Shown here: positions 1-64,000 of the stretch, one piece after another
Layout of the letters: the number at the start of each line of letters is the position of its first letter
Numbering within the stretch: the stretch's first letter is position 1
Assembly: GCA_022821065.1 (NCBI GenBank)
Contig: JAJEEK010000008.1
Coordinates: forward strand, 62,001 to 126,000
Direction: 5' to 3'
DNA: 64,000 nt
DNA from: Candidatus Poribacteria bacterium
Lineage (GTDB): Bacteria > Poribacteria > WGA-4E > WGA-3G
The notes under the pieces: generated by a model
The model's input: only the letters and a program-made list of their open reading frames with translations
Database searches by the model: none
Told to the model about the DNA's origin: nothing
Made by a program: the position numbers and the translations under genes

Positions 1-25
1 ATAGCCATCTCCAAGGAGGAGCGCA

Positions 26-1000
26 TTGTCAAAATTTAAAATCTTTATCACACGTCCTATTCCCGAAGAAATTGTCGAAAAATTAGCGGAAGAATGCGAC
101 ATTGACATGTGGCATACAAGTGCCATCTTGCCCCCTATTGCTGAAAAGATTTCACCGCTTGACGGGTTAATGACCTACGGACACGAGCCGGTTTCCCCAG
201 AGATGATTGCCACTGCGCCGAACCTCAAAGCAATCTCTGTTGTTGGGGTGGGTTATGATCACGTCCATGTTGAGGCGTGTCGAGAACGCGGCATCGCCGT
301 CGGGCATACACCGGGTGTCTTGAGCGATACCACAGCCGATATGACAATGGCACTCCTGCTCGCCGCTGCACGAAACATTGTTCCTGCCTATAACCACGTC
401 CAAGTGTCGAAGCAGTGGAACTACTATGATCCGAATATCCTCTGGGGTACCGATGTACATCACGCGACATTAGGCATCGTAGGCATGGGCAGAATCGGGT
501 ACGCCGTTGCCAAACGCGCTAAAGCGTTTGACATGCGGGTTCTCTATAACAAACGTGAACGTCGTACCGATTGGGAGCAAGAACTCGGTGTAGAATACGC
601 ACCCCTTGAGGAGCTCTTGCGTGCCTCCGATTTCGTGTCACTCCATGTTCCGTTGACCGAAGAGACAACACATCTCATCGGAAGATCGGAACTCTCACGC
701 ATGAAAAACAGTGCTATCTTAGTCAATGTCGCCAGAGGTCCCGTCGTTGATCACTACGCGCTCTATGATGCGCTCAAAGGTGGGCAGATTGCCGCTGCCG
801 CTGTTGACGTAACCGAACCAGAACCGATTAATACCGATCATCCATTACTCAGTTTAGATAACGTTCTTATTGCGCCACATCTCGGCAGTGCCACCGTCCA
901 AACTCGGATGAAAATGGCAACAATGGCGATGGAGAATTTGCTCGCTGGATTGAACGGGGAGCAGCTCCCTTATGGTGTCCTCCAACCGGACTTGCCATAG
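26..1000 (+). CDS. D-2-hydroxyacid dehydrogenase, NAD(P)-dependent
   Basis: This 324-residue protein belongs to the D-isomer-specific 2-hydroxyacid dehydrogenases, cytosolic enzymes that reduce 2-keto acids such as glyoxylate or hydroxypyruvate. The nucleotide-binding GMGRIG lies at residues 153-158. The family catalytic residues are present as R237 (in NVARGP), E266 (in EPEP) and H285 (in APHLGSAT). The start is a TTG at 26, chosen because AAGGAGGA sits at 13-20 with ideal spacing and the protein then begins at the normal family position. Nothing in the window identifies the substrate; glyoxylate/hydroxypyruvate reductase is the closest guess. The gene ends directly against a REP-like repeat. 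Family assignment is secure, substrate is not. Confidence 0.93.
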   Translation: MSKFKIFITRPIPEEIVEKLAEECDIDMWHTSAILPPIAEKISPLDGLMTYGHEPVSPEMIATAPNLKAISVVGVGYDHVHVEACRERGIAVGHTPGVLSDTTADMTMALLLAAARNIVPAYNHVQVSKQWNYYDPNILWGTDVHHATLGIVGMGRIGYAVAKRAKAFDMRVLYNKRERRTDWEQELGVEYAPLEELLRASDFVSLHVPLTEETTHLIGRSELSRMKNSAILVNVARGPVVDHYALYDALKGGQIAAAAVDVTEPEPINTDHPLLSLDNVLIAPHLGSATVQTRMKMATMAMENLLAGLNGEQLPYGVLQPDLP

Positions 1001-1057
1001 TAGGAGCGAGTTTTACTCTTGATTCTTCGGTAGGAGCGAGTTTTACTCGCGATCCCG
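1001..1057. repeat. REP-like palindromic repeat, one partial and one full copy
   Basis: TAGGAGCGAGTTTTACTC occurs at 1001-1018 and again at 1031-1048, where it continues into GCGATCCC. The full copy can fold as GGAGCGAG...CTCGC. The first copy starts right after the TAG stop of the dehydrogenase gene. A third, longer relative lies at 48350-48416. The arms resemble the GTAGGAGCGAG/CTCGCGATC repetitive extragenic palindromes known from Pseudomonas. Confidence 0.7.
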
Positions 1058-1099
1058 ATATCACTGCATATACGACACTAACTGAAACAAGGAGGAAAA

Positions 1100-2410
1100 A
1101 TGTTAGAAAAACTATTTGCGTTGAAAGACCACAACACCTCTGTAAGACGTGAACTGGTCGCCGGTCTCACGAATTTTATGACGATTTCGTATATAATCTT
1201 CGTGCAACCCAATTTTCTTTCAGCCGCGGGTATGAATTCTGGAGCTGTCATGGTTGCAACCTGCATATCTAGTGCACTTGCAACATTCCTCATGGCATTT
1301 CTAACAAACTACCCGGTTGTTTTAGCACCCGGTATGGGTCTAAATGCCTATTTTGCGTTTGAGATATGCAACCCCAGTTCAGGCTTACCGTGGCAAGAAG
1401 GATTAGGCATCGTTTTCATAGCAGGTTTGCTGTTTCTTATACTCTCATTTGTCGGTATACGCGAAGCCATTATGAACGCGCTGCCCACGTCGCTCCAAAA
1501 CGCCATTGCGATTGGTATCGGGCTGTTCATTGCGTTTATCGGGCTGCAGATGAGTGGTATCATTGCCAAGGATCCGAATACGTTTGTGACACTCGGTGCG
1601 CTCGATGACAGAAACGTGCTAATCTCTATCATCTGTATCGCCGTAATGCTCGCACTCCTTGCCCGGAGAGTGAAGGGTGCAATCCTGATCGGTATTCTGG
1701 TCGCAGCTGCTGCAAGCCTTATCGTCGGTGTCACCAATTTTAATGGCATCGCTGAGGTGCCCCCATCCATTGAACCGACCCTATTTAAATTACGGTTCCC
1801 TAACATCTTCGCCAAACTGGAATTGGTTCCGGTCCTCTTTGTGTTCTTCGCAATTGACATGTTTGATAGTATCGGCACGCTCACTGCCATCGGATATAGA
1901 GCGCAACTCATGGAAGCCGGAAAACTTGCCAAAGCGAGGCGCGCACTTATAACCGACGCAGCCGGCACCGTTGGCGGTGCCTGTCTTGGAACATCAACCG
2001 TAACATGCTACATCGAAAGTGCCACTGGTATCGCTGAAGGCGGACGCACAGGTCTCACTGCTATCGTCACTGGGATTCTCATGTTGCTCGCGCTCTTCTT
2101 TCAACCGCTCGTCCAACTCGTCGGCGGCAGCTACCCGATTAACCCGATTATTGGACCCGCACTCATCGTTGTCGGTGGATTGATGCTCAGAAATATCACC
2201 GAGATTGATTGGGAAGACATCACCGAATCGATTCCTGCTTTCCTTACAATACTGATAATGCCGCTCTCTTTCAGCATCACAGACGGCATCGGTTTCGGGG
2301 TCATTTCCTTAGCGTTTCTTAAGTTGGTGACCGGACGTAGAGCAGAGATCCATCCGATTATATATTATTTCGCCTTCTTCTTCATCGCTTGCTACATCGG
2401 CGGTCTGTAA
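1100..2410 (+). CDS. NCS2 family purine permease (AzgA/PbuG-like)
   Basis: A 436-residue polytopic inner-membrane protein of the nucleobase-cation symporter 2 superfamily, AzgA-like branch, expected to import adenine, guanine or hypoxanthine with protons. The N-terminal stretch TNFMTISYIIFVQPNFLSAA followed by APGMGLNAYFAF is the family hallmark, and the conserved FAIDMFDSIGTLTAIGYRAQ segment lies near residue 255. Twelve or more hydrophobic segments are visible. GGAGG at 1091-1095 precedes the ATG at 1100. The gene stands alone between repeats, so the context does not narrow the substrate. Family call is secure, exact purine specificity is inferred from the AzgA-like motifs. Confidence 0.93.
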   Translation: MLEKLFALKDHNTSVRRELVAGLTNFMTISYIIFVQPNFLSAAGMNSGAVMVATCISSALATFLMAFLTNYPVVLAPGMGLNAYFAFEICNPSSGLPWQEGLGIVFIAGLLFLILSFVGIREAIMNALPTSLQNAIAIGIGLFIAFIGLQMSGIIAKDPNTFVTLGALDDRNVLISIICIAVMLALLARRVKGAILIGILVAAAASLIVGVTNFNGIAEVPPSIEPTLFKLRFPNIFAKLELVPVLFVFFAIDMFDSIGTLTAIGYRAQLMEAGKLAKARRALITDAAGTVGGACLGTSTVTCYIESATGIAEGGRTGLTAIVTGILMLLALFFQPLVQLVGGSYPINPIIGPALIVVGGLMLRNITEIDWEDITESIPAFLTILIMPLSFSITDGIGFGVISLAFLKLVTGRRAEIHPIIYYFAFFFIACYIGGL

Positions 2411-2438
2411 AAGCGTTCGGAATCACTATTCTCCACAG

Positions 2439-2457
2439 GCGGGGTCTGAAACCCCGC
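2439..2457. repeat. Short intergenic palindrome (7-bp stem)
   Basis: GCGGGGT pairs with ACCCCGC across a five-base loop, followed by TTTAC. It lies 28 bases after the permease stop and could act as a terminator for it. It belongs to the variable-arm palindrome family described in the findings. Confidence 0.55.
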
Positions 2458-2485
2458 TTTACATCGCCTTACACGGAGATTTCAG

Positions 2486-2815
2486 ATGAAAAATCCCAAA
2501 ATTGTCGTCGGACACCTAATGAACGATGAACTGTTCGTCAAGTCCCTTCCTACCTCAAAACACTTGAATTGGATCAAATGGTTGGAAACCGACGAACTTG
2601 TTGAATTCTTCGCGGCGTTGTTCAAATTAATAACGCGGATTTCAGAAGGCAAAAAAGACGCTGATACACTCACAAGTTTTCTCTCCGGTTGGCGTGAAAC
2701 CGCCTTGATTAATTCCGAACCTGATGTCTTAGCGGATATTGCTGAGGCAGAACAGGAATTGGACGCTGGTGGTGGAAAACCGTGGTCACAAATCAAGAAA
2801 GAGATTGGGCTGTGA
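2486..2815 (+). CDS. Hypothetical protein, 109 aa
   Basis: A small soluble protein I do not recognise. It is charged, with predicted helices, no signal peptide and no membrane segment. The C-terminus reads GGGKPWSQIKKEIGL, a pattern reminiscent of small antitoxin-like proteins that end in a PW-x-x-(I/V)-K motif, but no toxin gene follows it (the next gene is convergent mobA). An ORF of similar length exists on the other strand; I prefer the plus strand because the ATG is preceded by CGGAGATTTCAG and the encoded protein has normal amino-acid composition. It may be cotranscribed with the permease, 75 bases upstream. Confidence 0.5.
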   Translation: MKNPKIVVGHLMNDELFVKSLPTSKHLNWIKWLETDELVEFFAALFKLITRISEGKKDADTLTSFLSGWRETALINSEPDVLADIAEAEQELDAGGGKPWSQIKKEIGL

Positions 2816-2861
2816 ATGCTCAGTCATATACCCTTGAACCCCTGCCAAGGAAAGTCGAAAA

Positions 2862-3503
2862 CTAAATAGTCCTGGCCTGTGCAAGATCTTCAGGGGTGTT
2901 GATGTTAAAAAAAGAGATACCATCGGGATCAAAAGCCTGCCAGACTTTAGGCGAAACGCACTTTATAGATGCCCGCTCCTGTAGCGCATGGACGCGCAAC
3001 TCAGATTCCTGTAGCATCAACTCGATGATAGGTAGACAGCGTTTAGAATAGACTGCGCACAATGTTTGGAGGGTTATCTGATCGCTATTGTTGTGGTCGG
3101 CGGGATTTCCTCGGTAGGTATAAGGCATCACAGCATCGTAATCGTCCAAAACGGAGATGAGATAAGTAAGCAGTTTCGGCATTAAAAACGGACTATCGCA
3201 CGCAACGCAGAGCGCAGCGTCATGCGAAGCGGTCATCAAGCCGGTATAGATACCACCCAACGCGCCAGCGTCTGGAACAATATCACCCTGCATCGGTAGA
3301 CCGAGATGCGCGTATTCATCCGGTGTATTCGTGATAAGGAGCAGCTCGTCCGTAACAGGACGGATACAGCGGATAACGTGCCCGATGAGTGAATCGGCTC
3401 CGAGTTGTATCAACGCCTTATTCTGACCCATCCGCCGACTCGTTCCACCCGCAAGGATTACACCGGTAACTGACATCGGTTGTTTATGCGCGTTTGATGA
3501 CAT
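2862..3503 (-). CDS. mobA: Molybdenum cofactor guanylyltransferase MobA
   Basis: A 213-residue nucleotidyltransferase that attaches GMP to molybdopterin to make the guanine dinucleotide form of the molybdenum cofactor in the cytosol. The signature GVILAGGTSRRMGQNKA at residues 14-30 gives the nucleotide-binding loop and the catalytic-site lysine; the CDSPFLMP segment near residue 100 supplies the metal-binding aspartate. Length fits the family. The first ATG (3503) overlaps the upstream peptidase gene by 20 bases; a second ATG at 3476 (MSVTGVILAGG) starts just after the peptidase stop and could be the true start. No other Mo-cofactor genes are in the window. Confidence 0.9.
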   Translation of the reverse strand: MSSNAHKQPMSVTGVILAGGTSRRMGQNKALIQLGADSLIGHVIRCIRPVTDELLLITNTPDEYAHLGLPMQGDIVPDAGALGGIYTGLMTASHDAALCVACDSPFLMPKLLTYLISVLDDYDAVMPYTYRGNPADHNNSDQITLQTLCAVYSKRCLPIIELMLQESELRVHALQERASIKCVSPKVWQAFDPDGISFFNINTPEDLAQARTI

Positions 3504-4701
3504 CGATAATTAACTCACCTACTTGTTGCAAATTCTCCATATTGAGCAGATCAACCTGATCCCGTTTTGAATGGATTTTTAATGCGACACGACCGACACC
3601 TCCAGCCGTCAACGTAACCGTTTCAAATCCACGACTGGCAATCGGAATGCTGTCCAACCCGACCCCGATCGGCAGGTAACGCTCCGAGACCCGCACACCG
3701 AGTGAGTCCCCGGATGCTCGAAAAAGGTCTGCTAACGTCCGTGTTGTATGAACAGGTGGAATCCCATAACGTGTGACCATACTAACACCGTTTCCAACGC
3801 CGAGACCGTCTAAATTAATAACATAGGTATTCTCACGATCGTATTCATCGGCGTGTGTTTGGATATAGCGCAATGCACCGCACATGCCGTATTCTTCTGC
3901 ACCAGTGGCGAGGAATGTTATCGGTCTCTTCTCGTCAAGTGCCGTCACTACACGTGCAATTTCAAGCATAACACCGACACCAGACGCATTATCGAACGCG
4001 CCGGGAGAACGGTTCTGTGTCGTATTGGCTTGTAAAAGCAACAGACAAAAAATCGTAATTCCGGCAACAGACCAGACGATATAATCGTACGGGCTGGGGG
4101 ATTTGGTCTGGGAATAGACCAAATCCATTCCTTGTATTACATGGCCAACCCCTATAGTGCCGACCTTAATAACCGCGACAACTGTTAATGCTACGAGACC
4201 GATGATCGCTATACCGTAAAACGCTGCGCGCACTGCGATCGGTAATGTCTGGGATTTGGAGTCGTAGTGTGCAATAAAAAGTAAGGTTGGGGTATTGCCG
4301 TCTCTTTTCTGACCGTTCGTTGCGATGATGTTCTCTGTGCGGAGTCTTCTACCCACATCATACAAACCTTCAAATCGTCTCTGCCACTGCGTAAAAAACA
4401 GTGCTATGAAGAGACTGAACAGGCAGGCAAGACAGACAGGTATCGGGAACCGGTCCCCAATCCACGGCACCGACAAAATGACCGGTATGAAGAGCATAGA
4501 AATGATACGAGGCAAAACTTCGGCGGGAAATTTTGTAAATGAGAACGGTTCCCATGAAACATCCAATCCCAGCGCTGTAAATTGCGTAACGATATAGTCT
4601 TGCACTTCCGCCTCACCCGAGCTGTCCACTAACCTCGGAATAGCGAGTTGTGTGATGTGATCGTATGCGCGCGCTGCATCGTAGATGTGGCTTGTATGCA
4701 T
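3484..4701 (-). CDS. M28 family zinc peptidase with membrane segments
   Basis: A 405-residue metallopeptidase of clan MH (M28 aminopeptidase type). All metal-site residues are visible: H145 and D147 (AHYDS), D237 (FDNASG), the E269-E270 pair (GAEEYG), D298 (NLDGLG) and H377 (KIHSKRDQ). Unlike soluble M28 enzymes it carries hydrophobic segments around residues 63-80, 85-103, 155-180 and 206-225, so the first three interrupt or precede the catalytic core and would anchor it in the inner membrane. There is no cleavable signal peptide. It shares 20 bases with mobA downstream, which suggests translational coupling without an obvious functional link. Substrate unknown. Confidence 0.85.
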   Translation of the reverse strand: MHTSHIYDAARAYDHITQLAIPRLVDSSGEAEVQDYIVTQFTALGLDVSWEPFSFTKFPAEVLPRIISMLFIPVILSVPWIGDRFPIPVCLACLFSLFIALFFTQWQRRFEGLYDVGRRLRTENIIATNGQKRDGNTPTLLFIAHYDSKSQTLPIAVRAAFYGIAIIGLVALTVVAVIKVGTIGVGHVIQGMDLVYSQTKSPSPYDYIVWSVAGITIFCLLLLQANTTQNRSPGAFDNASGVGVMLEIARVVTALDEKRPITFLATGAEEYGMCGALRYIQTHADEYDRENTYVINLDGLGVGNGVSMVTRYGIPPVHTTRTLADLFRASGDSLGVRVSERYLPIGVGLDSIPIASRGFETVTLTAGGVGRVALKIHSKRDQVDLLNMENLQQVGELIIDVIKRA

Positions 4702-4766
4702 AAGGGAACTTCTTCTATTTTTTGGTTACCGCGAAAACTTAACCCGTAATGAAATGGAAAGGTAAA

Positions 4767-6143
4767 TTAAAAAACTAACTCTGACCGGAATCGTCTGCCT
4801 AAACGTCCTTTGAGAGTACTGGTAATTTGGCGTTCCGACTGCGCAATATTGTTCAGCTCGTCAGGATCGTTTTCCAAATCGTATAATTCGGTTACGTCGT
4901 TGTAGTTTTCGATGAGTTTATGGGTCGCCGTGCGGATACACCGGAAACTTCGGAGGGCACTGACGGTTTCGGAGCGGTGCGTTTCAGTTTCACCACGGAG
5001 CAACGGTGCGATAGAGCGCGCATCAATTCGAGGTAACACCGGCACACCAGCAAAATCACAGATCGTCGGGTTCACGTCGATGAGCTCAATCAAACCGTCT
5101 GAAACCTGATTTTTTGGAATGCCAGGTCCAGCGACGATAAGTGGCACCCGTAGCGAGGCTTCATAAGCGACGCTCTTGGTGTAAAGTCCGTGATCACCGA
5201 GCATTTCGCCGTGGTCGCTCGAATAGATGATATAGGTATTGTCAAGCATTCCGCGCTGTTCGAGTGCACGAAGCATCTCGCCGATCTGGGCATCAATGAG
5301 TTCCGTCGCGGCACAGTATTGTTGTCGAGTTACAGCAATCTCTTCGGAACTGATATCCACAACGCGTCGCTTCACCCATTCAGGTTTTCCGTCCATATCG
5401 TCAACAATAGGCGGCGGCATCTCCGCATTCCGATATTTGTCGCCGTATTCGGTGGGAGGATCGAAGGGGTCATGGGGGCCGACGAAACTGACGAACATGT
5501 GCCACGGGAAGTCATCAGGAATGGTCTCGATAAATTCAGTTGCGCGCCTGCCGATATAGGTATCGGCGAAATCTTCTGTTGAGAGGACAGAATCGTGTGA
5601 ACCGTTTTTAATCCAGCTGCCGCGACTCCGTTTCCGATAATCTTCGTGAAACGCCTTGAGCATACCTTTTTCTTCCAGATAGTGGGTGTAGGGACCGATA
5701 GGTGTCGGCGAACTTCCGGCGTGCATCTTACCTTCACACTCTTCGGGATGCGTGAACCCCCAACTGTACGTGCGAGGTCGGTCGCCGTAGCGTCCGTTAT
5801 AACCGTCCGGTTTGGCGAGGTCGAGTTTTCCGACGCATCCGACACGATAGCCGTGGTCCCGGAGTTGCTGGTAGTAAGTCGGGACAGTAGCAGGCAAAAA
5901 ACTGCCGTTATCCACCGCTCCCAATCGAGAGGGTTGCAGACCGGATGCAAGTCCGATCCGTGAGGGGGCACAAACCGGTGCATTGACTGTACAGTTTGGA
6001 AAACTCACACCGGCTTCCGCTAACCGCCGGAGGTTAGGCGTATTGAGTGCCGGTGGCGCATTCTCAGCAGTTTCAAGATAGTCGTACCGGTGCTGGTCCG
6101 ACATGATGAAAAGAACGTTTGGTCTGTCAGTTTTTCGTGTCAT
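4767..6143 (-). CDS. Type I sulfatase (formylglycine-dependent)
   Basis: A 458-residue sulfatase of the alkaline-phosphatase superfamily that hydrolyses sulfate esters. The core motif C58-A-P-S-R62 supplies the cysteine converted to formylglycine. D16 (MSDQHR) and the later SSDHGEMLGDHG segment supply calcium ligands. I see no clear signal peptide, so it may be cytoplasmic or exported by another route. Such enzymes are abundant in bacteria that degrade sulfated polysaccharides or proteoglycans, and several small choline/phosphonate-type relatives exist, so substrate is open. The only sulfatase-modifying-factor-fold protein in the window (37098-38003) seems to lack the first active-site cysteine, so the maturase must be elsewhere. 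Confidence 0.92.
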   Translation of the reverse strand: MTRKTDRPNVLFIMSDQHRYDYLETAENAPPALNTPNLRRLAEAGVSFPNCTVNAPVCAPSRIGLASGLQPSRLGAVDNGSFLPATVPTYYQQLRDHGYRVGCVGKLDLAKPDGYNGRYGDRPRTYSWGFTHPEECEGKMHAGSSPTPIGPYTHYLEEKGMLKAFHEDYRKRSRGSWIKNGSHDSVLSTEDFADTYIGRRATEFIETIPDDFPWHMFVSFVGPHDPFDPPTEYGDKYRNAEMPPPIVDDMDGKPEWVKRRVVDISSEEIAVTRQQYCAATELIDAQIGEMLRALEQRGMLDNTYIIYSSDHGEMLGDHGLYTKSVAYEASLRVPLIVAGPGIPKNQVSDGLIELIDVNPTICDFAGVPVLPRIDARSIAPLLRGETETHRSETVSALRSFRCIRTATHKLIENYNDVTELYDLENDPDELNNIAQSERQITSTLKGRLGRRFRSELVF

Positions 6144-6218
6144 CTTAATTATTCCGTAGTTTCTCCATACGTTAACGTGTGGTTGGCATCACAAGTACAC
6201 GGAGCACATTTAAGCAAC

Positions 6219-6402
6219 TTATAGCGTTGGGATCGCTAACTGTTTACAGATTTCTTTAGCCAATTGATTATCAATTTCAGTATGGCGAGGCACAGGCGTT
6301 TTCGTATCCATCACAGAGTTTCCCCATACAGCATGCCTTCTCCCTTCACGAATCAACACAACCGTGTTTCTTGAGATGTTTAATTAACGCTCTTCGCTTC
6401 AT
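6219..6402 (-). pseudogene. hicA: HicA-type toxin, frameshifted
   Basis: Reading the minus strand from ATG at 6402 gives MKRRALIKHLKKHGCV, then D-S-stop. Adding back two bases after codon 16 restores a continuous HicA reading frame, IREGRRHAVWGNSV... through VPRHTEID to ...KQLAIPTL and a TAA at 6219-6221, giving the usual length of about 61 residues. HicA is an mRNA interferase with a double-stranded RNA-binding fold; its catalytic histidine falls in the shifted part (GRRHAVW). The ATG overlaps the stop of the upstream antitoxin gene as ATGA, the classical hicBA-like coupling. As it stands the toxin would be a dead 18-residue peptide. A sequencing error cannot be excluded. Confidence 0.85.
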
Positions 6403-6611
6403 ATTTGGATCGCAACTGCCTGATAGCCATTTTCGACAAGGCTAATGGCTTCCTCGCGGTTGATTTCGAGTATTTCGCCGAGTGTAATTTTCAGTGTATC
6501 CAGCAATTCATCGCGCGTTTTTTCTTGGCAATTCACGATCGGAATTTCCTGGATCCGCCCGACCCACCACTCTCCGCGTTGCTGGATGAGCGCAGTATAG
6601 GTATGTGCCAC
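6399..6611 (-). CDS. hicB: HicB family antitoxin
   Basis: A 70-residue antitoxin of the HicB partial-RNase-H fold, with the family pattern YTALIQQRGEWWVGRIQEIP followed by GVNCQ-like VNCQEKTRDEL. It would bind and neutralise the HicA RNase encoded immediately downstream. I start it at the GTG at 6611 because AAAGGAGGG lies just upstream and because the promoter -10 lies inside the longer open frame. It ends in QIsomer-free QAVAIQI with no DNA-binding tail, so autoregulation would need the complex or another factor. The partner toxin is frameshifted, leaving an orphan antitoxin that could still counter related HicA toxins. Confidence 0.85.
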   Translation of the reverse strand: MAHTYTALIQQRGEWWVGRIQEIPIVNCQEKTRDELLDTLKITLGEILEINREEAISLVENGYQAVAIQI

Positions 6612-6642
6612 GGGGTTCTCCCTCCTTTGTTGTTTAAGGTTT

Positions 6643-6671
6643 ATTATACACACGATTATATCAATTTTCAA
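6643..6671 (-). promoter_or_regulatory. Sigma-70 promoter of hicBA
   Basis: On the minus strand TTGAAA (6666-6671) and TATAAT (6643-6648) are separated by 17 bases, with the antitoxin Shine-Dalgarno and GTG start just downstream. The placement excludes the longer antitoxin ORF. Confidence 0.75.
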
Positions 6672-6709
6672 CGAAAAATAACCACCATTAGAACATTAGA
6701 ATAACATCC

Positions 6710-6738
6710 TTGCCAAAACCTAACGGGTATGCTATCAT
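6710..6738 (+). promoter_or_regulatory. Sigma-70 promoter of the glyoxalase-fold gene
   Basis: TTGCCA (6710-6715) and TATCAT (6733-6738) are separated by 17 bases, 30 bases upstream of an ATG preceded by AAAAAGGAG. It diverges from the hicBA promoter. Confidence 0.65.
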
Positions 6739-6768
6739 GTTCACATAATTCTTAAAAAGGAGAATGAC

Positions 6769-7191
6769 ATGGCAGTTTTTTTACATACACGGGTTCGCGT
6801 CAGCGACCTCGACGGTTCTATTGATTGGTATTGCGACCACTTAGGGTTTAAAGTCCTCAGTCGGAGCGATAAATCCCCGGCAGGCAACCAGATCGTACAC
6901 CTCGAACTACCGGGCAATGCACACACGTTAGAATTAACCTATTCACCGGATTTCGATCTTCAGGTCCAAGAGGATCTAATGCATTTCGCTATCGGGGTCC
7001 CGGATATTGTCGAATTTTGCGACGGGTTAGAGAAAGCAGGACTGGAGATTTGGCCCGATGAATGGCGTAAACAGTTCACGTCCGGTGGTATGAAGATGGC
7101 GTTCATCACGGATCCCGACGGCTACGAAGTCGAAATCTTAGAACGCAAAGACGCCGCTGGCGATCCGCTTGATGTACTTGACGAATCTTAA
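6769..7191 (+). CDS. Glyoxalase I-like VOC family protein
   Basis: A 140-residue vicinal-oxygen-chelate protein closest to lactoylglutathione lyase, which isomerises the methylglyoxal-glutathione hemithioacetal. The four metal ligands fall at H6, E55, H72 and E122, almost exactly the E. coli GloA spacing (5, 56, 74, 122), and the ITDPDGYEVEILE ending is typical. It is therefore likely an active metal enzyme, though VOC proteins also act in fosfomycin resistance or ring cleavage and those cannot be excluded. AAAAAGGAGAATGAC precedes the ATG. It is monocistronic: its own promoter lies upstream and the next gene is convergent. Confidence 0.88.
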   Translation: MAVFLHTRVRVSDLDGSIDWYCDHLGFKVLSRSDKSPAGNQIVHLELPGNAHTLELTYSPDFDLQVQEDLMHFAIGVPDIVEFCDGLEKAGLEIWPDEWRKQFTSGGMKMAFITDPDGYEVEILERKDAAGDPLDVLDES

Positions 7192-7200
7192 ATCGTAACC

Positions 7201-7232
7201 TGTAGGGTGGGTTGAACGAAGAGAAACCCAAC
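7201..7232. repeat. Intergenic palindrome of the GTAGGGTGGGTT type
   Basis: GTAGGGTGGGTT is followed after a short loop by AAACCCA, giving a TGGGTT/AACCCA stem. It lies between two convergent genes and may terminate both. Repeats with this GTAGGGTGGGTT...AACCCA shape are widespread in unrelated bacteria. Confidence 0.55.
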
Positions 7233-7240
7233 AAAATCAG

Positions 7241-8056
7241 TTAGACGTAAGGCCAAAACTGGTTCCACGCTGTTAACCAATCTTTTGCCCGACTTTCAAC
7301 GGTGACAGGACCGGTGATCTCGATCCCTGTTCGTCCCTTGAATTCAGCGAGTTTTTCCACGCTTGAAAGTTCAATTTTGATTGTCGTTGGTGTATCCGGG
7401 ACGTATGGTTTAACGCGTGTGAAATCCGAGAGTGCCGCCTTGGTTGCATCTTCAATCAATTGACGTGCGCGAACGGGTGGCAGTTGTCTTGCGCTAAATC
7501 GGCTTAACCCTTTTTTCACAGCGACTGTTGGCAGTTCATCGCCGAGGAGTTCTTTGGCTTCTCGGCAGACTGCCGCATCGCCTGTAACAAGCGCGATCGG
7601 CACACCGTAAGCACCGTTGAGCGCAGCGTTCACACCCGTTTCACCCACCAAATCGTCGTTGAACCAGAGATTTCGGTACTGCACACTGGAGATGGTATGG
7701 CACAAGACACCATCAGGCGTGCCGTTACGGGCATGCATACCAATCAGTAGGCAGGCATCGCAACCCTCTTCCCACATATCGTCGTAGCGTCCCCAACCGT
7801 GATGTGCGACCCATTCGCAATCTGGATGAATCTTATCTGGGATGAGCGAATTAAAAGTCCATCCCTGTCCTGCCCCGTGGCAATCCACAACAACGGCTTC
7901 TGTCGCGCCTGCCGCTTTCGCACCGCGCACCGCGGCGTTGATCTCTTCCGTATAGAGGTGTCGTCCCTCTTCAAACATCGCCGCACCGCCGCTGACCTGA
8001 TCCCACACGACAATACCACTAACACCTTCCATATCCGACATAATCAGTACTCGCAC
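7241..8056 (-). CDS. M55 family D-aminopeptidase (DppA-like)
   Basis: A 271-residue zinc peptidase of the DppA family, which releases N-terminal D-amino acids from short peptides and is linked to use of peptidoglycan-derived D-Ala peptides. Zinc ligands are visible as D8 and E10 (MSDMEG), H60 (DCHGAG), H109 (GMHA) and E140 (GE), and the nucleophilic cysteine is C120, eleven residues after H109 as in Bacillus DppA. Length is normal. The start is a GTG at 8056 behind a GAGGGAG ribosome-binding site. No peptide transporter genes are adjacent, unlike the Bacillus dpp operon. Confidence in family is high. Confidence 0.9.
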   Translation of the reverse strand: MRVLIMSDMEGVSGIVVWDQVSGGAAMFEEGRHLYTEEINAAVRGAKAAGATEAVVVDCHGAGQGWTFNSLIPDKIHPDCEWVAHHGWGRYDDMWEEGCDACLLIGMHARNGTPDGVLCHTISSVQYRNLWFNDDLVGETGVNAALNGAYGVPIALVTGDAAVCREAKELLGDELPTVAVKKGLSRFSARQLPPVRARQLIEDATKAALSDFTRVKPYVPDTPTTIKIELSSVEKLAEFKGRTGIEITGPVTVESRAKDWLTAWNQFWPYV

Positions 8057-8238
8057 AGGTTTACTCCCTCTTCCTGCTGGATCCCATAGATTTTACTATC
8101 GTTTTCGGTTTTTAAGTCCGAACGATATTCAACTTTATTCACTTTTAGAGAGGATACCATTTTTCTTGACAAACTTCAACTCATATCTTCAAAAATACGC
8201 TGCCAAAAACTTTACACATCCGACTGAGTACTTCTGAT

Positions 8239-8267
8239 TTGACATACATCTGCTGTTGTGATATAAT
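8239..8267 (+). promoter_or_regulatory. Consensus sigma-70 promoter of argS
   Basis: TTGACA (8239-8244), a 17-base spacer and TATAAT (8262-8267): a perfect match to the housekeeping consensus. The predicted transcript has about 58 untranslated bases before the argS ATG, with no recognisable Shine-Dalgarno. The rest of the 275-base gap to the divergent peptidase gene shows nothing else. Confidence 0.85.
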
Positions 8268-8331
8268 TTTGCTTGTTGAAAACGTGAACCCTATAAGAAA
8301 AATTGACCAATATACACCTTAATTTGTTGAT

Positions 8332-10065
8332 ATGGATGCAATAAAAACAGAAATCTATACTATTTTAGAAGATGCGATCCGTGCTGCCGTTGCAGCTGGA
8401 GAACTCGCTATATCCGAAGTACCGACTATTCCGTTCTCACCCACTAAAACGCCTGAACACGGCGATTTCGCTACCCCGATTGCATTAGGACTCGCGAAAC
8501 AGGCGCGGATGGCACCGCGAAACATCGCCGAAATAATTCATAAACACATAGATGCTGATACGCTCGAGCGCATAAAGTCCAATACGCATCCTATCATCCG
8601 CGACATTGAGATCGCTGGTGCAGGTTTTATAAATATCCATCTCTCTGATAACTGGCTCTATGACACACTCCAGACGATCGCGGCGATGCAGGCAGCTTAC
8701 GGCACCAGTGATAACGGGGCTGGAAAGCGGGTGCAGATAGAATTCGTCAGTGCCAATCCGACGGGCCCGCTAAATATTGTCAGTGGACGCGCTGCTGCAG
8801 TCGGAGATACACTCGTCAACCTTCTCAATGCTATCGGCTATGAGGCGATCCGTGAGTTTTATGTCAACGATGCCGGTGGACAGGTTGAACGACTCGGTGA
8901 ATCCATTGATGTCCGCTACCGGCAAGTGCTCGGTGAAGAAGGATTGGAGATCCCTGAGGGCGGCTACCCAGGCGAATATCTCACCGAATTCGCGCAGATG
9001 ATCGTTGAAACAGATGGTGATAGCCATCTTCAACTTCAGGAGAGCGAACGGGTCGCACTATTCCGTGACAAAGGTATCGCACACATCTTGTCGCAACAGA
9101 GAGCGTCCTTAGAACGTTTCAAAGTCAATTTCGATGTCTGGGCAAGTGAGCGAGCGATCCGAGATAGTGGGAAACCGGAGGAAATTATTCAAGCGTTCCG
9201 CGAAAAATCGTATCTCTACGAAGCGGAAGGCGCGACCTGGTTCCGAATGTCAGACTTCGGGGACGACAAGGATTGCGTCGTCATAAGGCGGAACGGTGAA
9301 TATACCTATTTCGTGCCAGATGCCGCTTACCACCGGGACAAGTTTGACCGCGGGTTCAGTACAGTTATTGACCTGTTCGGACCGGATCATCAGGGACATA
9401 TCAGCAGGCTCAAAAATTTCGTGAAAGCACTCGGTTTACCCGACGATTGGCTTGAAATCTCGATCATTCAACAGGTGAACCTTGTTGATGCAGAAGGCAA
9501 AAGGTCAGATATGTCGAAACGTAGTGGACAGTTTCTCACCCTCGATGATCTCATCGACGAACTTGCAGAGGCTGTCGGCGAGCAATTCGCGGTGGATGTT
9601 GCCCGATATTTCTTCCTGATGCGTGCCAATAACACGCATCTCGATTTCAATATGGAATTGGCACTCACGCACGCCAGCGAAAATCCGGTCTTCTATATCC
9701 AATACGCACACGCGCGGTGCTGCAGCATTTTCGAGCAGGGAAGTGAACACGGAATCGTCGCAAAACCGATCGAAGAAGTATCACTAAAGCAACTGACCGA
9801 ACCGATAGAGCATGAACTTATCCGTAAGTTAGCCGAATACCCGTCTATCGTGCACCTGAGTGCGGAGACACGTGAAGCACACCGTGTGGCACACTACTTA
9901 CATGAACTCTCGGGAATTTTTCACCCGTATTATAATCAACATCGAGTCTTGGATTCGGAAGACCTCGAAAAAACGCACGCACGGCTTATCCTTGTGCAGA
10001 GCGTGCAAACAGTATTGAAAAATGGATTGACGCTTTTAGGCATTTCTTCCCCTGAATCTATGTAG
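8332..10065 (+). CDS. argS: Arginyl-tRNA synthetase
   Basis: A 577-residue class I aminoacyl-tRNA synthetase that charges tRNA-Arg in the cytosol. The N-terminal additional domain (Arg_tRNA_synt_N), the catalytic core with EFVSANPTGPL at residues 137-147, and the C-terminal anticodon-binding helical domain (DALR type, from about residue 460) are all recognisable. The usual HxGH signature after NPTGPL is replaced by NIVSG (148-152), and the KMSK region reads DMSKRSGQ (393-400). Otherwise length and conservation are normal, and no second argS is in the window. It has a strong promoter but no clear ribosome-binding site. A 178-bp repeat begins one base after its stop. Confidence 0.95.
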   Translation: MDAIKTEIYTILEDAIRAAVAAGELAISEVPTIPFSPTKTPEHGDFATPIALGLAKQARMAPRNIAEIIHKHIDADTLERIKSNTHPIIRDIEIAGAGFINIHLSDNWLYDTLQTIAAMQAAYGTSDNGAGKRVQIEFVSANPTGPLNIVSGRAAAVGDTLVNLLNAIGYEAIREFYVNDAGGQVERLGESIDVRYRQVLGEEGLEIPEGGYPGEYLTEFAQMIVETDGDSHLQLQESERVALFRDKGIAHILSQQRASLERFKVNFDVWASERAIRDSGKPEEIIQAFREKSYLYEAEGATWFRMSDFGDDKDCVVIRRNGEYTYFVPDAAYHRDKFDRGFSTVIDLFGPDHQGHISRLKNFVKALGLPDDWLEISIIQQVNLVDAEGKRSDMSKRSGQFLTLDDLIDELAEAVGEQFAVDVARYFFLMRANNTHLDFNMELALTHASENPVFYIQYAHARCCSIFEQGSEHGIVAKPIEEVSLKQLTEPIEHELIRKLAEYPSIVHLSAETREAHRVAHYLHELSGIFHPYYNQHRVLDSEDLEKTHARLILVQSVQTVLKNGLTLLGISSPESM

Positions 10066-10243
10066 TTGGCTGTCAGCAGTCAGCAGTCGGCTATCAGCAA
10101 AGAGGTGTTTTTGTAACAATTCACCGAAGCTTGGAGTATCAAGTATCGTAGCACTTATAGAACGTCTGGCAGTTACAAACGTTTTTGGCTGCCACAATGA
10201 TCGTGTAACTTCTGAAGGCTGATGGCTGATAGCTGACAGCCAA
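10066..10243. repeat. MITE-like element with 12-bp terminal inverted repeats
   Basis: TTGGCTGTCAGC (10066-10077) is exactly inverted at 10232-10243 (GCTGACAGCCAA), with further CAG/CTG-rich subrepeats inside each end. The 178-bp element fills the space between argS and the aminotransferase gene. Its inner segment ATCAGCAAAGAGGTG...TAACAATTCACCGA is shared with the insertion at 54495-54587. It encodes nothing and no transposase for it is in the window. Confidence 0.75.
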
Positions 10244-10260
10244 TGACAATAGGAACAAAT

Positions 10261-11613
10261 ATGACAAAAGACTACAGACAAGTCGATAAGGCACACGTGT
10301 GGCATCCGTTGTTTCAGCATCAACGTCTTGAGGAGACGACGTTAGCCGTTTATGAATCTGCGCACGGCACAACAGTTGTAGATGCAGAGGGGCGCGAATA
10401 CTTAGACGCTTATTCCGCGTTATGGAATGTTAACGTCGGCTACGGAAGGCAAGAGATCGCAGACGCTGTCTACGAACAGATACAGAAGTTGCCTTACTAT
10501 CCACATTCACAGATTAACGTTCCAGCAACCATATTAGCAGAGCAACTCGCCGATTGCCTGCCGGGTGATCTGAACCACGTCTATTTTTGCAACAGCGGTT
10601 CGGAAGCCAATGAAACTGCCATCAAAATCGCGAGGCAGTACGGCAGACAAATCTATCCGGGGCAGAATCGCTACAAGATTATCAGCCGTTATCGAGGTTA
10701 TCACGGATTCACGTACGGCGCGATGTCCGCGACAGGACAGGCACGCAGAAGGAAGGCGTTTGAACCGCTTGTTCCGGGTTTCCCGCATGCACATCCGCCG
10801 TATTGTTATCGGTGTCCATTGGGGTTAGAACCTTCCTCGTGTGGTATCGCGTGTGCTGATGAAATCGAACGGATCATTCAAGGCGAGGGACCTGAGACCG
10901 TGATCGCTATCATCGCAGAGCCGATCATCGGTGGGGGTGGTGTCATTGACCCGCCCGATGAATACCTCCCGAAACTACGGCAAATCTGTGACGATTACGG
11001 CTTGCTCCTCATACTTGACGAGGTCATCACGGGATTCGGACGGACAGGAAAAATGTTCGCGTGTGAGCATTGGGATGTACAACCCGATCTCATCACATTG
11101 GCAAAAGGATTGACGAGTGGGTATCTACCCCTCGGTGCCTGTGTCGCTTCAACGGAGGTATTCAATACATTCCTCGGGGAGGCAGATGAGAATAGGGAGT
11201 TCGCTCAGGTCTGTACCTATGGTGGACACCCCGTCGCATGTGCCGCTGGAGTCGCAAACCTGAAAATCCTTCAAGAAGAACGCCTCTCGGAGAATGCAGA
11301 GAAAGTTGGGACGCATCTGCTCTCGAAGTTAGAGACATTAAACACACTTCCGATCGTTGGAGATGTGCGCGGCAAAGGGTTAATGCTCGCCGTGGAATTC
11401 ATCGAAGCCGATGGCACACACCTCGCAACATCAAAAACGAACCAGATCGTTGGGCAACTCCGAGAAAACGGAATTATTGTCGGGAAGATCGGACATGCTG
11501 TTGAGGAACCGGAGAACATTATCTACATCGCACCGCCGCTAATCTTGACAGAAGCGGAAGCGGATCGGATATTCGAGACGCTACGCCAAGTACTTGTCCA
11601 ACAGGAATTTTAA
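10261..11613 (+). CDS. Class III PLP aminotransferase (omega-amino acid/taurine-pyruvate type)
   Basis: A PLP-dependent aminotransferase of about 450 residues that transfers the amino group of an omega-amine to a keto acid such as pyruvate. The PLP lysine lies in TLAKGLTSGYLPLG (K282 from this start), the cofactor-binding aspartate in LILDEVITGFGRTG (D253). A cysteine-rich loop YCYRCPLGL...SCGIAC is visible near residues 180-200, as in many taurine- or beta-alanine-pyruvate enzymes. An earlier ATG at 10243 is formed by the last base of the flanking repeat, so I prefer 10261. The 3' end overlaps convergent mtnP-like gene by 33 bases. Substrate is not determined. Confidence 0.9.
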   Translation: MTKDYRQVDKAHVWHPLFQHQRLEETTLAVYESAHGTTVVDAEGREYLDAYSALWNVNVGYGRQEIADAVYEQIQKLPYYPHSQINVPATILAEQLADCLPGDLNHVYFCNSGSEANETAIKIARQYGRQIYPGQNRYKIISRYRGYHGFTYGAMSATGQARRRKAFEPLVPGFPHAHPPYCYRCPLGLEPSSCGIACADEIERIIQGEGPETVIAIIAEPIIGGGGVIDPPDEYLPKLRQICDDYGLLLILDEVITGFGRTGKMFACEHWDVQPDLITLAKGLTSGYLPLGACVASTEVFNTFLGEADENREFAQVCTYGGHPVACAAGVANLKILQEERLSENAEKVGTHLLSKLETLNTLPIVGDVRGKGLMLAVEFIEADGTHLATSKTNQIVGQLRENGIIVGKIGHAVEEPENIIYIAPPLILTEAEADRIFETLRQVLVQQEF

Positions 11614-12438
11614 CTGATGCCGTTTCGCTGTCGGTATCTCGTCCGGATGGGTGGCGATTGCGTGTTGAAGCGCAGTCGCACACGCACACGTCCGTTGACC
11701 GTCTGGGATCTTGGCGACGGCAGCTCTGACTGCCTTTTTGGAGGTTTCTACATTCGCGCGGACGTTGTCGAGGATCATCTCGGTTGTCACGTTATCGTGT
11801 TCAGGGTGCCAGCAGTCATAGTCGGTGCAACATGCAAGAACGGCGTAACATATCTCGGCCTCGCGAGCGAGTTTGGCTTCCGGCGCAGCAGTCATCCCGA
11901 TAATATCGAAACCGAAGTGTCGGTAGAGTTCAGACTCCGCCTGTGTTGAAAACGCCGGTCCTTCCATACAGATGTAGGTGCCACCATTATGAACCACTGC
12001 ACCGACTTCCGTAGCACCGGCAGCCAAGATGGCACCTAATTCCGGGGAGAACGGATGTGCAAGGCTGACATGGGCAGCGATACCGCCACCGAAAAATGTC
12101 GATTTTCGGTCTTTCGTGTGGTCGTAGAGCTGATCGGGGATAACAAAGTGGCGAGGTTCAATATCTTGACGTAGGCTGCCGACAGCACTCACGGAAATAA
12201 GCCATTCGACACCTAACGATTTCAGCGCGTAAATATTAGCGCGGACATTAATATCAGAGGGAAGCAGCCGGTGACCGATACCGTGTCGCGGTAGGAAAAC
12301 AACGGGTTTCCCATCAAGGTTTCCGAGAATAAGAGCATCGCTCGGTTTGCCGAACGGGGTTTCGACCTCGGTTTTTTCAATATCTGTCAAACCTTCCATC
12401 TGATAAAAACCGCTGCCACCAATAATTCCGATACGCAT
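11581..12438 (-). CDS. mtnP: S-methyl-5'-thioadenosine phosphorylase
   Basis: A 285-residue nucleoside phosphorylase that splits methylthioadenosine (a by-product of polyamine or AHL synthesis) into adenine and methylthioribose-1-phosphate. The phosphate loop GGSGFY begins at residue 8, RHG is near 54, and the base pocket contains CTDYDCWH, where the two aspartates favour 6-aminopurines and thus MTA over guanosine/inosine. Length fits the MTAP subfamily. The start ATG at 12438 has only a weak ribosome-binding site. No other methionine-salvage gene is adjacent. Its 3' end overlaps the aminotransferase gene tail to tail. Confidence 0.92.
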   Translation of the reverse strand: MRIGIIGGSGFYQMEGLTDIEKTEVETPFGKPSDALILGNLDGKPVVFLPRHGIGHRLLPSDINVRANIYALKSLGVEWLISVSAVGSLRQDIEPRHFVIPDQLYDHTKDRKSTFFGGGIAAHVSLAHPFSPELGAILAAGATEVGAVVHNGGTYICMEGPAFSTQAESELYRHFGFDIIGMTAAPEAKLAREAEICYAVLACCTDYDCWHPEHDNVTTEMILDNVRANVETSKKAVRAAVAKIPDGQRTCACATALQHAIATHPDEIPTAKRHQLKFLLDKYLA

Positions 12439-12501
12439 TTTTTATCCTTTCGTATAACTATTTTCTGAAAACTAATAACTGACGACCGATAACTATCTAA
12501 T

Positions 12502-13323
12502 ATGGCACTATTGAACTGTGATAATTTAACACTTGATGGAAAATCGAGTTCCGCTGTCGCCACATATATCCGGGTGAAGGAGCTTGATCTGGTTTTCGAC
12601 TTAGGCAGATGCCCGATGAATTTTATTGGGATCGGAAACGTCTTTATTTCCCATTTTCATTTAGACCACTACTTCGGGCTGCCTATTTATATCAGCCAAC
12701 GTTGGCTTTCTGGTATACCACCCGGAAATATCTATGTTCCGTGGAGCGGGTCTAAGCAGCTGATGCAGATTCTTGATAGAATTGCAGCATTGGATACCGG
12801 TAGAGGTTGGGCATACCAAATCACACCTGTTCGGGTCGGCGAAGCGATCCCGTTTCGGCAGAATTTAATCGCACACATTTTACCCGGCAACCACAGTGTC
12901 CCTGCTGTTTCTTATCTGATTTGTGAAGTACGCAAAAAATTGAAACCGGAGTTTCAGCATCTGCCCGGTCCAGACATTGCGGCACTGAAACAGTCCGGCG
13001 TTGAAATCACGACAGAGATACAATTGCCGTTAGTCGCTTATCTCGGAGATACACGGAGTATCCCGATTGACGCGCATCCGTTGTTGAAGCAGTGCAAAGT
13101 ACTGATTTGTGAGTGTACATTTATCCTACCGGAGCATCGGACACGCGCGAAAAAGACGATGCACTTACACCTTGAGATGCTACCTGGGATGTTAGCCGAC
13201 ATTGAGAGCGAACACATTGTGCTGACGCACTTCTCCCGTCGCTACACACCGGAACTCCTCCGGAAAAAGATTTACAACTACTTACCTGCGTCGGAACGTT
13301 CCCGCGTTAAATTGTTCATCTGA
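12502..13323 (+). CDS. Metallo-beta-lactamase fold hydrolase, RNase Z-like
   Basis: A 273-residue protein of the metallo-beta-lactamase fold in the RNase Z/ElaC group, which cleaves 3' extensions from tRNA precursors. The zinc motif is H51-F-H53-L-D55-H56, followed by GNHSVP, LGDTRS and THFSRRYT, giving the remaining histidines and aspartate. RNase Z proper has a flexible arm (exosite) for tRNA binding; the stretch around residues 145-165 could be that arm but is short, so a related phosphodiesterase is possible. No good Shine-Dalgarno precedes the ATG, which follows CTGA/ACTGA-type simple repeats. Confidence 0.8.
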   Translation: MALLNCDNLTLDGKSSSAVATYIRVKELDLVFDLGRCPMNFIGIGNVFISHFHLDHYFGLPIYISQRWLSGIPPGNIYVPWSGSKQLMQILDRIAALDTGRGWAYQITPVRVGEAIPFRQNLIAHILPGNHSVPAVSYLICEVRKKLKPEFQHLPGPDIAALKQSGVEITTEIQLPLVAYLGDTRSIPIDAHPLLKQCKVLICECTFILPEHRTRAKKTMHLHLEMLPGMLADIESEHIVLTHFSRRYTPELLRKKIYNYLPASERSRVKLFI

Positions 13324-13338
13324 TCTTGATGTGTCAGA

Positions 13339-14361
13339 TTATGTTGAGACCTTTTGTACGTGTCCCTCGACTCGTTCCGTATACAGATGTGTCGTCAGAA
13401 TTGCCCAAATAGGTGCGAATGCAGCGCATATCAGCGTGTATACACCGTAGGTTACTCCCATTGTCCAAAGCGTAGGCGCATCCTCTAAAGTTATTTTTAC
13501 AAAGCCAAAGAAAAGGAGGCTGATGACCCTTCCTGGGAGCAATGCTTCACGCATCGGAATTAACTCAGGAACAGCAAAGGAGAGAAGTACCAGCGTTAAA
13601 CCGAGCAGTAAGGAGGTTAATACCGAGAATGCCAACGTCGGCAGCAAATATATTCCAAAAAGCCTCCACCATGACCCGCGGACCAGTTCACTACTGCGCC
13701 GAAGTGCCCCGATAGCGGACAGATTCTCAATCATAATCCCCTGGTTGTAGAGACTCCATTTTACAACGAAATACGAAAAAAGAACGAACCAAACAACAGT
13801 AATACACCAAAACACGGAAATTACGGCAGGCGCATTAGACTGAAAGAGTTCTTGAAAAAGTGTTTCAAACGCAAGGAAAACAAAAATTGACGGGACAATT
13901 AGGAAAAGGATCCCGATGAGAAAAGTGGCACCTAAAATGGGTACTGTCTTACGGAGCGTCTGTTGCCAAACTGTTTTGAAAGTCGTATCTATGCCGTTAC
14001 GACGTTGCACGATGGTCAAAATAAGCGGACACATTGCCAACCACAGCAAACTGATATGGGGCGATGACAGGCCGAAATGTGTTCCCCATACGACGCCTGT
14101 TGGTTGTTCGGGTTGAGAAAACGATGTGTAAGCAGTAATGCCGCGTTCTGTGCTTATCGTCCATTGTCCTTCAGGAGACATTGATTTGGCAAATAGAAAT
14201 ATCGCCAGATAGAACAGTAGGTTGACGATAATTAGGGGGACCATCACTTGCCAAAATAGACCGAAATTGTTTCGATAATCTCTGAATACCCTTGAAATGA
14301 GTCCCGGATGCTGTTGAGAGCTCTCGCCAGCATCCGCCTTGTTTTCCAATACGTTTTGCAT
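13339..14361 (-). CDS. Polytopic membrane protein of unknown function
   Basis: A 340-residue inner-membrane protein with about six hydrophobic segments, near residues 38-58, 105-120, 140-165, 180-205, 235-265 and 305-325. The arrangement, with an amphipathic GLISRVFRDYRNNFGLFW lead-in and a central LRRSSELVRGSWWRLFGIYL segment, recalls membrane domains fused to or found beside glycerophosphodiester phosphodiesterases and YciC-type proteins. No catalytic motif is visible. GAGGTGGAAGC gives a good ribosome-binding site. It lies 26 bases downstream of the LamG gene and may be cotranscribed with it in part. Confidence 0.6.
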   Translation of the reverse strand: MQNVLENKADAGESSQQHPGLISRVFRDYRNNFGLFWQVMVPLIIVNLLFYLAIFLFAKSMSPEGQWTISTERGITAYTSFSQPEQPTGVVWGTHFGLSSPHISLLWLAMCPLILTIVQRRNGIDTTFKTVWQQTLRKTVPILGATFLIGILFLIVPSIFVFLAFETLFQELFQSNAPAVISVFWCITVVWFVLFSYFVVKWSLYNQGIMIENLSAIGALRRSSELVRGSWWRLFGIYLLPTLAFSVLTSLLLGLTLVLLSFAVPELIPMREALLPGRVISLLFFGFVKITLEDAPTLWTMGVTYGVYTLICAAFAPIWAILTTHLYTERVEGHVQKVST

Positions 14362-14387
14362 GCTTCCACCTCACATTATCGCATCGG

Positions 14388-15179
14388 TTAACGAGAACGC
14401 TTAATTTTTCCCCATGTTGTTGCTAATTTGTTTAACGGCTCAACAGTGAGGCCCTGTGTGGCAAGTTGCAGAATCTCATCCTCAGACAATGCGCGATCGA
14501 AGATCATCACCTCATCAATAATTCCCTTGAAATAGCGGTTACCACCACAACAGTCGACCCAACCGATATTTAGCACGCCGATCTCTTGTTCGATATGTGG
14601 AATATCGTTGATGCCTTTTTCCAAACCGTCGCCATCACTATAGATATAGAGCGTAGCATGCGCTGGTTCAATCGTCATTGCGGCGAGCGCCCACTCTTCC
14701 ATTGGAATTTCTGGTCCGCCGTCCCATCGCCATGTCTCAGCGGAATTGTTATTCCAGACGTAATGAAGCAGGTCATTGTCTCCGAAAATGAGTTCTGTCG
14801 CTGTTGGTGTTCGAGATCCGACGATGCCACCCCAATCAGAGGCTTTCCATCCGTTGATCCATGCGGCATAAGTCGTCGTTTCGGTGATAAATTTGTAGTC
14901 TGGAATGTGGATTTTTTGTGAACCACCATCGAGTTCAACACCTTTTCCGACGCGACCCTGTACCCATCCTGGATTGCCGATGACTTCTCCGTTTTTGTTA
15001 CCAATGCTGTCGGTTGCATCGCCGTCGAGTGGCCAATAGTTAATCAGTCCATCGCTGAGGTCAGCGGCATAAGAAACGCTAAACAACATAAAGAGGCAAA
15101 GCGATAAGGCTATATAGCAAAGCCTCCGGCTAACACCACATTCGGATGGGATGCTGTTTCCAAAGATATCAGTAAACAT
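14388..15179 (-). CDS. Secreted LamG domain protein with VEP...TTW tail
   Basis: A 263-residue exported protein. A basic N-terminus leads into a hydrophobic core (CYIALSLCLFMLFSVSYAA), which looks like a Sec signal peptide cleaved near residue 38. The rest is a single concanavalin A-like LamG jellyroll (about 42-240), with the characteristic start GLINYWPLDGDATDSIG and end YFKGIIDEVMIFDRALSEDEI. Such domains bind carbohydrate or protein surfaces. After the domain, the C-terminus reads LTVEPLNKLATTWGKIKRSR, a tail shared with the LamG proteins at 29622 and 30517. GAGGGG precedes the ATG. Likely cell-surface or secreted; no enzymatic motif. Confidence 0.85.
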   Translation of the reverse strand: MFTDIFGNSIPSECGVSRRLCYIALSLCLFMLFSVSYAADLSDGLINYWPLDGDATDSIGNKNGEVIGNPGWVQGRVGKGVELDGGSQKIHIPDYKFITETTTYAAWINGWKASDWGGIVGSRTPTATELIFGDNDLLHYVWNNNSAETWRWDGGPEIPMEEWALAAMTIEPAHATLYIYSDGDGLEKGINDIPHIEQEIGVLNIGWVDCCGGNRYFKGIIDEVMIFDRALSEDEILQLATQGLTVEPLNKLATTWGKIKRSR

Positions 15180-15219
15180 GGGAACCCCTCACTTATATTC
15201 TGCTCTTAAAACAAGTAAA

Positions 15220-15250
15220 GGGAAACCAAAACGTAGAAAGTTGGTTTCCC
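15220..15250 (-). terminator. Hairpin terminator after the TPR lipoprotein gene
   Basis: On the minus strand GGGAAACCAA and TTGGTTTCCC form a perfect 10-bp stem, followed by TTTACTTGTTTT. It separates the TPR gene from the LamG gene downstream. Confidence 0.65.
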
Positions 15251-15309
15251 TACTTTATTCTATTCAGTTTTGGCTTATAAGCTGCGCTATGCGTCCGATT
15301 ACTTTCAGA

Positions 15310-16710
15310 TTAGCTGCCCATACCCGGATAGGAACTCGCATCTTGATCGGATGTGCCAGCTTCTTGTTCTTGGTAGAACATATACCCGTCCTGATCTTGG
15401 TCAAGTTCATACTGACGCACAATCTGCTCGGCTTCACGAAGGTAGGGTGTATCTCCCTTCGTAATGCTCATATAGGCTTTGAAAGCTTCATAAGCGGCAC
15501 CGAATTCACGGATAGAACGATAGCAGACCGCCTGTTGGTAAACGGCTTCGTTTCGCCATACAGACTCTGGAGCGTTTTCAAACAGCGCATCATACGCCTC
15601 AATCGCCCGTTCGTACTCACCATTCTGCTGATAGAGAGATCCAATTCGGAACATGGCATCAGCAGCGGCGAATTTCTTATGCGATAGGTCTCTCGCCAAC
15701 GTCTTGTAGGCATTAATGGCGCGCGGGTAGTTACGTAGTTTCTCCCAGTTACTCGCAATCTGTTGGAAGTTCTGAACGACCTGATCGCTATATCCCATCA
15801 CCCACATATCGGCAGGTGTAATCTTCCGACCAGTCTGCTGGTATTCAACGGCTTTCTTGTTCCGGAACTTATTGAGTTCATCCTTAAGTTGTTTAATTTC
15901 TGTCAGGATATCCGCTGTCACCTTTAGGAGCGTTCCGGCTTGCGAGGCTTCGTAGGAATCCGGAAATTTCTCAGAAACAGCCACAAAAGCAGGCCAACCA
16001 CCGAGATAGTCATAAAGCGTGTAAAAGTAGACATTGCCAATCTGGAATTGTGCTTGTGGTGATTTGGAGTGTTCAGGGAATTCTTCGACCAATCGATCGT
16101 AGTTACGGATCGCTTCGGTGTAATTCTCTAAACCTTCATAAGCACGTGCGACTTCATAGAGTGCCTCTGCAGCGATATTAAAGGTCTCGTCTGTCGGTTC
16201 GTTATCGTAGATAGCCTTATAGTTTTGGTATTCAGCACGCTTGGCTTTAATAATTTCACGATTTTTACGAATATTCGCCGTACCCGTTTTCGCTTCGTTT
16301 GCATAATAACCGGTCGGGTCTAAAGCGACAATCTCTTGGTAGTGCTCAACGGCTTTATCCCAATCGTAGCGTCGCTTATAGATTTTGGCGATCTGGTAAT
16401 GTGAGCGTTGTGCGTATTTCCCTTGCGTATCGCGTTCAATAATTTCTAAATAGAGAGCCATCGCTTTATCGTAAAGTTCCTGCTGCTTCTGACGGTTCTT
16501 CTCCATCTTTTCAGGGTCATCGTCGCGTACCTCGATAGTTTCTGCCTCGTCAAACGCGTTGTCAGCGTTCTGAAGTTTCGCACCGAGCGGGATGATGCTA
16601 AACCCGCCGGATCCACATCCGAGAATCGTGGCTATAAAAAAAGCGAGGGCAAGAACGAGAAAAAAGGTTCGATCTATTCGGAGACCGAAGCCGTGTGTGA
16701 AACGGTTCAT
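15310..16710 (-). CDS. TPR repeat lipoprotein with C-terminal Ca-binding-like motif
   Basis: A 466-residue lipoprotein: the N-terminal membrane segment ends in the lipobox ATILGC, so the mature protein would be anchored through its cysteine. Tetratricopeptide-like helical repeats fill residues 85-420, with lengths and YxxAxxxY patterns like the YbgF/BamD type of periplasmic scaffold (for example AVEHYQEIVALDPTGYYANEA). The C-terminus holds DQDQDGYMFYQEQEAGTSDQ, a thrombospondin type 3/dockerin-like calcium loop. It probably scaffolds envelope protein complexes. AAGGAGG precedes the ATG and a consensus promoter lies 90 bases upstream. Homology is by repeat pattern, so the exact role is unknown. 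Confidence 0.8.
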   Translation of the reverse strand: MNRFTHGFGLRIDRTFFLVLALAFFIATILGCGSGGFSIIPLGAKLQNADNAFDEAETIEVRDDDPEKMEKNRQKQQELYDKAMALYLEIIERDTQGKYAQRSHYQIAKIYKRRYDWDKAVEHYQEIVALDPTGYYANEAKTGTANIRKNREIIKAKRAEYQNYKAIYDNEPTDETFNIAAEALYEVARAYEGLENYTEAIRNYDRLVEEFPEHSKSPQAQFQIGNVYFYTLYDYLGGWPAFVAVSEKFPDSYEASQAGTLLKVTADILTEIKQLKDELNKFRNKKAVEYQQTGRKITPADMWVMGYSDQVVQNFQQIASNWEKLRNYPRAINAYKTLARDLSHKKFAAADAMFRIGSLYQQNGEYERAIEAYDALFENAPESVWRNEAVYQQAVCYRSIREFGAAYEAFKAYMSITKGDTPYLREAEQIVRQYELDQDQDGYMFYQEQEAGTSDQDASSYPGMGS

Positions 16711-17062
16711 CGTGAGTCCTCCTTAGGAAAATAGAATATGCCGGTGGATTTTCAGCCAGAGGAGCCTAATTAGCCGGCATTCCGTTCATCGTTTCCAACA
16801 TTATACTAAATTTACAAAAAATGTCAACACTTTATTAATTTTTTTGTAGAAACACTCAGTTTTCAGGTTGTATCATATTAATATCATTGTTATAAATCTT
16901 GAATCCTTCAGAAATCGTCCTGGAAAAAGAGACGAAAAACTTGACAAACATCTGCAAATATGTAAAAATTGAAACCTGAAGCGATTAGCCTCATAATTGC
17001 AGGATGGCTTATTCAATATAGACTTGCAGTGTGAGAATTGGTATAATAGCAAGGAGGCAGAT
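16711..17062. other. Divergent intergenic region with promoters
   Basis: This 352-base gap separates the minus-strand TPR lipoprotein from the plus-strand dehydrogenase. It is AT-rich and holds the lipoprotein promoter at 16800-16827. On the plus strand a TTGACA at 16941-16946 and a TATAAT at 17042-17047 are visible but are not paired with each other at promoter spacing. I see no gene or RNA. Confidence 0.5.
16800..16827 (-). promoter_or_regulatory. Sigma-70 promoter of the TPR lipoprotein gene
   Basis: On the minus strand TTGACA (16822-16827) and TATAAT (16800-16805) are separated by 16 bases. Both hexamers match the consensus exactly. Confidence 0.8.
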
Positions 17063-17977
17063 ATGGCACAATCACAAAATAGGGCTGATTACAAAATCGG
17101 TGTTGTCGGTGTAGGAAGGATGGGTGCGAATATCGCACGGCATCTCAAGGATGAAGGATTTAACCTAACCGTTGTATACGATGTTGCGAGCGACCGCGCG
17201 CAAGAGCTCGCGGCGGAACTCGGTGCAACAGCAACAGAAAAACTAACGCAAGTTACAGCACTCGCTGATTACATCATCACTGTTGTTACGGACGATGCAG
17301 CAATGCGCACGATCTTTTCGGAAGACGCAGACGACAGTCTCCTCGAAAACGCGTCTCGGAAAGTCTTTATCAATTGTGCGACGATTAGTCCACAGGTCCA
17401 CGTGGATATTGAGCAGCTCGCGGCGAAGCACGGTGCAGAGAGCCTCGAAGGCTGCATGGCGAGCAGCATCACACAGGCGCGGGAAGGCACGCTGTACCTG
17501 ATGTGCGGTGGTAAGAAGGAAACATTTGACAAGGTGCGTCCGATTTTAGATTCAATGAGTGTCTCACTCCGTTACATCGGGGAGGCTGGACAGGCGGCAC
17601 AGGTCAAGGCACTCGTTAACATGGTGATGAACATCAACACTGCAGGACTTGCAGAAGGTCTCGGATTAGGGGCAGCACTCGGATTGGACCTGACGATGTT
17701 GCAAGAGGTGTTCTCGCAAACCGGAGCCAACTCACGTGTTTTGGAAACTGATGGAGAGGACATGGAAATCCGAGATCACGAGTGTTATTTCTCAGCTGCA
17801 CACGCTTCTAAAGATTCTGGTATTGCCCTTGATTTGGCAGACGAGGCAGGCATCTCTCTACCGCTTGCACAGGCGACAAAAGCACAATATGATCGGATGA
17901 TTGAACTCGGGCTGGGCGACTTGGATAAGTCCGGCATCGCCGAACTGACCTTCCCCGGACGAGGCGGAAAAAATTAA
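17063..17977 (+). CDS. 3-hydroxyisobutyrate dehydrogenase family oxidoreductase
   Basis: A 304-residue NAD(P)-dependent beta-hydroxyacid dehydrogenase. The dinucleotide motif GVGRMG is at residues 16-21, the substrate-site region reads CMASSITQAREGTL near 131, and the catalytic lysine is K182 in VKALVNMVMN. Family members oxidise 3-hydroxyisobutyrate, tartronate semialdehyde, 6-phosphogluconate-like or succinic semialdehyde substrates; nothing here decides which. I start at the ATG at 17063 because AAGGAGG (17051-17057) is ideally placed; the open frame extends further upstream (to 16997) without a ribosome-binding site. The next gene is preceded by a hairpin leader. Confidence 0.9.
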   Translation: MAQSQNRADYKIGVVGVGRMGANIARHLKDEGFNLTVVYDVASDRAQELAAELGATATEKLTQVTALADYIITVVTDDAAMRTIFSEDADDSLLENASRKVFINCATISPQVHVDIEQLAAKHGAESLEGCMASSITQAREGTLYLMCGGKKETFDKVRPILDSMSVSLRYIGEAGQAAQVKALVNMVMNINTAGLAEGLGLGAALGLDLTMLQEVFSQTGANSRVLETDGEDMEIRDHECYFSAAHASKDSGIALDLADEAGISLPLAQATKAQYDRMIELGLGDLDKSGIAELTFPGRGGKN

Positions 17978-18010
17978 AAGCGGCACGTTCTGAGTCAGCG
18001 TCGCTAATTA

Positions 18011-18060
18011 ACCAGAAATCTGCTCGAAATGGAATGGAGAGCAGAGCGGAGGCCCATAGT
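18011..18060 (+). other. Hairpin leader element upstream of the nucleotidyltransferase gene
   Basis: CTGCTC (18020-18025) pairs with GAGCAG (18039-18044) around a 13-base loop GAAATGGAATGGA. It is followed by GGAGGCCCATAGT just before the start codon at 18070. The same architecture with paired base changes and the same trailing CCATAGTT occurs at 43121-43203. See findings. Confidence 0.65.
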
Positions 18061-18069
18061 TAAAGAGTC

Positions 18070-18798
18070 ATGCTCAAAGGTGTCATCCTTGCGGGAGGAT
18101 TAGGAACCCGTTTATATCCGCTCACCAAAGTTACGAGTAAGCATCTCCTGCCGGTCGGTAACGAACCAATGATCTATCACAGTATCAAACAGCTCACAAC
18201 GGCAGGCGTTACCGATATTCTTATTGTAACGAATCCACAATACGTTGGGGATTTCGCCAATACGCTTGGTGGTGGGAAAAACTTCGGGTGCGAATTTACC
18301 TATCGAGTTCAAGAGGAGGCGAAAGGTATTGCGCATGCGCTTGCGTTAGCAGAGGGATTCGCCGCAGGCGGTCGAATCGTCGTTGTGTTAGGAGACAACA
18401 TTTTTGAATCCTCAATCCGACAGTCTGTTAACGATTTTCAAGCACAACAGCGCGGGGCGCGTGTATTGCTCAAACAGGTCTCGGACCCAAAGCGTTACGG
18501 TGTAGCGACCTTAAACGGTAACCGTATTGTTGCGATAGAGGAGAAACCGGAGCATCCGAAAAGCGATTACGCCGTGGTAGGTGTCTATTTTTACGATGCC
18601 TCAGTGTTTGATGTCATCCGTACAGTTGAACCTTCAGCGCGCGGAGAATATGAAATAACGGCTGTCAACAATGTTTACATTCAGCGGCACGAGCTTAAAT
18701 ACAGTCTCGTTCATGGGAAGTGGGTTGATGCAGGGACTTTCGACTCACTCACTGAAGCGCATCAGATTTTGTTGGATTCCGCAGGGCAGAAGTTATAA
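18070..18798 (+). CDS. Sugar-1-phosphate nucleotidyltransferase (RmlA-like)
   Basis: A 242-residue nucleotidyltransferase that couples an NTP to a sugar-1-phosphate, most like glucose-1-phosphate thymidylyltransferase. The nucleotide loop GVILAGGLGTRLYPLTK begins at residue 4, with LLPVGNEPMIYHSI after it, VVVLGDNIFE near 105, IEEKPEHPKS near 158 and the metal-site KWVDAGTFDSL near 218. It is about 50 residues shorter than housekeeping RmlA because the C-terminal allosteric helices are missing, as in the short-form enzymes of surface polysaccharide clusters. A glycosyltransferase follows, consistent with surface sugar synthesis. The start is weakly supported by a ribosome-binding site but sits right after the hairpin leader. 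Confidence 0.88.
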   Translation: MLKGVILAGGLGTRLYPLTKVTSKHLLPVGNEPMIYHSIKQLTTAGVTDILIVTNPQYVGDFANTLGGGKNFGCEFTYRVQEEAKGIAHALALAEGFAAGGRIVVVLGDNIFESSIRQSVNDFQAQQRGARVLLKQVSDPKRYGVATLNGNRIVAIEEKPEHPKSDYAVVGVYFYDASVFDVIRTVEPSARGEYEITAVNNVYIQRHELKYSLVHGKWVDAGTFDSLTEAHQILLDSAGQKL

Positions 18799-18875
18799 CG
18801 TCCAGTACCCGTATCTTGTGCAACGGTCTCGAAGGGAGTCAGTATATTATAGCAAAGCATAAGGACGAAAAACCG

Positions 18876-20111
18876 ATGCTATCGATTGTCGTCCCAGTTT
18901 ACAATGAAGAGGACAACGTCCGTCCGTTATTTGAAAAAATTCAAACAGTTTGTGAGACTATTGGTGATGCTTACGAGGTGCTATTCGTCGACGATGGGAG
19001 CGAAGACGAAACGTTCAATGTGCTTACAGAACTCTGTAAACAGGAACCCGAATTAGTCGTTATCCGATTTGAGAAAAATGCCGGACAGACGGCAGCGATG
19101 GCAGCAGGATTTGAATTTGCGCGCGGTGAACGGATTGTCAGTATGGACGGCGATTTACAGAACGATCCGATTGATATACCGAGACTGCTTGAAAAACTTG
19201 ATGAAGGGTACGACTTGGTCTGTGGCTGGCGAAAAGAGCGACAGGATAAATTCCTCACACGCCGTGTTCCCTCTATCATAGCCAATTGGATTATCGGTAA
19301 AGTGACAGGCGTTCCGATTCACGATAACGGGTGTTCATTGAAAGCGTACCGAGCATCAATCATTAAACAGGTTCCGCTCTATGGAGAGATGCACCGTTTT
19401 ATTCCAGCGATGTCTACCGTGGTAGGCGCGCGTATCGCCGAGATTGTTGTCTCACATCATCCCAGACGTTTCGGAAAAAGCAAGTATGGACTCGGACGAA
19501 TATGGCGAGTGATGTTAGATATTATTGCGTTCAAGTTTATAATATCAGTTTTCACAACTTCCCCGAAACCACAAAACGCTAAGAATCTGTGGCATCGGTT
19601 GTCAAATACCTTGTTTAACCCGAAGCAGAGAGTATTTCGTGCTGCTGCGGTGCTAAGTCTCCCTTTTTTCATTTTAGGACGTGTCTTATTTGGAACTGCC
19701 AACGTCGCAGCACTCAGCTGCATCGGTTTAGCAGTAGCCTTACTTGTCCTTGGTGGATTGACAGAAAACAAAATTCAACAGGCAAAACGGACATCATCTG
19801 TGTTCGGAAAACTCGCGCATTTTTTCATCTTCCGATGTAAACGGAGACCTATTCGTTTTTTGGGTCCCATCGGCGTGATGTCCGTGGTATTCGGTGGACT
19901 CTTTTTAATTTTGCAGATGAACCCTTTTCTGTTGGAAGTGTTAGAAACTATAGTACCTAATTTAAGCCCTATTCTTATCATTATTGGCATACTGGTATTC
20001 TGCTTCGGGTTGTTTGGTGAACTCGTCGCGTTTGCGAATGCGAAACACATAAAAGACTACACGGTTACAACAATCCTGAGTGTTAATAACGAAGGGACAT
20101 GCAGTGAATAG
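18876..20111 (+). CDS. GT2 family glycosyltransferase (polyprenyl-phosphate sugar transferase type)
   Basis: A 411-residue family 2 glycosyltransferase. The GT-A core starts with SIVVPVYNEEDNVRPLFEKI and contains VLFVDDGSEDET (nucleotide site), SMDGDLQNDP (DxD-like metal site near 85) and RFGKSKYGLGRIWR, the pattern of DPM1/GtrB-like enzymes that load mannose or glucose onto polyprenyl phosphate at the inner membrane. Unlike minimal DPM1 it has a C-terminal extension with several hydrophobic segments (about 220-240, 270-310, 345-370, 380-400), as in GtrB. I start at 18876 because AAGGA lies upstream and the motif then begins at residue 2; the open frame is longer. The stop overlaps the next gene by eight bases. 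Confidence 0.87.
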   Translation: MLSIVVPVYNEEDNVRPLFEKIQTVCETIGDAYEVLFVDDGSEDETFNVLTELCKQEPELVVIRFEKNAGQTAAMAAGFEFARGERIVSMDGDLQNDPIDIPRLLEKLDEGYDLVCGWRKERQDKFLTRRVPSIIANWIIGKVTGVPIHDNGCSLKAYRASIIKQVPLYGEMHRFIPAMSTVVGARIAEIVVSHHPRRFGKSKYGLGRIWRVMLDIIAFKFIISVFTTSPKPQNAKNLWHRLSNTLFNPKQRVFRAAAVLSLPFFILGRVLFGTANVAALSCIGLAVALLVLGGLTENKIQQAKRTSSVFGKLAHFFIFRCKRRPIRFLGPIGVMSVVFGGLFLILQMNPFLLEVLETIVPNLSPILIIIGILVFCFGLFGELVAFANAKHIKDYTVTTILSVNNEGTCSE

Positions 20112-21255
20112 GCCTTCTAAACATAAAATTTGGCAAAAGTGGCGGCGTGAATTTCCGGTAACCGAAACTTACGTTTACATGAACCATGCCGGTGTTGCCC
20201 CGTTGTCGCGACGCGTACGGGATGCGATGGCTGGATTCATTGACGACGCAACGTTTCACGGTGCCGTCCACACGGACGATTGGGCAGAAACAGCGGAGGC
20301 GTGTCGTTTAGCGGCGGCACAGTTCACCAACGCCGATGTCACCGAAATCGCCTTTATGAAGAATACGACCCAAGGTATTCTCATCGCAGCGAACGGTATC
20401 GACTGGAAAGCAGGAGACAACGTTGTTACAACAGCGGTTGAATTTCCCGCAAACATCTATCCGTGGTGGAGTTTAAAGGAACGCTACGGTGTCGATACGC
20501 GCATGGTTCCGGAGCGGGACGGACGTATCTGTATTGAGGATGTTGCGGCTGCGATTGACGAGCGTACACGCGTTTTAACGATTAGTTATGTGGAATTCGC
20601 CTCCGGATTCCGAAACGACATTGCAGCACTCGGTCAGCTCTGCCGAGAACGCGATATCTGGTTCGTTGTGGACGCTATTCAAGCGCTCGGTGCGGTTGAA
20701 GTGGATGTGAAATCTTGTTACATTGATATTCTCGCCGCTGATGGACACAAGTGGTTATTGGCACCAGAAGGTGCTGCGATCTTCTATTGTGCTGACGAGA
20801 AACGTGATCAGTTGATCAATACCAATATCGGTTGGGCAAGTGTCGTCAATCCGCGCGATTTCCTCAATTACGACCTAACACAAAGACCGGATGCGACCCG
20901 TTTTGAGGAAGGTTCTTATAATAGTGTCGGTTTATATGGGCTTAAAGCAGCGATTGATTTACTACAGGACATCGGTATCCAATCTATTGAAACACAGGTT
21001 TTGGAACTCACGGCGCAATTAATCGTGGGGTTAGAGGCGAAAGGCTATCGTGTTATCACGCCTAAAGAGGACACGGAACGCGCGGGGATTGTTATCTTTG
21101 GGAGTGAGCAGCACACGTCTACCGAACTCTATGAGATGCTTTATGCCGAAAACATCATTACTGCAGAACGCGGAAGTGGGGTTAGAGTCTCGCCACATTT
21201 CTATAATACGGCATCCGAAATTAATCGTCTGCTTGAAGTGCTGCCCGATCTCTAA
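20104..21255 (+). CDS. Class V PLP aminotransferase (cysteine desulfurase/epimerase-like)
   Basis: A 383-residue fold-type I PLP enzyme in the class V group, which includes cysteine desulfurases and isopenicillin N epimerase. The N-terminus has YVYMNHAGVAPLSRRV, the PLP lysine lies in DGHKWLLAPEGAAIFY, preceded by VVDAIQALGAVEVD, and the C-terminal domain ends SGVRVSPHFYNTASEI. The epimerase-like N-terminus and the lack of a clear active-site cysteine loop make an epimerase or lyase as likely as a desulfurase. I choose the GTG at 20104 with GAAGGG at 20091; an earlier GTG at 20080 is possible. It is translationally coupled to the glycosyltransferase gene. Confidence 0.85.
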   Translation: MNRPSKHKIWQKWRREFPVTETYVYMNHAGVAPLSRRVRDAMAGFIDDATFHGAVHTDDWAETAEACRLAAAQFTNADVTEIAFMKNTTQGILIAANGIDWKAGDNVVTTAVEFPANIYPWWSLKERYGVDTRMVPERDGRICIEDVAAAIDERTRVLTISYVEFASGFRNDIAALGQLCRERDIWFVVDAIQALGAVEVDVKSCYIDILAADGHKWLLAPEGAAIFYCADEKRDQLINTNIGWASVVNPRDFLNYDLTQRPDATRFEEGSYNSVGLYGLKAAIDLLQDIGIQSIETQVLELTAQLIVGLEAKGYRVITPKEDTERAGIVIFGSEQHTSTELYEMLYAENIITAERGSGVRVSPHFYNTASEINRLLEVLPDL

Positions 21256-21272
21256 GAAACAAGGAAAAACAA

Positions 21273-22763
21273 TTGAAAACTACATATATACAAAATCATA
21301 CGCAGAGACAGATAGCGCGGGCTGTTTTAACAATCTGTCTATCGTTTATTCTTGGATATCTACTGATGCTGAGTTCGTGTACAATGCCGGGCGGCAATCA
21401 GAACATTAGCAAAATCCGTCTCTCCATCCAAAATACGCTACCTATCGCTCGAAAAAATGTGCCGATTGTGCTGACCGGAACCGAACTCCGAAACGTCAAC
21501 CCTGATTTCTCGTTCAAAGCGTATTCCGTCGTTACAGGAAAAGCACCGCGAGAGGTAATGATACCAGCACAAGCGGACGATTTGGACTATGATGGAGAAC
21601 TCGATCAACTCTGTTTCCTGCTGAACTTAGGAGAAGGAGAGACAAAAGAGGTCTCCATTCTTTACGATCCGAGTGTGAGGGCAACCTTAACACTCGACAT
21701 CAACAAGCAGACGCGGGCGGCTATCTTTCCGGAACTGAACGTCGTGGCGGCAATGGAATCCAATCTAATAGCGTATCTACTGAAGCCGAACGGCGCGTTC
21801 ATGGCGTACGGTAAAAAGCGAATGAAACGTTTCAGCCTAAATACAATGTTCCAAGGCGAATTAGATTACGAAAGTCCGCTCTCACCTGAACTCAGAAGTC
21901 ATTTTGAGAGTAATGATATAATACTTTCCCAACAGGTTCAAAAAGAGGTGATGAAACCTGAGCAACAGTGGATATTACGTGATCTTGAGAACCAAGAGAC
22001 CTACTTTGTCCGTAAATCATACAACAGTGGGGGTTCGAGTCTCGGACAGCAGACTGCCACAGAGGGGCAGTTAGATGTTGTCCAGTCAATCGGCTTGTCC
22101 CTGAATATGCTTCTCGACCCCGAAACCACGGATATGTTCCCACTGAACTCCGCTGAAGATTTAATAGGCTGCGGCGGGATCGCATTGTGGGATAAGGCGA
22201 CAGAAGTGATGACACCACTACCATCAGACGGCGGCTACACACGGATCCTCGCAAACGGGGCGATCCGCTCTGTCGTTCAAAGGATTGTACCCGAGTGGAA
22301 TATCAACGGTGAGACGAGACGGTTAACGTCAACAACCTTCATCTATGCAGAAAATCCGTGGGTTGAGCATCACATCCATATCAACGGAAATCTACCCACG
22401 AATTACGCTATTGCCACGGGGATCCCGAATCTGCAGGATACGAATAGCGTGGACAGGGAACAGGGGTGGATATGGAGTTGGGGAACAGACCCAAGGGGAA
22501 TAGACACACTCGGTATTGCACTCATCATCCCCATCGTACAAGAGGTGGCGTTTATTGACCCTGACACCTCCGAAAAACCGATTTTACCGGTTATTTTAAC
22601 GCCGGACGCGAACGGTAGACTCAACTACCGTACGTTCGCTATTTGGGGTGGTGGTATTGACGGGTTTGAGACAGAAACGGAATTCACGAATCACATCCAA
22701 GTTACGACGACAGCATGGACAACACCACCAGTCGTTAAGTTTTTACCGCCTGAAGAGAAATAG
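21273..22763 (+). CDS. DUF4861-like lipoprotein
   Basis: A 496-residue predicted lipoprotein whose N-terminal membrane segment ends in the lipobox MLSSC (about residues 32-36). The body starts with SIQNTLPIARKNVPIVL, then AYSVVTGKAPREVMIPAQAD and LDYDGELDQLCFLLNLGEGE, a pattern I associate with DUF4861, a large beta-rich family often found with polysaccharide-degradation genes. That family link is from memory of motifs and needs a profile search. The start is TTG at 21273 with AAGGA at 21261. It follows the class V aminotransferase gene by 17 bases and is probably in the same operon. Function unknown. Confidence 0.65.
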   Translation: MKTTYIQNHTQRQIARAVLTICLSFILGYLLMLSSCTMPGGNQNISKIRLSIQNTLPIARKNVPIVLTGTELRNVNPDFSFKAYSVVTGKAPREVMIPAQADDLDYDGELDQLCFLLNLGEGETKEVSILYDPSVRATLTLDINKQTRAAIFPELNVVAAMESNLIAYLLKPNGAFMAYGKKRMKRFSLNTMFQGELDYESPLSPELRSHFESNDIILSQQVQKEVMKPEQQWILRDLENQETYFVRKSYNSGGSSLGQQTATEGQLDVVQSIGLSLNMLLDPETTDMFPLNSAEDLIGCGGIALWDKATEVMTPLPSDGGYTRILANGAIRSVVQRIVPEWNINGETRRLTSTTFIYAENPWVEHHIHINGNLPTNYAIATGIPNLQDTNSVDREQGWIWSWGTDPRGIDTLGIALIIPIVQEVAFIDPDTSEKPILPVILTPDANGRLNYRTFAIWGGGIDGFETETEFTNHIQVTTTAWTTPPVVKFLPPEEK

Positions 22764-22790
22764 TACAGAGCCAATTTTCGGAGAAAAATC

Positions 22791-23390
22791 ATGCTTATCA
22801 AGGAAGAGTGTCTACAACTTATTGCGGATCAGCGTACAGACGAGATCGTTGTTACGACGATGGGGAGCAGCGTGCCGTGGGGCAAAATATCAACACACCC
22901 CTTGGACTTCGCATCCGTCGGGAGCGCGATGGGACACGCCGCCGATTTCGCACTCGGTATCGCACTCGCCAAACCCGATAGGAGAGTCGTTGTGATTAAT
23001 GGTGATGGCAGTATGTTGATGTGTTTAGGCACGTTGGCGACGATTACTGCTCTGAATACACCACCCACGAACTATCTCCTATTCGTTTGTGATAACGGCT
23101 CCTATGAGGTCACCGGCAATCAACCCGTACCTGATGGCAACACCCGTTTCAGCTGGACGACAATCGCTAAAGGGGCAGGTTTTGAAAAGGTCTACGAGTT
23201 CGATAACTCAGAAAAACTTGCAGCCGAACTTCCGAGCATCTGGCATGAAACGGGTCCGATATTTGTGAGCTTGAAGATTGCACAGGCACACGAACCGCCG
23301 CCGGATCGGTGGGGCGGTTTTCAGTATCCGTATCTACAGGAATCGCTTGCGGAATCTACACATAAACTCAGGCAAGAACTGGTAAGGTAA
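22791..23390 (+). CDS. TPP-binding half-enzyme (sulfopyruvate/phosphonopyruvate decarboxylase beta-like)
   Basis: A 199-residue protein matching only the C-terminal pyrophosphate-binding domain of thiamin-diphosphate enzymes. The cofactor/magnesium motif is GDGSM at 71-75 ending at N102 (CDNGSYEVTG), the form seen in ComE and phosphonopyruvate decarboxylase beta chains. The Pyr domain with the activating glutamate is missing, so it needs a partner chain; none is adjacent (the upstream gene is the DUF4861-like lipoprotein). If sulfopyruvate is the substrate it would link to taurine/coenzyme M-type sulfonate metabolism. GGAGAAAAATC precedes the ATG. Confidence 0.78.
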   Translation: MLIKEECLQLIADQRTDEIVVTTMGSSVPWGKISTHPLDFASVGSAMGHAADFALGIALAKPDRRVVVINGDGSMLMCLGTLATITALNTPPTNYLLFVCDNGSYEVTGNQPVPDGNTRFSWTTIAKGAGFEKVYEFDNSEKLAAELPSIWHETGPIFVSLKIAQAHEPPPDRWGGFQYPYLQESLAESTHKLRQELVR

Positions 23391-23427
23391 CAGGCGCGCC
23401 GTCGTGCCGTAATCTATGGGATAAACC

Positions 23428-24324
23428 ATGCACACAAAATTAGAAGTTCGACAGATGGGACGGACAGGGATGCGTCCGAACGCACTTGCGCTCGGTGCAG
23501 CGTGGATCTGGCGGAAACCGGACGCTGAAGTCATCGGTGCGATCCGACGCGGTATCGAACTCGGTATTAACTACATTGATACCTATCCCGGACACGCCGA
23601 ACACCTCTGGGGAGAAGCACTCTCTGACGGATTACGAGAAAAGATTTACCTACAAGCCAAGGTCGGCACACATCCTGAGCGGCGGAAAGATTTCTCAGCT
23701 GAAGGTACACGCTGGAGTGTCACGAATAGCCTCAAGGATCTCCGCACGGATTATCTCGATGCTGTACTTATCCACGACCCGATGGATATGGAGAGCGTAT
23801 TGGCACCCGGATGTGCATTGGATACGTTATTAGAAATGAAAGCGGAGGGCCACATTCGACATATCGGTGCGGGGGTACGTTCTCATGAATTCCACAAAGA
23901 ACTCATCGAAACTGGACATATCGATATTATCCTGACCTTCTTGGATTATACACTCTTATCCCAATCTGTGGCGGAGACGACGCTGCCGTTGGCACGCGAA
24001 CACGATGTCGGTATTATCTTGGCAAGTCCTTTAGGGATGGGGAGTTTAACAGGTGCGGAACCGAACGTTGAAGATGAACGCCGACGCAACCCTGACGCTG
24101 AACCGAAGGCATACCTGATGTGGAAGTGGTGTCAGGAACGTGGCGTCAATATCCGTCATCTGGCGATGCAGTTTTGTCTCGCTGCACCGATAGATGGCAT
24201 TGTGATGTTCGGTCCTGCAGACAAAGCACAAGTTGAAGACGGGTACGAAGCCGCGACTGCAGATATTCCAGAGGGTATTTGGCAAGCATTTGAGGCGGAA
24301 TTCGGTATCAGGCGCGGTATGTAG
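23428..24324 (+). CDS. Aldo/keto reductase family protein with altered active site
   Basis: A 298-residue (alpha/beta)8-barrel of the aldo/keto reductase superfamily, which reduces carbonyls with NADPH. By comparison with the D-Y-K-H tetrad, D51, K78 (LQAKVG) and H116 (VLIHDP) are present, but the position of the catalytic tyrosine, five after D51, is H56 (IDTYPGHAEHLWG). The C-terminal cofactor loop is short. It may therefore be an isomerase-like or aldolase-like relative with changed chemistry, or an inactive homologue. It is the last gene of the plus-strand run and converges on the nuclease-fold gene. Confidence 0.83.
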   Translation: MHTKLEVRQMGRTGMRPNALALGAAWIWRKPDAEVIGAIRRGIELGINYIDTYPGHAEHLWGEALSDGLREKIYLQAKVGTHPERRKDFSAEGTRWSVTNSLKDLRTDYLDAVLIHDPMDMESVLAPGCALDTLLEMKAEGHIRHIGAGVRSHEFHKELIETGHIDIILTFLDYTLLSQSVAETTLPLAREHDVGIILASPLGMGSLTGAEPNVEDERRRNPDAEPKAYLMWKWCQERGVNIRHLAMQFCLAAPIDGIVMFGPADKAQVEDGYEAATADIPEGIWQAFEAEFGIRRGM

Positions 24325-24330
24325 CGGATT

Positions 24331-24936
24331 TTATACCTTTTGTGAAACCATACTGGCAAGGATACCGAGAATTTTGTCACATCGCTCAAGCATATAAGTT
24401 TCCATGTCAATGTGAAGTTGTTTCCCTTCCAATTTGAGGAAGAGCCAATTCGTCCCTGTTGTTGTGGCACCATAAACACGTGGAATGTCGTTCTCTTTTT
24501 CGGCATTAAAGCGTTGTGCAGCGATCATCTCCGCAACGCACTGCCCGAGGCCTGTTATGAGGTCGTCTTTCTTGGCTTCAACAAGGATAATAACAGGGGA
24601 CTCCAAATAGTACTGGTTTGGAGATAGACTCACCAAAAAATCACACACACCTGTCAAGTCGTTTTCAGTATCAACATTAAAATCAATACCCGAAAAAAGA
24701 CTAATACGATGATCAAAGTGCTCCCTGAGTTCAACGAGCACATCGGCAACTATCATCTCTGACTTCGCCTTTTCTGTACCTATCGCAACGGCTAACGGGA
24801 CCTTCTTTGCCAACGCTTTGATGAGTTCCGAACTCGGTTCAACCTGCTCCGTTTCGGAGAAGATACCTGCGGACTGAAACAGTTCGAGTTGAAATGTTTC
24901 CGTGACTGTTTCTAAGGTGAAATTGCTATAAGCCAT
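24331..24936 (-). CDS. Stand-alone PD-(D/E)XK nuclease-fold protein
   Basis: A 201-residue protein with a PD-(D/E)XK arrangement: E60, D99 (GVCDFLVS), E120-x-K122 (IILVEAKKDD) and Q132-E136 (GLGQCVAEM). The order and spacing match restriction-endonuclease-like folds of the type found widely in cyanobacteria as hypothetical proteins. There is no helicase, methyltransferase or Cas gene nearby, so restriction or CRISPR roles are unlikely; a repair or self-standing nuclease is possible. GGAGG precedes the ATG at 24936. The nuclease assignment rests on motif order only. Confidence 0.6.
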   Translation of the reverse strand: MAYSNFTLETVTETFQLELFQSAGIFSETEQVEPSSELIKALAKKVPLAVAIGTEKAKSEMIVADVLVELREHFDHRISLFSGIDFNVDTENDLTGVCDFLVSLSPNQYYLESPVIILVEAKKDDLITGLGQCVAEMIAAQRFNAEKENDIPRVYGATTTGTNWLFLKLEGKQLHIDMETYMLERCDKILGILASMVSQKV

Positions 24937-24972
24937 ATACTGAATCCTCCGTTGCTCAATTCGATGGATTCG

Positions 24973-25773
24973 TTACGCCTTTACCCCCGCCGCCAAATCT
25001 GAGGCAAATTCCTTCACCGCAGTAAGCAATTTTTCCTCGTCGTTGATATACTTTTCATAAACATCAATAATAGCACTCCCGACAACCACACCATCAGCGA
25101 TCTGTGCAACTTGTGTTGCCTGCTCAGGCGTTGATACACCAAAACCGACACTAATCGGCTTGTCCGTGTGTTTTCGCAGTTCTGTGATCATCGGCGTGAC
25201 CTCGTCTGATAACGTCGTCCGCGCCCCTGTTACCCCTGTCACGGAGACGCAATAGATGAATCCTGTGCTGACCGAGGCAATTAGTTGCATCCGTTCCGGT
25301 GGGCTTGTCGGGGCAACGAGAAAGATGGTCGCGAGGTTATAGCGCGGGGCAACTTCAAGGAGCGGTTGCGCCTGTTCTGGCGGTAAGTCCGGCACGATAA
25401 CACCGTCAACCCCCGCGTCTTGTGCTGCTTTGCAAAATGCCTCTTCCCCCATCCGAAAGATCGGGTTATAGTAACCCATCAGGGCAATCGGAATATCTGT
25501 CTGTTTACGCAAGGTCGGGACCATTTCCAGAATCTGCTGGAGTGAAATGCGATGTGTGAGGGCACGTTCGCTTGCGCGTTGAACAGTAGGTCCATCTGCA
25601 ATCGGATCAGAGAAAGGCACACCAAGTTCAATCAGGTCCGCGCCTGCTGCCTCAAGCGTAAGAAGAAGTTTAGAGGTAAGTTCGGGGGTCGGGTCACCAG
25701 CACAGACGTACGGCATAAATGCGCTGGCACCTTGCTCTCGGAGTTCTTGAAATTTTTTGTCGATTCGGTTCAT
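24973..25773 (-). CDS. trpA: Tryptophan synthase alpha subunit
   Basis: A 266-residue TIM-barrel that cleaves indole-3-glycerol phosphate to indole and glyceraldehyde-3-phosphate for the beta subunit. The catalytic residues fall exactly at the Salmonella positions E49 (DLIELGVPFSD) and D60 (DPIADGP). The mobile loop 6 region reads GVTGARTTLSDEV. It stands alone here, with its own consensus promoter, and no trpB, trpC or other trp genes flank it, so the pathway genes are scattered. Secure call. Confidence 0.96.
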   Translation of the reverse strand: MNRIDKKFQELREQGASAFMPYVCAGDPTPELTSKLLLTLEAAGADLIELGVPFSDPIADGPTVQRASERALTHRISLQQILEMVPTLRKQTDIPIALMGYYNPIFRMGEEAFCKAAQDAGVDGVIVPDLPPEQAQPLLEVAPRYNLATIFLVAPTSPPERMQLIASVSTGFIYCVSVTGVTGARTTLSDEVTPMITELRKHTDKPISVGFGVSTPEQATQVAQIADGVVVGSAIIDVYEKYINDEEKLLTAVKEFASDLAAGVKA

Positions 25774-25812
25774 GGGTATATGTGGATCTCGGCTTCCTGT
25801 TGCGTTTTTTTA

Positions 25813-25841
25813 ATTATACCCTGCACGAATCGGATTGTCAA
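25813..25841 (-). promoter_or_regulatory. Consensus sigma-70 promoter of trpA
   Basis: On the minus strand TTGACA (25836-25841), a 17-base spacer and TATAAT (25813-25818) match the consensus perfectly. The transcript leader would be about 33 bases, too short for a trp attenuator. Confidence 0.85.
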
Positions 25842-25922
25842 GGCTCAAGGAATTAAAATGCAATCTGTTCTATGATATGTTATAATTTTAAAAAAGGATT
25901 CATCCGATTTATGGAGGCAGCT

Positions 25923-26498
25923 ATGTCATCACTCGCAGCACAGACCATCTACACACCAGAAGAATACCTCGCTTTGGAACGTAAAGCGACGTTGAAAAGC
26001 GAATATCTCAACGGAGAAATACTTGCGATGTCCGGCGCAAGTAACGCCCACAATCTCATCACATTGGATATAGGGACTGAACTAAACATCCAATTGCGAG
26101 AGCGTGAATGTTTAGTCTACACCAACGATATGCGCGTTCGGACGAGTCCAAGGGGTTCATATTTTTACCCAGATGTGGTTGTCGTTTGCGGAAAACCTCA
26201 TTTTGAGGACAATGTCTTTGACACACTCCTCAACCCTGTCCTTGTGATGGAAGTGCTTTCACCTTCAACCGAAGTGTATGACAAAGGCGAGAAATTTAGG
26301 CACTATCAAGAACTTTCCTCTTTGCGGGAATACATCCTCGTTTCACAAGATAGAGTTCGCGTTGAACAGTATCGCCTTACCCAGACGCAGTGGGTTCAGA
26401 CCGAGTTTCAAGCACGCGAAGATGTGCTGCCACTCGTTTCCATTGGATGTGAACTCCTCTTGCAAGACATCTACAGACGCGTTCCTGAAGTCATTTGA
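25923..26498 (+). CDS. Uma2 family putative restriction-endonuclease-like protein
   Basis: A 191-residue Uma2/DUF820 protein, a widespread PD-(D/E)XK-like family abundant in cyanobacteria, whose in vivo role is unknown. Typical features are YTPEEYLALERKATLKSEYL, FYPDVVVVCG, NPVLVMEVLSPST and EKFRHYQELSSLREYILV; the D of YPDVV and the E of MEVLS are the nuclease-like acidic residues. I start at the ATG at 25923 because GGAGG lies at 25913-25917; the open frame extends upstream to 25872. TATAAT at 25881-25886 may be its -10. Divergent from trpA. Confidence 0.8.
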   Translation: MSSLAAQTIYTPEEYLALERKATLKSEYLNGEILAMSGASNAHNLITLDIGTELNIQLRERECLVYTNDMRVRTSPRGSYFYPDVVVVCGKPHFEDNVFDTLLNPVLVMEVLSPSTEVYDKGEKFRHYQELSSLREYILVSQDRVRVEQYRLTQTQWVQTEFQAREDVLPLVSIGCELLLQDIYRRVPEVI

Positions 26499-26503
26499 AA
26501 AGA

Positions 26504-26531
26504 GTAGGCGAGGTTCGGAACCTCGCCTTAC
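26504..26531. repeat. Intergenic palindrome, 11-bp stem
   Basis: AGGCGAGGTTC (26506-26516) and GAACCTCGCCT (26518-26528) are perfectly complementary around one base, within GTAGG...TTAC. It lies between convergent Uma2 and clpB genes and may terminate both. Member of the variable-arm family. Confidence 0.7.
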
Positions 26532-26541
26532 AGTCGTTTAA

Positions 26542-29124
26542 TCACGCCTTTGGGAAGACGAATTCTCCCTCTTCAAAATCGACAGCGATTGCGTCACCGT
26601 CTTGGAAAGTGCCTTCCAGAATCTGGATCGCTAACGGGTTGAGGATATCGCGTTGGATGGTCCGACGCAGTGGACGCGCGCCGTAGACCGGATCGAAACC
26701 ACGGTTTACCAGTGCCTCGTTTGCAGATTCAGAAAGCGTTAAGGTCATCTCTTTCTCCGCGAAACGTTGACTCAGCTGCATCAGTTCCAGCGCGACAATC
26801 CGTTTCAACTCATCAATGCCGAGGCGATCGAAGATAATCAGGTCGTCGATGCGATTCAGGAACTCCGGTGGGAAATGCGATTGTACGGCTTCCATCACCT
26901 TCCGACGGATTTCTTTTTGATCCAAAAGTGCATCGCTAATCCACTGGCTGCCGATATTAGAGGTCATAATAACAACCGCGTTCTTGAAATCGACGGTGCG
27001 TCCTTGCCCATCCGTCATTCTACCATCGTCGAGCATCTGGAGTAAAACATTGAACACCTCTGGGTGCGCCTTCTCCACCTCGTCGAGCAGGATGACACAA
27101 TACGGATGCCGTCGGACTGCCTCCGTCAACTGTCCACCTTCATCGTAGCCGACGTAACCGGGGGGTGCCCCGATTAATCGAGAGACGGTGTGTTTTTCCA
27201 TGTATTCGCTCATATCAATCCGTGTCATGACGTTCGCGTCATCGAACAGGAATACCGCGAGCGACTTGGCGAGATGCGTTTTACCGACACCCGTGGGTCC
27301 CATGAAGAGGAAAGAACCGAGCGGTCGATCCGGATCACCGAGTCCGACGCGAGCGCGACGAATAGCGTTCGAGACTGCACTCACTGCCTCGTCTTGTCCG
27401 ATCACCTGTTCGCGCAGCCGTTCTTCCATGTTGACGAGTTTCTGAGTCTCGCCTTCCATGAGTCGATAAACGGGGATACCGGTCCATTTCGCCACGATTT
27501 CGGCGATGTCTTCCGCACGCACCTGCTCTTTGAGCATCTGTGTGCCTTGCGTATTCTTTTCCATGGTATCCCGAACGGTTTTGAGTTGCGATTCGAGTTC
27601 CGGTATCTTGCCATACTCCAGTTCTGAAGCTTTGGCGAGATTGCCGCCGCGTTTGGCTTGTTCGGATTCAATGCGGAGTGCCTCAATCTGTTCCATCAAT
27701 CCGCTAATCTGCGTCAAATTCGCTTTTTCGTTCTGCCATCTCGCTTTGAGGGAATTTGCTCGTTCTTCAAGTTCCGCAAGTTCAGCGATCAATTTTTCGA
27801 GACGTTGTTTTGACGCGCTGTCCTCCTCTTTCTCGAGTGCCTGCTGCTCTATTTGGAGTTGGATAATACGGCGTTCTACCTCGTCGATCTCCTCTGGTAC
27901 GCTATCAATCTCAATCCGGAGGCGCGATGCAGCCTCGTCTACCAAATCGACGGCTTTATCTGGAAGGAACCGTTCAGAGATATAACGTTTTGAAAGGGTC
28001 GCAGCGGCAACGATGGCATTGTCTTGGATTTGTACGCCGTGATGCGTTTCGTAGCGTTCCTTCAAGCCTCGTAGAATAGCGATCGTGTCTTCAACGGACG
28101 GTTCCTCGACCTGTACGGGTTGGAATCGGCGTTCTAAAGCAGCATCCTTCTCAATATGTTTGCGATACTCATCGAGCGTTGTCGCACCGATACATCGGAG
28201 TTCACCGCGGGCCAGTGCCGGTTTGAGCATGTTAGATGCGTCCACAGCACCCTCCGCTGCACCCGCGCCGACGATGGTATGGAGTTCATCAATAAAGAGG
28301 ACGACCTGTCCTTCCGCCTGCTCGACATCGGCAAGAACGGCTTTCAGTCGATCCTCAAATTCACCACGGTATTTGCTTCCTGCGATCAACGCACCGAGAT
28401 CAAGAGCGATGAGTCGTTTATCTCGGAGGCTTTCGGGGACATCGCCATCAGCGATACGTTGTGCTAACCCTTCAACAATTGCTGTTTTTCCGACACCGGG
28501 TTCACCGATTAAGACAGGGTTGTTTTTCCGTCTACGAGAAAGCACCTGCATGACGCGTCGGATTTCGTCATCGCGTCCGATAACGGGGTCGAGTTTACCT
28601 GAAATCGCCTCTTGAGTGAGATCCCTACCAAAGCGAGTGAGTGCTTGGTACTTATCCTCTGGATTTTGATCTGTTATCCGTTGGTTACCACGGATATCAA
28701 CGAGTGCCTTAAGGATCTTATCTTTCGTTATACCAGCCTCCTGAAGGATCCTACCGACCTCGGTCTGCTTCGCTTCAGCACATGCTATTAAGAGATGCTC
28801 TGTACTAACGTATTCATCTTTGAGTACCGTTGCCTCTTTGAATCCAGCATCTAAAACGGATTGTAGGGCATGGGAGATGCGCATTTGAGAAGCAGCACCT
28901 TGCACTTTTGGTGCCTTCTGAACCGCACTTTCCACTGCAGATGTAATTTCAACGGTATCAACACCCAATTTCTGAAAAATCGGTGTAACAATCCCGTCTG
29001 TCTGTCGAATGAGTGCCAACATCAAGTGTTCAACGTTAAGTTCCGGGCTTTGGGCATCCGTCGCTAGATTCTGTGCTGTTTCCAATGCTTCTTGTGCTTT
29101 AATTGTGAGTCTATCAAATCTCAT
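26542..29124 (-). CDS. clpB: ATP-dependent disaggregase ClpB
   Basis: An 860-residue HSP100 hexameric disaggregase that works with DnaK to rescue aggregated proteins. In order: the N-domain (about 1-145, [18 protein letters not shown]), first AAA+ module with Walker A GEPGVGKT near 206, the coiled-coil middle domain (about 405-530) that distinguishes ClpB from ClpA/C, and second AAA+ module with [12 protein letters not shown] near 608 and arginine finger in the C-terminal part. No ClpP-binding loop is expected. TGGAGGTACACC precedes the ATG. TATAAT at 29162-29167 (minus) lacks a good -35, so heat-shock control is possible but no CIRCE element is visible. Confidence 0.97.
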
Positions 29125-29332
29125 GGTGTACCTCCACTGTTGTGTCTATTTTACGCAGTAAATTATACGAATGACACTTAAGACAATAAGCAAATTTCAT
29201 GCCATCTTTGCTTTTGTGGGTACTTTTTGTCTGAGTTTTTTGGGCGTTGCTGAATTTGAGAGGGTTTATGAGCAGTGGAAAAGGTATGGCGGATAATAAT
29301 GGACACGTAATTTCAATTCGGGGAAAGGTTCT

Positions 29333-29458
29333 CTACTTGTCAATTGTGGCAGAAACGGATGCCACTTTGGCATCAAATGTGCTGATTTGGCAAAGTTTAC
29401 GGCGATCCTTCGGTTCGTAGATTGAACCGACAATATCCCCGATAATCGCACCCAACAC
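29333..29458 (-). pseudogene. N-terminal remnant of an ADP-ribosylglycohydrolase-like gene
   Basis: A minus-strand frame from GTG at 29458 encodes 41 residues beginning MLGAIIGDIVGSIYEP and ending in a TAG at 29333. That beginning is the signature start of DraG-type ADP-ribosylglycohydrolases (GDxxGS with the metal-site aspartate). Homology stops after about residue 17 and the rest is unrelated. AAGGAG lies at the normal distance upstream of the GTG. A full-length protein would be about 260-300 residues, so only the N-terminal tip survives. The match is short but distinctive. Confidence 0.55.
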
Positions 29459-29479
29459 ATTGTCGCTCCTTAAGGCAGT

Positions 29480-29510
29480 GTAGGGCGGAGGCATAAAAAC
29501 CTCGCCCTAC
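29480..29510. repeat. Intergenic palindrome
   Basis: GTAGGGCGGAGG and CCTCGCCCTAC are complementary apart from one bulged base, around an A-rich loop. Member of the variable-arm palindrome family. Confidence 0.6.
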
Positions 29511-29565
29511 AACAAAAAAGCATAAATAGAAATATGGTAAAACTGATGGTTAAAAATGCCTTTAT

Positions 29566-29594
29566 TGAAGGCGGGGTTACAAACCCTGCCTTCA
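29566..29594. repeat. Intergenic palindrome
   Basis: TGAAGGCGGGGTT and AACCCTGCCTTCA pair over 13 positions with one G-T. Second palindrome within 90 bases, just after the LamG gene on the minus strand. Confidence 0.6.
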
Positions 29595-29598
29595 TGGG

Positions 29599-29613
29599 AT
29601 TGTGTAAGTCCTG
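29599..29613. repeat. Solo end of the AGGACTTACGCA element
   Basis: ATTGTGTAAGTCCTG matches the right end of the 120-bp element at 40260-40379 (ATTGCGTAAGTCCTG) with one change. I find no left end near it, so it looks like a degenerate remnant. Confidence 0.45.
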
Positions 29614-29621
29614 AATAACTT

Positions 29622-30458
29622 CTATTCGCGTGTTCTTTGTGCTTTGATGCTTGCCCATGTCGTGGTAAATTTGTCTTGCGGTTCAACGCTTACGACGGGT
29701 GTTGCATACGCCGCGAAATCGGCTGCATCAAAAGCCGAATTGTAAACAACGACTTCATCTATGATACCGCCGAAGTAGTGGATGTTAGTGCCTGCACCAT
29801 CTTCATCGTGGAAAACGGCGTTAGCGTTGACATGTGCGATACCGATATCGTCACCGTGTCCATAAAGTGCGCCACCATCTTCGCTGGCGATGAGTTCGCC
29901 GTTAAGCCACATCTCAAATTTACCGGGTTCAACTGCGTTTGTGGCCTCTCGGATAACTAAGCCGACGTGATACCATACACCGGACTCTACTGGCGCAGAT
30001 GGAAAAGCACCCGGCCACTGATATTCAGCACGGTTCCAACCGGCAACGTAGACCTGTCCATCAAAGACGTTGATAACAAGGCCGCGTGTCCGTCCGCCTT
30101 CTTCAAAGATCGTCTGCTTTTGTTCGGTAACATAGACATCAGTGCAGTTAAAGTAGGCAGCGATCGTCCGGTCGGTATAGAAATTGGGTTGTGCGAGCGT
30201 ATTGATACCTACGGAATCCGGGAGTTTGACACCATCATCGACGCCATCAAAGAGCAGTGCGGAGCCAACAATTCCGTCAACAACTTCTGGATCCCCGACG
30301 ATGTTTCCGTCTAAGCCTTTTCCAGAGCTGTCTGCGGCATCGCCGTTGTCAAAATTCCATTCCCCTTCAAGCGTCGCTTCGTCTTTTGCAGCATAAGAAA
30401 TCACGGCTACAAACATGAGTAAGAGACTAAGGATAAAAATAAAACGATATTTCACCAT
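29622..30458 (-). CDS. Secreted LamG domain protein with VEP...TTW tail (paralogue 1)
   Basis: A 278-residue exported protein with signal peptide RFIFILSLLLMFVAVISYAA, one LamG jellyroll (about 28-250; ATLEGEWNFDNGDAADSSGK to IIDEVVVYNSAFDAADF) and the C-terminal tail VSVEPQDKFTTTWASIKAQR. It is a close paralogue of the next gene (30517), including the LDGEW/NFDN start and the HFGGIIDEVVVYNSAFD end, so the pair arose by tandem duplication. LamG folds bind sugars or surface proteins; no catalytic residues are seen. Upstream spacing is 58 bases from the paralogue, so they are probably transcribed together. Confidence 0.87.
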   Translation of the reverse strand: MVKYRFIFILSLLLMFVAVISYAAKDEATLEGEWNFDNGDAADSSGKGLDGNIVGDPEVVDGIVGSALLFDGVDDGVKLPDSVGINTLAQPNFYTDRTIAAYFNCTDVYVTEQKQTIFEEGGRTRGLVINVFDGQVYVAGWNRAEYQWPGAFPSAPVESGVWYHVGLVIREATNAVEPGKFEMWLNGELIASEDGGALYGHGDDIGIAHVNANAVFHDEDGAGTNIHYFGGIIDEVVVYNSAFDAADFAAYATPVVSVEPQDKFTTTWASIKAQRTRE

Positions 30459-30516
30459 TGTGACATATCTCCTTTATAGGTTGTTATTGTTAAATAACGC
30501 AATTCTGATATTGAGG

Positions 30517-31350
30517 TTACTTTTGTGTCCGTTGGGCTTTTAGTGCTGCCCAAGTCGTTGTAAATTTGCCTTGCGGTTCAACGCTTAAGCCTTGCGCGGC
30601 TTTACTAAAATCACCTTGGTCGAAAGCGGAACCGTAAACAACAACTTCGTCAATCAGACCTTCAAACCAATCAATATTAGTTCCACTGCCGCCTTCATCG
30701 TGGTAAACAGCGTTCTGGTTGGTGAATCCGATCCCGATGTCGTCGCCGTGGGCGTGGAGTTGTCCGCCCGATTCCTTGCTGACCAGTTTTCCATCGAGCC
30801 ACATCTCAAATTTGTCTTTCTCCACTTTACCAGACGCGTTGCGAATGACCAAGCCGACGTGATACCAACGCTTGGACTTAACTTCGGCAGAGATCCATTC
30901 GCCGTTCCAGTTATATTCGGCACGGTTCCAGCCGCCGACATAAACCTCTCCATCAAATACATAAATCACTAAGCCGCGTGTGCGTCCACCCTCTTCAAAA
31001 ATTACCTGTTTCCGACTGTCAATCCCCACATCATCACAGTTGAAGTATGCAGCGACTGTCCGGTCGGTGTAGGGACCACCGGAATTAATGTCCGCGGAAT
31101 CCGGAATCTTTATACCGTCATCTTCACCGTTGAATTCCAAAGCTTTTCCAACGATACCCTCAACAGATTTTGGCTTTCCAGCAAAGTTCCCGTTGAGTCC
31201 TTTTTTTGAACTATCTTTGGCAGTGCCATCGTCGAATGTCCAGTTCCCTGCGACTGTTGCTTCATCGCGCTGCGCATCCGCAGGCATAATCGGTAATAGT
31301 ACGCACAATAATAGCACAATACTTCCTATGCAAATTAATCCTCGAATCAT
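30517..31350 (-). CDS. Secreted LamG domain protein with VEP...TTW tail (paralogue 2)
   Basis: A 277-residue exported protein: signal peptide (residues 1-26, LICIGSIVLLLCVLLPIMPA), one LamG domain and the tail LSVEPQGKFTTTWAALKAQR. It aligns end to end with the gene at 29622, sharing EEGGRTRGLVI, WYHVGLVIR and DEVVVYGSAFD blocks, while linker regions differ, so the duplication is not recent. It is the first gene of the pair in transcription order. A role in surface display or matrix adhesion is inferred from the fold alone. Confidence 0.87.
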   Translation of the reverse strand: MIRGLICIGSIVLLLCVLLPIMPADAQRDEATVAGNWTFDDGTAKDSSKKGLNGNFAGKPKSVEGIVGKALEFNGEDDGIKIPDSADINSGGPYTDRTVAAYFNCDDVGIDSRKQVIFEEGGRTRGLVIYVFDGEVYVGGWNRAEYNWNGEWISAEVKSKRWYHVGLVIRNASGKVEKDKFEMWLDGKLVSKESGGQLHAHGDDIGIGFTNQNAVYHDEGGSGTNIDWFEGLIDEVVVYGSAFDQGDFSKAAQGLSVEPQGKFTTTWAALKAQRTQK

Positions 31351-31463
31351 TCAGGACCTCCTTAAACTTTCGTTCCTTCACTCTTAAAGTTCAATTTTCT
31401 GATAATTATTGAAAATTAGCGAAATTTTGTCAACTTAAAAATTTCGATTGCGTCCATAGTTCC

Positions 31464-31829
31464 TTAACGCGAGCTATAGTAACCGAGAAAAGCGATGTCT
31501 CGCAACCCTCGGAAGATTTTTCGTCGGATCCCGAAACGGCTATTTGCCCAAGTATCAACATATCTCACCGCATCACGCGGATTGAGTCTCGTAAATTGCC
31601 GCGTCTTTCCCATAAAGAGGAGGGGTCCCCACTGGAATAGATGTAAACCGAACCGAAGTTGTGTCTGTAGTGTCTTCGGCAACTGTTTAACAAACGCATC
31701 TATCGTGATAATCGGGACATCCAACGTCGCATCGTGTGGGACACCGACCATGTATGCGCTGAGAGATTTCAGGATCTCATGTTCAGGCTGTGAGAAAAAG
31801 TAGGTGGTATTTCGGACTTTTTTACGCAT
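31464..31829 (-). CDS. Small protein resembling the N-terminal part of GMC oxidoreductases
   Basis: A 121-residue protein with FSQPEHEILKSLSAYMVGV, then FVKQLPKTLQTQLRFGLHLFQWGPLL and FTRLNPRDAVRYVDTW...RKIFRGLRDIAFLGYYS. These blocks resemble the helical N-terminal region or small subunit that precedes the FAD domain in some membrane-associated GMC alcohol/sterol oxidoreductases. No oxidoreductase follows, so it is either a partner for a distant enzyme or a leftover. I use the ATG at 31829, which overlaps the upstream stop by eight bases; a TTG at 31841 is an alternative. The family assignment is tentative. Confidence 0.55.
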   Translation of the reverse strand: MRKKVRNTTYFFSQPEHEILKSLSAYMVGVPHDATLDVPIITIDAFVKQLPKTLQTQLRFGLHLFQWGPLLFMGKTRQFTRLNPRDAVRYVDTWANSRFGIRRKIFRGLRDIAFLGYYSSR

Positions 31830-32745
31830 CGGGTTGTTCAAGCGATTGTGATAAGGATTCGCACATTTCGCGTGCCTCTATGACAGGTTCCGCCTCACAC
31901 GGACGTATTTCCATCACCTTTAAAATGTCCGAGGGCAGCTGCTTGAAGATTTCGTCCCACGCAAGGTCTCCGGTGCCAGGTGGATGATATGCCTCAAGGT
32001 CTTGAAGGTCGTGTAGATTCACGCCGATAAGATGCTCCGCGTAATCTGTAAGCCATCTATCCGCCCAACAGAGACCGAGTTTTTCCTGCCGTGCTGCGTG
32101 TGCGACATCGTGCCAATAACGCATCGGACTCCCATAAAATTCTGAAAAGAACAGGCCGACCTCATCAAAATTTGGGATTTGATAGTAGTGTGGACGATTC
32201 TCAATCGCGATACAGAGCTCCATCCGTAGAGCGTGTTCGTTTAGTTCGTCCAGACTCCGTAAGACGGCATCGTGATGTTTCGCCTCTTTATGTTTCCGCC
32301 ATTCCGTGGCTTCTGTCACTTTTTGACTAAAGGCTTCAAACTCGCGTTCGCCATACGTGTACAGATCGGTCATCAGATACGACCGATCATAAGTATCAAC
32401 TTCGCCGAGGTGGAGAACGATGATCGGAATTTCCAGATCAAGTGCGAGTTCCATCGTCCTGACGGTGCATCGAATAGCCGCCTTTCGCTCGTCTGTGTTG
32501 AGACTTGAAAGGTGGAGTTTGTCCTTTTCTGGGTCTGCTTGCGATGTGCCCGGGAGAATAGGACAAAAGTTATGGATAGAGCATGGTGGATTTTCACGCA
32601 GGAACGGCTTAAGCTGCTCAATTTGATCCGCTGTGAGATGCCTGCTGAGTTCGAGTGTCTCAAAACCGAGGTTTTGGAGTTCGTTGAACAGTGCTGCACC
32701 GTCCTGCTGTTTCAAAGCGTTCCATAGTGTTGAAATTGCTAACAT
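31822..32745 (-). CDS. Sugar phosphate isomerase/epimerase-like TIM barrel
   Basis: A 307-residue (beta/alpha)8 protein of the AP-endonuclease 2-like/xylose-isomerase-like superfamily, with LAISTLWNALKQQDGAALF at the N-terminus, PIIVLHLGEVDTYD near residue 110, CIAIENRPHYYQIP near 175, WHDVAHAARQEKLGL near 215 and GVNLHDLQD near 250 supplying the usual metal-binding histidine, glutamate and aspartate residues. Such proteins act on sugars or hydroxy-aldehydes. It is coupled to the small GMC-like gene downstream. Substrate unknown. Confidence 0.78.
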   Translation of the reverse strand: MLAISTLWNALKQQDGAALFNELQNLGFETLELSRHLTADQIEQLKPFLRENPPCSIHNFCPILPGTSQADPEKDKLHLSSLNTDERKAAIRCTVRTMELALDLEIPIIVLHLGEVDTYDRSYLMTDLYTYGEREFEAFSQKVTEATEWRKHKEAKHHDAVLRSLDELNEHALRMELCIAIENRPHYYQIPNFDEVGLFFSEFYGSPMRYWHDVAHAARQEKLGLCWADRWLTDYAEHLIGVNLHDLQDLEAYHPPGTGDLAWDEIFKQLPSDILKVMEIRPCEAEPVIEAREMCESLSQSLEQPDA

Positions 32746-32805
32746 TTTGGCTATTGGCTTTCGGCTATTGTTTTCAGTAACGCCAGTTTGAGAATATCGG
32801 TGTCT

Positions 32806-33411
32806 CTATTGCTTTACCATTACTTTTCGTCCTTTGACTTTCAGTTTGCCTTCGGCGTACCATTTGATCACCTGTGGGTACAGTTTATGTTCTTCGACCT
32901 GAATCCGGTTGTGTAAACTTTCTTCGTCATCGGTATCCAGGACACGGATAACTGACTGCGCGATAATAGGCCCCGTATCTACGCCTTCATCAACGAAGTG
33001 AACGGTGACACCTGTGAATTTTACGCCATAATCTAACGTATCCGCGACGGGATGAGCCCCCGGAAATGCTGGCAAAAGTGTCGGATGGACATTGATAATA
33101 CGGTTTTTGTATTTTCGGACGAAAGGCGGTTGGAACAGTTTCATAAATCCTGCGAGGACGACGAGTTCTGCGGCATAGTGTTCAATGCGCCTCGAAATCT
33201 CGGCATCAAAATCGACGCGATTCTCGAAATCTTGAGTTTTAACGACGTGTGTCGGTATGCTGGCGCGTTCGGCGCGTGTGAGGGCATAAGCCTTCTGTCG
33301 ATCACTAATCACGACTGCGATTTCAATTCCGCTTGTTTTGTCTTGATGTAGTTTTTCGATCAAGGTTTGGAGGTTTGTTCCGCTCCCTGATACGAGGACT
33401 GCAATTCTCAA
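32806..33411 (-). CDS. purN: Phosphoribosylglycinamide formyltransferase
   Basis: A 201-residue folate-dependent enzyme of purine biosynthesis that formylates GAR. GSGTNLQTLIE gives the phosphate-binding loop at residues 9-19, the catalytic NVHPTLLPAFPGAHPV holds the Asn/His pair near 104-106, and VHFVDEGVDTGPIIAQ holds the catalytic aspartate near 142. The start is a TTG (33411) with AAAGGATG upstream. It lies 11 bases after the double-vWA gene and may be read through from it, although the functions are unrelated. Confidence 0.95.
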   Translation of the reverse strand: MRIAVLVSGSGTNLQTLIEKLHQDKTSGIEIAVVISDRQKAYALTRAERASIPTHVVKTQDFENRVDFDAEISRRIEHYAAELVVLAGFMKLFQPPFVRKYKNRIINVHPTLLPAFPGAHPVADTLDYGVKFTGVTVHFVDEGVDTGPIIAQSVIRVLDTDDEESLHNRIQVEEHKLYPQVIKWYAEGKLKVKGRKVMVKQ

Positions 33412-33421
33412 TCTTCATCCT

Positions 33422-35236
33422 TTACCAATATGAATTATTTGTCGTCTGTCCTTCGGGGATAGGCACCCAAACGCCACCGGTTTTTGTTGCCACCTGCTGC
33501 TGAAAGTCGTCATAAGTGCCGACGACGTTGACGAGGACATGTTTTTGTTCTAACATTTGTATAATCGCGAGCGGTGAGTATTCACCCTCTGCGGGTTCAT
33601 CTGTAACCAAAATGAAATAGGGTTGTGCGTTTGGGCGGAGTTTAAGTCGTCGCATGCCCTCTGCTACAGCATCTAATAACGTTTCATCGTCTTGGCACGG
33701 TAATTCCACGATCTTCCGAATCTGTTTGAGCGTTTGTGGTGGGTTGTAAACATTTATCATGTTCACCGATGCGCGCGACCGGAAACGGACAACGCCGATC
33801 TGATAGTCTATGAAAGCGTTATCCCAATCACGAATCAGGATATCAAGTTGCTGCAAAAAATTCGGGAGTTTATCTTCCATACTCTTGCTGCTGTCAACAA
33901 ACAAGACAATATCAACCGGAATGCTGCCACCGAATCGCAATGCTGCATCACCGACTTTTGCGACATCTGCCCATTGTGCATTGCGTAGCGACATAGCTTT
34001 GTTCCTTGAGTTCAGCGATCTGCTGGAACGTTGTGGGTGTTGTGCCATCTGCGGTTGCAGGTCTTCAGGGATAAGATGCCACTTGCCCCCTGTCTGTGTG
34101 GCTAACGACTGGTGCTCATCGAGCGGAAGCCCCAGGACATTCACATAAATGCCGAATTCTCGGCAGTGACCGATAGCTGTTGTGAGTGTGATGCCGTTCT
34201 GGCTCGTCAAGGGTTCGTCGGTAACGAGAATAAAATGCCTTTTGGACGTAGGACGAAATCTGAGTTCTCTGACAGTTTGAACGACGGCATCCAAGGCGTT
34301 TTCATCTCCACCAACACTGATGTCTTGGAGGGTGCGTCTGTATTCTGTGAAACTCCTTGTCAATTGAACGACTTTAATTTTATTTTCGTTATTGTTTGCC
34401 GAGAATTCTGTTACACCGAGCGCGTAATCTATTTTGGAGGCTTTGTAGACATCTACCATCTCCGTGAGATGTTCAGTAACGGCTCTGATATTATCTCCCA
34501 TACTGCCGCTGGCATCAATCACGAAGACGACATCAATTGGACCGCCTTCACTCGTTTCAACAATTTCCTGTGCGAGTTTTTTCATCAGCATCGGAAACGC
34601 TACTTTCGGTAGGACTTTCCGTTTTTCTTCAATCTCTTCTAACACTGCTGGTGATATATCTTCTTCTTCCTCTTCCACAATTTTAAGGGTCGGAATTTTC
34701 GGAGCGCGTTGAACTCTCGGTGGCCCGGAACGTTTCGCCCCGAAGGTGGTATCACCTGCAGGACTTGCGGCTTCTGTCTTTGATAGATTCCCTGCTAACT
34801 CCCGAAGCGTACGGGTGGCAGTGCTAACATCCGCCGAATTGTTTGTTGAGAGGTCAAGAGACGGTGAAGGTGTGTCTTTTTGAACTTCGTCTTGTAAGCT
34901 GCGTCCCAAAGCCGGACGTGGCGTTTCAGAGGGGACAGCGACAGGTGATGCTAAAGATGGCGGAGATTCGCCAGTACTAACATCTGTAAGATCATGCGAA
35001 GGCACGCGAGGTCGCGGGGCAAGTTTTTTTCGCAGAGGCTTCGGTCGGGCAGCACGCTCCACTGAAATGAGTTCCGCTGTTAGACTTGACTTATCGGGCA
35101 TTATCGGTTGGTTCTGCACAATAACATAAAATGTTGTGCTGAGAAAGAATAGATGGAACACTAACGAAATGAATAACGCTTTGCGGGTTGCTGACTTCGT
35201 TTTCCAGGTCCTATATAAACGGGTCGCTGATTTCAT
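33422..35236 (-). CDS. Membrane-anchored protein with two von Willebrand factor A domains
   Basis: A 604-residue protein with a single N-terminal membrane segment (LFISLVFHLFFLSTTFYVIV) followed by a Pro/Lys-rich periplasmic stretch that recalls TonB/TolA proteins. Two vWA domains follow, each with a complete MIDAS metal site: VVFVIDASGSMGDNI near residue 230 and DIVLFVDSSKSMEDKL near 420. The C-terminus ends VPIPEGQTTNNSYW. I start at 35236 because GGGAG lies upstream; the open frame continues to 35293 through a palindrome. It follows the sigma and anti-sigma genes closely, so it may be an output or sensor of that system. No enzymatic motif. Confidence 0.82.
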   Translation of the reverse strand: MKSATRLYRTWKTKSATRKALFISLVFHLFFLSTTFYVIVQNQPIMPDKSSLTAELISVERAARPKPLRKKLAPRPRVPSHDLTDVSTGESPPSLASPVAVPSETPRPALGRSLQDEVQKDTPSPSLDLSTNNSADVSTATRTLRELAGNLSKTEAASPAGDTTFGAKRSGPPRVQRAPKIPTLKIVEEEEEDISPAVLEEIEEKRKVLPKVAFPMLMKKLAQEIVETSEGGPIDVVFVIDASGSMGDNIRAVTEHLTEMVDVYKASKIDYALGVTEFSANNNENKIKVVQLTRSFTEYRRTLQDISVGGDENALDAVVQTVRELRFRPTSKRHFILVTDEPLTSQNGITLTTAIGHCREFGIYVNVLGLPLDEHQSLATQTGGKWHLIPEDLQPQMAQHPQRSSRSLNSRNKAMSLRNAQWADVAKVGDAALRFGGSIPVDIVLFVDSSKSMEDKLPNFLQQLDILIRDWDNAFIDYQIGVVRFRSRASVNMINVYNPPQTLKQIRKIVELPCQDDETLLDAVAEGMRRLKLRPNAQPYFILVTDEPAEGEYSPLAIIQMLEQKHVLVNVVGTYDDFQQQVATKTGGVWVPIPEGQTTNNSYW

Positions 35237-35270
35237 TTTCTGACTCCCACCATAAGATGTTATGAAGGAA

Positions 35271-35290
35271 CCGAGGCATCCGGACCTCGG
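35271..35290. repeat. Intergenic palindrome
   Basis: CCGAGG (35271-35276) and CCTCGG (35285-35290) form a 6-bp stem, between the anti-sigma gene and the vWA gene, 35 bases upstream of the vWA start. Member of the variable-arm family. Confidence 0.5.
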
Positions 35291-35322
35291 CAAACAGATG
35301 AGACCATTCCTTGAAGCGGGAC

Positions 35323-35901
35323 TTACTTCCGTTGAAGATATGTTGTCAGCAAGCGTTTGGGTGGCTCCTGCTGAATAACCTCAAAGGAGATTAATTTCTC
35401 GCTATCAAGTTCACGTAATTCCTCTCCAAATTTATCGTCAGAAGGCTGATAAAGCGTTACGCCCACCATCGTAAAGACGGCAAAAGTCAGTATGGAGATA
35501 TAAACTGGACTGCGTGTGCGAATATTGTAACGCAGTTTGCCCGATAACTTTGAGAGTGGTGGCATCCATCCAAGGGAGACTTCAATGACCCGACGAATTC
35601 GCGTCCAGAGCGATTCTTGCTGTCGTTGATGCTGTGCGACTTCAGAGACGCGGGTCATGACACTGCCTAAAAAACCGTCAGAGGCATCCACATCTCCGGC
35701 GTGTCGAAGAAAATTGTCGGTGTGTTGCAACCGCTGTATATCGTTAGCGCAAACGTTACATCTTTTCAGGTGTCGTCGGATGAGATGACGTTTCCACGCG
35801 GGCAGCTCTTTGTCGATATAGGCAGAGAGTTCGTCTCGGCTCGCGATCTCACATTCCGAATTATGTGCATCCGGAAATTTGGTCCGTTTATATTTTTTCA
35901 T
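35323..35901 (-). CDS. Anti-sigma factor with zf-HC2 domain
   Basis: A 192-residue membrane-spanning anti-sigma factor. The N-terminal zinc-binding domain has LSAYIDKELPAWKRHLIRRH followed by the HxxxCxxC pair RHLKRCNVC, the anti-sigma (ASD) signature, and would hold the ECF sigma factor inactive in the cytoplasm. One hydrophobic segment (about 136-156, SPVYISILTFAVFTMVGVTLY) crosses the membrane, leaving a short periplasmic tail EKLISFEVIQQEPPKRLLTT. It begins 7 bases after the sigma gene stop; GGGGAG precedes the ATG. Signal sensing would depend on the short tail or on proteolysis. Confidence 0.88.
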   Translation of the reverse strand: MKKYKRTKFPDAHNSECEIASRDELSAYIDKELPAWKRHLIRRHLKRCNVCANDIQRLQHTDNFLRHAGDVDASDGFLGSVMTRVSEVAQHQRQQESLWTRIRRVIEVSLGWMPPLSKLSGKLRYNIRTRSPVYISILTFAVFTMVGVTLYQPSDDKFGEELRELDSEKLISFEVIQQEPPKRLLTTYLQRK

Positions 35902-35908
35902 TTTTTAA

Positions 35909-36490
35909 TTACTCCCCTATTCCGGCTTTGATGAGCAGTTTTTTCATTTTTTGTCGAGCGCGATGAATCAGTGCTTTAACGGCACCGACAGAGCATCCAA
36001 GGATCTCCGCTACCTCTTCATACCGCAGGTCTTGGTATGTGACAAGCACCAACGCGACGCGTTGATTGTCGGGTAATTGTGCAAGTGCTTTACGAATAAT
36101 TTGTCGCTGTTCCTTTTTTTCGAGCAGGACATCCGGTAGATAGCGGGTATCTCGCATGATTTCAGTATAGTAAACATCTTCGCCTTCTTCAACGAGTTCC
36201 TCAAGGAAGCAGGTGTTCCGACGTGAACGGTTCCGAATCTCGTTTCTGCACAAATTGGTGGCGATTGTATAGAGCCAACTTTTGAAGGATGCTGTCGGTT
36301 TATAACGGCTCGCACTCTTGAAGACACGGAGAAACGTCTCTTGGGAGAGGTCTTCGGCGCGGTGATAATCGTCAATAAAGCGGTGAATGTAATTTATGAG
36401 TGGGTTCTGATACCGCCGCACCAGCAGTTCAAACGCGCCTATATCGCCTTTACGACATTTCATCATCAAATCTTCGTCTGAAACAAACAT
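35909..36490 (-). CDS. ECF family RNA polymerase sigma factor
   Basis: A 193-residue extracytoplasmic-function sigma factor. Region 2 carries RYQNPLINYIHRFIDDYHRAEDLSQETFLRVF (about 25-56) for -10 recognition and core binding, and region 4 carries PDNQRVALVLVTYQDLRYEEVAEILGCSVGAVKALIHRARQKMKK (about 137-181) with the helix-turn-helix for -35 recognition. Length and pattern fit the RpoE-like group. It is followed by its anti-sigma and then the double-vWA gene, suggesting a self-contained envelope-stress unit. CGGAGA precedes the ATG. Its own promoter is not obvious. Confidence 0.93.
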   Translation of the reverse strand: MFVSDEDLMMKCRKGDIGAFELLVRRYQNPLINYIHRFIDDYHRAEDLSQETFLRVFKSASRYKPTASFKSWLYTIATNLCRNEIRNRSRRNTCFLEELVEEGEDVYYTEIMRDTRYLPDVLLEKKEQRQIIRKALAQLPDNQRVALVLVTYQDLRYEEVAEILGCSVGAVKALIHRARQKMKKLLIKAGIGE

Positions 36491-36538
36491 AGTTTTCTCC
36501 GAGATAATTTTCCGTGAACTTCCTGTTTTGAATCAATG

Positions 36539-37087
36539 TCACGAAGTATCAGCGGCAAGGGTCAACTTAATCCGCATCGCGTTTTTGTATGCAGCGATCG
36601 CCTCACGTCGCTTGCCTTGGAATGTGTAGACTGCCCCGAGTTCAGAATGCAACTCTGGATGATTCGGTATAAAACGGATCGCGCGTGTGTAAACGTCAAC
36701 CGCCTCGTCGTAACGTTTGAGTAGACGGTAAGTCGCAGCGAGATTCAGGTGCGCAGTCGCTTCACTCGGTTCGCAGGCGACCGCCATTTTGTAAGCATCT
36801 ATCGCTTTTTCATATTCACCGAGCATAAAATGTGCTAAACCGAGATGAAAGTGCGCTTCCGCCGATTCGCGGTTATGTTGAATAACGAGTTCAAACTCTT
36901 CAATCGCTTTTGCGAAATTTCGAGCATTCAAGGCATCGGCACCGTTTTTCAGGTGTTTCGCGGCGGTCTGATGCGTGTGGATATCGACACGTCCACGTTG
37001 GATGAGTTCCTTTTGGACATCATTCGAGGAAATTGCAGAATCATCAGGGGCTAAGGCGTTTTCCGCCTCGTTTTTTTTATTTTTCAT
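36539..37087 (-). CDS. TPR repeat protein
   Basis: A 182-residue soluble protein with an acidic N-terminal tail and about three to four tetratricopeptide units between residues 40 and 175, for example AEAHFHLGLAHFMLGEYEKA and ELHSELGAVYTFQGKRREA. The repeats would form a protein-binding superhelix; no signal peptide or other domain is present. It lies between the FGE-like gene (10-base gap) and the ECF sigma gene (48-base gap), so it may belong to the same operon. AAAGGAAAACGG precedes the ATG. Confidence 0.83.
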   Translation of the reverse strand: MKNKKNEAENALAPDDSAISSNDVQKELIQRGRVDIHTHQTAAKHLKNGADALNARNFAKAIEEFELVIQHNRESAEAHFHLGLAHFMLGEYEKAIDAYKMAVACEPSEATAHLNLAATYRLLKRYDEAVDVYTRAIRFIPNHPELHSELGAVYTFQGKRREAIAAYKNAMRIKLTLAADTS

Positions 37088-37097
37088 CCGTTTTCCT

Positions 37098-38003
37098 TTA
37101 TGACGTATACACGATACGGAACCCGATCACAAACTCCGCATACTCTTTGGTAAAAAAATCGTAACTGGTGCAAGTGCTATAGTCGTGATTGTAGTACCAA
37201 GCCCCGCCGCACGCGACGCGAAAGTTTCCGCCGTCATCGTAAGGTGTATCTGTCCACTCCCAGACATTACCCACCATGTCGTAGCATCCGAAAGGACTGA
37301 TACCCTCCCTGAAGCTAACAACGGGTGTTGTGGTTCCCGCGCCGAGTTCTGCAGTGTTACACCGCGGTCTGTCGATCTCGTATCCCCACGGAAATAGCCT
37401 ATCATCAGCACCACGTGCGGCGTATTGCCACTCAGGAAACGTCGGCAATCTGCCCCCGGCGTAGTTGGCGTATGCCTCCGCATCCTCACACGTAACCCAG
37501 ACAACTGGATGGTCGCCTCTGTTCGCCGGATAGATACCGTCTGTCCAATCTTGAGGCGGTGCGTGTCCAGTCTCTTGAACGAACCGTTGGTACTGCGCGT
37601 TGGTCACAGGATAGACACCGATCTGAAACCCGTCTATCTCCAATGGTGCAGATTCTTCACCGATATAGGCTATCCCAGCCGGAATATTGACATTCACATC
37701 TAACGCGTGTAACGCTGCATCACGAATTTCTGTAGCTTCGTGTGCAAGTGCGTAGCCGATCGGCGAGATGACTTCACCGACAGGTGGCGTTGTCAGCTGC
37801 GGCATCGCCTCCCAACCGAGGTCTGTGCTGAGCAGTAACCGTACAGCATCTAATAACGACTCATCAAAGTGCCATGTCCAATAGTCTTGACACAGTTTTC
37901 GGATAGCATCCGAAGTGTTGCTCTCTACCAGCGCAATACGAGACGCGCTCGACTTTTTGATATTTAGCGTGTTTTTTGTTGTAACGCCGTTTGTGCGCTC
38001 CAT
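37098..38003 (-). CDS. Formylglycine-generating-enzyme-fold (SUMF1-like) protein
   Basis: About 301 residues with an N-terminal region of unclear type and a C-terminal sulfatase-modifying-factor fold (from PAGIAYIGEESAPLEIDGF through YPVTNAQYQRFV, WVTCEDAEAYANYAGGRLP and YDMVGNVWEWT to GGAWYY). In true FGE a GGSxxCxxxxC motif holds the two copper-binding cysteines. Here the segment reads GGAWYYNHDYSTC, so the first cysteine is a tyrosine. The fold is also used by kinases, EgtB-type enzymes and C-type-lectin-like proteins, so function is open. The open frame extends to 38123 but that part is a palindrome; I start at 38003. The promoter (38011-38040) suggests a leaderless transcript. Confidence 0.72.
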   Translation of the reverse strand: MERTNGVTTKNTLNIKKSSASRIALVESNTSDAIRKLCQDYWTWHFDESLLDAVRLLLSTDLGWEAMPQLTTPPVGEVISPIGYALAHEATEIRDAALHALDVNVNIPAGIAYIGEESAPLEIDGFQIGVYPVTNAQYQRFVQETGHAPPQDWTDGIYPANRGDHPVVWVTCEDAEAYANYAGGRLPTFPEWQYAARGADDRLFPWGYEIDRPRCNTAELGAGTTTPVVSFREGISPFGCYDMVGNVWEWTDTPYDDGGNFRVACGGAWYYNHDYSTCTSYDFFTKEYAEFVIGFRIVYTS

Positions 38004-38010
38004 GTTTACT

Positions 38011-38040
38011 ATAGTAGCATAAAGAGATAGTTTTTGGCAA
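38011..38040 (-). promoter_or_regulatory. Promoter of the FGE-like gene, giving a leaderless transcript
   Basis: On the minus strand TTGCCA (38035-38040), an 18-base spacer and TACTAT (38011-38016) are followed by only seven bases before the ATG at 38003, so transcription would start at or next to the start codon. There is no Shine-Dalgarno. Confidence 0.55.
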
Positions 38041-38062
38041 GGTGAATTTTGAGGTAAAATCC

Positions 38063-38083
38063 GGTTCGGTTCCAAACCGAACC
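38063..38083. repeat. Intergenic palindrome, 9-bp stem
   Basis: GGTTCGGTT (38063-38071) and AACCGAACC (38075-38083) are perfectly complementary around CCA, followed by TACC. It sits between the HAD gene and the FGE-like gene and separates two transcription units on the minus strand. Confidence 0.7.
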
Positions 38084-38132
38084 TACCGAGGGATGAAAGT
38101 ATTTCTGTATTTTTCGGTTTCACTATAATTGT

Positions 38133-38858
38133 TCATTCCAACTCCAGAATTGTCAGAATTTCGGTTAATGACATAACTTCATAGTCGGGTTGGATGTCCG
38201 AGTCGTTTGGGAGACCGTCGCGGTTGAGCCAAACGGTAGGCATGCCGACGTTTTTCGCTCCTGCGACATCGCTTTTAAGAGAGTCGCCGACATGTAACAT
38301 TTCTGTTAGATCGCAGCCTGCTCTTTCGGCAGTGATCTGAAAAATTTTAGGATCCGGTTTCTCAACTTGTACATCTTGGGAGAAGACAACAAAGGCGAAC
38401 CGTCCGTCGAGTCCACAACTTTCGGGATAGGTGTTACCGTTTGAAAGCAGTCCCAACTTGAAATGTGGTGCCAATGCGTCAAAAGTCGGGATGACATCAG
38501 GATAGAGTTCTATATCGCCGTAGCGATGCTTGCGGTATATCGTATTCAGATGCGCAGCGAGCTCTTTATCAGGGTGTCCGACGTGTTCAAGCGTCCTTTC
38601 AAACGCCCGTCGTCTAATTTCCAACAGACTCCAGACTTCACCTTTCACCTCTTCAGCCAATCTGTCGCGAATTGCGATCATTTCATCGACGGTAAGTTTC
38701 GAGGCACGTGGCGTTGGAACCTGCTTTTGTAGTTCTGTTAATATCTGTTTGAGCGAATGCCGCATCACTTTCCGAAAGTCCCACAGCGTCATGTCGCCAT
38801 CAAAAGAGATCGTTGAAATTTGAAATGGTTTCTCCACGTCACCGCGTTGTACGTTCAT
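38133..38858 (-). CDS. HAD superfamily hydrolase
   Basis: A 241-residue haloacid-dehalogenase-superfamily phosphatase, cytosolic. Motif I is ISFDGDMTLWD near residue 17 (nucleophile D18 in this count), motif II is LGLLSNGNTYP, motif III has the lysine in VEKPDPKIF and motif IV is LHVGDSLKSDVAGAKNVGMP. The cap is helical, C1 type. The G of DGD at the third position is unusual but tolerated. Substrates of such small HADs range from phosphoglycolate to sugar phosphates and cannot be fixed here. It overlaps the small upstream gene by 4 bases (ATGA), the last gene of a coupled set of four. Confidence 0.87.
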   Translation of the reverse strand: MNVQRGDVEKPFQISTISFDGDMTLWDFRKVMRHSLKQILTELQKQVPTPRASKLTVDEMIAIRDRLAEEVKGEVWSLLEIRRRAFERTLEHVGHPDKELAAHLNTIYRKHRYGDIELYPDVIPTFDALAPHFKLGLLSNGNTYPESCGLDGRFAFVVFSQDVQVEKPDPKIFQITAERAGCDLTEMLHVGDSLKSDVAGAKNVGMPTVWLNRDGLPNDSDIQPDYEVMSLTEILTILELE

Positions 38859-39121
38859 GATTTCCTCCGCGGATCGAGATCATTGTAAACGTCCATCTCT
38901 GGATCATCCCAACCAATGCTGAGTCCCAGCTCAACGAGTAAGGCTGTTCGTTCCTCTTCTGTTATTGGCCCGTCGTCGTAGTATACGCCTTTTCGCATCC
39001 GTTCAAACGTTTCGACAGGCACCACAACATATTCCGCGTCTGTTTCTGGATCCACTAACCGTACAGGATCCTCCTGAGCGTCCTTGATCGCTTTCTGAAT
39101 TTCCTTAGAAAGGGCAATCAT
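38855..39121 (-). CDS. Small acidic protein of unknown function, 88 aa
   Basis: An 88-residue protein I cannot name. It begins MIALSKEIQKAIKDAQEDP and contains VDPETDAEYVVVPVETFERM, a short beta-hairpin-and-helix arrangement also found in Phd/YefM-like antitoxins. The C-terminus reads VYNDLDPRRKS. No toxin follows. GGAGGACAAACT upstream fixes the start at 39121; the ORF with an earlier start is not needed. Overlaps of 4 bases on each side (ATGA) tie it tightly to the SnoaL-like and HAD genes, so it may be part of the same pathway. Confidence 0.6.
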   Translation of the reverse strand: MIALSKEIQKAIKDAQEDPVRLVDPETDAEYVVVPVETFERMRKGVYYDDGPITEEERTALLVELGLSIGWDDPEMDVYNDLDPRRKS

Positions 39122-39516
39122 AGTTTGTCCTCCACTGTTGATATGCCGATTGAGGCGTGAATCTGTGCAAACCTCCACGACGCGTCGGTCTTTTCCAAGA
39201 CACCTGTCATCCGCATCACGAATTCCTCAGGCGTGCCTTGCCATTTGAGTTTCCAGGCTTGTCGCGTATAGAACCAAGCCGTGTCCCCGCGTTCCTGCAC
39301 GTCAAGGTTGATAAACTTAATGCTGAAATCCTCAGTGCTCGCGACGTGGTTTCGGTAATACGCCGCGATTTCTGTGCTGCCTTGAACAACTTCGTCTGCA
39401 TCGGTCCCGATTTTGACGTAGTGTGCGGCGGGCAGCATCAGCGCAATGAGGGTTTCAGCATCTCTGGCAACGAGTGCGTCGAAATATGATTTTACTGTAT
39501 CAAGTGCATTCGACAT
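39118..39516 (-). CDS. SnoaL/NTF2-like fold protein
   Basis: A 132-residue cone-shaped NTF2-like protein of the SnoaL group, with MSNALDTVKSYFDALVARDA, then STEIAAYYRNHVASTEDFSIKFINLDVQERGDTAWF and GVLEKTDASWRFAQIHASI. Such proteins are small hydrolases, isomerases or dimerising ligand-binding domains; the histidine and aspartate residues for steroid-isomerase-like chemistry are not clear here. The start at 39516 (a good ATG context) makes it overlap the CADD-like gene by 17 bases. Probably in the same operon as the genes on both sides. Confidence 0.7.
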   Translation of the reverse strand: MSNALDTVKSYFDALVARDAETLIALMLPAAHYVKIGTDADEVVQGSTEIAAYYRNHVASTEDFSIKFINLDVQERGDTAWFYTRQAWKLKWQGTPEEFVMRMTGVLEKTDASWRFAQIHASIGISTVEDKL

Positions 39517-40090
39517 CGTGAATTCCTGTGAGCGCGTCCCACAAGGCAGCACTCATCTGTTCACAGGCTTCCAGAACAACGGCGTGAGATTCCGATGGCA
39601 AATCACCGATGCGTTCCAACAATTTCTCGGTTTCATGTGCATTGTCGGAATGCACTTCAAAATAGGGTTCCACCGTCTTCGGGAGCTGATAGAATGCTTG
39701 CAGACCTGCAAGTTTCGATTCTGATGTCGCCGGTTGCTGTGCCTCGAAGGCGTAGAGTGCACCGAGGGCGGTTACAGGTTCGGAGAAGAGCGTATCTGCT
39801 GTTTGAAGCAGTGCCTTCACCTGCGGGATCTCCGCTTCAGAGACAACGGTATCAAGTCCGTTGGCGAAATCAGCCCACATGTCAATGTGTTCCGTCTCTT
39901 CTGCTGCGATTTCCGCATCGTTGATGGTTTCCCATCCCTTTGGTATCGTAGCGATAAAGACACCGTATTCACGGGCATAAGTGCATAGTGCTTCGACTGG
40001 CAATTCACCAGCGCTCCACGCTTCGTAGAATGGATGGTCGAGTAGGTTGTAATCTGAAATTTTATTGTCTAACGTCTGTTTGAAATTCAT
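39500..40090 (-). CDS. Heme-oxygenase-like diiron protein (CADD/TenA-like)
   Basis: A 196-residue helical protein with the TenA/PqqC/CADD fold. Metal-site motifs are visible as EETEHIDMW near residue 65, YAFEAQQPATSESKLAGLQ near 115 and YFEVHSDNAHETE near 145, the last also containing the E-x-x-H pair seen in the CADD family that makes para-aminobenzoate from tyrosine-derived precursors. It lacks the cysteine of TenA thiaminases, so a diiron oxidase role is likely. It could supply folate pAB without pabA/B/C. First gene of the coupled set; GGAG precedes the ATG. Confidence 0.65.
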   Translation of the reverse strand: MNFKQTLDNKISDYNLLDHPFYEAWSAGELPVEALCTYAREYGVFIATIPKGWETINDAEIAAEETEHIDMWADFANGLDTVVSEAEIPQVKALLQTADTLFSEPVTALGALYAFEAQQPATSESKLAGLQAFYQLPKTVEPYFEVHSDNAHETEKLLERIGDLPSESHAVVLEACEQMSAALWDALTGIHDVECT

Positions 40091-40259
40091 TAAATTGGTT
40101 ACTCCATTTCTTTAGAGATGAAATAGATTCTGTTGCACAGCACTTTTGTGATAACAAATTTTCGGTTTGCAAACGATCCCGAAAATGCTGTCCGTTGAAC
40201 TGATTTTTAGTATAGCATTTAGTATCGGTTAGTGTCAAGGAAAGGTTATTATTTTTCGT

Positions 40260-40379
40260 AGGACTTACGCATGCTGCTCTTTTGTAGCACAAACTTCCGA
40301 GTTTGTGCTACCAGAACGGTGTGTTCTCAGACAAATTTCATCTAACAGAACCACTTACAGTCAAAATTGCGTAAGTCCT
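40260..40379. mobile_element. MITE-like element with AGGACTTACGCA ends
   Basis: A 120-bp element flanked by perfect 12-bp inverted ends, AGGACTTACGCA (40260-40271) and TGCGTAAGTCCT (40368-40379). Inside the left half lies a perfect hairpin, GTAGCACAAACT (40284-40295) with AGTTTGTGCTAC (40300-40311). It encodes no transposase, so it would have to be mobilised in trans. Ends of this sequence are familiar from repeated elements in cyanobacteria. No clear target-site duplication is visible. Confidence 0.75.
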
Positions 40380-40454
40380 GTTTTGAAAACCTTCAAGTAT
40401 CAGTCAGTCAGCGACAGCCGTCAGTGCGTGTCACTTCTACCAGCGAGAAAATCG

Positions 40455-40483
40455 TTTGAATAAAACAAAAAATCTGCTATAAT
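40455..40483 (+). promoter_or_regulatory. Promoter of the phytanoyl-CoA dioxygenase-like gene
   Basis: TATAAT at 40478-40483 is preceded by TTTGAA/TTGAAT at about 40455 with a 16-17 base spacer. The start codon at 40526 has TTGGAGG just upstream. Confidence 0.55.
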
Positions 40484-40525
40484 AGTATAAAATGATCGGA
40501 TGCATTATTTGTTGGAGGCGTTACT

Positions 40526-41269
40526 ATGACTGAAGAACAAAAATTTATCTTTGATCTCAAGGGATACCTGTTAATTCCTGAGGTATTGACGACTTCGGAA
40601 ATCTCGGCACTGAAAGCACAGATCGAGACGATTCGCACCGATCCGGAATCTTTACCGCCACACGAACGGCGGTTCCCGGGTGGTCCTGCTTCATTTTTAG
40701 TTGACCATCCTGTTGTGCTTGATATTCTTCGCGAGATCCTCGGAGAGATTCGGATGGAGTCGAGTTGGTTCACCTATCGTCAAGCGGGAGACGGTGGTCC
40801 ACCGCCTCATGGTGGTGTCCGGAATGTGAACCCGAACTTCAGTTATCAATGTCATGGTGGGAAGATATACTCGGCACTGACGCGCGTCGTTTTTGAACTC
40901 AACGAAGTCAAGGCAGGTGAAGGCGGGACACTGTTTTTGCCGGGGAGCCATAAAGCGAACTTCAGCATTCCTGAAGCGCATCGCCAAACAGATTCGCCGC
41001 TCTTTGAAACATATAGTTGTCCGCCGGGCTCTGTGGTTATCTTCACGGAAAACCTCTGTCACTCCGGAGTCGAGTGGACGAATCCAGACCGTCCTCGGAT
41101 CGCTGTCTTCAATTGCTACAATTTCGTCGGGTGTCAATTCCATAGACCATCCGTGCCGAGGCACATTATTGAAGGCTTACCTCCAGAAAAACAGGCGTAT
41201 TTTCGCGATGTTTGGGTTTGGAATCAAGGCGGTCCCGACAACGGCAAAAACCTGCGTTACGAAAGTTAG
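40526..41269 (+). CDS. Phytanoyl-CoA dioxygenase family protein
   Basis: A 247-residue Fe(II)/2-oxoglutarate-dependent dioxygenase of the PhyH family, which hydroxylates fatty or small substrates. The usual HxD iron motif appears in the variant PPHGGVRN (a glycine for aspartate), followed by KAGEGGTLFLPGSHKANF and the distal histidine/arginine segment CHSGVEWTNPDRPR. In one group of PhyH proteins the HxD is replaced by HGG with an acid elsewhere, so the protein may still bind iron. Many Poribacteria-like genomes carry long sets of such proteins, often next to dehydrogenases; here an MDR dehydrogenase is close by. Confidence 0.85.
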   Translation: MTEEQKFIFDLKGYLLIPEVLTTSEISALKAQIETIRTDPESLPPHERRFPGGPASFLVDHPVVLDILREILGEIRMESSWFTYRQAGDGGPPPHGGVRNVNPNFSYQCHGGKIYSALTRVVFELNEVKAGEGGTLFLPGSHKANFSIPEAHRQTDSPLFETYSCPPGSVVIFTENLCHSGVEWTNPDRPRIAVFNCYNFVGCQFHRPSVPRHIIEGLPPEKQAYFRDVWVWNQGGPDNGKNLRYES

Positions 41270-41299
41270 TGTATCTTGTGTGAAGGAAGCGTTTCGATA

Positions 41300-41680
41300 A
41301 TGCAAAGGCACAAGCAGAGGGTGTCTCTGTCAACTACATTTGCATCACGCATGCGTTCTCAATTGAAAGTGCCTTCTGCATCGCTGATCCACGCTGCAAG
41401 ATTGGACGCGGCGCGAAGCGTCTCAAAATGGCGATGGACACTGCTTGGGGTGATGCTCAGTACCCCACCTGTACTCAATATCATTCTATTTGGTATAAGC
41501 GCGGTTGTCCTGAGTGTCTTAACCCCAACAATCGACCTATCTACGTCGGAACGACAAGAACGCTATTTCCGAAACCCTGCGTGCTACACTGCAGAATACC
41601 GGCACATTGCAAAACGATTACGGCGCCTGCGAACCTTCTATGGGTGGTTGGCTGGAGTTATTATTTTAAATCTCTTTTAA
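41300..41680 (+). CDS. Small membrane protein of unknown function
   Basis: About 126 residues with two hydrophobic stretches, WRWTLLGVMLSTPPVLNIIL through VVLSVLTP and a C-terminal WLAGVIILNLF. A basic segment YRHIAKRLRRLRTF lies between them. No family match is evident. The frame is favoured over the two other open frames in this stretch because it is hydrophobic in the expected way and ends 19 bases before the next gene. The start is uncertain (ATGs at 41276, 41300 and 41351, none with a good ribosome-binding site). Confidence 0.42.
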   Translation: MQRHKQRVSLSTTFASRMRSQLKVPSASLIHAARLDAARSVSKWRWTLLGVMLSTPPVLNIILFGISAVVLSVLTPTIDLSTSERQERYFRNPACYTAEYRHIAKRLRRLRTFYGWLAGVIILNLF

Positions 41681-41699
41681 ATGAAAAGGTAAAGAACGA

Positions 41700-42050
41700 A
41701 TGCCAGATGAACCGACCCCTTATAAAGATGTGGAAGACCAACTCATCTTACGGGATCACCTCGCTGCAGACCGAACGATCCTTGCCAACGAGCGAACTTT
41801 TCTCGCGTATATTCGTACGGCACTAACGCTGTTTGTCGCCGGTTTATCCTTTGTACATTTCAAAGACATCTTTAGCACGCAGGTCGCTATCTTTAGTTCA
41901 CATGTTGTTGAGGTCATCGGCATCGTCTTTATTCTACTCGGTATTGCTACCTTTTTTGTTGGGCTTGTGAGATACAGGCGTATGCGAACACTCATTTATA
42001 AAATCAAACAGGCGGAACTTAAAGAATTAGAGGAAAAAGAAATATCATGA
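41700..42050 (+). CDS. DUF202 family inner-membrane protein
   Basis: A 116-residue protein with the DUF202 signature LAADRTILANERTFLAYIRTALTL followed by two more hydrophobic segments, giving three membrane passes. Relatives include E. coli YidH and yeast-type small vacuolar proteins; function is unknown. It overlaps the next gene by 4 bases (ATGA). The small hydrophobic gene upstream may form a pair with it. Confidence 0.85.
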   Translation: MPDEPTPYKDVEDQLILRDHLAADRTILANERTFLAYIRTALTLFVAGLSFVHFKDIFSTQVAIFSSHVVEVIGIVFILLGIATFFVGLVRYRRMRTLIYKIKQAELKELEEKEIS

Positions 42051-43075
42051 AAATAAGAGAAGTCGTTGTAACCAGTCAGAACCAAGTCGAATTACAGACC
42101 AACGACATAGACGCGCCGGTGCTTGCTGCCGATGAGTTATTGATAGACACAGAATATACTTTTATTAGTAGTGGAACAGAACTCGCGAACTATACCGGCA
42201 GAGAACCAAAAGTTTTTCAAGAGGGTTCGTGGTGTGCCTATCCATGGCGTTCTGGCTATGCGAATGTCGGAATCGTACGCGAAATCGGTTCCGGCGTTAC
42301 CCGCGCGGCTGTTGGGGACCGCGTTTTTACTTATGGACGACACGCTTCAACGATCCGCTATTCGCAAGATCGGCTCGTCGCACCTGTTAAAGAAGCGGTA
42401 GACCCAGCAGTTATTGCAGCATCACGGATGGCGGGGGTTGCGATGACAGCGATCGTTGTCGGAGAAATCGGGACGAACCCGTGGGTCATCGTTTTCGGAT
42501 TGGGACTCGTCGGGAATCTGGCATCGCAGATGTTTCAGATTCACGGTTGCCGCGTCATCGGCGTTGATCCGGTAGCAGCGCGGCGTAAACTGGCGCAGTG
42601 CTGCGGGATTGAAGCCACCGTCGGTGGAACCGCTGATGAGGCACAAGCACAGATACAGGAAATCACGGGCGGTGAACTCGGCGATATTACTGTTGATGCG
42701 GTGGGACATAGTGGGGTCGTTATGCAGGCACTCCGTGCGACTGCTAACTATGGGCAGATCATCATTCTTGGGTCGCCGCGTGTCTCGGTACATGGAGATT
42801 TGACTGAACTGCTATCCGACACGCATCTACGCTGGATTACGATCCGCGGCGCATTAGAGTGGTGCGTGCCAATGTATCCAGACATCGGCAACCGAACGTC
42901 TCAATGGAGCAAACAACAGACTATTTTTGATTGGATGGCGCGCGGGCAGCTACACGTCGAACCGTTAATCTCGCACCGCCTCAAACCCGAAAATATTAAA
43001 CAGGCTTACGACGGTCTCCTGAATGAACCCAATGTATATACAGGGGTTGTTTTAGATTGGAAATCCTCGTCTTAG
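42047..43075 (+). CDS. Zinc-type alcohol dehydrogenase-like protein (MDR)
   Basis: A 342-residue medium-chain dehydrogenase/reductase. The GroES-like domain runs to about 150 (SSGTELANYTG, YANVGIVREIG, AAVGDRVFTYG) and the Rossmann domain carries VFGLGLVGNLASQMFQIHG near 150 and RVIGVDP. The catalytic-zinc cysteine and histidine of true alcohol dehydrogenases are absent: positions read SSGTEL and RHASTIR, so it is probably a zinc-independent or sugar-type MDR. It is coupled to the DUF202 gene. A second, related dehydrogenase is at 49816. Confidence 0.83.
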   Translation: MKIREVVVTSQNQVELQTNDIDAPVLAADELLIDTEYTFISSGTELANYTGREPKVFQEGSWCAYPWRSGYANVGIVREIGSGVTRAAVGDRVFTYGRHASTIRYSQDRLVAPVKEAVDPAVIAASRMAGVAMTAIVVGEIGTNPWVIVFGLGLVGNLASQMFQIHGCRVIGVDPVAARRKLAQCCGIEATVGGTADEAQAQIQEITGGELGDITVDAVGHSGVVMQALRATANYGQIIILGSPRVSVHGDLTELLSDTHLRWITIRGALEWCVPMYPDIGNRTSQWSKQQTIFDWMARGQLHVEPLISHRLKPENIKQAYDGLLNEPNVYTGVVLDWKSSS

Positions 43076-43085
43076 TAGGGACGAC

Positions 43086-43106
43086 TGGAAACCGTAAATG
43101 TTTCCA
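43086..43106. repeat. Intergenic palindrome
   Basis: TGGAAAC (43086-43092) pairs with GTTTCCA (43100-43106) after the GTAGGGACG that overlaps the dehydrogenase stop. Same GTAGG-plus-stem format as the other palindromes. Confidence 0.5.
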
Positions 43107-43120
43107 ACCCAATGGACTGA

Positions 43121-43203
43121 ATCAGAAACCTGCCCGAAACGAAGTGCAGGGCAGCCCAGGGGACCATAGTTTAAAAAACAGCCCAGGAGCAATAGTTTAA
43201 AAA
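43121..43203 (+). other. Hairpin leader and tandem repeat upstream of the WD40 gene
   Basis: CTGCCC (43130-43135) pairs with GGGCAG (43149-43154) around a 13-base loop GAAACGAAGTGCA. A unit CAGCCCAGG...ATAGTTTAAAAA follows and is duplicated in tandem (43152-43178 and 43179-43203), ending directly at the start codon. The same hairpin plan, with compensating changes and the same CCATAGTT tail, is at 18011-18060. Confidence 0.65.
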
Positions 43204-44097
43204 ATGGAAAAAACAGACCTGTTTCAAAATTACATCGAATCTGAGTTACCACCCGGACTGAAGGCGCGGCTCGAAAAAAAGCAAGTGACAGACATCGCGT
43301 TCTCGCCAGACGGCACACGCATCGCTGCAGGTGGCGATGGACGCATCTGGATATATGATACCGCCAGTGGCTCACAATTTGCCATGCTCTCAGGCTATAC
43401 GGAACGGATACGCGCGTTGGCGTTTGCACCGGATAACTCGCTGCTTGCGAGTGGGAGTGAAGATAATACACTCCGATTGTGGGATACTGAGACGGCTCGT
43501 GAGGTGCTGACACTCGCTGGCAATTCCAATTTGGTGCAAGCGTTAGCGTCTTCATCACCCGACGGTGTGCCGTTGCCGGGGTGGGACCCGCGGACGGAAC
43601 GGTTGCTTGCGACGCCCGCTGAAGCACCCGGACGCATTCGGAGTTTAGCATTCTCCCCGGATGGTGCAACGCTTGCAAGTGGCAGTGGTGACGGCAAAAT
43701 TCGGTTGTGGGAAGTCGAAACCGGGCGGCTCCTGTCAACATTCTCAGCACACGATGGACTTGTTTTGGCGTTGGAATTTTCGCCACAAGGGAAGTCGCTG
43801 GCAAGTGGTGGTTCGGATACACTCGTTCGATTGTGGGATATGGGCGATAAGCATCTGATTTCGCTCTTAAGAGGACATACCGACTCGGTCAGTGCACTGA
43901 CATTTTCTGGTGATGGCGAATTGCTTGTGAGTGGTGGAAGAGACCGGCACCTTCAGGTATGGGATGTCGGTACGGATGCCCTAATTTCGTCATTTCCGAT
44001 AGCGGAAGGTGCCGTCCAAGAATTAGTGTTTTCAGAAGATGATACCAAACTGATATGTATAACACACGGTGGCCCGCTTCTTATACGAGACCGATAA
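43204..44097 (+). CDS. WD40 repeat protein
   Basis: A 297-residue protein of seven-bladed beta-propeller type; WD40 units are visible as IAFSPDGTRIAAGGDGRIWIYD, ALAFAPDNSLLASGSEDNTLRLWD, SLAFSPDGATLASGSGDGKIRLWE and LEFSPQGKSLASGGSDTLVRLWD. No catalytic domain, signal peptide or membrane segment is present, so it should be cytosolic or partner-bound. It is the first of two WD40 genes; the second overlaps or starts just after it. Scaffold roles are typical for such proteins. The hairpin leader just upstream may regulate it. Confidence 0.85.
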   Translation: MEKTDLFQNYIESELPPGLKARLEKKQVTDIAFSPDGTRIAAGGDGRIWIYDTASGSQFAMLSGYTERIRALAFAPDNSLLASGSEDNTLRLWDTETAREVLTLAGNSNLVQALASSSPDGVPLPGWDPRTERLLATPAEAPGRIRSLAFSPDGATLASGSGDGKIRLWEVETGRLLSTFSAHDGLVLALEFSPQGKSLASGGSDTLVRLWDMGDKHLISLLRGHTDSVSALTFSGDGELLVSGGRDRHLQVWDVGTDALISSFPIAEGAVQELVFSEDDTKLICITHGGPLLIRDR

Positions 44098-44119
44098 GCC
44101 TGTAGCGCGTTCGGGGGCG

Positions 44120-45496
44120 ATGAATATGAGAACGAGGCGACGATTACACGAACATATCAAATGGGGTCCGAAGGGTCGGCTGCCCGGGCAGCGACTGAAA
44201 AGGAAAACGTTGCTCCTTGCCTCTATTGTATTGGTAGTAGCATTCGATTGGTTTTTTATCGTCGTCGGAATAGAGGTTATTCTGCCGCATGTTTTAGATA
44301 TGCAACCACCGTATCTACCAAAGAAATATGCCCAAGCGTACACGCACGTAACAACACTCCGAGATGAATCCGAACCGAACTTACCGGACGAGATTTATAC
44401 GATCGCGTTTTCACCAGATGCGAAAACATTAGCGACAGGTATCGCTCAAGAGGTGCGTCTATGGCATATAGATACCGGTAGGTTAGTGTCTACCTTTAAA
44501 GGACACTCCGATCCAGTCAATGCTGTAGCGTTTTCACCGGATGCGAAAACAGTCGCAAGTGTGAGTAGAGATAGAGAACTGAGTGGCATCCACTCGACAA
44601 CAGTATGGGATCCGTCGGCGAAAATACAAAAAATAGCACATTATCAGATGGCATCTTATACAATTCGGTTGTGGGATATCAAAACAGCCGCTGCACGATG
44701 GACCTTTACAGCGTCGCTTTCGCCGCCGACTGCGTTAGCGTTCTCTCCGGATAGTACGAAACTCCTCATTGCCAGTCAGATGGGTATTATTGATGTGTAT
44801 GATAGTGCTACCGGTCGCCGCGAGTTGAACGACTTCGGTTTGTTTGTACACGATAGGATTCTTAACAGGATCGGAACAATCGCGTTTGCTGCTTCACCAG
44901 GGGACAAAATTATTACGCGTTGGATTTGGAAAACTGACGACTTCATGCCGAGTCGAATTCCAAGGACGGAAGTTCCGCGTCATTTTTCGCTTGTACAGTG
45001 GTTCACACATTTCAGGTTTGTAGCCGAACCCGGAATTGGGCTGAATAGGGGCCCCAGCGAAGCACTGTCCTTTCTTATACCGGACACTTATCGGGTTAGT
45101 GCGCTGGCGTTTTCACCCGTCAGTAAAATTCTCGCAAGTGGCGGTAGAGGCAGAGAAATCCGGTTATACGATAATAATAATGGGAAAATTCAGTTATGGG
45201 ATGCCGACACCGGTCACCTACTTCACACCTTCAATAGTCCTGGTGGATGGGTGCATCTATTAACTTTTTCCCCAGACGGTAAAATGCTTGCCAGTACAGG
45301 CAAACATTTGCGGCGGAACACGATTTTTATTTGGGATGTGGAAAATCGGCGGCTACTCACTACCATTAACGTAGCCGATGTAGGTCAGAAGGGCGTGCTG
45401 ACTTTGAAATTTGCCCCTGATAGTATCACACTCGCCAGTGGTCACGCTAACGGAACCGTACAGATTTGGGATATAACGGGAAGGACAAACAGATAA
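44120..45496 (+). CDS. Membrane-anchored WD40 repeat protein
   Basis: About 458 residues with a basic N-terminus, one membrane segment (TLLLASIVLVVAFDWFFIVV, about 29-48 of this start) and a propeller outside, with WD40 units such as IAFSPDAKTLATGIAQEVRLWH, VAFSPDAKTVASVS, LAFSPVSKILASGGRGREIRLYD and LKFAPDSITLASGHANGTVQIWD. I start at the ATG at 44120; the longer open frame (from 44069) overlaps the previous gene and has no ribosome-binding site. It probably acts with the soluble WD40 protein. The pair resembles nothing I recognise as a named system. Confidence 0.78.
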   Translation: MNMRTRRRLHEHIKWGPKGRLPGQRLKRKTLLLASIVLVVAFDWFFIVVGIEVILPHVLDMQPPYLPKKYAQAYTHVTTLRDESEPNLPDEIYTIAFSPDAKTLATGIAQEVRLWHIDTGRLVSTFKGHSDPVNAVAFSPDAKTVASVSRDRELSGIHSTTVWDPSAKIQKIAHYQMASYTIRLWDIKTAAARWTFTASLSPPTALAFSPDSTKLLIASQMGIIDVYDSATGRRELNDFGLFVHDRILNRIGTIAFAASPGDKIITRWIWKTDDFMPSRIPRTEVPRHFSLVQWFTHFRFVAEPGIGLNRGPSEALSFLIPDTYRVSALAFSPVSKILASGGRGREIRLYDNNNGKIQLWDADTGHLLHTFNSPGGWVHLLTFSPDGKMLASTGKHLRRNTIFIWDVENRRLLTTINVADVGQKGVLTLKFAPDSITLASGHANGTVQIWDITGRTNR

Positions 45497-45521
45497 AACG
45501 AAGTCTGAGAGGAACTGAACA

Positions 45522-46343
45522 ATGATTGGTATCTCTTATCATGCTGGCGGGATGAAAGACATTCCGCTACAAGAAGTTATCACGATTCTCGCCGATACCG
45601 GCTACGATGCGATTGAAATGATGTGCGGTCCTGAGGCGCATATCCCTTCCGGCGAAGTCACAGACAATTTGCTTAAAGATGTCAAAACGATGGTATCTGA
45701 CAGCGGATTAAAGGTGTCCGTCATCAATCCGTTTACTGGAGGCGGTCTATACCAACTGGCGGTGGCGGATCAGCAAAGCGCAGTCGACCACTACGCGCTT
45801 CTTCAAGATGTAGCAGTCGCACTGGGGGCGGGAGGCGTCAATTTCCTCACCGGTTATGGCGGCGACAAAGGCGACGCGTTCGCGTGGCGACTCCTTGTGG
45901 ATGTGCTGAAACCGATCTGTCGCCGTGCCGAAGAATTTGGTATCACCATGAACATCCACAATCACGAGGCAACGACGATTGATGCGTCCGCAAAAGTTAC
46001 GCTCTTGATTGAACACGTCGGATCCGATGCCCTGAAGTCGCTCAATGACATCACTAATTTCTATCATCTCGGTGAGGACATCGCTGAGGTTACTGAAAGA
46101 CTGGGACCGCTGACTGCACATTGCCACGTCAAAGGCGTGACAGGTATGTATCCCTACAGTACGTTTCTCATTCCGGGTGAGGAGGGGGATACGTTGGATT
46201 TTCGGACCTTTGCGGCGAGTTTAGGAAAAGTGGGATACGATAAGTATATCTCGGTAGAAACATTTCCGCACATGCGGATGGAGAAGGCACAGATTGCTTA
46301 CGACATGATGGCGGGTACGTTAAACGAGTTAGGTTTGCGCTAA
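45522..46343 (+). CDS. Sugar phosphate isomerase/epimerase-like TIM barrel
   Basis: A 273-residue AP-endonuclease-2/xylose-isomerase-like barrel. It begins MIGISYHAGGMKDIPLQEV, and ligand residues are visible in TMNIHNHEATTI (near 145), SLNDITNFYHLG (near 180), AHCHVKGVTG (near 205) and YISVETFPHMRME (near 250). It lies directly after the WD40 genes; GAGAGGAACTGAACA precedes the ATG. It is a different subgroup from the one at 31822. Substrate unknown; enzymes of this type act on sugars or hydroxypyruvate. Confidence 0.8.
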   Translation: MIGISYHAGGMKDIPLQEVITILADTGYDAIEMMCGPEAHIPSGEVTDNLLKDVKTMVSDSGLKVSVINPFTGGGLYQLAVADQQSAVDHYALLQDVAVALGAGGVNFLTGYGGDKGDAFAWRLLVDVLKPICRRAEEFGITMNIHNHEATTIDASAKVTLLIEHVGSDALKSLNDITNFYHLGEDIAEVTERLGPLTAHCHVKGVTGMYPYSTFLIPGEEGDTLDFRTFAASLGKVGYDKYISVETFPHMRMEKAQIAYDMMAGTLNELGLR

Positions 46344-46350
46344 GCGTGGG

Positions 46351-46373
46351 AGGCGCGGTTTCTAACCGCGCCT
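46351..46373. repeat. Intergenic palindrome, 10-bp stem
   Basis: AGGCGCGGTT (46351-46360) and AACCGCGCCT (46364-46373) are perfectly complementary around TCT, then ACA. It lies between convergent genes and may terminate both. Member of the variable-arm family. Confidence 0.7.
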
Positions 46374-46386
46374 ACAAGATCATGAA

Positions 46387-47178
46387 TTAATTCGCCTCTA
46401 ACGCCTTGATGCCGGGCCAATCTCGCCACATATCATCATTTGGCGGTTCTTCCTGTGTCCGATCCAACTCAGTCTTTCGGAAATCGTATAGGACAGCCTG
46501 CCGAATTTGCTGCGAGTAGTTATGTCCAGCGGCATGCCCGATACGATGATGCCAGAAGACGACATCGCCTGCGTTGCCGTAGCATTCAACCCCCGGACCT
46601 CTGCTGATGCGCTCGCGATCGACATCATATTGAGGTGTCGGCTCGTTTTTGTATTGGGAATAGTAATCGTAATAGAAGACCTGATGGCTCCCTGGCCAGA
46701 CGGTAAATCCGCCGCCTTCTGGTGGTACATCGTCGATATAGCCAACTGCACCGAGATGGAACGGATGAGCGTCGACATGGCATCCGATTGACTTCTTTGG
46801 AACATCGCCGTAGGGTAGCGTGCAGTAAATACCGCGTACACGTTGCGGTTGCACCAGATTCCCTTCGCCTAACAGCTGCTCCGCCATCCGCCAGACGTTC
46901 GGATCCGTCGCCAGAAGTTGAACCATCCAATCTTCTCCACCGGGTTCCCGGAAATTCCAGCGAAAACCGCGCCGATTGTTGCTTTTGTCGATGTTTTCCT
47001 CTTCAGGCGTGAAGGGACCTACCCAAGTTTCCGGATCCTCACGTTTGCGTCCTTCCGGGGCACCGTCCCAAAGCCTTGTCCGCGCCCGTTCCATTAATTC
47101 CGGGTTAAGGACGTTCCGTTTCACCAAATATCCCTCAGTTTTGAAAAATTCGATGTCTTTCTGTGTAAGTTCAACCAT
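46387..47178 (-). CDS. Phytanoyl-CoA dioxygenase family protein
   Basis: A 263-residue Fe(II)/2-oxoglutarate dioxygenase of the PhyH family. The HxD iron motif is intact here as CHVDAHPFH, the distal histidine and arginine are in WHHRIGHAAGHNYSQQIRQA, and GGGFTVWPGSHQVF marks the double-stranded helix. I start at 47178 (MVELTQKDIEFFKTEGY) because AAGGA lies upstream; an earlier ATG at 47208 is possible. It is the second PhyH in the window but not close to the first. Substrate unknown. Confidence 0.88.
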   Translation of the reverse strand: MVELTQKDIEFFKTEGYLVKRNVLNPELMERARTRLWDGAPEGRKREDPETWVGPFTPEEENIDKSNNRRGFRWNFREPGGEDWMVQLLATDPNVWRMAEQLLGEGNLVQPQRVRGIYCTLPYGDVPKKSIGCHVDAHPFHLGAVGYIDDVPPEGGGFTVWPGSHQVFYYDYYSQYKNEPTPQYDVDRERISRGPGVECYGNAGDVVFWHHRIGHAAGHNYSQQIRQAVLYDFRKTELDRTQEEPPNDDMWRDWPGIKALEAN

Positions 47179-47502
47179 TTTTTCTGATTCCTTGCGGTTA
47201 AATGACATGAGTTTGTGCTTTAACGCACTTTACACTATGAAGACGAAGCGTTGGATAACCTTAAATGGACTTCAGATTTCACGTGCCTTTTTCAAATCCG
47301 CTATATTGGAAAAGAAACAAGCACATTCTTCCAATTACATTTCAAGAATTTTAAGAGAATTTAACGATTATTTCAAGGAAAAGTGACAAATTTTTGACAG
47401 GTAGCACCGTTTTAGGAGCCAAAAACGAGAGAGCAGCCCGTAACAGCGAAGATACAAAAACTAAAAATTGTAAAAAGAGCAGAGGTATGATATAATAAAA
47501 CT
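47179..47502. other. Divergent intergenic region
   Basis: This 324-base AT-rich gap separates the PhyH gene (minus) from the SMR-like gene (plus). Apart from the promoter at 47468-47496 and a possible minus-strand TTGAAA/TAAAAT pair near 47350-47380 I see no gene, RNA or repeat. Confidence 0.45.
47468..47496 (+). promoter_or_regulatory. Promoter of the SMR-like gene, giving a leaderless transcript
   Basis: TTGTAA (47468-47473), a 17-base spacer and TATAAT (47491-47496) end only six bases before the ATG at 47503. There is no Shine-Dalgarno between them, so the transcript would begin at the start codon. Confidence 0.6.
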
Positions 47503-47871
47503 ATGAAAGACTTTATATTGTTATTTTTCAACGTTCTACTCACCGTGATTGGACAAATCCTGTTCAAACACGGTATGAATACAGTCGGGCGCGTCAATAG
47601 CATTCAAGACGTATTCGGAAAATTAACACAGGCATTCCTAAACCCCTATATTCTTAGTGGGATTGCAATATACGGCTTTACAACGCTCGTTTGGCTGGTC
47701 ATCCTATCGCGTGTTAAACTGAGTATTGCGTATCCGTTGTTAAGTTCGGGGTATGTGCTGTCTATCCTGTTTTCTTGGCTACTGTTCAAAGAATCGATCC
47801 CTAAGATTCGTATCATCGGTGCTATAATCATCTGTATTGGTGTCTATCTCGTCGCACAAGGAGAGTCTTAA
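47503..47871 (+). CDS. Small multidrug resistance-type four-TM transporter
   Basis: A 122-residue protein with four hydrophobic segments (about 4-22, 44-64, 72-90 and 97-117), the EmrE/SugE layout. LLTVIGQILFKHG has a glutamine at the place of the essential glutamate in helix 1 of EmrE (E14), and IAIYGFTTLVWLVILSRVKLSIAYPLLS resembles helices 2-3. The pattern also fits the ArnE/undecaprenyl-phosphate-aminoarabinose flippase type, so drug export is not certain. It is probably read with the next gene. Confidence 0.75.
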   Translation: MKDFILLFFNVLLTVIGQILFKHGMNTVGRVNSIQDVFGKLTQAFLNPYILSGIAIYGFTTLVWLVILSRVKLSIAYPLLSSGYVLSILFSWLLFKESIPKIRIIGAIIICIGVYLVAQGES

Positions 47872-47874
47872 TCA

Positions 47875-48333
47875 ATGGCAGTGGCAGTAGATACTCACGT
47901 TGAACCCAGGAGTTCTCGGAATACCGACGGTGAACCTAAGGCGACTCGCTCTTATGTTGCGATGCTGTTGTCGGTCATACTTCCTGGACTCGGTCAATTA
48001 TACTTAAGGCATTTCCTGAAGGCATTTCTCATCTTTTTAGGGTTCGCATCGGCACTCGGTATTGTCTATCTCAATTCAATGCCAGTAGAGGATTTGCGTG
48101 ATTTAACCCGCTTTAAACCGCTAACGAAAACGGAGACGACAGAAGCAGATACAGAAAATACTGAAAAGCCTCCCGGTTACGCAATTCATATCTGGACTTT
48201 TGATGATGGCGAGAAGTTAATGTATCGACCTTCTTGGAAACTAAAGATGAGTGGAATGATTCAAGGCGGTTTATGTTGGCTCTATGCAATCGGCGATGGT
48301 TGGCGCGGAAGACGTGGAAGACGTAGGCGCTGA
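47875..48333 (+). CDS. Small membrane protein with TM2-like segment
   Basis: A 152-residue protein with SYVAMLLSVILPGLGQLYLRHFLKAFLIFLGF, the hydrophobic GLGQxY..K pattern of TM2/DUF5683-type domains, around residues 27-65. A second hydrophobic segment near 115-130 and a basic C-terminus (GDGWRGRRGRRRR) follow. No function can be assigned. It begins three bases after the SMR-like gene. Likely inner-membrane. Confidence 0.65.
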   Translation: MAVAVDTHVEPRSSRNTDGEPKATRSYVAMLLSVILPGLGQLYLRHFLKAFLIFLGFASALGIVYLNSMPVEDLRDLTRFKPLTKTETTEADTENTEKPPGYAIHIWTFDDGEKLMYRPSWKLKMSGMIQGGLCWLYAIGDGWRGRRGRRRR

Positions 48334-48349
48334 TCAAAGATATTTTATG

Positions 48350-48416
48350 GTAGGAGCGAGTGTTTTGCTTAAGAAACGCCCCAGCAAAAACGGTGTTTTT
48401 TGTCGCTCGCGATCCC
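48350..48416. repeat. REP-like element, expanded copy
   Basis: GTAGGAGCGAG (48350-48360) and CGCTCGCGATCCC (48404-48416) form arms around a 43-base middle. The arms match those of the repeat at 1031-1057. The insert makes this copy about twice as long. Confidence 0.6.
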
Positions 48417-48427
48417 AAACTTTTTTT

Positions 48428-49774
48428 ATGAACATCAAAAGCAATTTTCCCGCAATCATCGTGTGTACACTCATCCTTGTTGTTTTAGCGCTTGGGTGTC
48501 AAGATAATAGGGCCGCCCTGAAAGAGATTGAAGAGCAGTTGGCGGGAGGAACGCCGCAAGCGGCAGTTGAAGGCTTAGAAGCGTTTATCGAAACTGCACC
48601 TGAGGATCCGAAGGCACGGTTATTGCTCGGAAAAGCCTACAATGCGTTAGGACGTTACAACGATGCAGTCGAGCAGCTCCAAAAGGCATCGCAGCTTTAT
48701 GCCGCGCAACCCCAGGAACGCACCGCTGCACGCTTTGAATTGGCGCGGACCTACCTGAGATTCGGCGATAGAACTTCCGCCTTTCGGGTGCTTAGGCTTA
48801 TTCAGCGCAGCACTTCAGATCCAGAAACGCTGCACAAAATCATTGACCTTGTAGGAGATCGCTATCGGACAAAACGGTTGACACACGGCGATTCGGATAA
48901 CTATTCGCCGACCTTCTCACCGGATGGCACACAGATCGCCTTCGCATCTTTCCGAGCCGACAACGGCGAAATCTATTTGATGGATCTGAATGGACGCATC
49001 CGCCAGCGTGTAACTTACACAACGGATTTCAACGACAGTTCGCCAGCGTTCCTCACGACACCCAACTATCTCTTTTATAGCAGTGAACCGAAATCCTCTC
49101 GCGATGTCAAAGTCATCATCCAGAGTAGTGGTTCCACACCGATCTACGCTGGATTCAGCCTGACGCATATTCATAGTAAAATCACACGACAGGTTTTACC
49201 GGTGACCTTCGGCGCGCGTGCGCCGCGCACCTCACCAGCAGGCAATCAGATTGTCTATGAATCCAATGCAGATGGAAACTTGGAATTATACTTGCTCGAT
49301 TTGGATGGTGTCGATTTCGCGCAGTTCATGCCAGAGGACATTGAACACAAACGTATTACTTTCAATGAAACCGATGACGGCAGCCCTACATTTTTTCCCG
49401 ATGGAAAACGGATTATGTTTGTGTCGTCCCGGAATGAGGTGAATCAACTCTACACCGTGGATATTAACGGACAAAACGAGATGCATTTCAATCCGAACCG
49501 TTACGATTGCTACAACCCGACTATATCGCCTGATGGTAAGACGATTGCTTATGTTTCCGCGAGGGATGGTGATTGGGAGATTTATCTTATTGATGCTGAC
49601 GGCAAGAACGAGAGGCGTGTAACGAACGACATCGGCAGATCGATTCAACCCGCCTTTTCACCTGACGGACGGCACCTCGTGTTTGTCTCTGACAGAAGTG
49701 ATACCTTTCATATCTATATGATGTCCTTTGACGAACCGGTTACGCGTGAAGATTTAGCGAAACGTTTGCAGTAG
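48428..49774 (+). CDS. Lipoprotein with TPR and TolB-like propeller domains
   Basis: A 448-residue lipoprotein (lipobox VLALGC near residue 20) with TPR-like helices at about 30-140 and six PD40/TolB-like propeller units after that (SPTFSPDGTQIAFASFRADN, SPTFFPDGKRIMFVSSRNE, NPTISPDGKTIAYVSARDGDW and so on). Such proteins work in the periplasm, often as scaffolds beside the outer membrane. I start at 48428 because the longer open frame (from 48284) runs through the REP-like repeat and overlaps the previous gene. Not the housekeeping TolB, which lacks TPRs. Confidence 0.8.
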   Translation: MNIKSNFPAIIVCTLILVVLALGCQDNRAALKEIEEQLAGGTPQAAVEGLEAFIETAPEDPKARLLLGKAYNALGRYNDAVEQLQKASQLYAAQPQERTAARFELARTYLRFGDRTSAFRVLRLIQRSTSDPETLHKIIDLVGDRYRTKRLTHGDSDNYSPTFSPDGTQIAFASFRADNGEIYLMDLNGRIRQRVTYTTDFNDSSPAFLTTPNYLFYSSEPKSSRDVKVIIQSSGSTPIYAGFSLTHIHSKITRQVLPVTFGARAPRTSPAGNQIVYESNADGNLELYLLDLDGVDFAQFMPEDIEHKRITFNETDDGSPTFFPDGKRIMFVSSRNEVNQLYTVDINGQNEMHFNPNRYDCYNPTISPDGKTIAYVSARDGDWEIYLIDADGKNERRVTNDIGRSIQPAFSPDGRHLVFVSDRSDTFHIYMMSFDEPVTREDLAKRLQ

Positions 49775-49793
49775 GGACGGGGTAACCTCGTCC
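49771..49793. repeat. Intergenic palindrome overlapping the stop codon
   Basis: GGACGGGG (49775-49782) and CCTCGTCC (49786-49793) pair with one mismatch, preceded by GTAGG whose TAG is the stop codon (49772-49774) of the TPR/propeller gene. It is followed at 49801 by the GGAGG of the next gene. Confidence 0.55.
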
Positions 49794-49815
49794 ATGTGCT
49801 CGGAGGTTAAAGAAC

Positions 49816-50778
49816 ATGCTTCAAGTGACCAAGCCAGAAGGTTTCGGCAACATCCAACTCGAAGAAGTACCGATGCCGACGATAAATGCGCGTCAGGTCC
49901 GGGTGGCGGCGGACACGACGTTAATCAGTCGCGGTTCTGAACTGTTCCGACGATACATCATGGAGGCGGCGGTTCCACCGTCAATCATGGGGTACTCACT
50001 CACAGGCATTGTGGAAGCCGTTGGCGCGGAAGTGAGCGACTATCGCGTTGGAGATCGCGTTATGGTTGTCGCGCCGCACGCCCAATACGTTGTCGCTGAA
50101 CCTAACGCAACGGACGGACGCATCGTACGGCTTTCTGACGATGTGAGTTTTGAAGCGGGAACTTTCCTACCACTGGCGACGAGTGCTGTCGCTTGGTCAG
50201 ATTCGTCAGGTGTCAAAGAGGGTGATACTGTTGTTGTGTTGGGCCAAGGTTTGGTAGGAAGCCTGATGATGCAAGTGCTACGCGGTTATAACCCCGAGCG
50301 GATTATCACTGTGGACGCGTTACCACTCCGATGCGAATTGTCAACGCAACTCGGTGCCCATGTATCCATCAATGCTGATGAAACGGACCCAGTTGAAGAG
50401 GTCCGTCGTCTTACCGAGGGTAAAGGTGCAGACTTGGTCATAGATTGCGTCGGTGGATACGCCGGTGTCAAATCGTTTGAACAGGCGCAAGACATGACTC
50501 GCCAGTTTGGAACTATTCAATTGATCGCGCTCTATCAGCAGGCGCCGCTTCCGTTACACTCGTCAAAAATGATGAGCAAACGTCTGGTCGCTGGTATCCT
50601 GACGAAGGAACCGCGCGCTCAGATTGCTGCACGCGCTTTGCGAAAGATAGGAAATAGCGAAATCCGCGCATCTGAGATGATGACGCACCGTTTTCACTAC
50701 ACCGAGGCGAAAGATGCGTTTGATCTCCTCTGGAACTCGCCAGGTGAGGCACTCGGAGTCCTGATAAAATGGCAGTAG
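49816..50778 (+). CDS. Zinc-type alcohol dehydrogenase-like protein (MDR)
   Basis: A 320-residue MDR enzyme with a GroES-like N-terminal domain (ADTTLISRGSELFRRY, GYSLTGIVEAVG, DYRVGDRVMV) and a Rossmann domain with VVLGQGLVGSLMMQVLRG near 147 and VTVDALPL. As at 42047, the catalytic-zinc residues of classical alcohol dehydrogenases are not in place (SRGSEL and APHAQY). It overlaps the next gene by 10 bases. Together with 42047 it suggests a set of related sugar or aldehyde oxidoreductases; GGAGG at 49801 precedes the ATG. Confidence 0.82.
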   Translation: MLQVTKPEGFGNIQLEEVPMPTINARQVRVAADTTLISRGSELFRRYIMEAAVPPSIMGYSLTGIVEAVGAEVSDYRVGDRVMVVAPHAQYVVAEPNATDGRIVRLSDDVSFEAGTFLPLATSAVAWSDSSGVKEGDTVVVLGQGLVGSLMMQVLRGYNPERIITVDALPLRCELSTQLGAHVSINADETDPVEEVRRLTEGKGADLVIDCVGGYAGVKSFEQAQDMTRQFGTIQLIALYQQAPLPLHSSKMMSKRLVAGILTKEPRAQIAARALRKIGNSEIRASEMMTHRFHYTEAKDAFDLLWNSPGEALGVLIKWQ

Positions 50779-51344
50779 GTAGTCTTTCACGAGAAGTCGA
50801 GTTTCAGACAGAATTGCGCGGTATACCCCTAACTTTTTATACAACGTGGGGACTTTTCTCACCCAAAACGGTTGATGCCGGAACGCACCTATTGATTGAA
50901 CACCTTGACCTCCAAGACGGTGAGACGTGTCTTGATCTCGGTTGTGGGTACGGTGCTATCGGTATCACGCTTGCGAAGTGCGTTCCAACGGGAACCGTCT
51001 ATATGGTAGATAAAGATTTTGTGGCTGTTGATTATGCTCGCAAAAACGCGAAACAGAATGGGTTACAGAACTGCCATGTCCTCCTGAGTAACGGGTTTAG
51101 CCATCTCCCTGATGTCCAATTCGATCTTATCGCTTCCAATCTACCCGCGAACGTTGGTAGGGAACTTCTAAAAATTTTTCTCGTAGATGCCAAGAAGCAC
51201 CTTAAACCGAATGGACGGCTCTACGTTGTCACGATTTCGGGGCTCCGGGAGTTTATCAAGCGCAATTTTAAGGCGGTTTTCGGGAATTACCGGAAGGTTA
51301 AACAGCGTCAGACGCATACAGTCGCGATGGCGACTCGAGCGTAG
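50769..51344 (+). CDS. Class I SAM-dependent methyltransferase (RsmC/PrmA-like)
   Basis: A 191-residue methyltransferase with the SAM loop CLDLGCGYGAIGITLAKCV near residue 55, an acidic VYMVDKDFVAVDYA after it and SNLPANVG near 120, in the position of the NPPY/NPPF substrate motif but lacking the aromatic residue. The small, single-domain layout is like the C-terminal half of 16S rRNA methyltransferase RsmC. It overlaps the dehydrogenase upstream, so it is translationally coupled. Substrate (rRNA, tRNA or small molecule) is not determined. Confidence 0.83.
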   Translation: MAVGSLSREVEFQTELRGIPLTFYTTWGLFSPKTVDAGTHLLIEHLDLQDGETCLDLGCGYGAIGITLAKCVPTGTVYMVDKDFVAVDYARKNAKQNGLQNCHVLLSNGFSHLPDVQFDLIASNLPANVGRELLKIFLVDAKKHLKPNGRLYVVTISGLREFIKRNFKAVFGNYRKVKQRQTHTVAMATRA

Positions 51345-51422
51345 CATTTTTCTATTCTCATGTCAGGAAACAACACGCTTAGACGGGGTTTGTTACGACT
51401 GTCGGATAGCACCACAAAAGAT

Positions 51423-51452
51423 TTGACAATATGCACAGCCATCAGGTATAAT
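51423..51452 (+). promoter_or_regulatory. Promoter of the transglutaminase-like gene
   Basis: TTGACA (51423-51428), an 18-base spacer and TATAAT (51447-51452), followed by a leader of about 70 bases and AAAGGAGA before the ATG at 51528. Confidence 0.7.
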
Positions 51453-51527
51453 TATAATATTATAGACAAACAATAACCCAAAAACATCTTTCCCAATTCA
51501 ACAGAATCCCAAAGGAGAACATAAGAG

Positions 51528-53348
51528 ATGGCTCGTTTTAGTTTCGTGTTAGCGTTCATCGCGTGCGTCGGGATGTCCGTTAGTCCCCTCTTCGCGCAAG
51601 ATGCAGCTATAAATGGTGGAACCGTTCGAGGTCAAATTGTTGATACCACCGACAAGCAGAACCCAATAGAAGGCGTTGATGTCAGGATTGTTGGTACAGA
51701 TGGCACAGAATACAAAGCAATAACAGACGCTAACGGCGATTACGTCCGAGCAGGCATCCCCGCAGGTCGTTACCTCATCAGTATCTTTAAAGACGGATAT
51801 GGCGATCGCCTCGGAAAACCGGTTACAGTTGTCAATGGTGGTGACCATTATGTTCCTCTTAAGATGACCAAAAAGTCGGGGGTTGCTACTTTCCTCCAAA
51901 GGTTCGGCGTCGGACAACAGGAAACCTTTAAGGACATACATAAGGACATCCCTGAGATTATGGCAGAAAATCCGAATGAGCATTGGTACAACCTCACCTT
52001 GATGAACAACAAGATCGGCTATGTGCATGTATCTACTGATAAAACCGAGTACGAAGGCGAAGCGGTGGATCGGAACAAGATTGACATGACCATGAATTTT
52101 AAGGCACTCGGGACGGATATAACGATAGAGATCACCCGTGTTGAATATACCGGTGCCGATTTAATGCCCCGCTACTTCCTCTCTACCTCCAATGAATCGG
52201 GATTAAAACAGATAGAAGGACGGATTGTAGATGGCACTGCCTACATTAAAACGACGCTCAACGGTGAAACCACTGAAGTAGAGATACCTGTGCCACCCGA
52301 TACAATTTCTGAACACACAGGTGTGGAATCGCTCTTCAAGAAAGGTCTTAAAATAGGCGACAAACGGAACTTCCACATTTTCAGTTTTGATCTCTTGAAG
52401 CCCGTGAAGACTGAGATTGAAGTTGAAGGACAAGACACCTTAACCTATCAGTCGGAGGAAAAACAGGTTTATGTTTTGCGTCAAACGTTGGATATGATGA
52501 ATGGGATCACAGCGAAAGTTTGGCTTGATACCGATGGCGTAAACTATCGAACAGAAATTCCGATGATGGGATTCACTATGATAACGGCGAAAACGGATAA
52601 GAAAACTGCGCTTAGAGGGATCGAAGAGATTGATGTCGTTTTAAAAACGCGTATTCTTCCGTCCGGAGGGCAGCCGACACGGAACGCGAAGCACTTTGAA
52701 GCGGATGTCAAATTGACATCAGGTAGCCTCCGTAATGCCATCATGTCTAATTCCCGACAAAAATTGGAAGTAAGCGGTAAGAATGTCGGTAGGCTTTCGA
52801 TTCAAGTGCCGACGATCGCAGCGGAGGATTGCCCCGCTCTACCGCTTCAGAGTGTTGAGGATGAATTCCTTGGCGCGAGTGCTTATATTCAGACCGATGC
52901 ACCGGCGATTCGTGCGAAAGCGCAGGAGATATTGGATGGAGAGGTTAATTCGTGGCGTGCAGCAGAAAAATTGTGCCAATGGGTTCATACCGCTATGACC
53001 GAGAAAAAAATGAGTGGTGGCTTCGGCTCGTCGCTAACGGCATTGGAATCGCGCTCTGGGGATTGTACGGAACACACAGTGCTTTTCATCGCATTGGCAC
53101 GCGCTGCGGGGATTCCGGCACGCATCTGTTCGGGGGTCACTTATGCAAAGGATGCTTTCTACTACCATTTCTGGCCCGAAGTCTATGTCGGCACCTGGGT
53201 ACAGATGGATCCGACATTTGGGCAAAACATTGCCGATGCGACGCATATCCAACTTGGCGGCGGTAAGCTGGAATCGGATAACCTCATGGAATTCGCTGAA
53301 GGCGTTTTCCGGACGCTCAATCAACTTGAAATTACCATCGTTGAGTAA
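51528..53348 (+). CDS. Exported transglutaminase-like protein with a carboxypeptidase-regulatory-like domain
   Basis: A 606-residue exported protein. After a signal peptide (about 1-23) come a CarboxypepD_reg-like beta-sandwich (about 29-95, VRGQIVDTTDKQNPIEGVDV), a long middle region, and a transglutaminase-core cysteine peptidase domain from about 440. Its triad is C513 (SGDCTEHT), H547 (YYHFWPE) and D561 (MDPTFG). Such domains cut or crosslink peptides or act on cell-wall stems. It heads a set of genes for a vWA/BatA-like protein, an Omp85 protein and a polytopic membrane protein. Strong promoter and Shine-Dalgarno. Confidence 0.85.
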   Translation: MARFSFVLAFIACVGMSVSPLFAQDAAINGGTVRGQIVDTTDKQNPIEGVDVRIVGTDGTEYKAITDANGDYVRAGIPAGRYLISIFKDGYGDRLGKPVTVVNGGDHYVPLKMTKKSGVATFLQRFGVGQQETFKDIHKDIPEIMAENPNEHWYNLTLMNNKIGYVHVSTDKTEYEGEAVDRNKIDMTMNFKALGTDITIEITRVEYTGADLMPRYFLSTSNESGLKQIEGRIVDGTAYIKTTLNGETTEVEIPVPPDTISEHTGVESLFKKGLKIGDKRNFHIFSFDLLKPVKTEIEVEGQDTLTYQSEEKQVYVLRQTLDMMNGITAKVWLDTDGVNYRTEIPMMGFTMITAKTDKKTALRGIEEIDVVLKTRILPSGGQPTRNAKHFEADVKLTSGSLRNAIMSNSRQKLEVSGKNVGRLSIQVPTIAAEDCPALPLQSVEDEFLGASAYIQTDAPAIRAKAQEILDGEVNSWRAAEKLCQWVHTAMTEKKMSGGFGSSLTALESRSGDCTEHTVLFIALARAAGIPARICSGVTYAKDAFYYHFWPEVYVGTWVQMDPTFGQNIADATHIQLGGGKLESDNLMEFAEGVFRTLNQLEITIVE

Positions 53349-53379
53349 CAACGAAAACTGAGAACTGATGACTGAGAAC

Positions 53380-53434
53380 TTTAACCAACAACTCGACTCA
53401 GTCATAAATGTTAAGGCACGAGTTGTTGGTTAAA
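53380..53434. repeat. Perfect 16-bp inverted repeat before the BatA-like gene
   Basis: TTTAACCAACAACTCG (53380-53395) and CGAGTTGTTGGTTAAA (53419-53434) are perfectly complementary around 23 bases, ending five bases before the ATG at 53440. Upstream lies a CTGAGAACTGATGACTGAGAAC simple repeat. The hairpin could terminate transcription of the transglutaminase gene or hide the next start codon. Confidence 0.75.
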
Positions 53435-53439
53435 ACTCT

Positions 53440-55728
53440 ATGGCATTTCTGAACCCGCTTTTTCTTTTCGGACTCCTCGCCGCTGGTATCCCGCTAATTA
53501 TCCATCTCTGGAATCGTCGTCGTGTTGTGACAATTGACTTTAGTAGCCTGATGTTCCTTATGGCGGCGCATCGTGAAAACGCGCGTCGATTCCAACTCAA
53601 GCATCTTCTGATCCTGCTTTTGCGGATGGCGATCATTGCCCTGATTGCACTCGCCTTAGCGCGCCCGTTTCTGACGCTTGGATTGCCGGTCGCGTCCGTA
53701 CGCGCCAAAACCGATGTCGTTATCGTTTTAGATAACTCTTACAGCATGGCGTACCAAGACGTTGACGGTATCAGGTTTGAAAAAGGGAAGGCTTTAGCAA
53801 CTGATATTCTGGGGACGCTGCGGCACGGTGACAGCGCAGCACTGATTTTAATGTCAGACGTTCCGAATCCGATCTTTCGGCAACTAACACCAGATATCGG
53901 AAGTGTTGTGGCGGCGATTAACGATGCGGAAGTCTCTTACCGTGCGACAAACGTTCAACCGAGTCTCGAACTTGCACACGAAATTCTCGCTGCGTCGGAA
54001 CAATTGAACAGAGAACTCTATCTCATTTCAGACTTCGCAAAAAACGGTTGGGAGAACTGGGATAGGCTCCTTAATCGTTCTGGTGCGCGTGTTTCTCTGA
54101 TACCTGTCGCTGAAGGAGAGTCGCATAACACAAATATTGAAGAGATTCATCCATCGAACCAACTAATAGGCGTATATTTGCCGTTCCAATTAAATGTGAC
54201 GACCGCGAACCATTCGGTCGCACCATTGGCACGGAGCATAATAACGTTGTTTATTGGAAGCGAGAAACAGAAAACTGTGAGTTTTTCAGCGGCAGCTAAC
54301 GAATCACTGAATACGAGTTTAACATACAATTTTTCTACACCTGGAACACATACGGGTTATTTTTCATTAACATCGGATCGGCTTAATATTGACAATCGGC
54401 GGTACTTCGCCTTGGATGTTGTCGGTGAAGTGCGTGTGCTTTGCGTCGGAGAACAGACCGAATACCTCACATTGGCACTAAATCCAGATAAAAATAGCCG
54501 TCAGCAATCGGTTTCCGTCAGCAATCAGCAAAGAGATTTTCTTAACGCCTCACCGACAGCCGACAGCCGACAGCTAACAGCCGATACAATGATTCTGCCG
54601 ACGCAATGTACACCTAATCAATTTGAGAGTTTCCCACTTGAAGATTACGATGTTATCATCTTAGCGGATGTGCCGAAGATGACACGTCAAACCGATGCGC
54701 AGCTTCAAGCGTTTCTCCGGCACGGCAAAAGCGTCATCGCGTTTGTAGGTAGTGGCAGCGAAGCGGAGAGTTACAACCAATTTAGCGATGTTTGGATGCC
54801 TGCTGAATTCGGGGGTATACTGAGATGGACACCGCCACAGCGGGTTCGTACGTACCAAGAGACGCATCCTATATTTGACATTTTTCAGAGCGAAGGATTT
54901 TCTACACAGTACGCACCGCAGTTTTACAGTGGTGTGGTGCTGCGTCCTACGCCTGAATCAAAAGTCATCGCACGTTTCGGCGATGATACACCTTTTCTAA
55001 TTGAACGGAGCGAGGGGACAGGTACTGTCCTTTTCTACAACGGTGGACTATTTGCGCAGCGAAACGGCACTCCTAATGCTGGTGCCGGACCTTCCAGAGC
55101 AACGACTTATACAAATGATCTGCTTGTTAATCCGTATTTCCTTCCAATCCTACAACAGAGCGTGCTTTATGCAGCGACGGCCAATAACAATCTTTTAGCA
55201 TGGGAAGGACATATCGGCGACACCTATACAGCGAGTTATCCGCAAAGTGGCGGTGGAAAAGCGTCTATTCGCCTAAAGAGCATAGGTGGCGAATGGAACG
55301 ATGCTACCTCAAAACCTGATGCATCCGAGATAGATGATAGCATAGTGGTGCCAATTGCTGAAGATGGTACACTGCGGTTCCAAGACATAGAACGTCCCGG
55401 TATCTATCAGGTTGAGGTGCAAACGCAAAACAGAATCCAACGGGATTTCTTTGCAGCTAACGTTGACACCACCGAAGGCGACTTAACAAGGATTCCATTG
55501 GAACGAGCCGCAGCGCGAGTCGGTGCCCAAACAGCAACAGATCAGGAGACCGATGGAGTAGCGATAGAAGCCGACGCTTACAATATCAATCGACACGGTA
55601 GGGAAATTTGGGGCGAATTGCTGATCTTAGTTGTTTGCCTTATGCTTCTTGAAAGTTATCTCTCGAACCGGGGGACTCACTCGCTAATGGGACCGGACGA
55701 AAATGCGCTGATCGCAGGTGAAGTATAA
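53440..55728 (+). CDS. BatA-like vWA membrane protein, carrying an in-frame repeat
   Basis: A 762-residue inner-membrane protein with the BatA N-terminal double-TM hairpin (FLNPLFLFGLLAAGIPLIIHLWNRRR), a vWA domain with MIDAS DVVIVLDNSYSMAYQD near residue 92, a long periplasmic part, and a C-terminal membrane segment (LLILVVCLMLLESYL). BatA proteins act with AAA+ MoxR and DUF58 partners in envelope quality control; those partners are not adjacent. A foreign block, SRQQSVSVSNQQRDFLNA then SPTADSRQLTADT, is inserted near residue 355. The start lies five bases after the hairpin and no clear Shine-Dalgarno is seen. Confidence 0.83.
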   Translation: MAFLNPLFLFGLLAAGIPLIIHLWNRRRVVTIDFSSLMFLMAAHRENARRFQLKHLLILLLRMAIIALIALALARPFLTLGLPVASVRAKTDVVIVLDNSYSMAYQDVDGIRFEKGKALATDILGTLRHGDSAALILMSDVPNPIFRQLTPDIGSVVAAINDAEVSYRATNVQPSLELAHEILAASEQLNRELYLISDFAKNGWENWDRLLNRSGARVSLIPVAEGESHNTNIEEIHPSNQLIGVYLPFQLNVTTANHSVAPLARSIITLFIGSEKQKTVSFSAAANESLNTSLTYNFSTPGTHTGYFSLTSDRLNIDNRRYFALDVVGEVRVLCVGEQTEYLTLALNPDKNSRQQSVSVSNQQRDFLNASPTADSRQLTADTMILPTQCTPNQFESFPLEDYDVIILADVPKMTRQTDAQLQAFLRHGKSVIAFVGSGSEAESYNQFSDVWMPAEFGGILRWTPPQRVRTYQETHPIFDIFQSEGFSTQYAPQFYSGVVLRPTPESKVIARFGDDTPFLIERSEGTGTVLFYNGGLFAQRNGTPNAGAGPSRATTYTNDLLVNPYFLPILQQSVLYAATANNNLLAWEGHIGDTYTASYPQSGGGKASIRLKSIGGEWNDATSKPDASEIDDSIVVPIAEDGTLRFQDIERPGIYQVEVQTQNRIQRDFFAANVDTTEGDLTRIPLERAAARVGAQTATDQETDGVAIEADAYNINRHGREIWGELLILVVCLMLLESYLSNRGTHSLMGPDENALIAGEV
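54495..54587. repeat. CAG/CTG-type repeat inserted in frame in a coding region
   Basis: About 93 bases inside the BatA-like gene. The middle ATCAGCAAAGAG..TTTTCTTAAC...TCACCGA matches the inner part of the element at 10066-10243, and both ends are made of GTCAGC/ACAGCCGAC subrepeats in inverted orientation. Translated, it gives the low-complexity PTADSRQLTADT-type stretch. Confidence 0.7.
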
Positions 55729-57779
55729 TGGAAACCAATTTTGGGGATGTTGTGTGTCTGCTTGGAACTTTCTGCTTAATCGTGATGTTCGGTATCGGTG
55801 GACAAGTAGAAATTTCATCAGCATCCGCTGATGCGACACAGCAAACCATGGTAGATAGGAGAGAGAAAACACCTGCTTCAGAGAACCGAAGGTTGGGTTT
55901 AGGAGATGAGGCGAATATTGTACGCAGCCTCATTATTAAGGGTAATCATTCATTTTCGGAACAGCAAATTCGGGCGTTGATGTGGACAGATGTATGGGAT
56001 GTTTATGACGCTTCTGTTCTGGAAGCGGATTTTGAAGCGATCACTGATTTTTATAAAAAGAACGGATACCAATTCGCGCGTATCGTTGAAGCACAGAATT
56101 ACGTCAAAAAATTCGAGGACGGTGTCTATCTCGGTTTTGAGATTAATGAAGGCATTATCGGCAGCATCACGGTCTCCGGTAATACACAGACCAGAGAGCA
56201 TGTCGTGCTTCGCGAACTGTTGTTTCAAGAAGGCGATGTCTATATAGAGGCGGATAAGACAGAAAGCGAACGTATTCTACGACGGAAGGCTTATATCGGT
56301 TCAGCCAAGATTGAACCGCACTGGAATGCGAACTCGGACTCGGTAACAATTCACGTTACAATTACAGATTTGTGGGCCCTTACCGGGGCATTTGATCCGC
56401 TCCCTGTCATAAACCCGGAAGGCGGAACGTTTCTTTTAGCAGCTGAAGATTTCAATTTGCTCGGCTCCGGTCATTTTGCGCAATTCCGTTATGAAGCGGA
56501 TATAGAAAACGGAGAAGATACGCAGCATTTCGTTCATAGTAGGTATCAAATACCCAGACTTTTCAATTCACACTGGAGTTTCGATGGAGAATTTGCGCAG
56601 CGTTTGGAAGGAAACACATGGACTTCCTTCTTAGAACGTCCGCAATATGTTTTTCTTTTGAAACGTCCACAATATACTCTGAAAAGCCGTTGGAGTGCAA
56701 GTCTCCTCGTCTCCGAACAGACGCATCGGAAACGGTGGTACAAGAAAAGTGTGAAAACAGATATCTTTGAGCGAAATCTACAGACAGCACACAGCTCTAT
56801 TTTCCGCTATTTTGGGGATCGGCACCGACAAAATTATGTAGGTCTCTGGGCAGAATCACAACGTTCAAGACACGGACGTATTGAAACCTTCGGAGAATCC
56901 GAGGCAGCCCCTGCTGATCGAGACATCAAACGTGTTGGCATGACTGTCGGACGGAAACGCATCGCTTACCACAAAACCCGATTTCTTAGGAAAATGGGGC
57001 AAGAGGAAGATTTTGTTAGCGGTTCACAATACGCCTTCAATATAGGATATGCCTCGCCATTATACGGCTCAGATCGAGCAGAATCTCACGCACGCCTTAC
57101 AGTGGAATCAGCATGGATTCGAGACGACCATATCCTGAGTACCACCGTTATAAATCTCAGTACAGACTTTACAACACGTATTGAGCGTTCTAAGGTTGAA
57201 CTTCAGACCTCATGGTATTATATAGATGTGTTCAATGCTGGCAACGACATCTATACGGTGGATAAAGGGTACCGTAAAAACGGATTCTTTGATTTTCATC
57301 AAACGGTTGTGGCGCAATTTGCAACAGAGATGCAGTTCGGATGGAGTGGTGAAGACCAAGTGATCCTTGGAGCCAACAGCGGGCTACGTGGCTATAATCC
57401 GCAGCAGTTCGATGGAGAAAAAATGATGCTCGCCCGGTTTGAAAGTCGAACGCTGTGTGGCGGTACGCTCTTCAGTAAAATTGATGATGGGCTCGGTGCT
57501 GTCGTTACGTTTATCCTTAAACCGTTTATTAAACGTCCCGTTAAAGTCGGACTCGTTTTAAGTGCGACTGCTTTTGCCGATGTCGGTTACATCTGGAACG
57601 GGACACGTTCCTTCAAATTAACCGAACCGAAATCGAGTGTAGGCTTCGGTTTGCGCGGCAGTTTTTCTCGGTTAAGTGGTCCGAGCATCTTCCGATTGGG
57701 ATTGGCGTTTCCACTGAATCTACCGTTCGCAACGGGTTTGGAGCCGCGCCTCTTTTATGGTTTTAATCAAGCCTTCTAA
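55728..57779 (+). CDS. Omp85-family outer-membrane protein with POTRA domains
   Basis: A 683-residue protein: N-terminal signal segment (about 8-28), then POTRA-type domains (SLIIKGNHSFSEQQIRALM near 65 and GSITVSGNTQTREHVVLREL near 145, the latter a clear POTRA), then a beta-barrel that ends in the phenylalanine FYGFNQAF. LGANSGLRGYNPQQFDGEK near 555 is the LRGY/VRGY motif of the Omp85 barrel lid. Such proteins insert or secrete outer-membrane proteins, so the organism is diderm. The ATG overlaps the previous stop as TAATG, so it is coupled to the BatA-like gene. It is probably not the essential BamA, which has five POTRAs. Confidence 0.85.
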   Translation: METNFGDVVCLLGTFCLIVMFGIGGQVEISSASADATQQTMVDRREKTPASENRRLGLGDEANIVRSLIIKGNHSFSEQQIRALMWTDVWDVYDASVLEADFEAITDFYKKNGYQFARIVEAQNYVKKFEDGVYLGFEINEGIIGSITVSGNTQTREHVVLRELLFQEGDVYIEADKTESERILRRKAYIGSAKIEPHWNANSDSVTIHVTITDLWALTGAFDPLPVINPEGGTFLLAAEDFNLLGSGHFAQFRYEADIENGEDTQHFVHSRYQIPRLFNSHWSFDGEFAQRLEGNTWTSFLERPQYVFLLKRPQYTLKSRWSASLLVSEQTHRKRWYKKSVKTDIFERNLQTAHSSIFRYFGDRHRQNYVGLWAESQRSRHGRIETFGESEAAPADRDIKRVGMTVGRKRIAYHKTRFLRKMGQEEDFVSGSQYAFNIGYASPLYGSDRAESHARLTVESAWIRDDHILSTTVINLSTDFTTRIERSKVELQTSWYYIDVFNAGNDIYTVDKGYRKNGFFDFHQTVVAQFATEMQFGWSGEDQVILGANSGLRGYNPQQFDGEKMMLARFESRTLCGGTLFSKIDDGLGAVVTFILKPFIKRPVKVGLVLSATAFADVGYIWNGTRSFKLTEPKSSVGFGLRGSFSRLSGPSIFRLGLAFPLNLPFATGLEPRLFYGFNQAF

Positions 57780-57803
57780 GTTCTATCAAGAAACGGCACG
57801 CAT

Positions 57804-59711
57804 ATGGATAAACCACCGCGCCTATCAACTGAAAACATCACATGGCGGGCTATTCTGTTAGGACTCTTGTCGCTTCCGCTGAATATCTACCTCGTCGTCC
57901 AGACGGAGACAGTGTGGACGACGCAATACCCGACCACGATGGCGATTATCTTCAACGCCGTCTTTACGCTTTTCCTCGTTGCACTTTTCAATCTGTTCCT
58001 AACGCGCTATCTCCCAAAATGGCAGCTCACACAAGCAGAAATGCTAACGGTGTACCTCATGGTAACACTGGCATGCGTTGTCTGTGGACACGATCTATTA
58101 CAGGCGACGATGTGCGTCTTGGGACACGCATCGTGGTTCGCAACACCAGAGAATGAGTGGCAATCCCTCTTTTTCCGATATATTCCTGACTGGATCGCCG
58201 TCATGAATCGGCGTGCTTTAACCGGCTATTATGAAGGGACATCTAACCTCTTTGAAATCGCGCATATCCGGGCGTGGATGATGCCGGTGTTCGCGTGGTT
58301 GGTATTCTTTTCTGCGCTTGCATTCTCTATGATGATGTTGAGTGTAATTCTCCGTAAACAGTGGATTGAACATGAAAAATTGAGCTATCCGATCATCTTA
58401 CTACCATTTGAGATGACGAAAGGGACGAGTTTCTATCGGAATCGACTCCTCTGGATAGGTTTCGGTGTCGGTTTTGGACTTGATCTGATTAACGGTGTTA
58501 GTTTTCTCTACCCTTACGTACCAAGCATACCTATCCGACACGACATTGGGCTGCTGTTTACAGAAAAACCGCTGAGTGCTATCGGTTCAACGCCGATTCA
58601 TCTGAACCCTTACGCCATCGGTATCGGTTTCCTAATGCCGTTAGATTTGTCGCTTTCTTGTTGGCTGTTCTATCTCTTTTGGAAGGCGCAGCTGGTCTTC
58701 GGGGCAATGACGGGGATGAACCAGACACCGGGGTATCCGCACATTGATATGCAATCGTTGGGCGCGTATTTCGGTCTCTGTTTCTTTGCACTGTGGATAA
58801 CGCACAAGCACTTATGGCAGGTGATCCGTAATATCTTAGGCTTGCAAACGAATCTTGATACCGTAAACGAACCGATGGGGTATCGTGGCGCGTTTTTTGG
58901 GCTGCTGATTAGCGTCGCAGTCATCTTTGGATTTTGTCTGAAGGCGGGGATGTCGTGGTGGGGTGTGCTTGCGTTTTTCAGTATCCATTTCATACTCGTT
59001 TTAGCGTTCACTCGGATGCGCGCAGAACTCGGAACCCCAACGCAAGATTTTTATCGTGCAGGTCCGGGTATTTTTTTGACTTCAATCTTCGGCTCCAGAA
59101 AGATTGGTGCACCGACGTTGACAGGGTTCGCCTTCCTTTATGGGTTCACCCGTAATTACCGTTCGCAACCGATGCCAAATCAATTAGAGGGGTTCAAACT
59201 TGCTGACAAAGGGCGAATCAATACACGTCAACTGCTGTGGGTGATGTGGGGCGCGACGGTCGTTGGACTTTTTATCGGGTTTGTTGCGTTTCTACATGCG
59301 GGTTATCGGCACGGCAGTTTGGGAACATGGCGTGGACAGGAGGCGTTCAACGACTTGCAACGCTGGTTAACGCTCCCGAACGATACAGACTGGCGACACC
59401 TCGGTTTCTTCGGATTCGGTATCTCGCTGACACTCACGACGCTCTTTATGCGTCTGCGATTTATCTGGTGGCAGCTGCATCCGCTTGCCTATCCGCTTGC
59501 GGGTAACTGGAATTTCGGTAGGCTCTGGTTTCCTGTCTTTCTGGCGTGGTTGATAAAGTCGATACTGATTCGCCACGGTGGGATTGGCGCGTACCGCCGA
59601 ACACTGCCCCTCTTCTTCGGGACAATGCTCGGTGAATTTGTGATGGGGAGTCTCTGGGCGATTTTAGGGTTATTTCTCGGACAACGGATGTATTCGTTTA
59701 AGCACTGGTAG
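57804..59711 (+). CDS. Large polytopic inner-membrane protein (DUF6785-like)
   Basis: A 635-residue integral membrane protein with some twelve to fourteen hydrophobic segments. Conserved-looking blocks such as HEKLSYPIILLPFEMTKG, GMNQTPGYPHIDMQSLGAYF, RMRAELGTPTQDFY and LADKGRINTRQLLWV recall the oligopeptide-transporter-like DUF6785/DUF6784 group found in Planctomycetes and related phyla. That placement is from motif memory and needs a profile check. Function is unknown, possibly transport. It starts 24 bases after the Omp85 gene and probably belongs to the same transcript. Confidence 0.62.
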   Translation: MDKPPRLSTENITWRAILLGLLSLPLNIYLVVQTETVWTTQYPTTMAIIFNAVFTLFLVALFNLFLTRYLPKWQLTQAEMLTVYLMVTLACVVCGHDLLQATMCVLGHASWFATPENEWQSLFFRYIPDWIAVMNRRALTGYYEGTSNLFEIAHIRAWMMPVFAWLVFFSALAFSMMMLSVILRKQWIEHEKLSYPIILLPFEMTKGTSFYRNRLLWIGFGVGFGLDLINGVSFLYPYVPSIPIRHDIGLLFTEKPLSAIGSTPIHLNPYAIGIGFLMPLDLSLSCWLFYLFWKAQLVFGAMTGMNQTPGYPHIDMQSLGAYFGLCFFALWITHKHLWQVIRNILGLQTNLDTVNEPMGYRGAFFGLLISVAVIFGFCLKAGMSWWGVLAFFSIHFILVLAFTRMRAELGTPTQDFYRAGPGIFLTSIFGSRKIGAPTLTGFAFLYGFTRNYRSQPMPNQLEGFKLADKGRINTRQLLWVMWGATVVGLFIGFVAFLHAGYRHGSLGTWRGQEAFNDLQRWLTLPNDTDWRHLGFFGFGISLTLTTLFMRLRFIWWQLHPLAYPLAGNWNFGRLWFPVFLAWLIKSILIRHGGIGAYRRTLPLFFGTMLGEFVMGSLWAILGLFLGQRMYSFKHW

Positions 59712-59737
59712 CATGATCCTCTAATGTTCAGACATGC

Positions 59738-60820
59738 CTATCTACCCGCCTTTTGCAAGCGAATACTTCCGGCGGAGGTGCGCAATTTCAACAAGGGACC
59801 CCCACCATTTATGCTACCCTTTAGCCTATTTTTAGGCATCTTTCCTCGTATGACTGAAGCCACTGCAAGTTCTGTTGAAACACGCCCTGCACTGGTTTCT
59901 GCGTCCACGTCAACTGCGATGTCTGACAGAAGGGTGACAGTTATACTTCCCGCCGATGTGTGCAAACTACACGCCTCTTGGGGTTGCCCTGTTAAAGAAG
60001 CCCGAATGGAACCGCTTGAGGTTCTCGCGTTTACAGTTCGGCCGACCCTACCGAGTCTGATACTACCACTCGAAGTTTGCGCCTGAACGTTACCAGCAAC
60101 ATCACCGATTTTAATACTGCCAGCGGACGTTTTCACATCAACAGTACTATCACAAGAGGTAAGTTTAATACTTCCCGCTGACGTGCGTCCCCACACAGTC
60201 CCTTTGATTTTACCAAACCGCAAACTTCCAGCCGAGGTTTCTGCCCGAATATAACCAGCAAGGTCAGTTACCAAAATACCACCGCTTGAGGTGACTAAGT
60301 CAAGGTTGTACTGCCGAGGCACCGTCAATTGAAAGAGAATTTTCAACCGATTCAATTCTTTCCGCCAGTGCCTACGCCCTCGCTTGAACTTTCCCTCAAT
60401 ACGAACATCGGCATCCTTGTGTTCAAAAGTAACTTCAAAATCCTCAACTGCCTCTTTTACCCGCGGGTCCAACTTGGACTTTGATCCATTTTGAACCTTC
60501 CCGTTTATTATAACAACATTATTGACAACATTATTATTATTCCCGACAACATTACCCACGCCCGAATCAGCAGGGCTGAAGATAATAACAGCCTCAACCT
60601 TCTCCTGTTCAGCAGTTTGAACGTCAATAGCACCAAACTCCGACACAATTGTTAAATTCCCACCAGCCTTGACATTATACGTTTTCTCAATCTTCTTCAA
60701 AATGTGTTCCTCTTCAATTGATGTAACGTCTGACGCAGGCTGCGCGTTGGCATTAAGAATCCAAATGATCGGATAAAAAAGCAGTACCGCAAGGACTTTC
60801 AACTTCGTGAACCGTTCCAT
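59738..60820 (-). CDS. DUF4097-like exported beta-helix protein
   Basis: A 360-residue exported protein with a signal peptide (LKVLAVLLFYPIIWILNANA) and a right-handed beta-helix of DUF4097/adhesin type built from a repeating SAGSI/SSGSI phrase (TSAGSLRFGKIKGTVWGRT, TSAGSIKIGDVAGNVQAQT, TSSGSIRLGRVGRTVNART and more). A low-complexity Asn/Val-rich stretch (GNVVGNNNNVVNNVVI) sits near residue 90. The repeats would stack into a rod, likely on the cell surface. Gene is convergent with the DUF6785-like gene. AGGAGAAATTCA precedes the ATG. No catalytic residues. Confidence 0.78.
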   Translation of the reverse strand: MERFTKLKVLAVLLFYPIIWILNANAQPASDVTSIEEEHILKKIEKTYNVKAGGNLTIVSEFGAIDVQTAEQEKVEAVIIFSPADSGVGNVVGNNNNVVNNVVIINGKVQNGSKSKLDPRVKEAVEDFEVTFEHKDADVRIEGKFKRGRRHWRKELNRLKILFQLTVPRQYNLDLVTSSGGILVTDLAGYIRAETSAGSLRFGKIKGTVWGRTSAGSIKLTSCDSTVDVKTSAGSIKIGDVAGNVQAQTSSGSIRLGRVGRTVNARTSSGSIRASLTGQPQEACSLHTSAGSITVTLLSDIAVDVDAETSAGRVSTELAVASVIRGKMPKNRLKGSINGGGPLLKLRTSAGSIRLQKAGR

Positions 60821-60870
60821 TGAATTTCTCCTGTTACCTTAGACATTTTTTGTGGTAAAGGGAAGCGCAG

Positions 60871-60906
60871 CCTGCCTGGAAGGTTATAGACGCTGTTCCA
60901 GACAGG
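60871..60906. repeat. Imperfect palindrome between two minus-strand genes
   Basis: CCTGCCTGGAA (60871-60881) and TTCCAGACAGG (60896-60906) pair over 11 positions with one wobble. It separates the Cys/coiled-coil gene from the DUF4097-like gene and may terminate the former. Confidence 0.5.
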
Positions 60907-60912
60907 TGCAGC

Positions 60913-61470
60913 TTACGAGTCGCTATTCTGCTGTTGTGTTCGGATCTCTTGGAGTATCTCGACAACAGTCTCCATTTGTCCCTCAAGTCTGGCGATCCGT
61001 TCTTCGACAGGTGTCGTTGCTTCTGAATCCTCGTCTGAAGTAACTTCGACGGTTTCGACAGTATCAATATCGCTCTCTTGCTCTTGCCCTTTCCAGATAT
61101 CTTTAAGGAAAGTTGGCATTGATTGTCGGACAACCTCACTGACATCTTTGAGTTCGTCACCGATGGTTTTCTTCACGTGGTCAAAGTCGAAATCATCAAC
61201 GCATCCCTCTCTGACGTATGCTGAGACTTGGTGGCACGCGAAGCAGATGTCGCCGAAAGAGGCATCCGTTTCGAGCGGTTCAAACAGTCCGTCGGGTACG
61301 GCACCAAGGTCCGCGAGCAGGTTAAGTGCGTTGTTAAATTGCCGAGCGCACCGTTCGGCACCGTCTGAGAAATGGTCTGTAATCGCAGAAGTTTCTACAA
61401 TACGTGCTGTGGTTTCCAGGAGCCGTAGAAGCCTGCGAATTTCCTTTTGGGATTCATGTTCGTTAGACAT
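60913..61470 (-). CDS. Cys-motif and coiled-coil protein of unknown function
   Basis: A 185-residue soluble protein. The N-terminal half is helical, with a CFAC pair near 75 (DICFACHQVSAYVREGC) that could bind a metal or form a disulfide, and an acidic linker (VETVEVTSDEDSEATTP) leads to a predicted coiled coil (VEERIARLEGQMETVVEIL) at about 155-180. No family match is apparent. AAAAAGGAGACAACC gives a good start at 61470. It lies alone between repeats. Confidence 0.62.
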   Translation of the reverse strand: MSNEHESQKEIRRLLRLLETTARIVETSAITDHFSDGAERCARQFNNALNLLADLGAVPDGLFEPLETDASFGDICFACHQVSAYVREGCVDDFDFDHVKKTIGDELKDVSEVVRQSMPTFLKDIWKGQEQESDIDTVETVEVTSDEDSEATTPVEERIARLEGQMETVVEILQEIRTQQQNSDS

Positions 61471-61497
61471 GGTTGTCTCCTTTTTGAGTCGATTTAC

Positions 61498-61677
61498 TTA
61501 TATAGAGTCCGTTTAGATTGAAAAGGATAGTACAAAATACAACTTGCGCCATTCTTTCCACAAATGGGCACAAATAGACAGGAAAACCAAAAATGGAACG
61601 GTAATTTCCGAGGCTGCCTATCAGATTTGTCTATATAGAGTCCTCTTAAACCAAAAGGAGAGTAAAAAACACAAAAA
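61498..61677. repeat. Two direct repeats of about 46 bp
   Basis: TATAGAGTCC followed by an AT-rich AAAAGGA stretch occurs at 61498-61543 and again at 61632-61677, about 134 bases apart. The copies share TATATAGAGTCC, AAAAGGA and AGTA blocks but differ elsewhere. No gene is seen between 61471 and 61711. Confidence 0.5.
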
Positions 61678-61711
61678 TTCAATAAGACTTAGGAATTATT
61701 GACACTTCACC

Positions 61712-62926
61712 TCAAACAGTTTCGGATTTTAATTCACCGACGTTTCGACGGACCTTGATAACGGCTTTAATAATGTCTTCTATGTCCCCCTCATTTGCCA
61801 TGAGGATGTTTTGGCTTAGGGAGAGTCCTGTTTGACATACCTTTTCGGTTTCAGGACAGTGTACATCGTCGAAATCGAGACCTTGACCGAATAGATTAGA
61901 AGCGAGAAACGAGGCGCGGTACATCGGCGTGGAATACCAGTATCCCATCGGTATACCTTCAGCACGCATTGCTCGGAGAAAGGTCTCACGTGAGATGCCT
62001 TCAAATTCCTCAGAATCAAAGAGTGCTTTATACCCGTGACATCCGCCGCGCGTCGCACGCGGGTCCAACGGTGTAACTTTAATACCTGGTACCTCACCGA
62101 GCCAACCGTCTAACCATCGCATGTTTTTGTGGCGGTGGTTGGTCTCAGCTTCAAGCCGCGTGAGGCGAGAGAGCAGAAGCCCGGCTTGCCATTCCGTCAT
62201 TCGGAAGTTGCCGCCGAAGGGTTCCGCTACGCCGAATTCGGCATCAGGCAGTGTGCGCCCACAATTGTGTAGTGCATAAGCACGTTCATAGAGCTCCCGA
62301 TCGTTCATTAAAACGATACCGCCTTCACCTGCACAAAGGTTTTTCGAGGACTGAAAGCTGAAGCATCCGAAATGTCCCCAACTGCCGACCCCGCGTCCGC
62401 GCCACTCTGCGCCGTGTGCTTGTGCACAATCTTCGACGATCTTAAGATCGTGTCGGTTCGCGATGTCAACGAGTGCATCCAAATCTGCTGGATAACCTGC
62501 GATATGAACGGGTAGAATAACTTTCGTCTTTTCCGTTATTGCGGCTTCCACTTTGGAGGCATCCAGTAGGAAACTGTCGGGAGCAGTATCGACAAAGACC
62601 GGCACGGCGTGCGTCATCAGAATCGCGACGACTGTCGCTTGGAAGGTATAGGGTGTCGTGATAACTTCATCATCCGGACAAACACCAGCGGCTTTTAGGG
62701 CGATATAAAGCGCGGATGTACCGCTATTAACACAAACGCCATACTTTGCCCCTTGGAATTCGGCGAACTGTTGTGCAAATTCTGGAACCTTCGGTCCACC
62801 AACACCCCATTGTCCGCTTTTGTAAATACTTTCAAACGCTTCGATATCGGCAGGATCCTGTGTGGGCCAAGTAGGATAACCGGCTGTTCGGACAGGTTCG
62901 CCGCCGTTTATTGCCAATGTTGCCAT
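61712..62926 (-). CDS. DegT/DnrJ/EryC1/StrS family aminotransferase
   Basis: A 404-residue PLP-dependent sugar aminotransferase (or related dehydratase) that adds an amino group to keto-sugars in glycan or antibiotic sugar synthesis. The PLP lysine is K195 (CFSFQSSKNLCAGEGG), and the N-terminus INGGEPVR plus GGPKVPEFAQQFAEFQGAKY follow the family pattern. The GGEPVR start is typical of scyllo-inosose or 3-amino-5-hydroxybenzoate-type members, so inositol-derived or aromatic amino sugars are possible. I start at 62926 with GGGGG upstream; an earlier ATG at 62944 is possible. Confidence 0.9.
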   Translation of the reverse strand: MATLAINGGEPVRTAGYPTWPTQDPADIEAFESIYKSGQWGVGGPKVPEFAQQFAEFQGAKYGVCVNSGTSALYIALKAAGVCPDDEVITTPYTFQATVVAILMTHAVPVFVDTAPDSFLLDASKVEAAITEKTKVILPVHIAGYPADLDALVDIANRHDLKIVEDCAQAHGAEWRGRGVGSWGHFGCFSFQSSKNLCAGEGGIVLMNDRELYERAYALHNCGRTLPDAEFGVAEPFGGNFRMTEWQAGLLLSRLTRLEAETNHRHKNMRWLDGWLGEVPGIKVTPLDPRATRGGCHGYKALFDSEEFEGISRETFLRAMRAEGIPMGYWYSTPMYRASFLASNLFGQGLDFDDVHCPETEKVCQTGLSLSQNILMANEGDIEDIIKAVIKVRRNVGELKSETV

Positions 62927-62947
62927 CTTTTCATCCCCCTTCAATCT

Positions 62948-63502
62948 TTACGCTAACTTTTCTACATAATCCTGCAAATCTGGTAGTTGTGCTCTATCAA
63001 ACACGTTTTGTAAAAGAGAATCTAAATGACCCTCTTCAACCTTAGCAATCAATGTGTTGAGAACATCTCGTGCTTTTCTTTTTAATTCAGTGTCAATCGC
63101 GCCGATTTGGATTGCCTCTTCAAACTCGTCTTCATCCTGAATTTGGTATGTGCCGTTTGGGTTTATCCAGAGGTCCAAAAATAGATCGGTTATCTCGAAA
63201 CAGTCAAGTTTGCCTGTCGCATTTATGTTTCGTTTGACAGGTTTCATAATATCACAGTAATAGCCGGTCCACTCGTTATCCAGATTGTAAATTTTGCCGA
63301 CATCATACCACAATCCTGTAAACACAAACCAGATGGCGGCGAAGTTATCCCCTAAAACTGTTTCACCGTTTTGAACGATCGGTGAAGAAGGTTTAACCCG
63401 TTGAGACGTAACAATGACCTTCTCGTCTACATAAAGCAATTCCTGTTGAAAGTGATTAACGCGGTTTGGCGGTCTTTTATAGGTAAGTGTTACAGTCTCC
63501 AT
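62948..63502 (-). CDS. DUF402 domain protein
   Basis: A 184-residue protein with a DUF402 core (FTGLWYDVGKIYNLDNEWTGYYCDIMKPV) in the first half, followed by an acidic FDLWINPNGTYQIQDEDE-like middle and a helical C-terminus. DUF402/FomD-like proteins hydrolyse nucleoside mono/diphosphate esters or bind nucleotides in the few studied cases. I start at the METVTLTYKRPPNRV methionine (63502) with AAGGA upstream; the upstream 54 codons of the open frame are not supported. It lies 21 bases upstream of the DegT gene on the same strand. Confidence 0.72.
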   Translation of the reverse strand: METVTLTYKRPPNRVNHFQQELLYVDEKVIVTSQRVKPSSPIVQNGETVLGDNFAAIWFVFTGLWYDVGKIYNLDNEWTGYYCDIMKPVKRNINATGKLDCFEITDLFLDLWINPNGTYQIQDEDEFEEAIQIGAIDTELKRKARDVLNTLIAKVEEGHLDSLLQNVFDRAQLPDLQDYVEKLA

Positions 63503-63578
63503 TTTTTTAAATTTTCCTTGCGGTTTGTTGAGGTTAACTTGGCAAAAGATGTGCTTCTTCGTAGCGTCCCTCTCCAGA

Positions 63579-64000
63579 TCACCCGTTGTTTTGTGCTGAG
63601 TGGTAAGACGCAATTGCTTCACGGAAGGCTTTGATATGCTTCGGGGTCGTCCCACAACAGCCACCTATCAAGTAAGCACCGGCTTCGATGAGTGCCGGAA
63701 TATGGCTCGCCATCTCGTTAGGTGTCTGCGTATAGACGGTATTATGGTTTTTGTCGAGTTTCGGCATGCCGGCGTTCGGATACGCCATCATCCATTTCCC
63801 ATTGACCCCTTTTTCGGTGAGGGCAGTCTGCAGCTGCTGTGTGCCAACAATCGCGTAGGGCATCCCGGTATGTTCGTCACGTCTGGATTCCGCGCCGCAG
63901 TTCACACCGAGGATACTAACGGCATCTAACAGAGCACCATCTCCAGAAAATTCACTGTTCGTGAGAATCTCAAGCAGATCGGCGGGAGAGTTCCCCCAAT
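63579..64000 (-). CDS. Homocysteine S-methyltransferase, partial
   Basis: The C-terminal 140 or so residues of a homocysteine S-methyltransferase/BHMT-type TIM barrel; the 5' part lies beyond the window edge. The reading frame continues past the inner GTG to the right end as WGNSPADLLEILTNSEFSG and so on. Zinc ligands are visible as the cysteine in GVNCGAES and the CC pair in IGGCCGTTPKHI near the C-terminus. Such enzymes methylate homocysteine using betaine, S-methylmethionine or folate (MetH module). The donor cannot be decided from this fragment. Confidence 0.88.
   Translation of the reverse strand, partial: WGNSPADLLEILTNSEFSGDGALLDAVSILGVNCGAESRRDEHTGMPYAIVGTQQLQTALTEKGVNGKWMMAYPNAGMPKLDKNHNTVYTQTPNEMASHIPALIEAGAYLIGGCCGTTPKHIKAFREAIASYHSAQNNG

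Follow-up and report, generated by a model that had tools for sequence, protein, structure and literature searches.

The two hairpin leaders found in the window, by which we mean the whole stretch of 64,000 nucleotides analysed here, are members of a real repeat family that extends across a genus of sponge-dwelling Poribacteria. The copies of this family, hereafter family A, are probably half-units of a non-autonomous mobile repeat, similar to REPINs or small MITEs, with its outer ends placed at gene edges. Copy number varies between genomes, orthologous genes differ in presence and absence of the repeat, copies pair into inverted doublets, the hairpin covaries between copies, and insertion occurs at the edges of stop codons and ATGs. 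An element of this sort is known in kind, and what is new is its location at start codons.

Two Copies in the Window and Their Neighbours

Copy 1 occupies the 92-nt gap between two genes of the forward strand, namely a 3-hydroxyisobutyrate-dehydrogenase-like gene (NAD_binding_2 and NAD_binding_11; 16997..17977, stop codon TAA at 17975-17977) and an RmlA-like sugar-nucleotidyltransferase gene (NTP_transferase, PF00483; 18070..18798), whose ATG at 18070 abuts the repeat. The half-unit (18011..18069, forward strand) consists of CAGAAA, the hairpin, a Shine-Dalgarno (SD)-like GGAGG at 18048-18052 and a CCATAGTTAAAG tail that runs up to the ATG, while the left, inner part of the gap, AAGCGGCACGTTCTGAGTCAGCGTCGCTAATTA (17978..18010, forward strand), is related to ...AGTCGCGTTGGAATTAACC, the consensus of the inner arm elsewhere in the family. 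The hairpin (18020..18044, forward strand) has a 6-bp stem formed by CTGCTC (18020-18025) and GAGCAG (18039-18044) around the 13-nt loop GAAATGGAATGGA (18026-18038), in which a GAA/GGA purine mismatch, inner A-T and T-A pairs and a GGA triloop can be recognised; 3' of the stem, CCATAGTT lies at 18054-18061.

Copy 2 is likewise flanked by co-directional genes of the forward strand, with a zinc-binding dehydrogenase (ADH_zinc_N; 42047..43075) on its 5' side and a WD40-repeat gene (43204..44097) on its 3' side. Its first right end (CCATAGTTTAAAAAA; 43121..43177, forward strand) contains the hairpin (43130..43154, forward strand), made of CTGCCC (43130-43135), the loop GAAACGAAGTGCA (43136-43148) and GGGCAG (43149-43154), and is followed by CCATAGTT at 43164-43171. 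The tail of this copy is a tandem duplication (CAGCCCAGGGGACCATAGTTTAAAAAA / CAGCCCAGGAGCAATAGTTTAAAAA), and the duplicate right-end module (CAGCCCAGGAGCAATAGTTTAAAAA; 43178..43203, forward strand) terminates exactly at the ATG at 43204, so that the start codon lies further from the hairpin than in copy 1. Both hairpins had been located correctly in the original prediction, which exchanged the two loops between the copies. The WD40 gene is split between two frames that overlap or adjoin each other (43204-44097 and 44069/44210-45496), which may reflect a frameshift.

A degenerate third copy (CCGTAATGAAATGGAAAGG...AAATTAAAAA; 4733..4769, forward strand) has its right end against the stop of a reverse-strand gene (4767-6143); its model score is at noise level and it is assigned by loop motif and gene-edge position. 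A right end of a sister family, hereafter family B (ACCGCAAGGAAAATTTAAAAAA followed directly by ATG; 63503..63578, reverse strand), has no recognisable hairpin and fills a TGA-to-ATG gap. Elsewhere in the window, positions 29622-31350 hold a tandem pair of paralogous reverse-strand genes offset by ~892-895 bp. Since the copy pattern at up to three mismatches is expected 0.74 times by chance in the window, the two window copies taken alone represent weak evidence for a family.

Copy Number and Distribution

With copy 1 as the query, a whole-genome BLAST retrieved another copy at E = 1e-12, with further matches below it, and a strict, degenerate pattern of the core gave 37 matches in the whole genome versus 5 for a reversed-pattern control. 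A covariance model built from 12 copies, the check that had been proposed along with the original prediction, found ~45 credible family A copies in this 5.1-Mb genome; the two window copies score 74-76 bits, values that are not independent as both copies are among the model seeds. A complete relative genome gave 110 matches at E<=1, ~100 of which at E<=0.01. Family A is present in 38 of 38 genomes of one Poribacteria genus, with per-genome counts that range from 1 (in the genome labelled G022) to at least 55, while 60 genomes of other genera and families gave two marginal matches only (E ~1e-3). In a pattern scan of GTDB the matches listed were in Poribacteria records only. No covariance model of Rfam 15 matched any of ten element loci at E<=1, and viral contigs in IMG/VR contained 0 exact matches, on which basis a phage or viral source was rejected.

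Placement at Start and Stop Codons

The position of the copies relative to genes was determined with gene edges from a simple codon-based caller made for this analysis, rather than from published annotation. By these edges, of 151 copies 92 point towards the start of a gene, while 44 are reversed and point towards a gene stop; among the copies for which a right-hand gene was called, those reversed against a stop make up about a third (~30%). Among start-side copies, the ATG falls between -6 and +1 nt from the model end in 59 of 84, as compared to ~5.7 expected upon uniform placement in the same gaps. As the model includes the ATG, placement was rechecked on 116 copies picked by the hairpin only, and the ATG was found 20-24 nt 3' of the stem in 55 of 78 start-side copies. 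Similarly, 35 of the 44 reversed copies have a stop codon between -18 and +2 nt. The gaps that bear the element are more often co-directional than all gaps at the same loci (100/107 versus 484/578; p = 0.002), and the genes downstream of the copies are unrelated to one another. The suggestion of a small mobile repeat that prefers the 5' ends of genes is thus strongly supported. The original prediction had also named what would speak against it, namely a lack of further copies, random placement relative to genes or a lack of compensating changes, and none of these was found.

Other repeats behave in a similar manner, as at gene starts orthologous to element sites in four genomes (G005, G018, G022 and G029) tails ending in ...CTGACAACTAATAAAAACTATG and ...AACTTATAACCAATAAATG also stop at start codons.

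The Inverted Doublet as the Probable Unit

Close neighbours (<=300 bp) are divergent in 24 cases and in any other orientation in 5. These doublets are inverted repeats with the tails pointing outward, usually ~160 bp long, and in the complete genome most of them are spaced ~101 bp start-to-start. Many doublets have a stop codon before their left tip and the ATG of the following gene after their right tip, and they often fill the entire stop-to-start gap between co-directional genes; a doublet lies between atpD and atpC both in this genome and in G018. A complete unit would then run from the outer end TTTTTAACTAT through one hairpin half, ~41 nt of spacer and the inverted hairpin half to the outer end ATAGTTAAAAA. 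Half-units are commoner than doublets, and solo copies, including both in the window, would represent half-units or remnants that now reside in 5' regions. No long doublet with a gene inside was found among the matches of the complete genome. An arrangement in which the gene is a cassette with a repeat on both sides was rejected as well, given that no inverted copy lies 3' of either window gene and the doublets sit in gaps. In a separate arrangement (L215 / L296; C120 of G019), the family A core is triplicated head-to-tail beside a gene edge, with a period of 49 nt.

Hairpin Structure and Covariation

The consensus of the family reads (A)TTAACCAGAAACC, a six-base stem, GAA, AC-GNA-GT, GGA, the second strand of the stem, two to five bases, CAGRGGCCCATAGTTAAAAA and ATG, and the apex is a Y-GNA-R mini-hairpin behind the GAA/GGA mismatch. 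In DNA, C-GNA-G caps are unusually stable, as are sheared G.A mismatches. The apex and mismatch of family A are alike in sequence to such DNA mini-hairpins and sheared G.A motifs, a likeness that is a resemblance only.

The change from C-G to T-A between the stems of the window copies, from which a conserved RNA or DNA structure had been predicted, is one of many in the family, and the prediction is borne out by the wider set. In 120 distinct copies, whose alignment was fitted to the model and is to that extent biased towards structure, although the effect is far larger than such a bias, 98.4% of the stem cells are paired versus 73.8% in shuffled sets, all 8 stem pairs have two-sided changes, and cells with two-sided changes number 238 as compared to 87.5 in shuffles. 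The pairing signal is destroyed by sliding the partner by one to three columns. The molecule on which selection would act is less clear. G.T cells (14) are not clearly commoner than A.C cells (7), with G.U pairs being rare (1.5% of cells), and therefore selection at the level of RNA is not shown. Folding energies are moderately better than those of shuffles with both DNA and RNA parameters (z about -2 to -2.8) and do not discriminate between the two.

At a fixed site the picture is different. The 13 orthologous copies at the RmlA-like junction, from 13 species, have 97% paired cells and 0 two-sided changes, together with three cells that do not pair and a 5-nt stem deletion; this test of compensation in place has low power, as few positions vary. 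The lack of compensation and the broken pairs indicate that the hairpin is not visibly defended at this site. The covariation is thus one between copies, as expected if the structure matters while copies move and old copies decay.

In some copies the cap is exchanged for another hairpin, or a unit of ~43 nt is nested in the loop. This third short hairpin unit (AAATTNTG..CANAATTTGTCTTTGCTTTACATTT) is nested at one fixed point of the apical loop of family A hairpins at loci L068, L071, L072, L075 and L078, and in G005 at the L045 site (L193).

Filled and Empty Alleles

The junction 5' of the RmlA-like gene was compared in 30 genomes, of which 14 have family A, one with a further, nested insertion in the loop, 11 are empty and 5 have a family B end. 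The 11 empty alleles consist of TAA, a 3-nt gap and ATG. TTAA is found at both borders of the insertion, and TTAA or CTAA at the empty site, which hints at a target-site duplication, although the border letters may belong to the ends of the element. TTAA was considered as a general target and rejected, as at other sites the ATG of the empty allele has no such tetranucleotide close by. The empty genome G026 nests inside a filled clade at this junction, so that the empty state may not be ancestral in every case. When 18 sites of this genome were compared with five relatives, most of the copies recurred in the closest relative; G022 and G029 lack most of them, and there the ATG of the orthologous gene is often the end point of a different repeat. 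The proS site is occupied in four genomes, with stems that differ and are intact. Collectively, these comparisons indicate that family A comes and goes at orthologous genes.

In five RmlA-like orthologues (G008, G010, G017, G031 and G035, at loci L147, L146, L139, L136 and L140) the family B tail is now coding, the start having moved upstream such that the N-terminus M-F-N-R-K-E-K-L-K-G-V reads through ACCGCAAGGAAAAATTAAAA.

The Tail as a Possible Translation Start Region

GGAG is present in the last codons of the upstream gene, where the SD of a following gene would naturally lie, in 11 of 11 empty RmlA-like alleles and in 1 of 13 intact filled ones. Since the motif is lost in 12 of 13 intact filled alleles, and the family A tail at this junction has GGAGG, the sequences suggest that the tail of the element may have taken over the SD role at the RmlA-like gene. 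Across the family, 27 of 62 start-side copies contain an SD-like motif, as compared to 6 of 35 on the stop side (p = 0.013). Two points speak against such a role, namely that the motif is lacking from many copies at gene starts and that the GGAG of the tail is spaced 13-15 nt from the start, longer than the norm of ~7 in the genus.

A Sister Family with a Different Tail

The tail of family B, ACCGCAAGGNANNNTTAAAAA, occurs 91 times in this genome and 140 times in G018, and the control gave no matches. Family B shares the hairpin core with family A; after the core comes a tail that ends in ACCGCAAGGAAAATTTAAAAA at an ATG or at a reversed stop, and in many cases the tail ends at start or stop codons. 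A GTAG tag usually precedes the core in family B (18 of 28 copies) and is present in 0 of 102 family A copies. As judged from the positions of the matches, mixed A/B doublets exist. Some family B tails are tandemly duplicated with a 20-bp unit, and G018 has a seven-copy family B array with a period of 142 bp. A region between two family B ends (C37:63990-64924) was considered as an autonomous element and rejected, as it contains a peptidyl-tRNA hydrolase-like frame that runs through the second end, and no transposase.

Comparison with Known Systems

The closest match to family A is represented by REPINs and GTAG-REPs, as it is a short, high-copy, extragenic palindromic hairpin that forms inverted doublets with set spacing; of the GTAG tag and a neighbouring RAYT (Y1) gene, which also characterise REPs and REPINs, neither was found for family A, in 102 copies and at 45 Y1 loci respectively. 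Similarly to REPINs, the family consists of short hairpin repeats restricted to the level of a genus, with inverted doublets and their spacer as the probable unit, singlets as remnants, tandem clusters and compensatory changes between copies (PMC3116915). REPINs have been described as scattered through extragenic space (Bertels and Rainey 2011, PMC3116915), whereas the ends of family A touch start and stop codons. GTAG-REPs and BIMEs are also imperfect palindromes with a conserved internal mismatch, located between unidirectional genes (PMC3733652, PMC8266576), and the termini of GTAG-REPs are able to supply a stop codon (Di Nocera 2013, PMC3733652; TnpAREP, PMC8266576). In this case, the difference is that GTAG-REPs are for the most part located 3' of genes, with no set distance to the following start, while for family A the next start codon is the fixed point.

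An association with Y1/RAYT transposases was rejected: 45 distinct Y1_Tnp loci, which include every one from three genomes and are part of the Y1 loci of the genus, had no family A hairpin within their 1.5 kb flanks (0/45). Bacterial MITEs such as Chunjie, ERIC, Correia and RUP are likewise non-autonomous and intergenic, with AT-rich inverted ends, entry into operons and nested insertions (PMC10969869). Inverted ends are present in family A too, whose arms, unlike those of bacterial MITEs, hold covarying hairpins, and no autonomous element was seen in the match spacing of the complete genome or in the one candidate region. A review of MITEs does not mention start codons or describe precise placement at them (PMC10969869), and a literature search found no publication on these repeats in Poribacteria.

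Mobile Repeat or Regulatory Leader

The reading as half-units of a mobile repeat leads to a possible mechanism, in which a trans-acting transposase would recognise the folded hairpin through its stem, GAA/GGA mismatch and C-GNA-G cap. As with REP hairpins, the recognised form would most likely be single-stranded DNA. The sequence of the stem would be free to vary while pairing is retained in copies that are still mobile. The outer end could supply an SD-like purine motif 12-15 nt 5' of the ATG and an A-rich run (TTAAAAA), with the insertion falling between the gene's own SD and its start codon, and the original SD could decay afterwards. We infer that an insertion of this kind is tolerated since a substitute initiation region comes with it.

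A translation-control leader or protein-binding RNA had also been proposed. This would be an autoregulatory leader of a scattered regulon, inherited with its genes, and the strongly paired and covarying hairpin, the constant distance to the ATG within a stop-to-start gap, and the sites kept across species, such as proS in four genomes with differing intact stems, would all fit. As the primary nature of the family this explanation did not hold up, and we regard it as quite unlikely. Indeed, it leaves unexplained the third of the copies that are reversed against stop codons, the absence of the element from 11 of 30 orthologous RmlA-like junctions, and the lack of compensation in place among 13 orthologous copies, with their broken stems and 5-nt deletion; copy number that goes from 1 to at least 55 between species, the unrelated genes, the rarity of G.U pairs (1.5% of cells) and the absence of an Rfam match also argue against it.

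A DNA element of another class has to be considered as well. A classical MITE of a DDE insertion sequence, with TTTTTAACTAT as its inverted ends and TTAA as its target duplication, would account for the inverted ends, the doublets of ~160 bp and the TTAA at both RmlA-like insertion borders, matched by TTAA or CTAA at the empty site. A covarying hairpin within each arm is, however, unusual for DDE inverted repeats, half-units outnumber doublets, no parental insertion sequence was seen, and TTAA is missing near the ATG of empty alleles at other sites, which makes this origin unlikely, albeit less so than the regulatory leader. Very improbable, by contrast, are attC sites like those of integrons, that is, hairpins that lie between co-directional cassette genes and undergo recombination in the form of single-stranded DNA. 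Gaps between co-directional genes, folded hairpins and GTTAAAA/TTTTAAC ends that resemble GTTRRRY/RYYYAAC speak in their favour; yet the sites are dispersed in housekeeping operons (atpD-atpC, proS) without forming arrays, each unit has two hairpins, and integrons are excluded by the missing integrase, as TIGR02249 was above its curated cut-off in 0 of 38 genomes.

Implications for Gene Starts in the Genus

Beyond the identification of family A as a probable mobile repeat, a broader and more tentative possibility is that mobile DNA is targeted to translation start sites in this genus, with at least two tail families (A and B) whose hairpin repeats would insert at the base preceding a start codon or following a stop codon and carry along a portable initiation region; in the course of evolution, genes throughout the genus would thereby exchange native start regions for ones derived from repeats. 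The presence of family A at the RmlA-like start in some species and of family B in others fits with repeated targeting of start codons.

The usual view of REPs, REPINs and MITEs is that of passengers which are tolerated 3' of genes. Coincidence with start codons at base resolution would instead point to a mobile element able to enter gene-dense operons by supplying the translation needs of the next gene, and it poses the concrete puzzle of what positions a DNA insertion at a start codon. The filled and empty alleles of one gene across some 38 species may thus represent a natural experiment on the evolution of the translation start region.

Follow-up and report, generated by a model that had tools for sequence, protein, structure and literature searches.

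A palindromic repeat translated in frame in batA of Candidatus Poribacteria has a history decoupled from its gene

Palindromic repeats inserted in frame in genes are known from Rickettsia and Wolbachia, and other small mobile repeats have been considered in the same light (PMC2229807, PMC10969869); linkers and loops have been suggested as neutral sites for copies of REP elements (PMC3733652). Repeats of this sort have been described, mainly from Rickettsia and Wolbachia, as a route from non-coding DNA to protein. Here we describe a palindromic element that lies in frame in a batA gene of a Candidatus Poribacteria MAG, and compare its history to that of the gene around it. The close relatives used for comparison, from a named collection, are likewise Candidatus Poribacteria MAGs, and the Poribacteria of this study are sponge-dwelling symbionts. 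MAG assemblies may contain errors; one filled batA locus (L066) stands in a chromosome-scale assembly. Positions are those of the window, that is, the whole stretch of 64,000 nucleotides that was analysed.

The batA copy and its repeat family

The host gene (53440-55728, forward strand) encodes a BatA-like VWA protein of 762 amino acids, as judged from its open reading frame, from Pfam matches (BatA, 7e-20, in the N-terminal region, and VWA_2, 8e-14) and from orthologues, which were found in 59 of 60 relatives. Alignments and the codon listing delimit an inter-domain linker of 35 codons between ALNP and ILPTQC (54487-54591, forward strand), which is the unit that varies between species. The element occupies 96 bases of this linker (54493-54588, forward strand; residues 352-383), and is recognised by a covariance model match and by a sharp drop in divergence at both of its edges. 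A sequence-only reading had placed a mobile repeat at 54495-54587, which is right to within 2 bases, and had stated that it keeps the frame near residue 355; indeed, the 762-aa reading frame is open throughout and intact across the insert. On the same strand, the element consists of a 5' arm of degenerate heptanucleotide repeats of the TCAGCNN type (54493-54528), seen also in other copies, a shortened palindromic core ATCAGCAAAGAGATTTTCTTAACGCCTCACCGA (54524-54556), the exact pattern of which is unique in the genome, and a 3' arm CCGACAGCCGACAGCCGACAGCTAACAGCCGATACA of GCCGA-type heptads without TGA stops on the coding strand (54553-54588). The inverted arms are imperfect in this copy. Trained on 20 other copies and not on the batA copy, a covariance model matches 54503-54586 in the window with 42.2 bits (E=1.8e-9), and the block is a member of a repeat family.

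The same reading had linked the block, through its inner sequence and its ends, to an element at 10066-10243. The inner sequence is common to both: the 12-mer ATCAGCAAAGAG is present at 54524-54535 and at 10093-10104, the two blocks belong to a 27-nt repeat family with 81% identity, and the model matches both. As to the ends, other copies have the same types of arm, and these arms are built of 7-nt repeats. This second copy (10062-10248, no strand assigned) is apparently intergenic and has a longer inner segment; its inverted arms (10061-10097 and 10212-10248) are 76% complementary, and the model matches it at 10071-10244 on the reverse strand (E=3e-6) and at 10073-10151 on the forward strand (E=6e-4). 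The short word alone is unremarkable in the 64 kb, with 13 matches at up to 2 mismatches for 9.2 expected, but TCAGCAAAGAG occurs 65 times in the genome and its reversed control 3 times; a chance match of short words is rejected by the covariance model and these genome counts. Across copies the plan is constant: degenerate TCAGCNN units form one arm, GCYGANA units form the other, and the core between them, CAGCAAAGAG...CCTCTTTGCTG, has a palindromic middle. The 132 model matches on both strands of the genome correspond to about 78 distinct copies, a lower bound, as 150 of 2550 candidates were scored. The consensus fold over mixed copies is weak (8 pairs) because core lengths differ between copies, and folding was done on single copies instead. 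Of the 35 genomes of the same genus that were scanned, most are enriched in the short core word; in most other families it is near control level.

Other repeats were seen along the way. An inverted repeat with 28-nt arms (82%) lies across the batA start codon (53368-53446), and a similar repeat, AACCAACAACTCG...CGAGTTGTTGG, adjoins an element copy in L041. Short repeats stand at 1000-1053 and 61491-61657 of the window (GTAGGAGCGAGTTTTACTC, twice, 30 nt apart, and TATATAGAGTCC). A longer, well-conserved repeat that links TCAGCAAAGAGGGGCGTTCGCTGCGCTCACTG with GGTTAGCACAATGTTTCTTACC in L015, L020, L022, L027, L037, L046, L048, L050 and L052 is perhaps the most recently active family.

In an AlphaFold2 model of BatA built from 41 sequences, residues 352-381 have pLDDT below 50, with well-predicted regions on either side, so that the insert occupies a linker that is predicted to be disordered. 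A structure search with this model found VWA proteins and, at lower strength, partial matches to other folds; it was uninformative on the insert. The model has further low-confidence stretches at residues 543-554 and 616-632, and the sites of other repeat-like BatA inserts in other species (near 545 in L097; near 618 in L083, L085 and L091-L095) coincide with them. No Rfam match was found in the window or in five element loci, and a known RNA family was rejected on these searches.

Copies in other genes and avoidance of stops

Among the 72 copies whose flanks were examined, 16 have an open frame of some kind around them and 11 lie in ORFs of more than 300 aa. All 11 are in frame, and nearly all of the host ORFs have Pfam domains: BatA, MnmG, UvrA, NAD synthetase (NadE), a penicillin-binding protein with the insert inside its transpeptidase domain, an FG-GAP/ASPIC protein, a TPR protein, a Reg_prop propeller, a TPR/FG-GAP protein and a PD40/Omp85 protein, the remaining ORF having a weak Pfam assignment. 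Orthologue comparison covered 4 of the 11 host genes (BatA, MnmG, UvrA and NadE) and showed that orthologues without the element exist for all four. The MnmG insert is found only in this genome, and 29 orthologue loci are without it; at the junction about 9 nt of host sequence are gone, with no duplication seen between filled and empty sites. In UvrA and NadE the element stands where relatives carry other linker sequence. Two observations concern the same sites in other genomes: in the MnmG gene of G002 (L211) another palindrome, GTAG...CTAC (GTAGAGGCGAGATCGCCTCGCCCCTAC), is in frame in the same loop as the heptad element of the present genome, and in L261, L262 and L271 GGATGGAAG / CTTCCATC units make up the NadE linker, apparently from another heptad family that is translated in frame.

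Copies inside genes avoid stops. The GCTGA unit makes TGA stops on the coding strand and the GCCGA unit does not; the ratio GCCGA:GCTGA is 31:5 in in-gene copies versus 74:77 elsewhere (p=5.6e-5), and the coding-strand frame is open in 11 of 11 in-gene copies versus 27 of 56 others (p=0.0016). Since many copies outside genes are also stop-free on one strand, in-frame survival may be merely a filter. The coding-strand RNA folds worse than the other strand in 9 of the 11 in-gene copies (p=0.006), which may reflect selection against mRNA hairpins or be a by-product of stop avoidance.

Insert history at the batA site

The batA insert is present in 16 of 38 genomes of the genus, once in each and always at batA. 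The remaining orthologues of the genus carry related repeats, different repeats or an older linker at this place, and in outgroup families the linker is 11-19 aa long; no distant homologue with the same residues at the insert site was found. That the block had been added to the gene is borne out as regards insertion, but the element has taken the place of an older linker, about 24-29 aa long and of unrelated sequence, that several relatives have. This older linker, found in L067, L073, L079-L082, L086, L088, L091, L092 and L139, is alignable across the tree. When the linker is left out in building the gene tree, carriers of the insert and of the older linker are intermixed on it, with 7 changes of insert state, at least 5 of them forced by supported branches. 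The batA linkers of L085, L087, L089 and L096 end in a further in-frame palindrome (for example CCCGCGAGCCTATAGAGGCTCGCGC in L085), so that several repeat families use the same batA site, and those of L083 and L084 carry TAACTGA-like units reading LITDN.

The insert and its flanks do not share a history. Synonymous divergence (pS) between clades drops from 0.496 (15 codons on the left) to 0.165 in the linker and climbs again to 0.688 (15 codons on the right). Homologous recombination of the ordinary kind between species, moving the linker together with flanking DNA, would account for the same allele in related Poribacteria and for alleles mixed across the gene tree, and batA itself supplies homology in both donor and target. 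Yet with ordinary tracts the flanks should have become similar too, which is not the case: the 15-codon flanks show no reduction, and at 5-codon resolution only the first window on the right is slightly low (0.275). Moreover, near-identical linkers occur between fully diverged flanks, L065 and L066 differing by 13-40% in the flanks and by 3% in the linker, while L065 and L067 differ by 0-30% (mostly about 10%) in 10-codon flank windows and by 58% in the linker. We therefore regard such recombination as unlikely.

Less probable still is a single ancestral insertion held by nucleotide-level selection (an RNA hairpin or a binding site in batA) and lost in some species. It would fit the low synonymous divergence of the insert and the strong fold of its non-coding strand (-46.5 kcal/mol, z=-7.9), but the coding-strand RNA folds only weakly (z=-2.2). 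Under such descent linker distance should rise with flank distance, but the two are uncorrelated (r=-0.05), whereas in nine control segments taken from this gene the correlation is 0.60-0.90. When descent along the gene tree was simulated at several rates and rate variabilities, a correlation so low arose in 0-0.25% of runs and a between/within ratio so low in none, so that neither a slowed nor a rate-variable clock reproduces the data, and vertical descent of the insert is rejected in simulation. Selection-slowed evolution of the DNA could explain part of the low divergence of the insert, but not the absent correlation. Variable linker sites are mostly singletons (27 of 38), and the older linker of the insert-free species is homologous among them and of normal divergence, and would have to have been regained. 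On the linker data the AU test rejects the gene tree, though modestly, with about 105 sites (p=0.025; SH p=0.058), and the insert itself has about 100 nt. The ancestral insertion is thus already disfavoured. The batA insert is patchy among species, star-like and decoupled from its flanks, which shows that it did not simply descend with the gene. This decoupling of the insert from the surrounding gene is new beyond the sequence-only reading.

A fast-evolving low-complexity linker that came to resemble the repeat by chance or by heptad slippage in place is hardly credible, for although heptads slip easily and the linkers of L076 and L077 have lost 21 nt (three heptads), the family match extends to the core that the arms enclose, a core common to 16 genomes, the order arm, core, arm recurs in eleven unrelated ORFs, and the reading is refuted by the model match together with these unrelated host genes.

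Proposed explanation and known systems

We consider it likely that a multi-copy palindromic repeat is translated where it is tolerated, and that its batA insert has been exchanged or re-acquired between species without the flanks. The block is a copy of a non-autonomous repeat that is multi-copy in this Poribacteria genus, and degenerate 7-nt repeats make up the arms on either side of its palindromic core. To survive within a gene, a copy would need a TGA-free orientation, a length that keeps the frame and a tolerant loop or linker, and a surviving copy would become a translated, probably unstructured segment. At the single batA site the insert would have been acquired or exchanged repeatedly between species, the most economical pictures of the route being that it inserts at a target or that a very short DNA fragment replaces the linker. 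It may mainly be tolerated selfish DNA and a linker spacer, with no specific protein function. A bolder form of this explanation, which we put forward tentatively and hold to be rather less probable, is that of a homing linker cassette: a segment of about 100 bp that each carrier genome has once, at the batA site alone, and that repeatedly replaces the ancestral linker in different species and brings no flanking DNA along. Its mechanism, targeted or working with very short fragments, would be one that has so far not been described for palindromic repeats.

Searches for a carrier or donor were negative. No donor copy was found elsewhere in the same genomes at E<=1e-12; viral contigs contained no exact 20-mer of the insert and no batA relative; no phage match was found, and the plasmid search gave only short matches of 27-35%, in Streptomyces plasmids. 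An external carrier (virus, phage or plasmid) was accordingly set aside. A Y1/RAYT transposase as mobiliser was also rejected, as none of the five Y1_Tnp genes of the genome has an element within its fetched flanks. The batA site provides natural filled and empty pairs at one site in close relatives, with an insert history unlike that of its gene, which makes movement of the repeat directly testable by comparison of strains.

Among known systems, MITEs (ERIC, Correia/NEMIS, YPAL) are likewise non-autonomous inverted-repeat elements that are sometimes fused in frame (PMC2229807). Terminal inverted repeats are present here (10061-10097 / 10212-10248; imperfect in the batA copy), but they are imperfect heptad arms rather than defined terminal repeats, and no target-site duplication or TA ends were recognised. 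REP and BIME sequences (GTAG- and CGTC-tagged) are also small palindromes for which in-gene copies have been reported, notably in uvr genes (PMC3733652). The Poribacteria element is longer than their 20-40 bp palindrome and does not lie beside Y1 transposase genes, and aligned copies, read by eye, have no GTAG or CGTC end tag. A 7-nt unit is also that of the heptanucleotide direct repeats (TAACTGA) of Beggiatoaceae, Cyanobacteria and Bacteroidetes, with one strand stop-free and the other with stops (PMC4679880); in our element too the 7-nt units are in tandem and one strand can be translated without meeting a stop, as arm words and open-frame counts show. Those repeats, however, are reported as intergenic, many upstream of starts, whereas here two inverted arrays flank a palindromic core and some copies are in genes.

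The Rickettsia palindromic elements and the protein-coding palindromic repeats of Wolbachia are palindromic, about 100-150 bp long, and lie both between genes and in frame in conserved genes (PMC2229807, PMC10969869, PMC3733652). Set beside these descriptions, and beside the many copies per genome that mark the Rickettsia elements, the element has a copy of 96 nt in batA, about 78 copies, inverted heptad arms and 11 of 72 copies in frame. It differs in its phylum, in its heptanucleotide-array arms and in that one insert is common to species without its flanks. The sequence-only reading had proposed protein evolution by a non-coding repeat of the Rickettsia kind; its functional side stands. The three checks that it called for (homologues, a genome-wide search and secondary structure) all speak for it, and neither of the observations that it named as refuting was made. 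We would say that the element works like those of Rickettsia, claiming no membership among them. That this process also occurs in a distant phylum, with arms of heptanucleotides and with enzymes like MnmG and UvrA as hosts, suggests that proteins change repeatedly by this route, which leaves its mark on linkers and loops.
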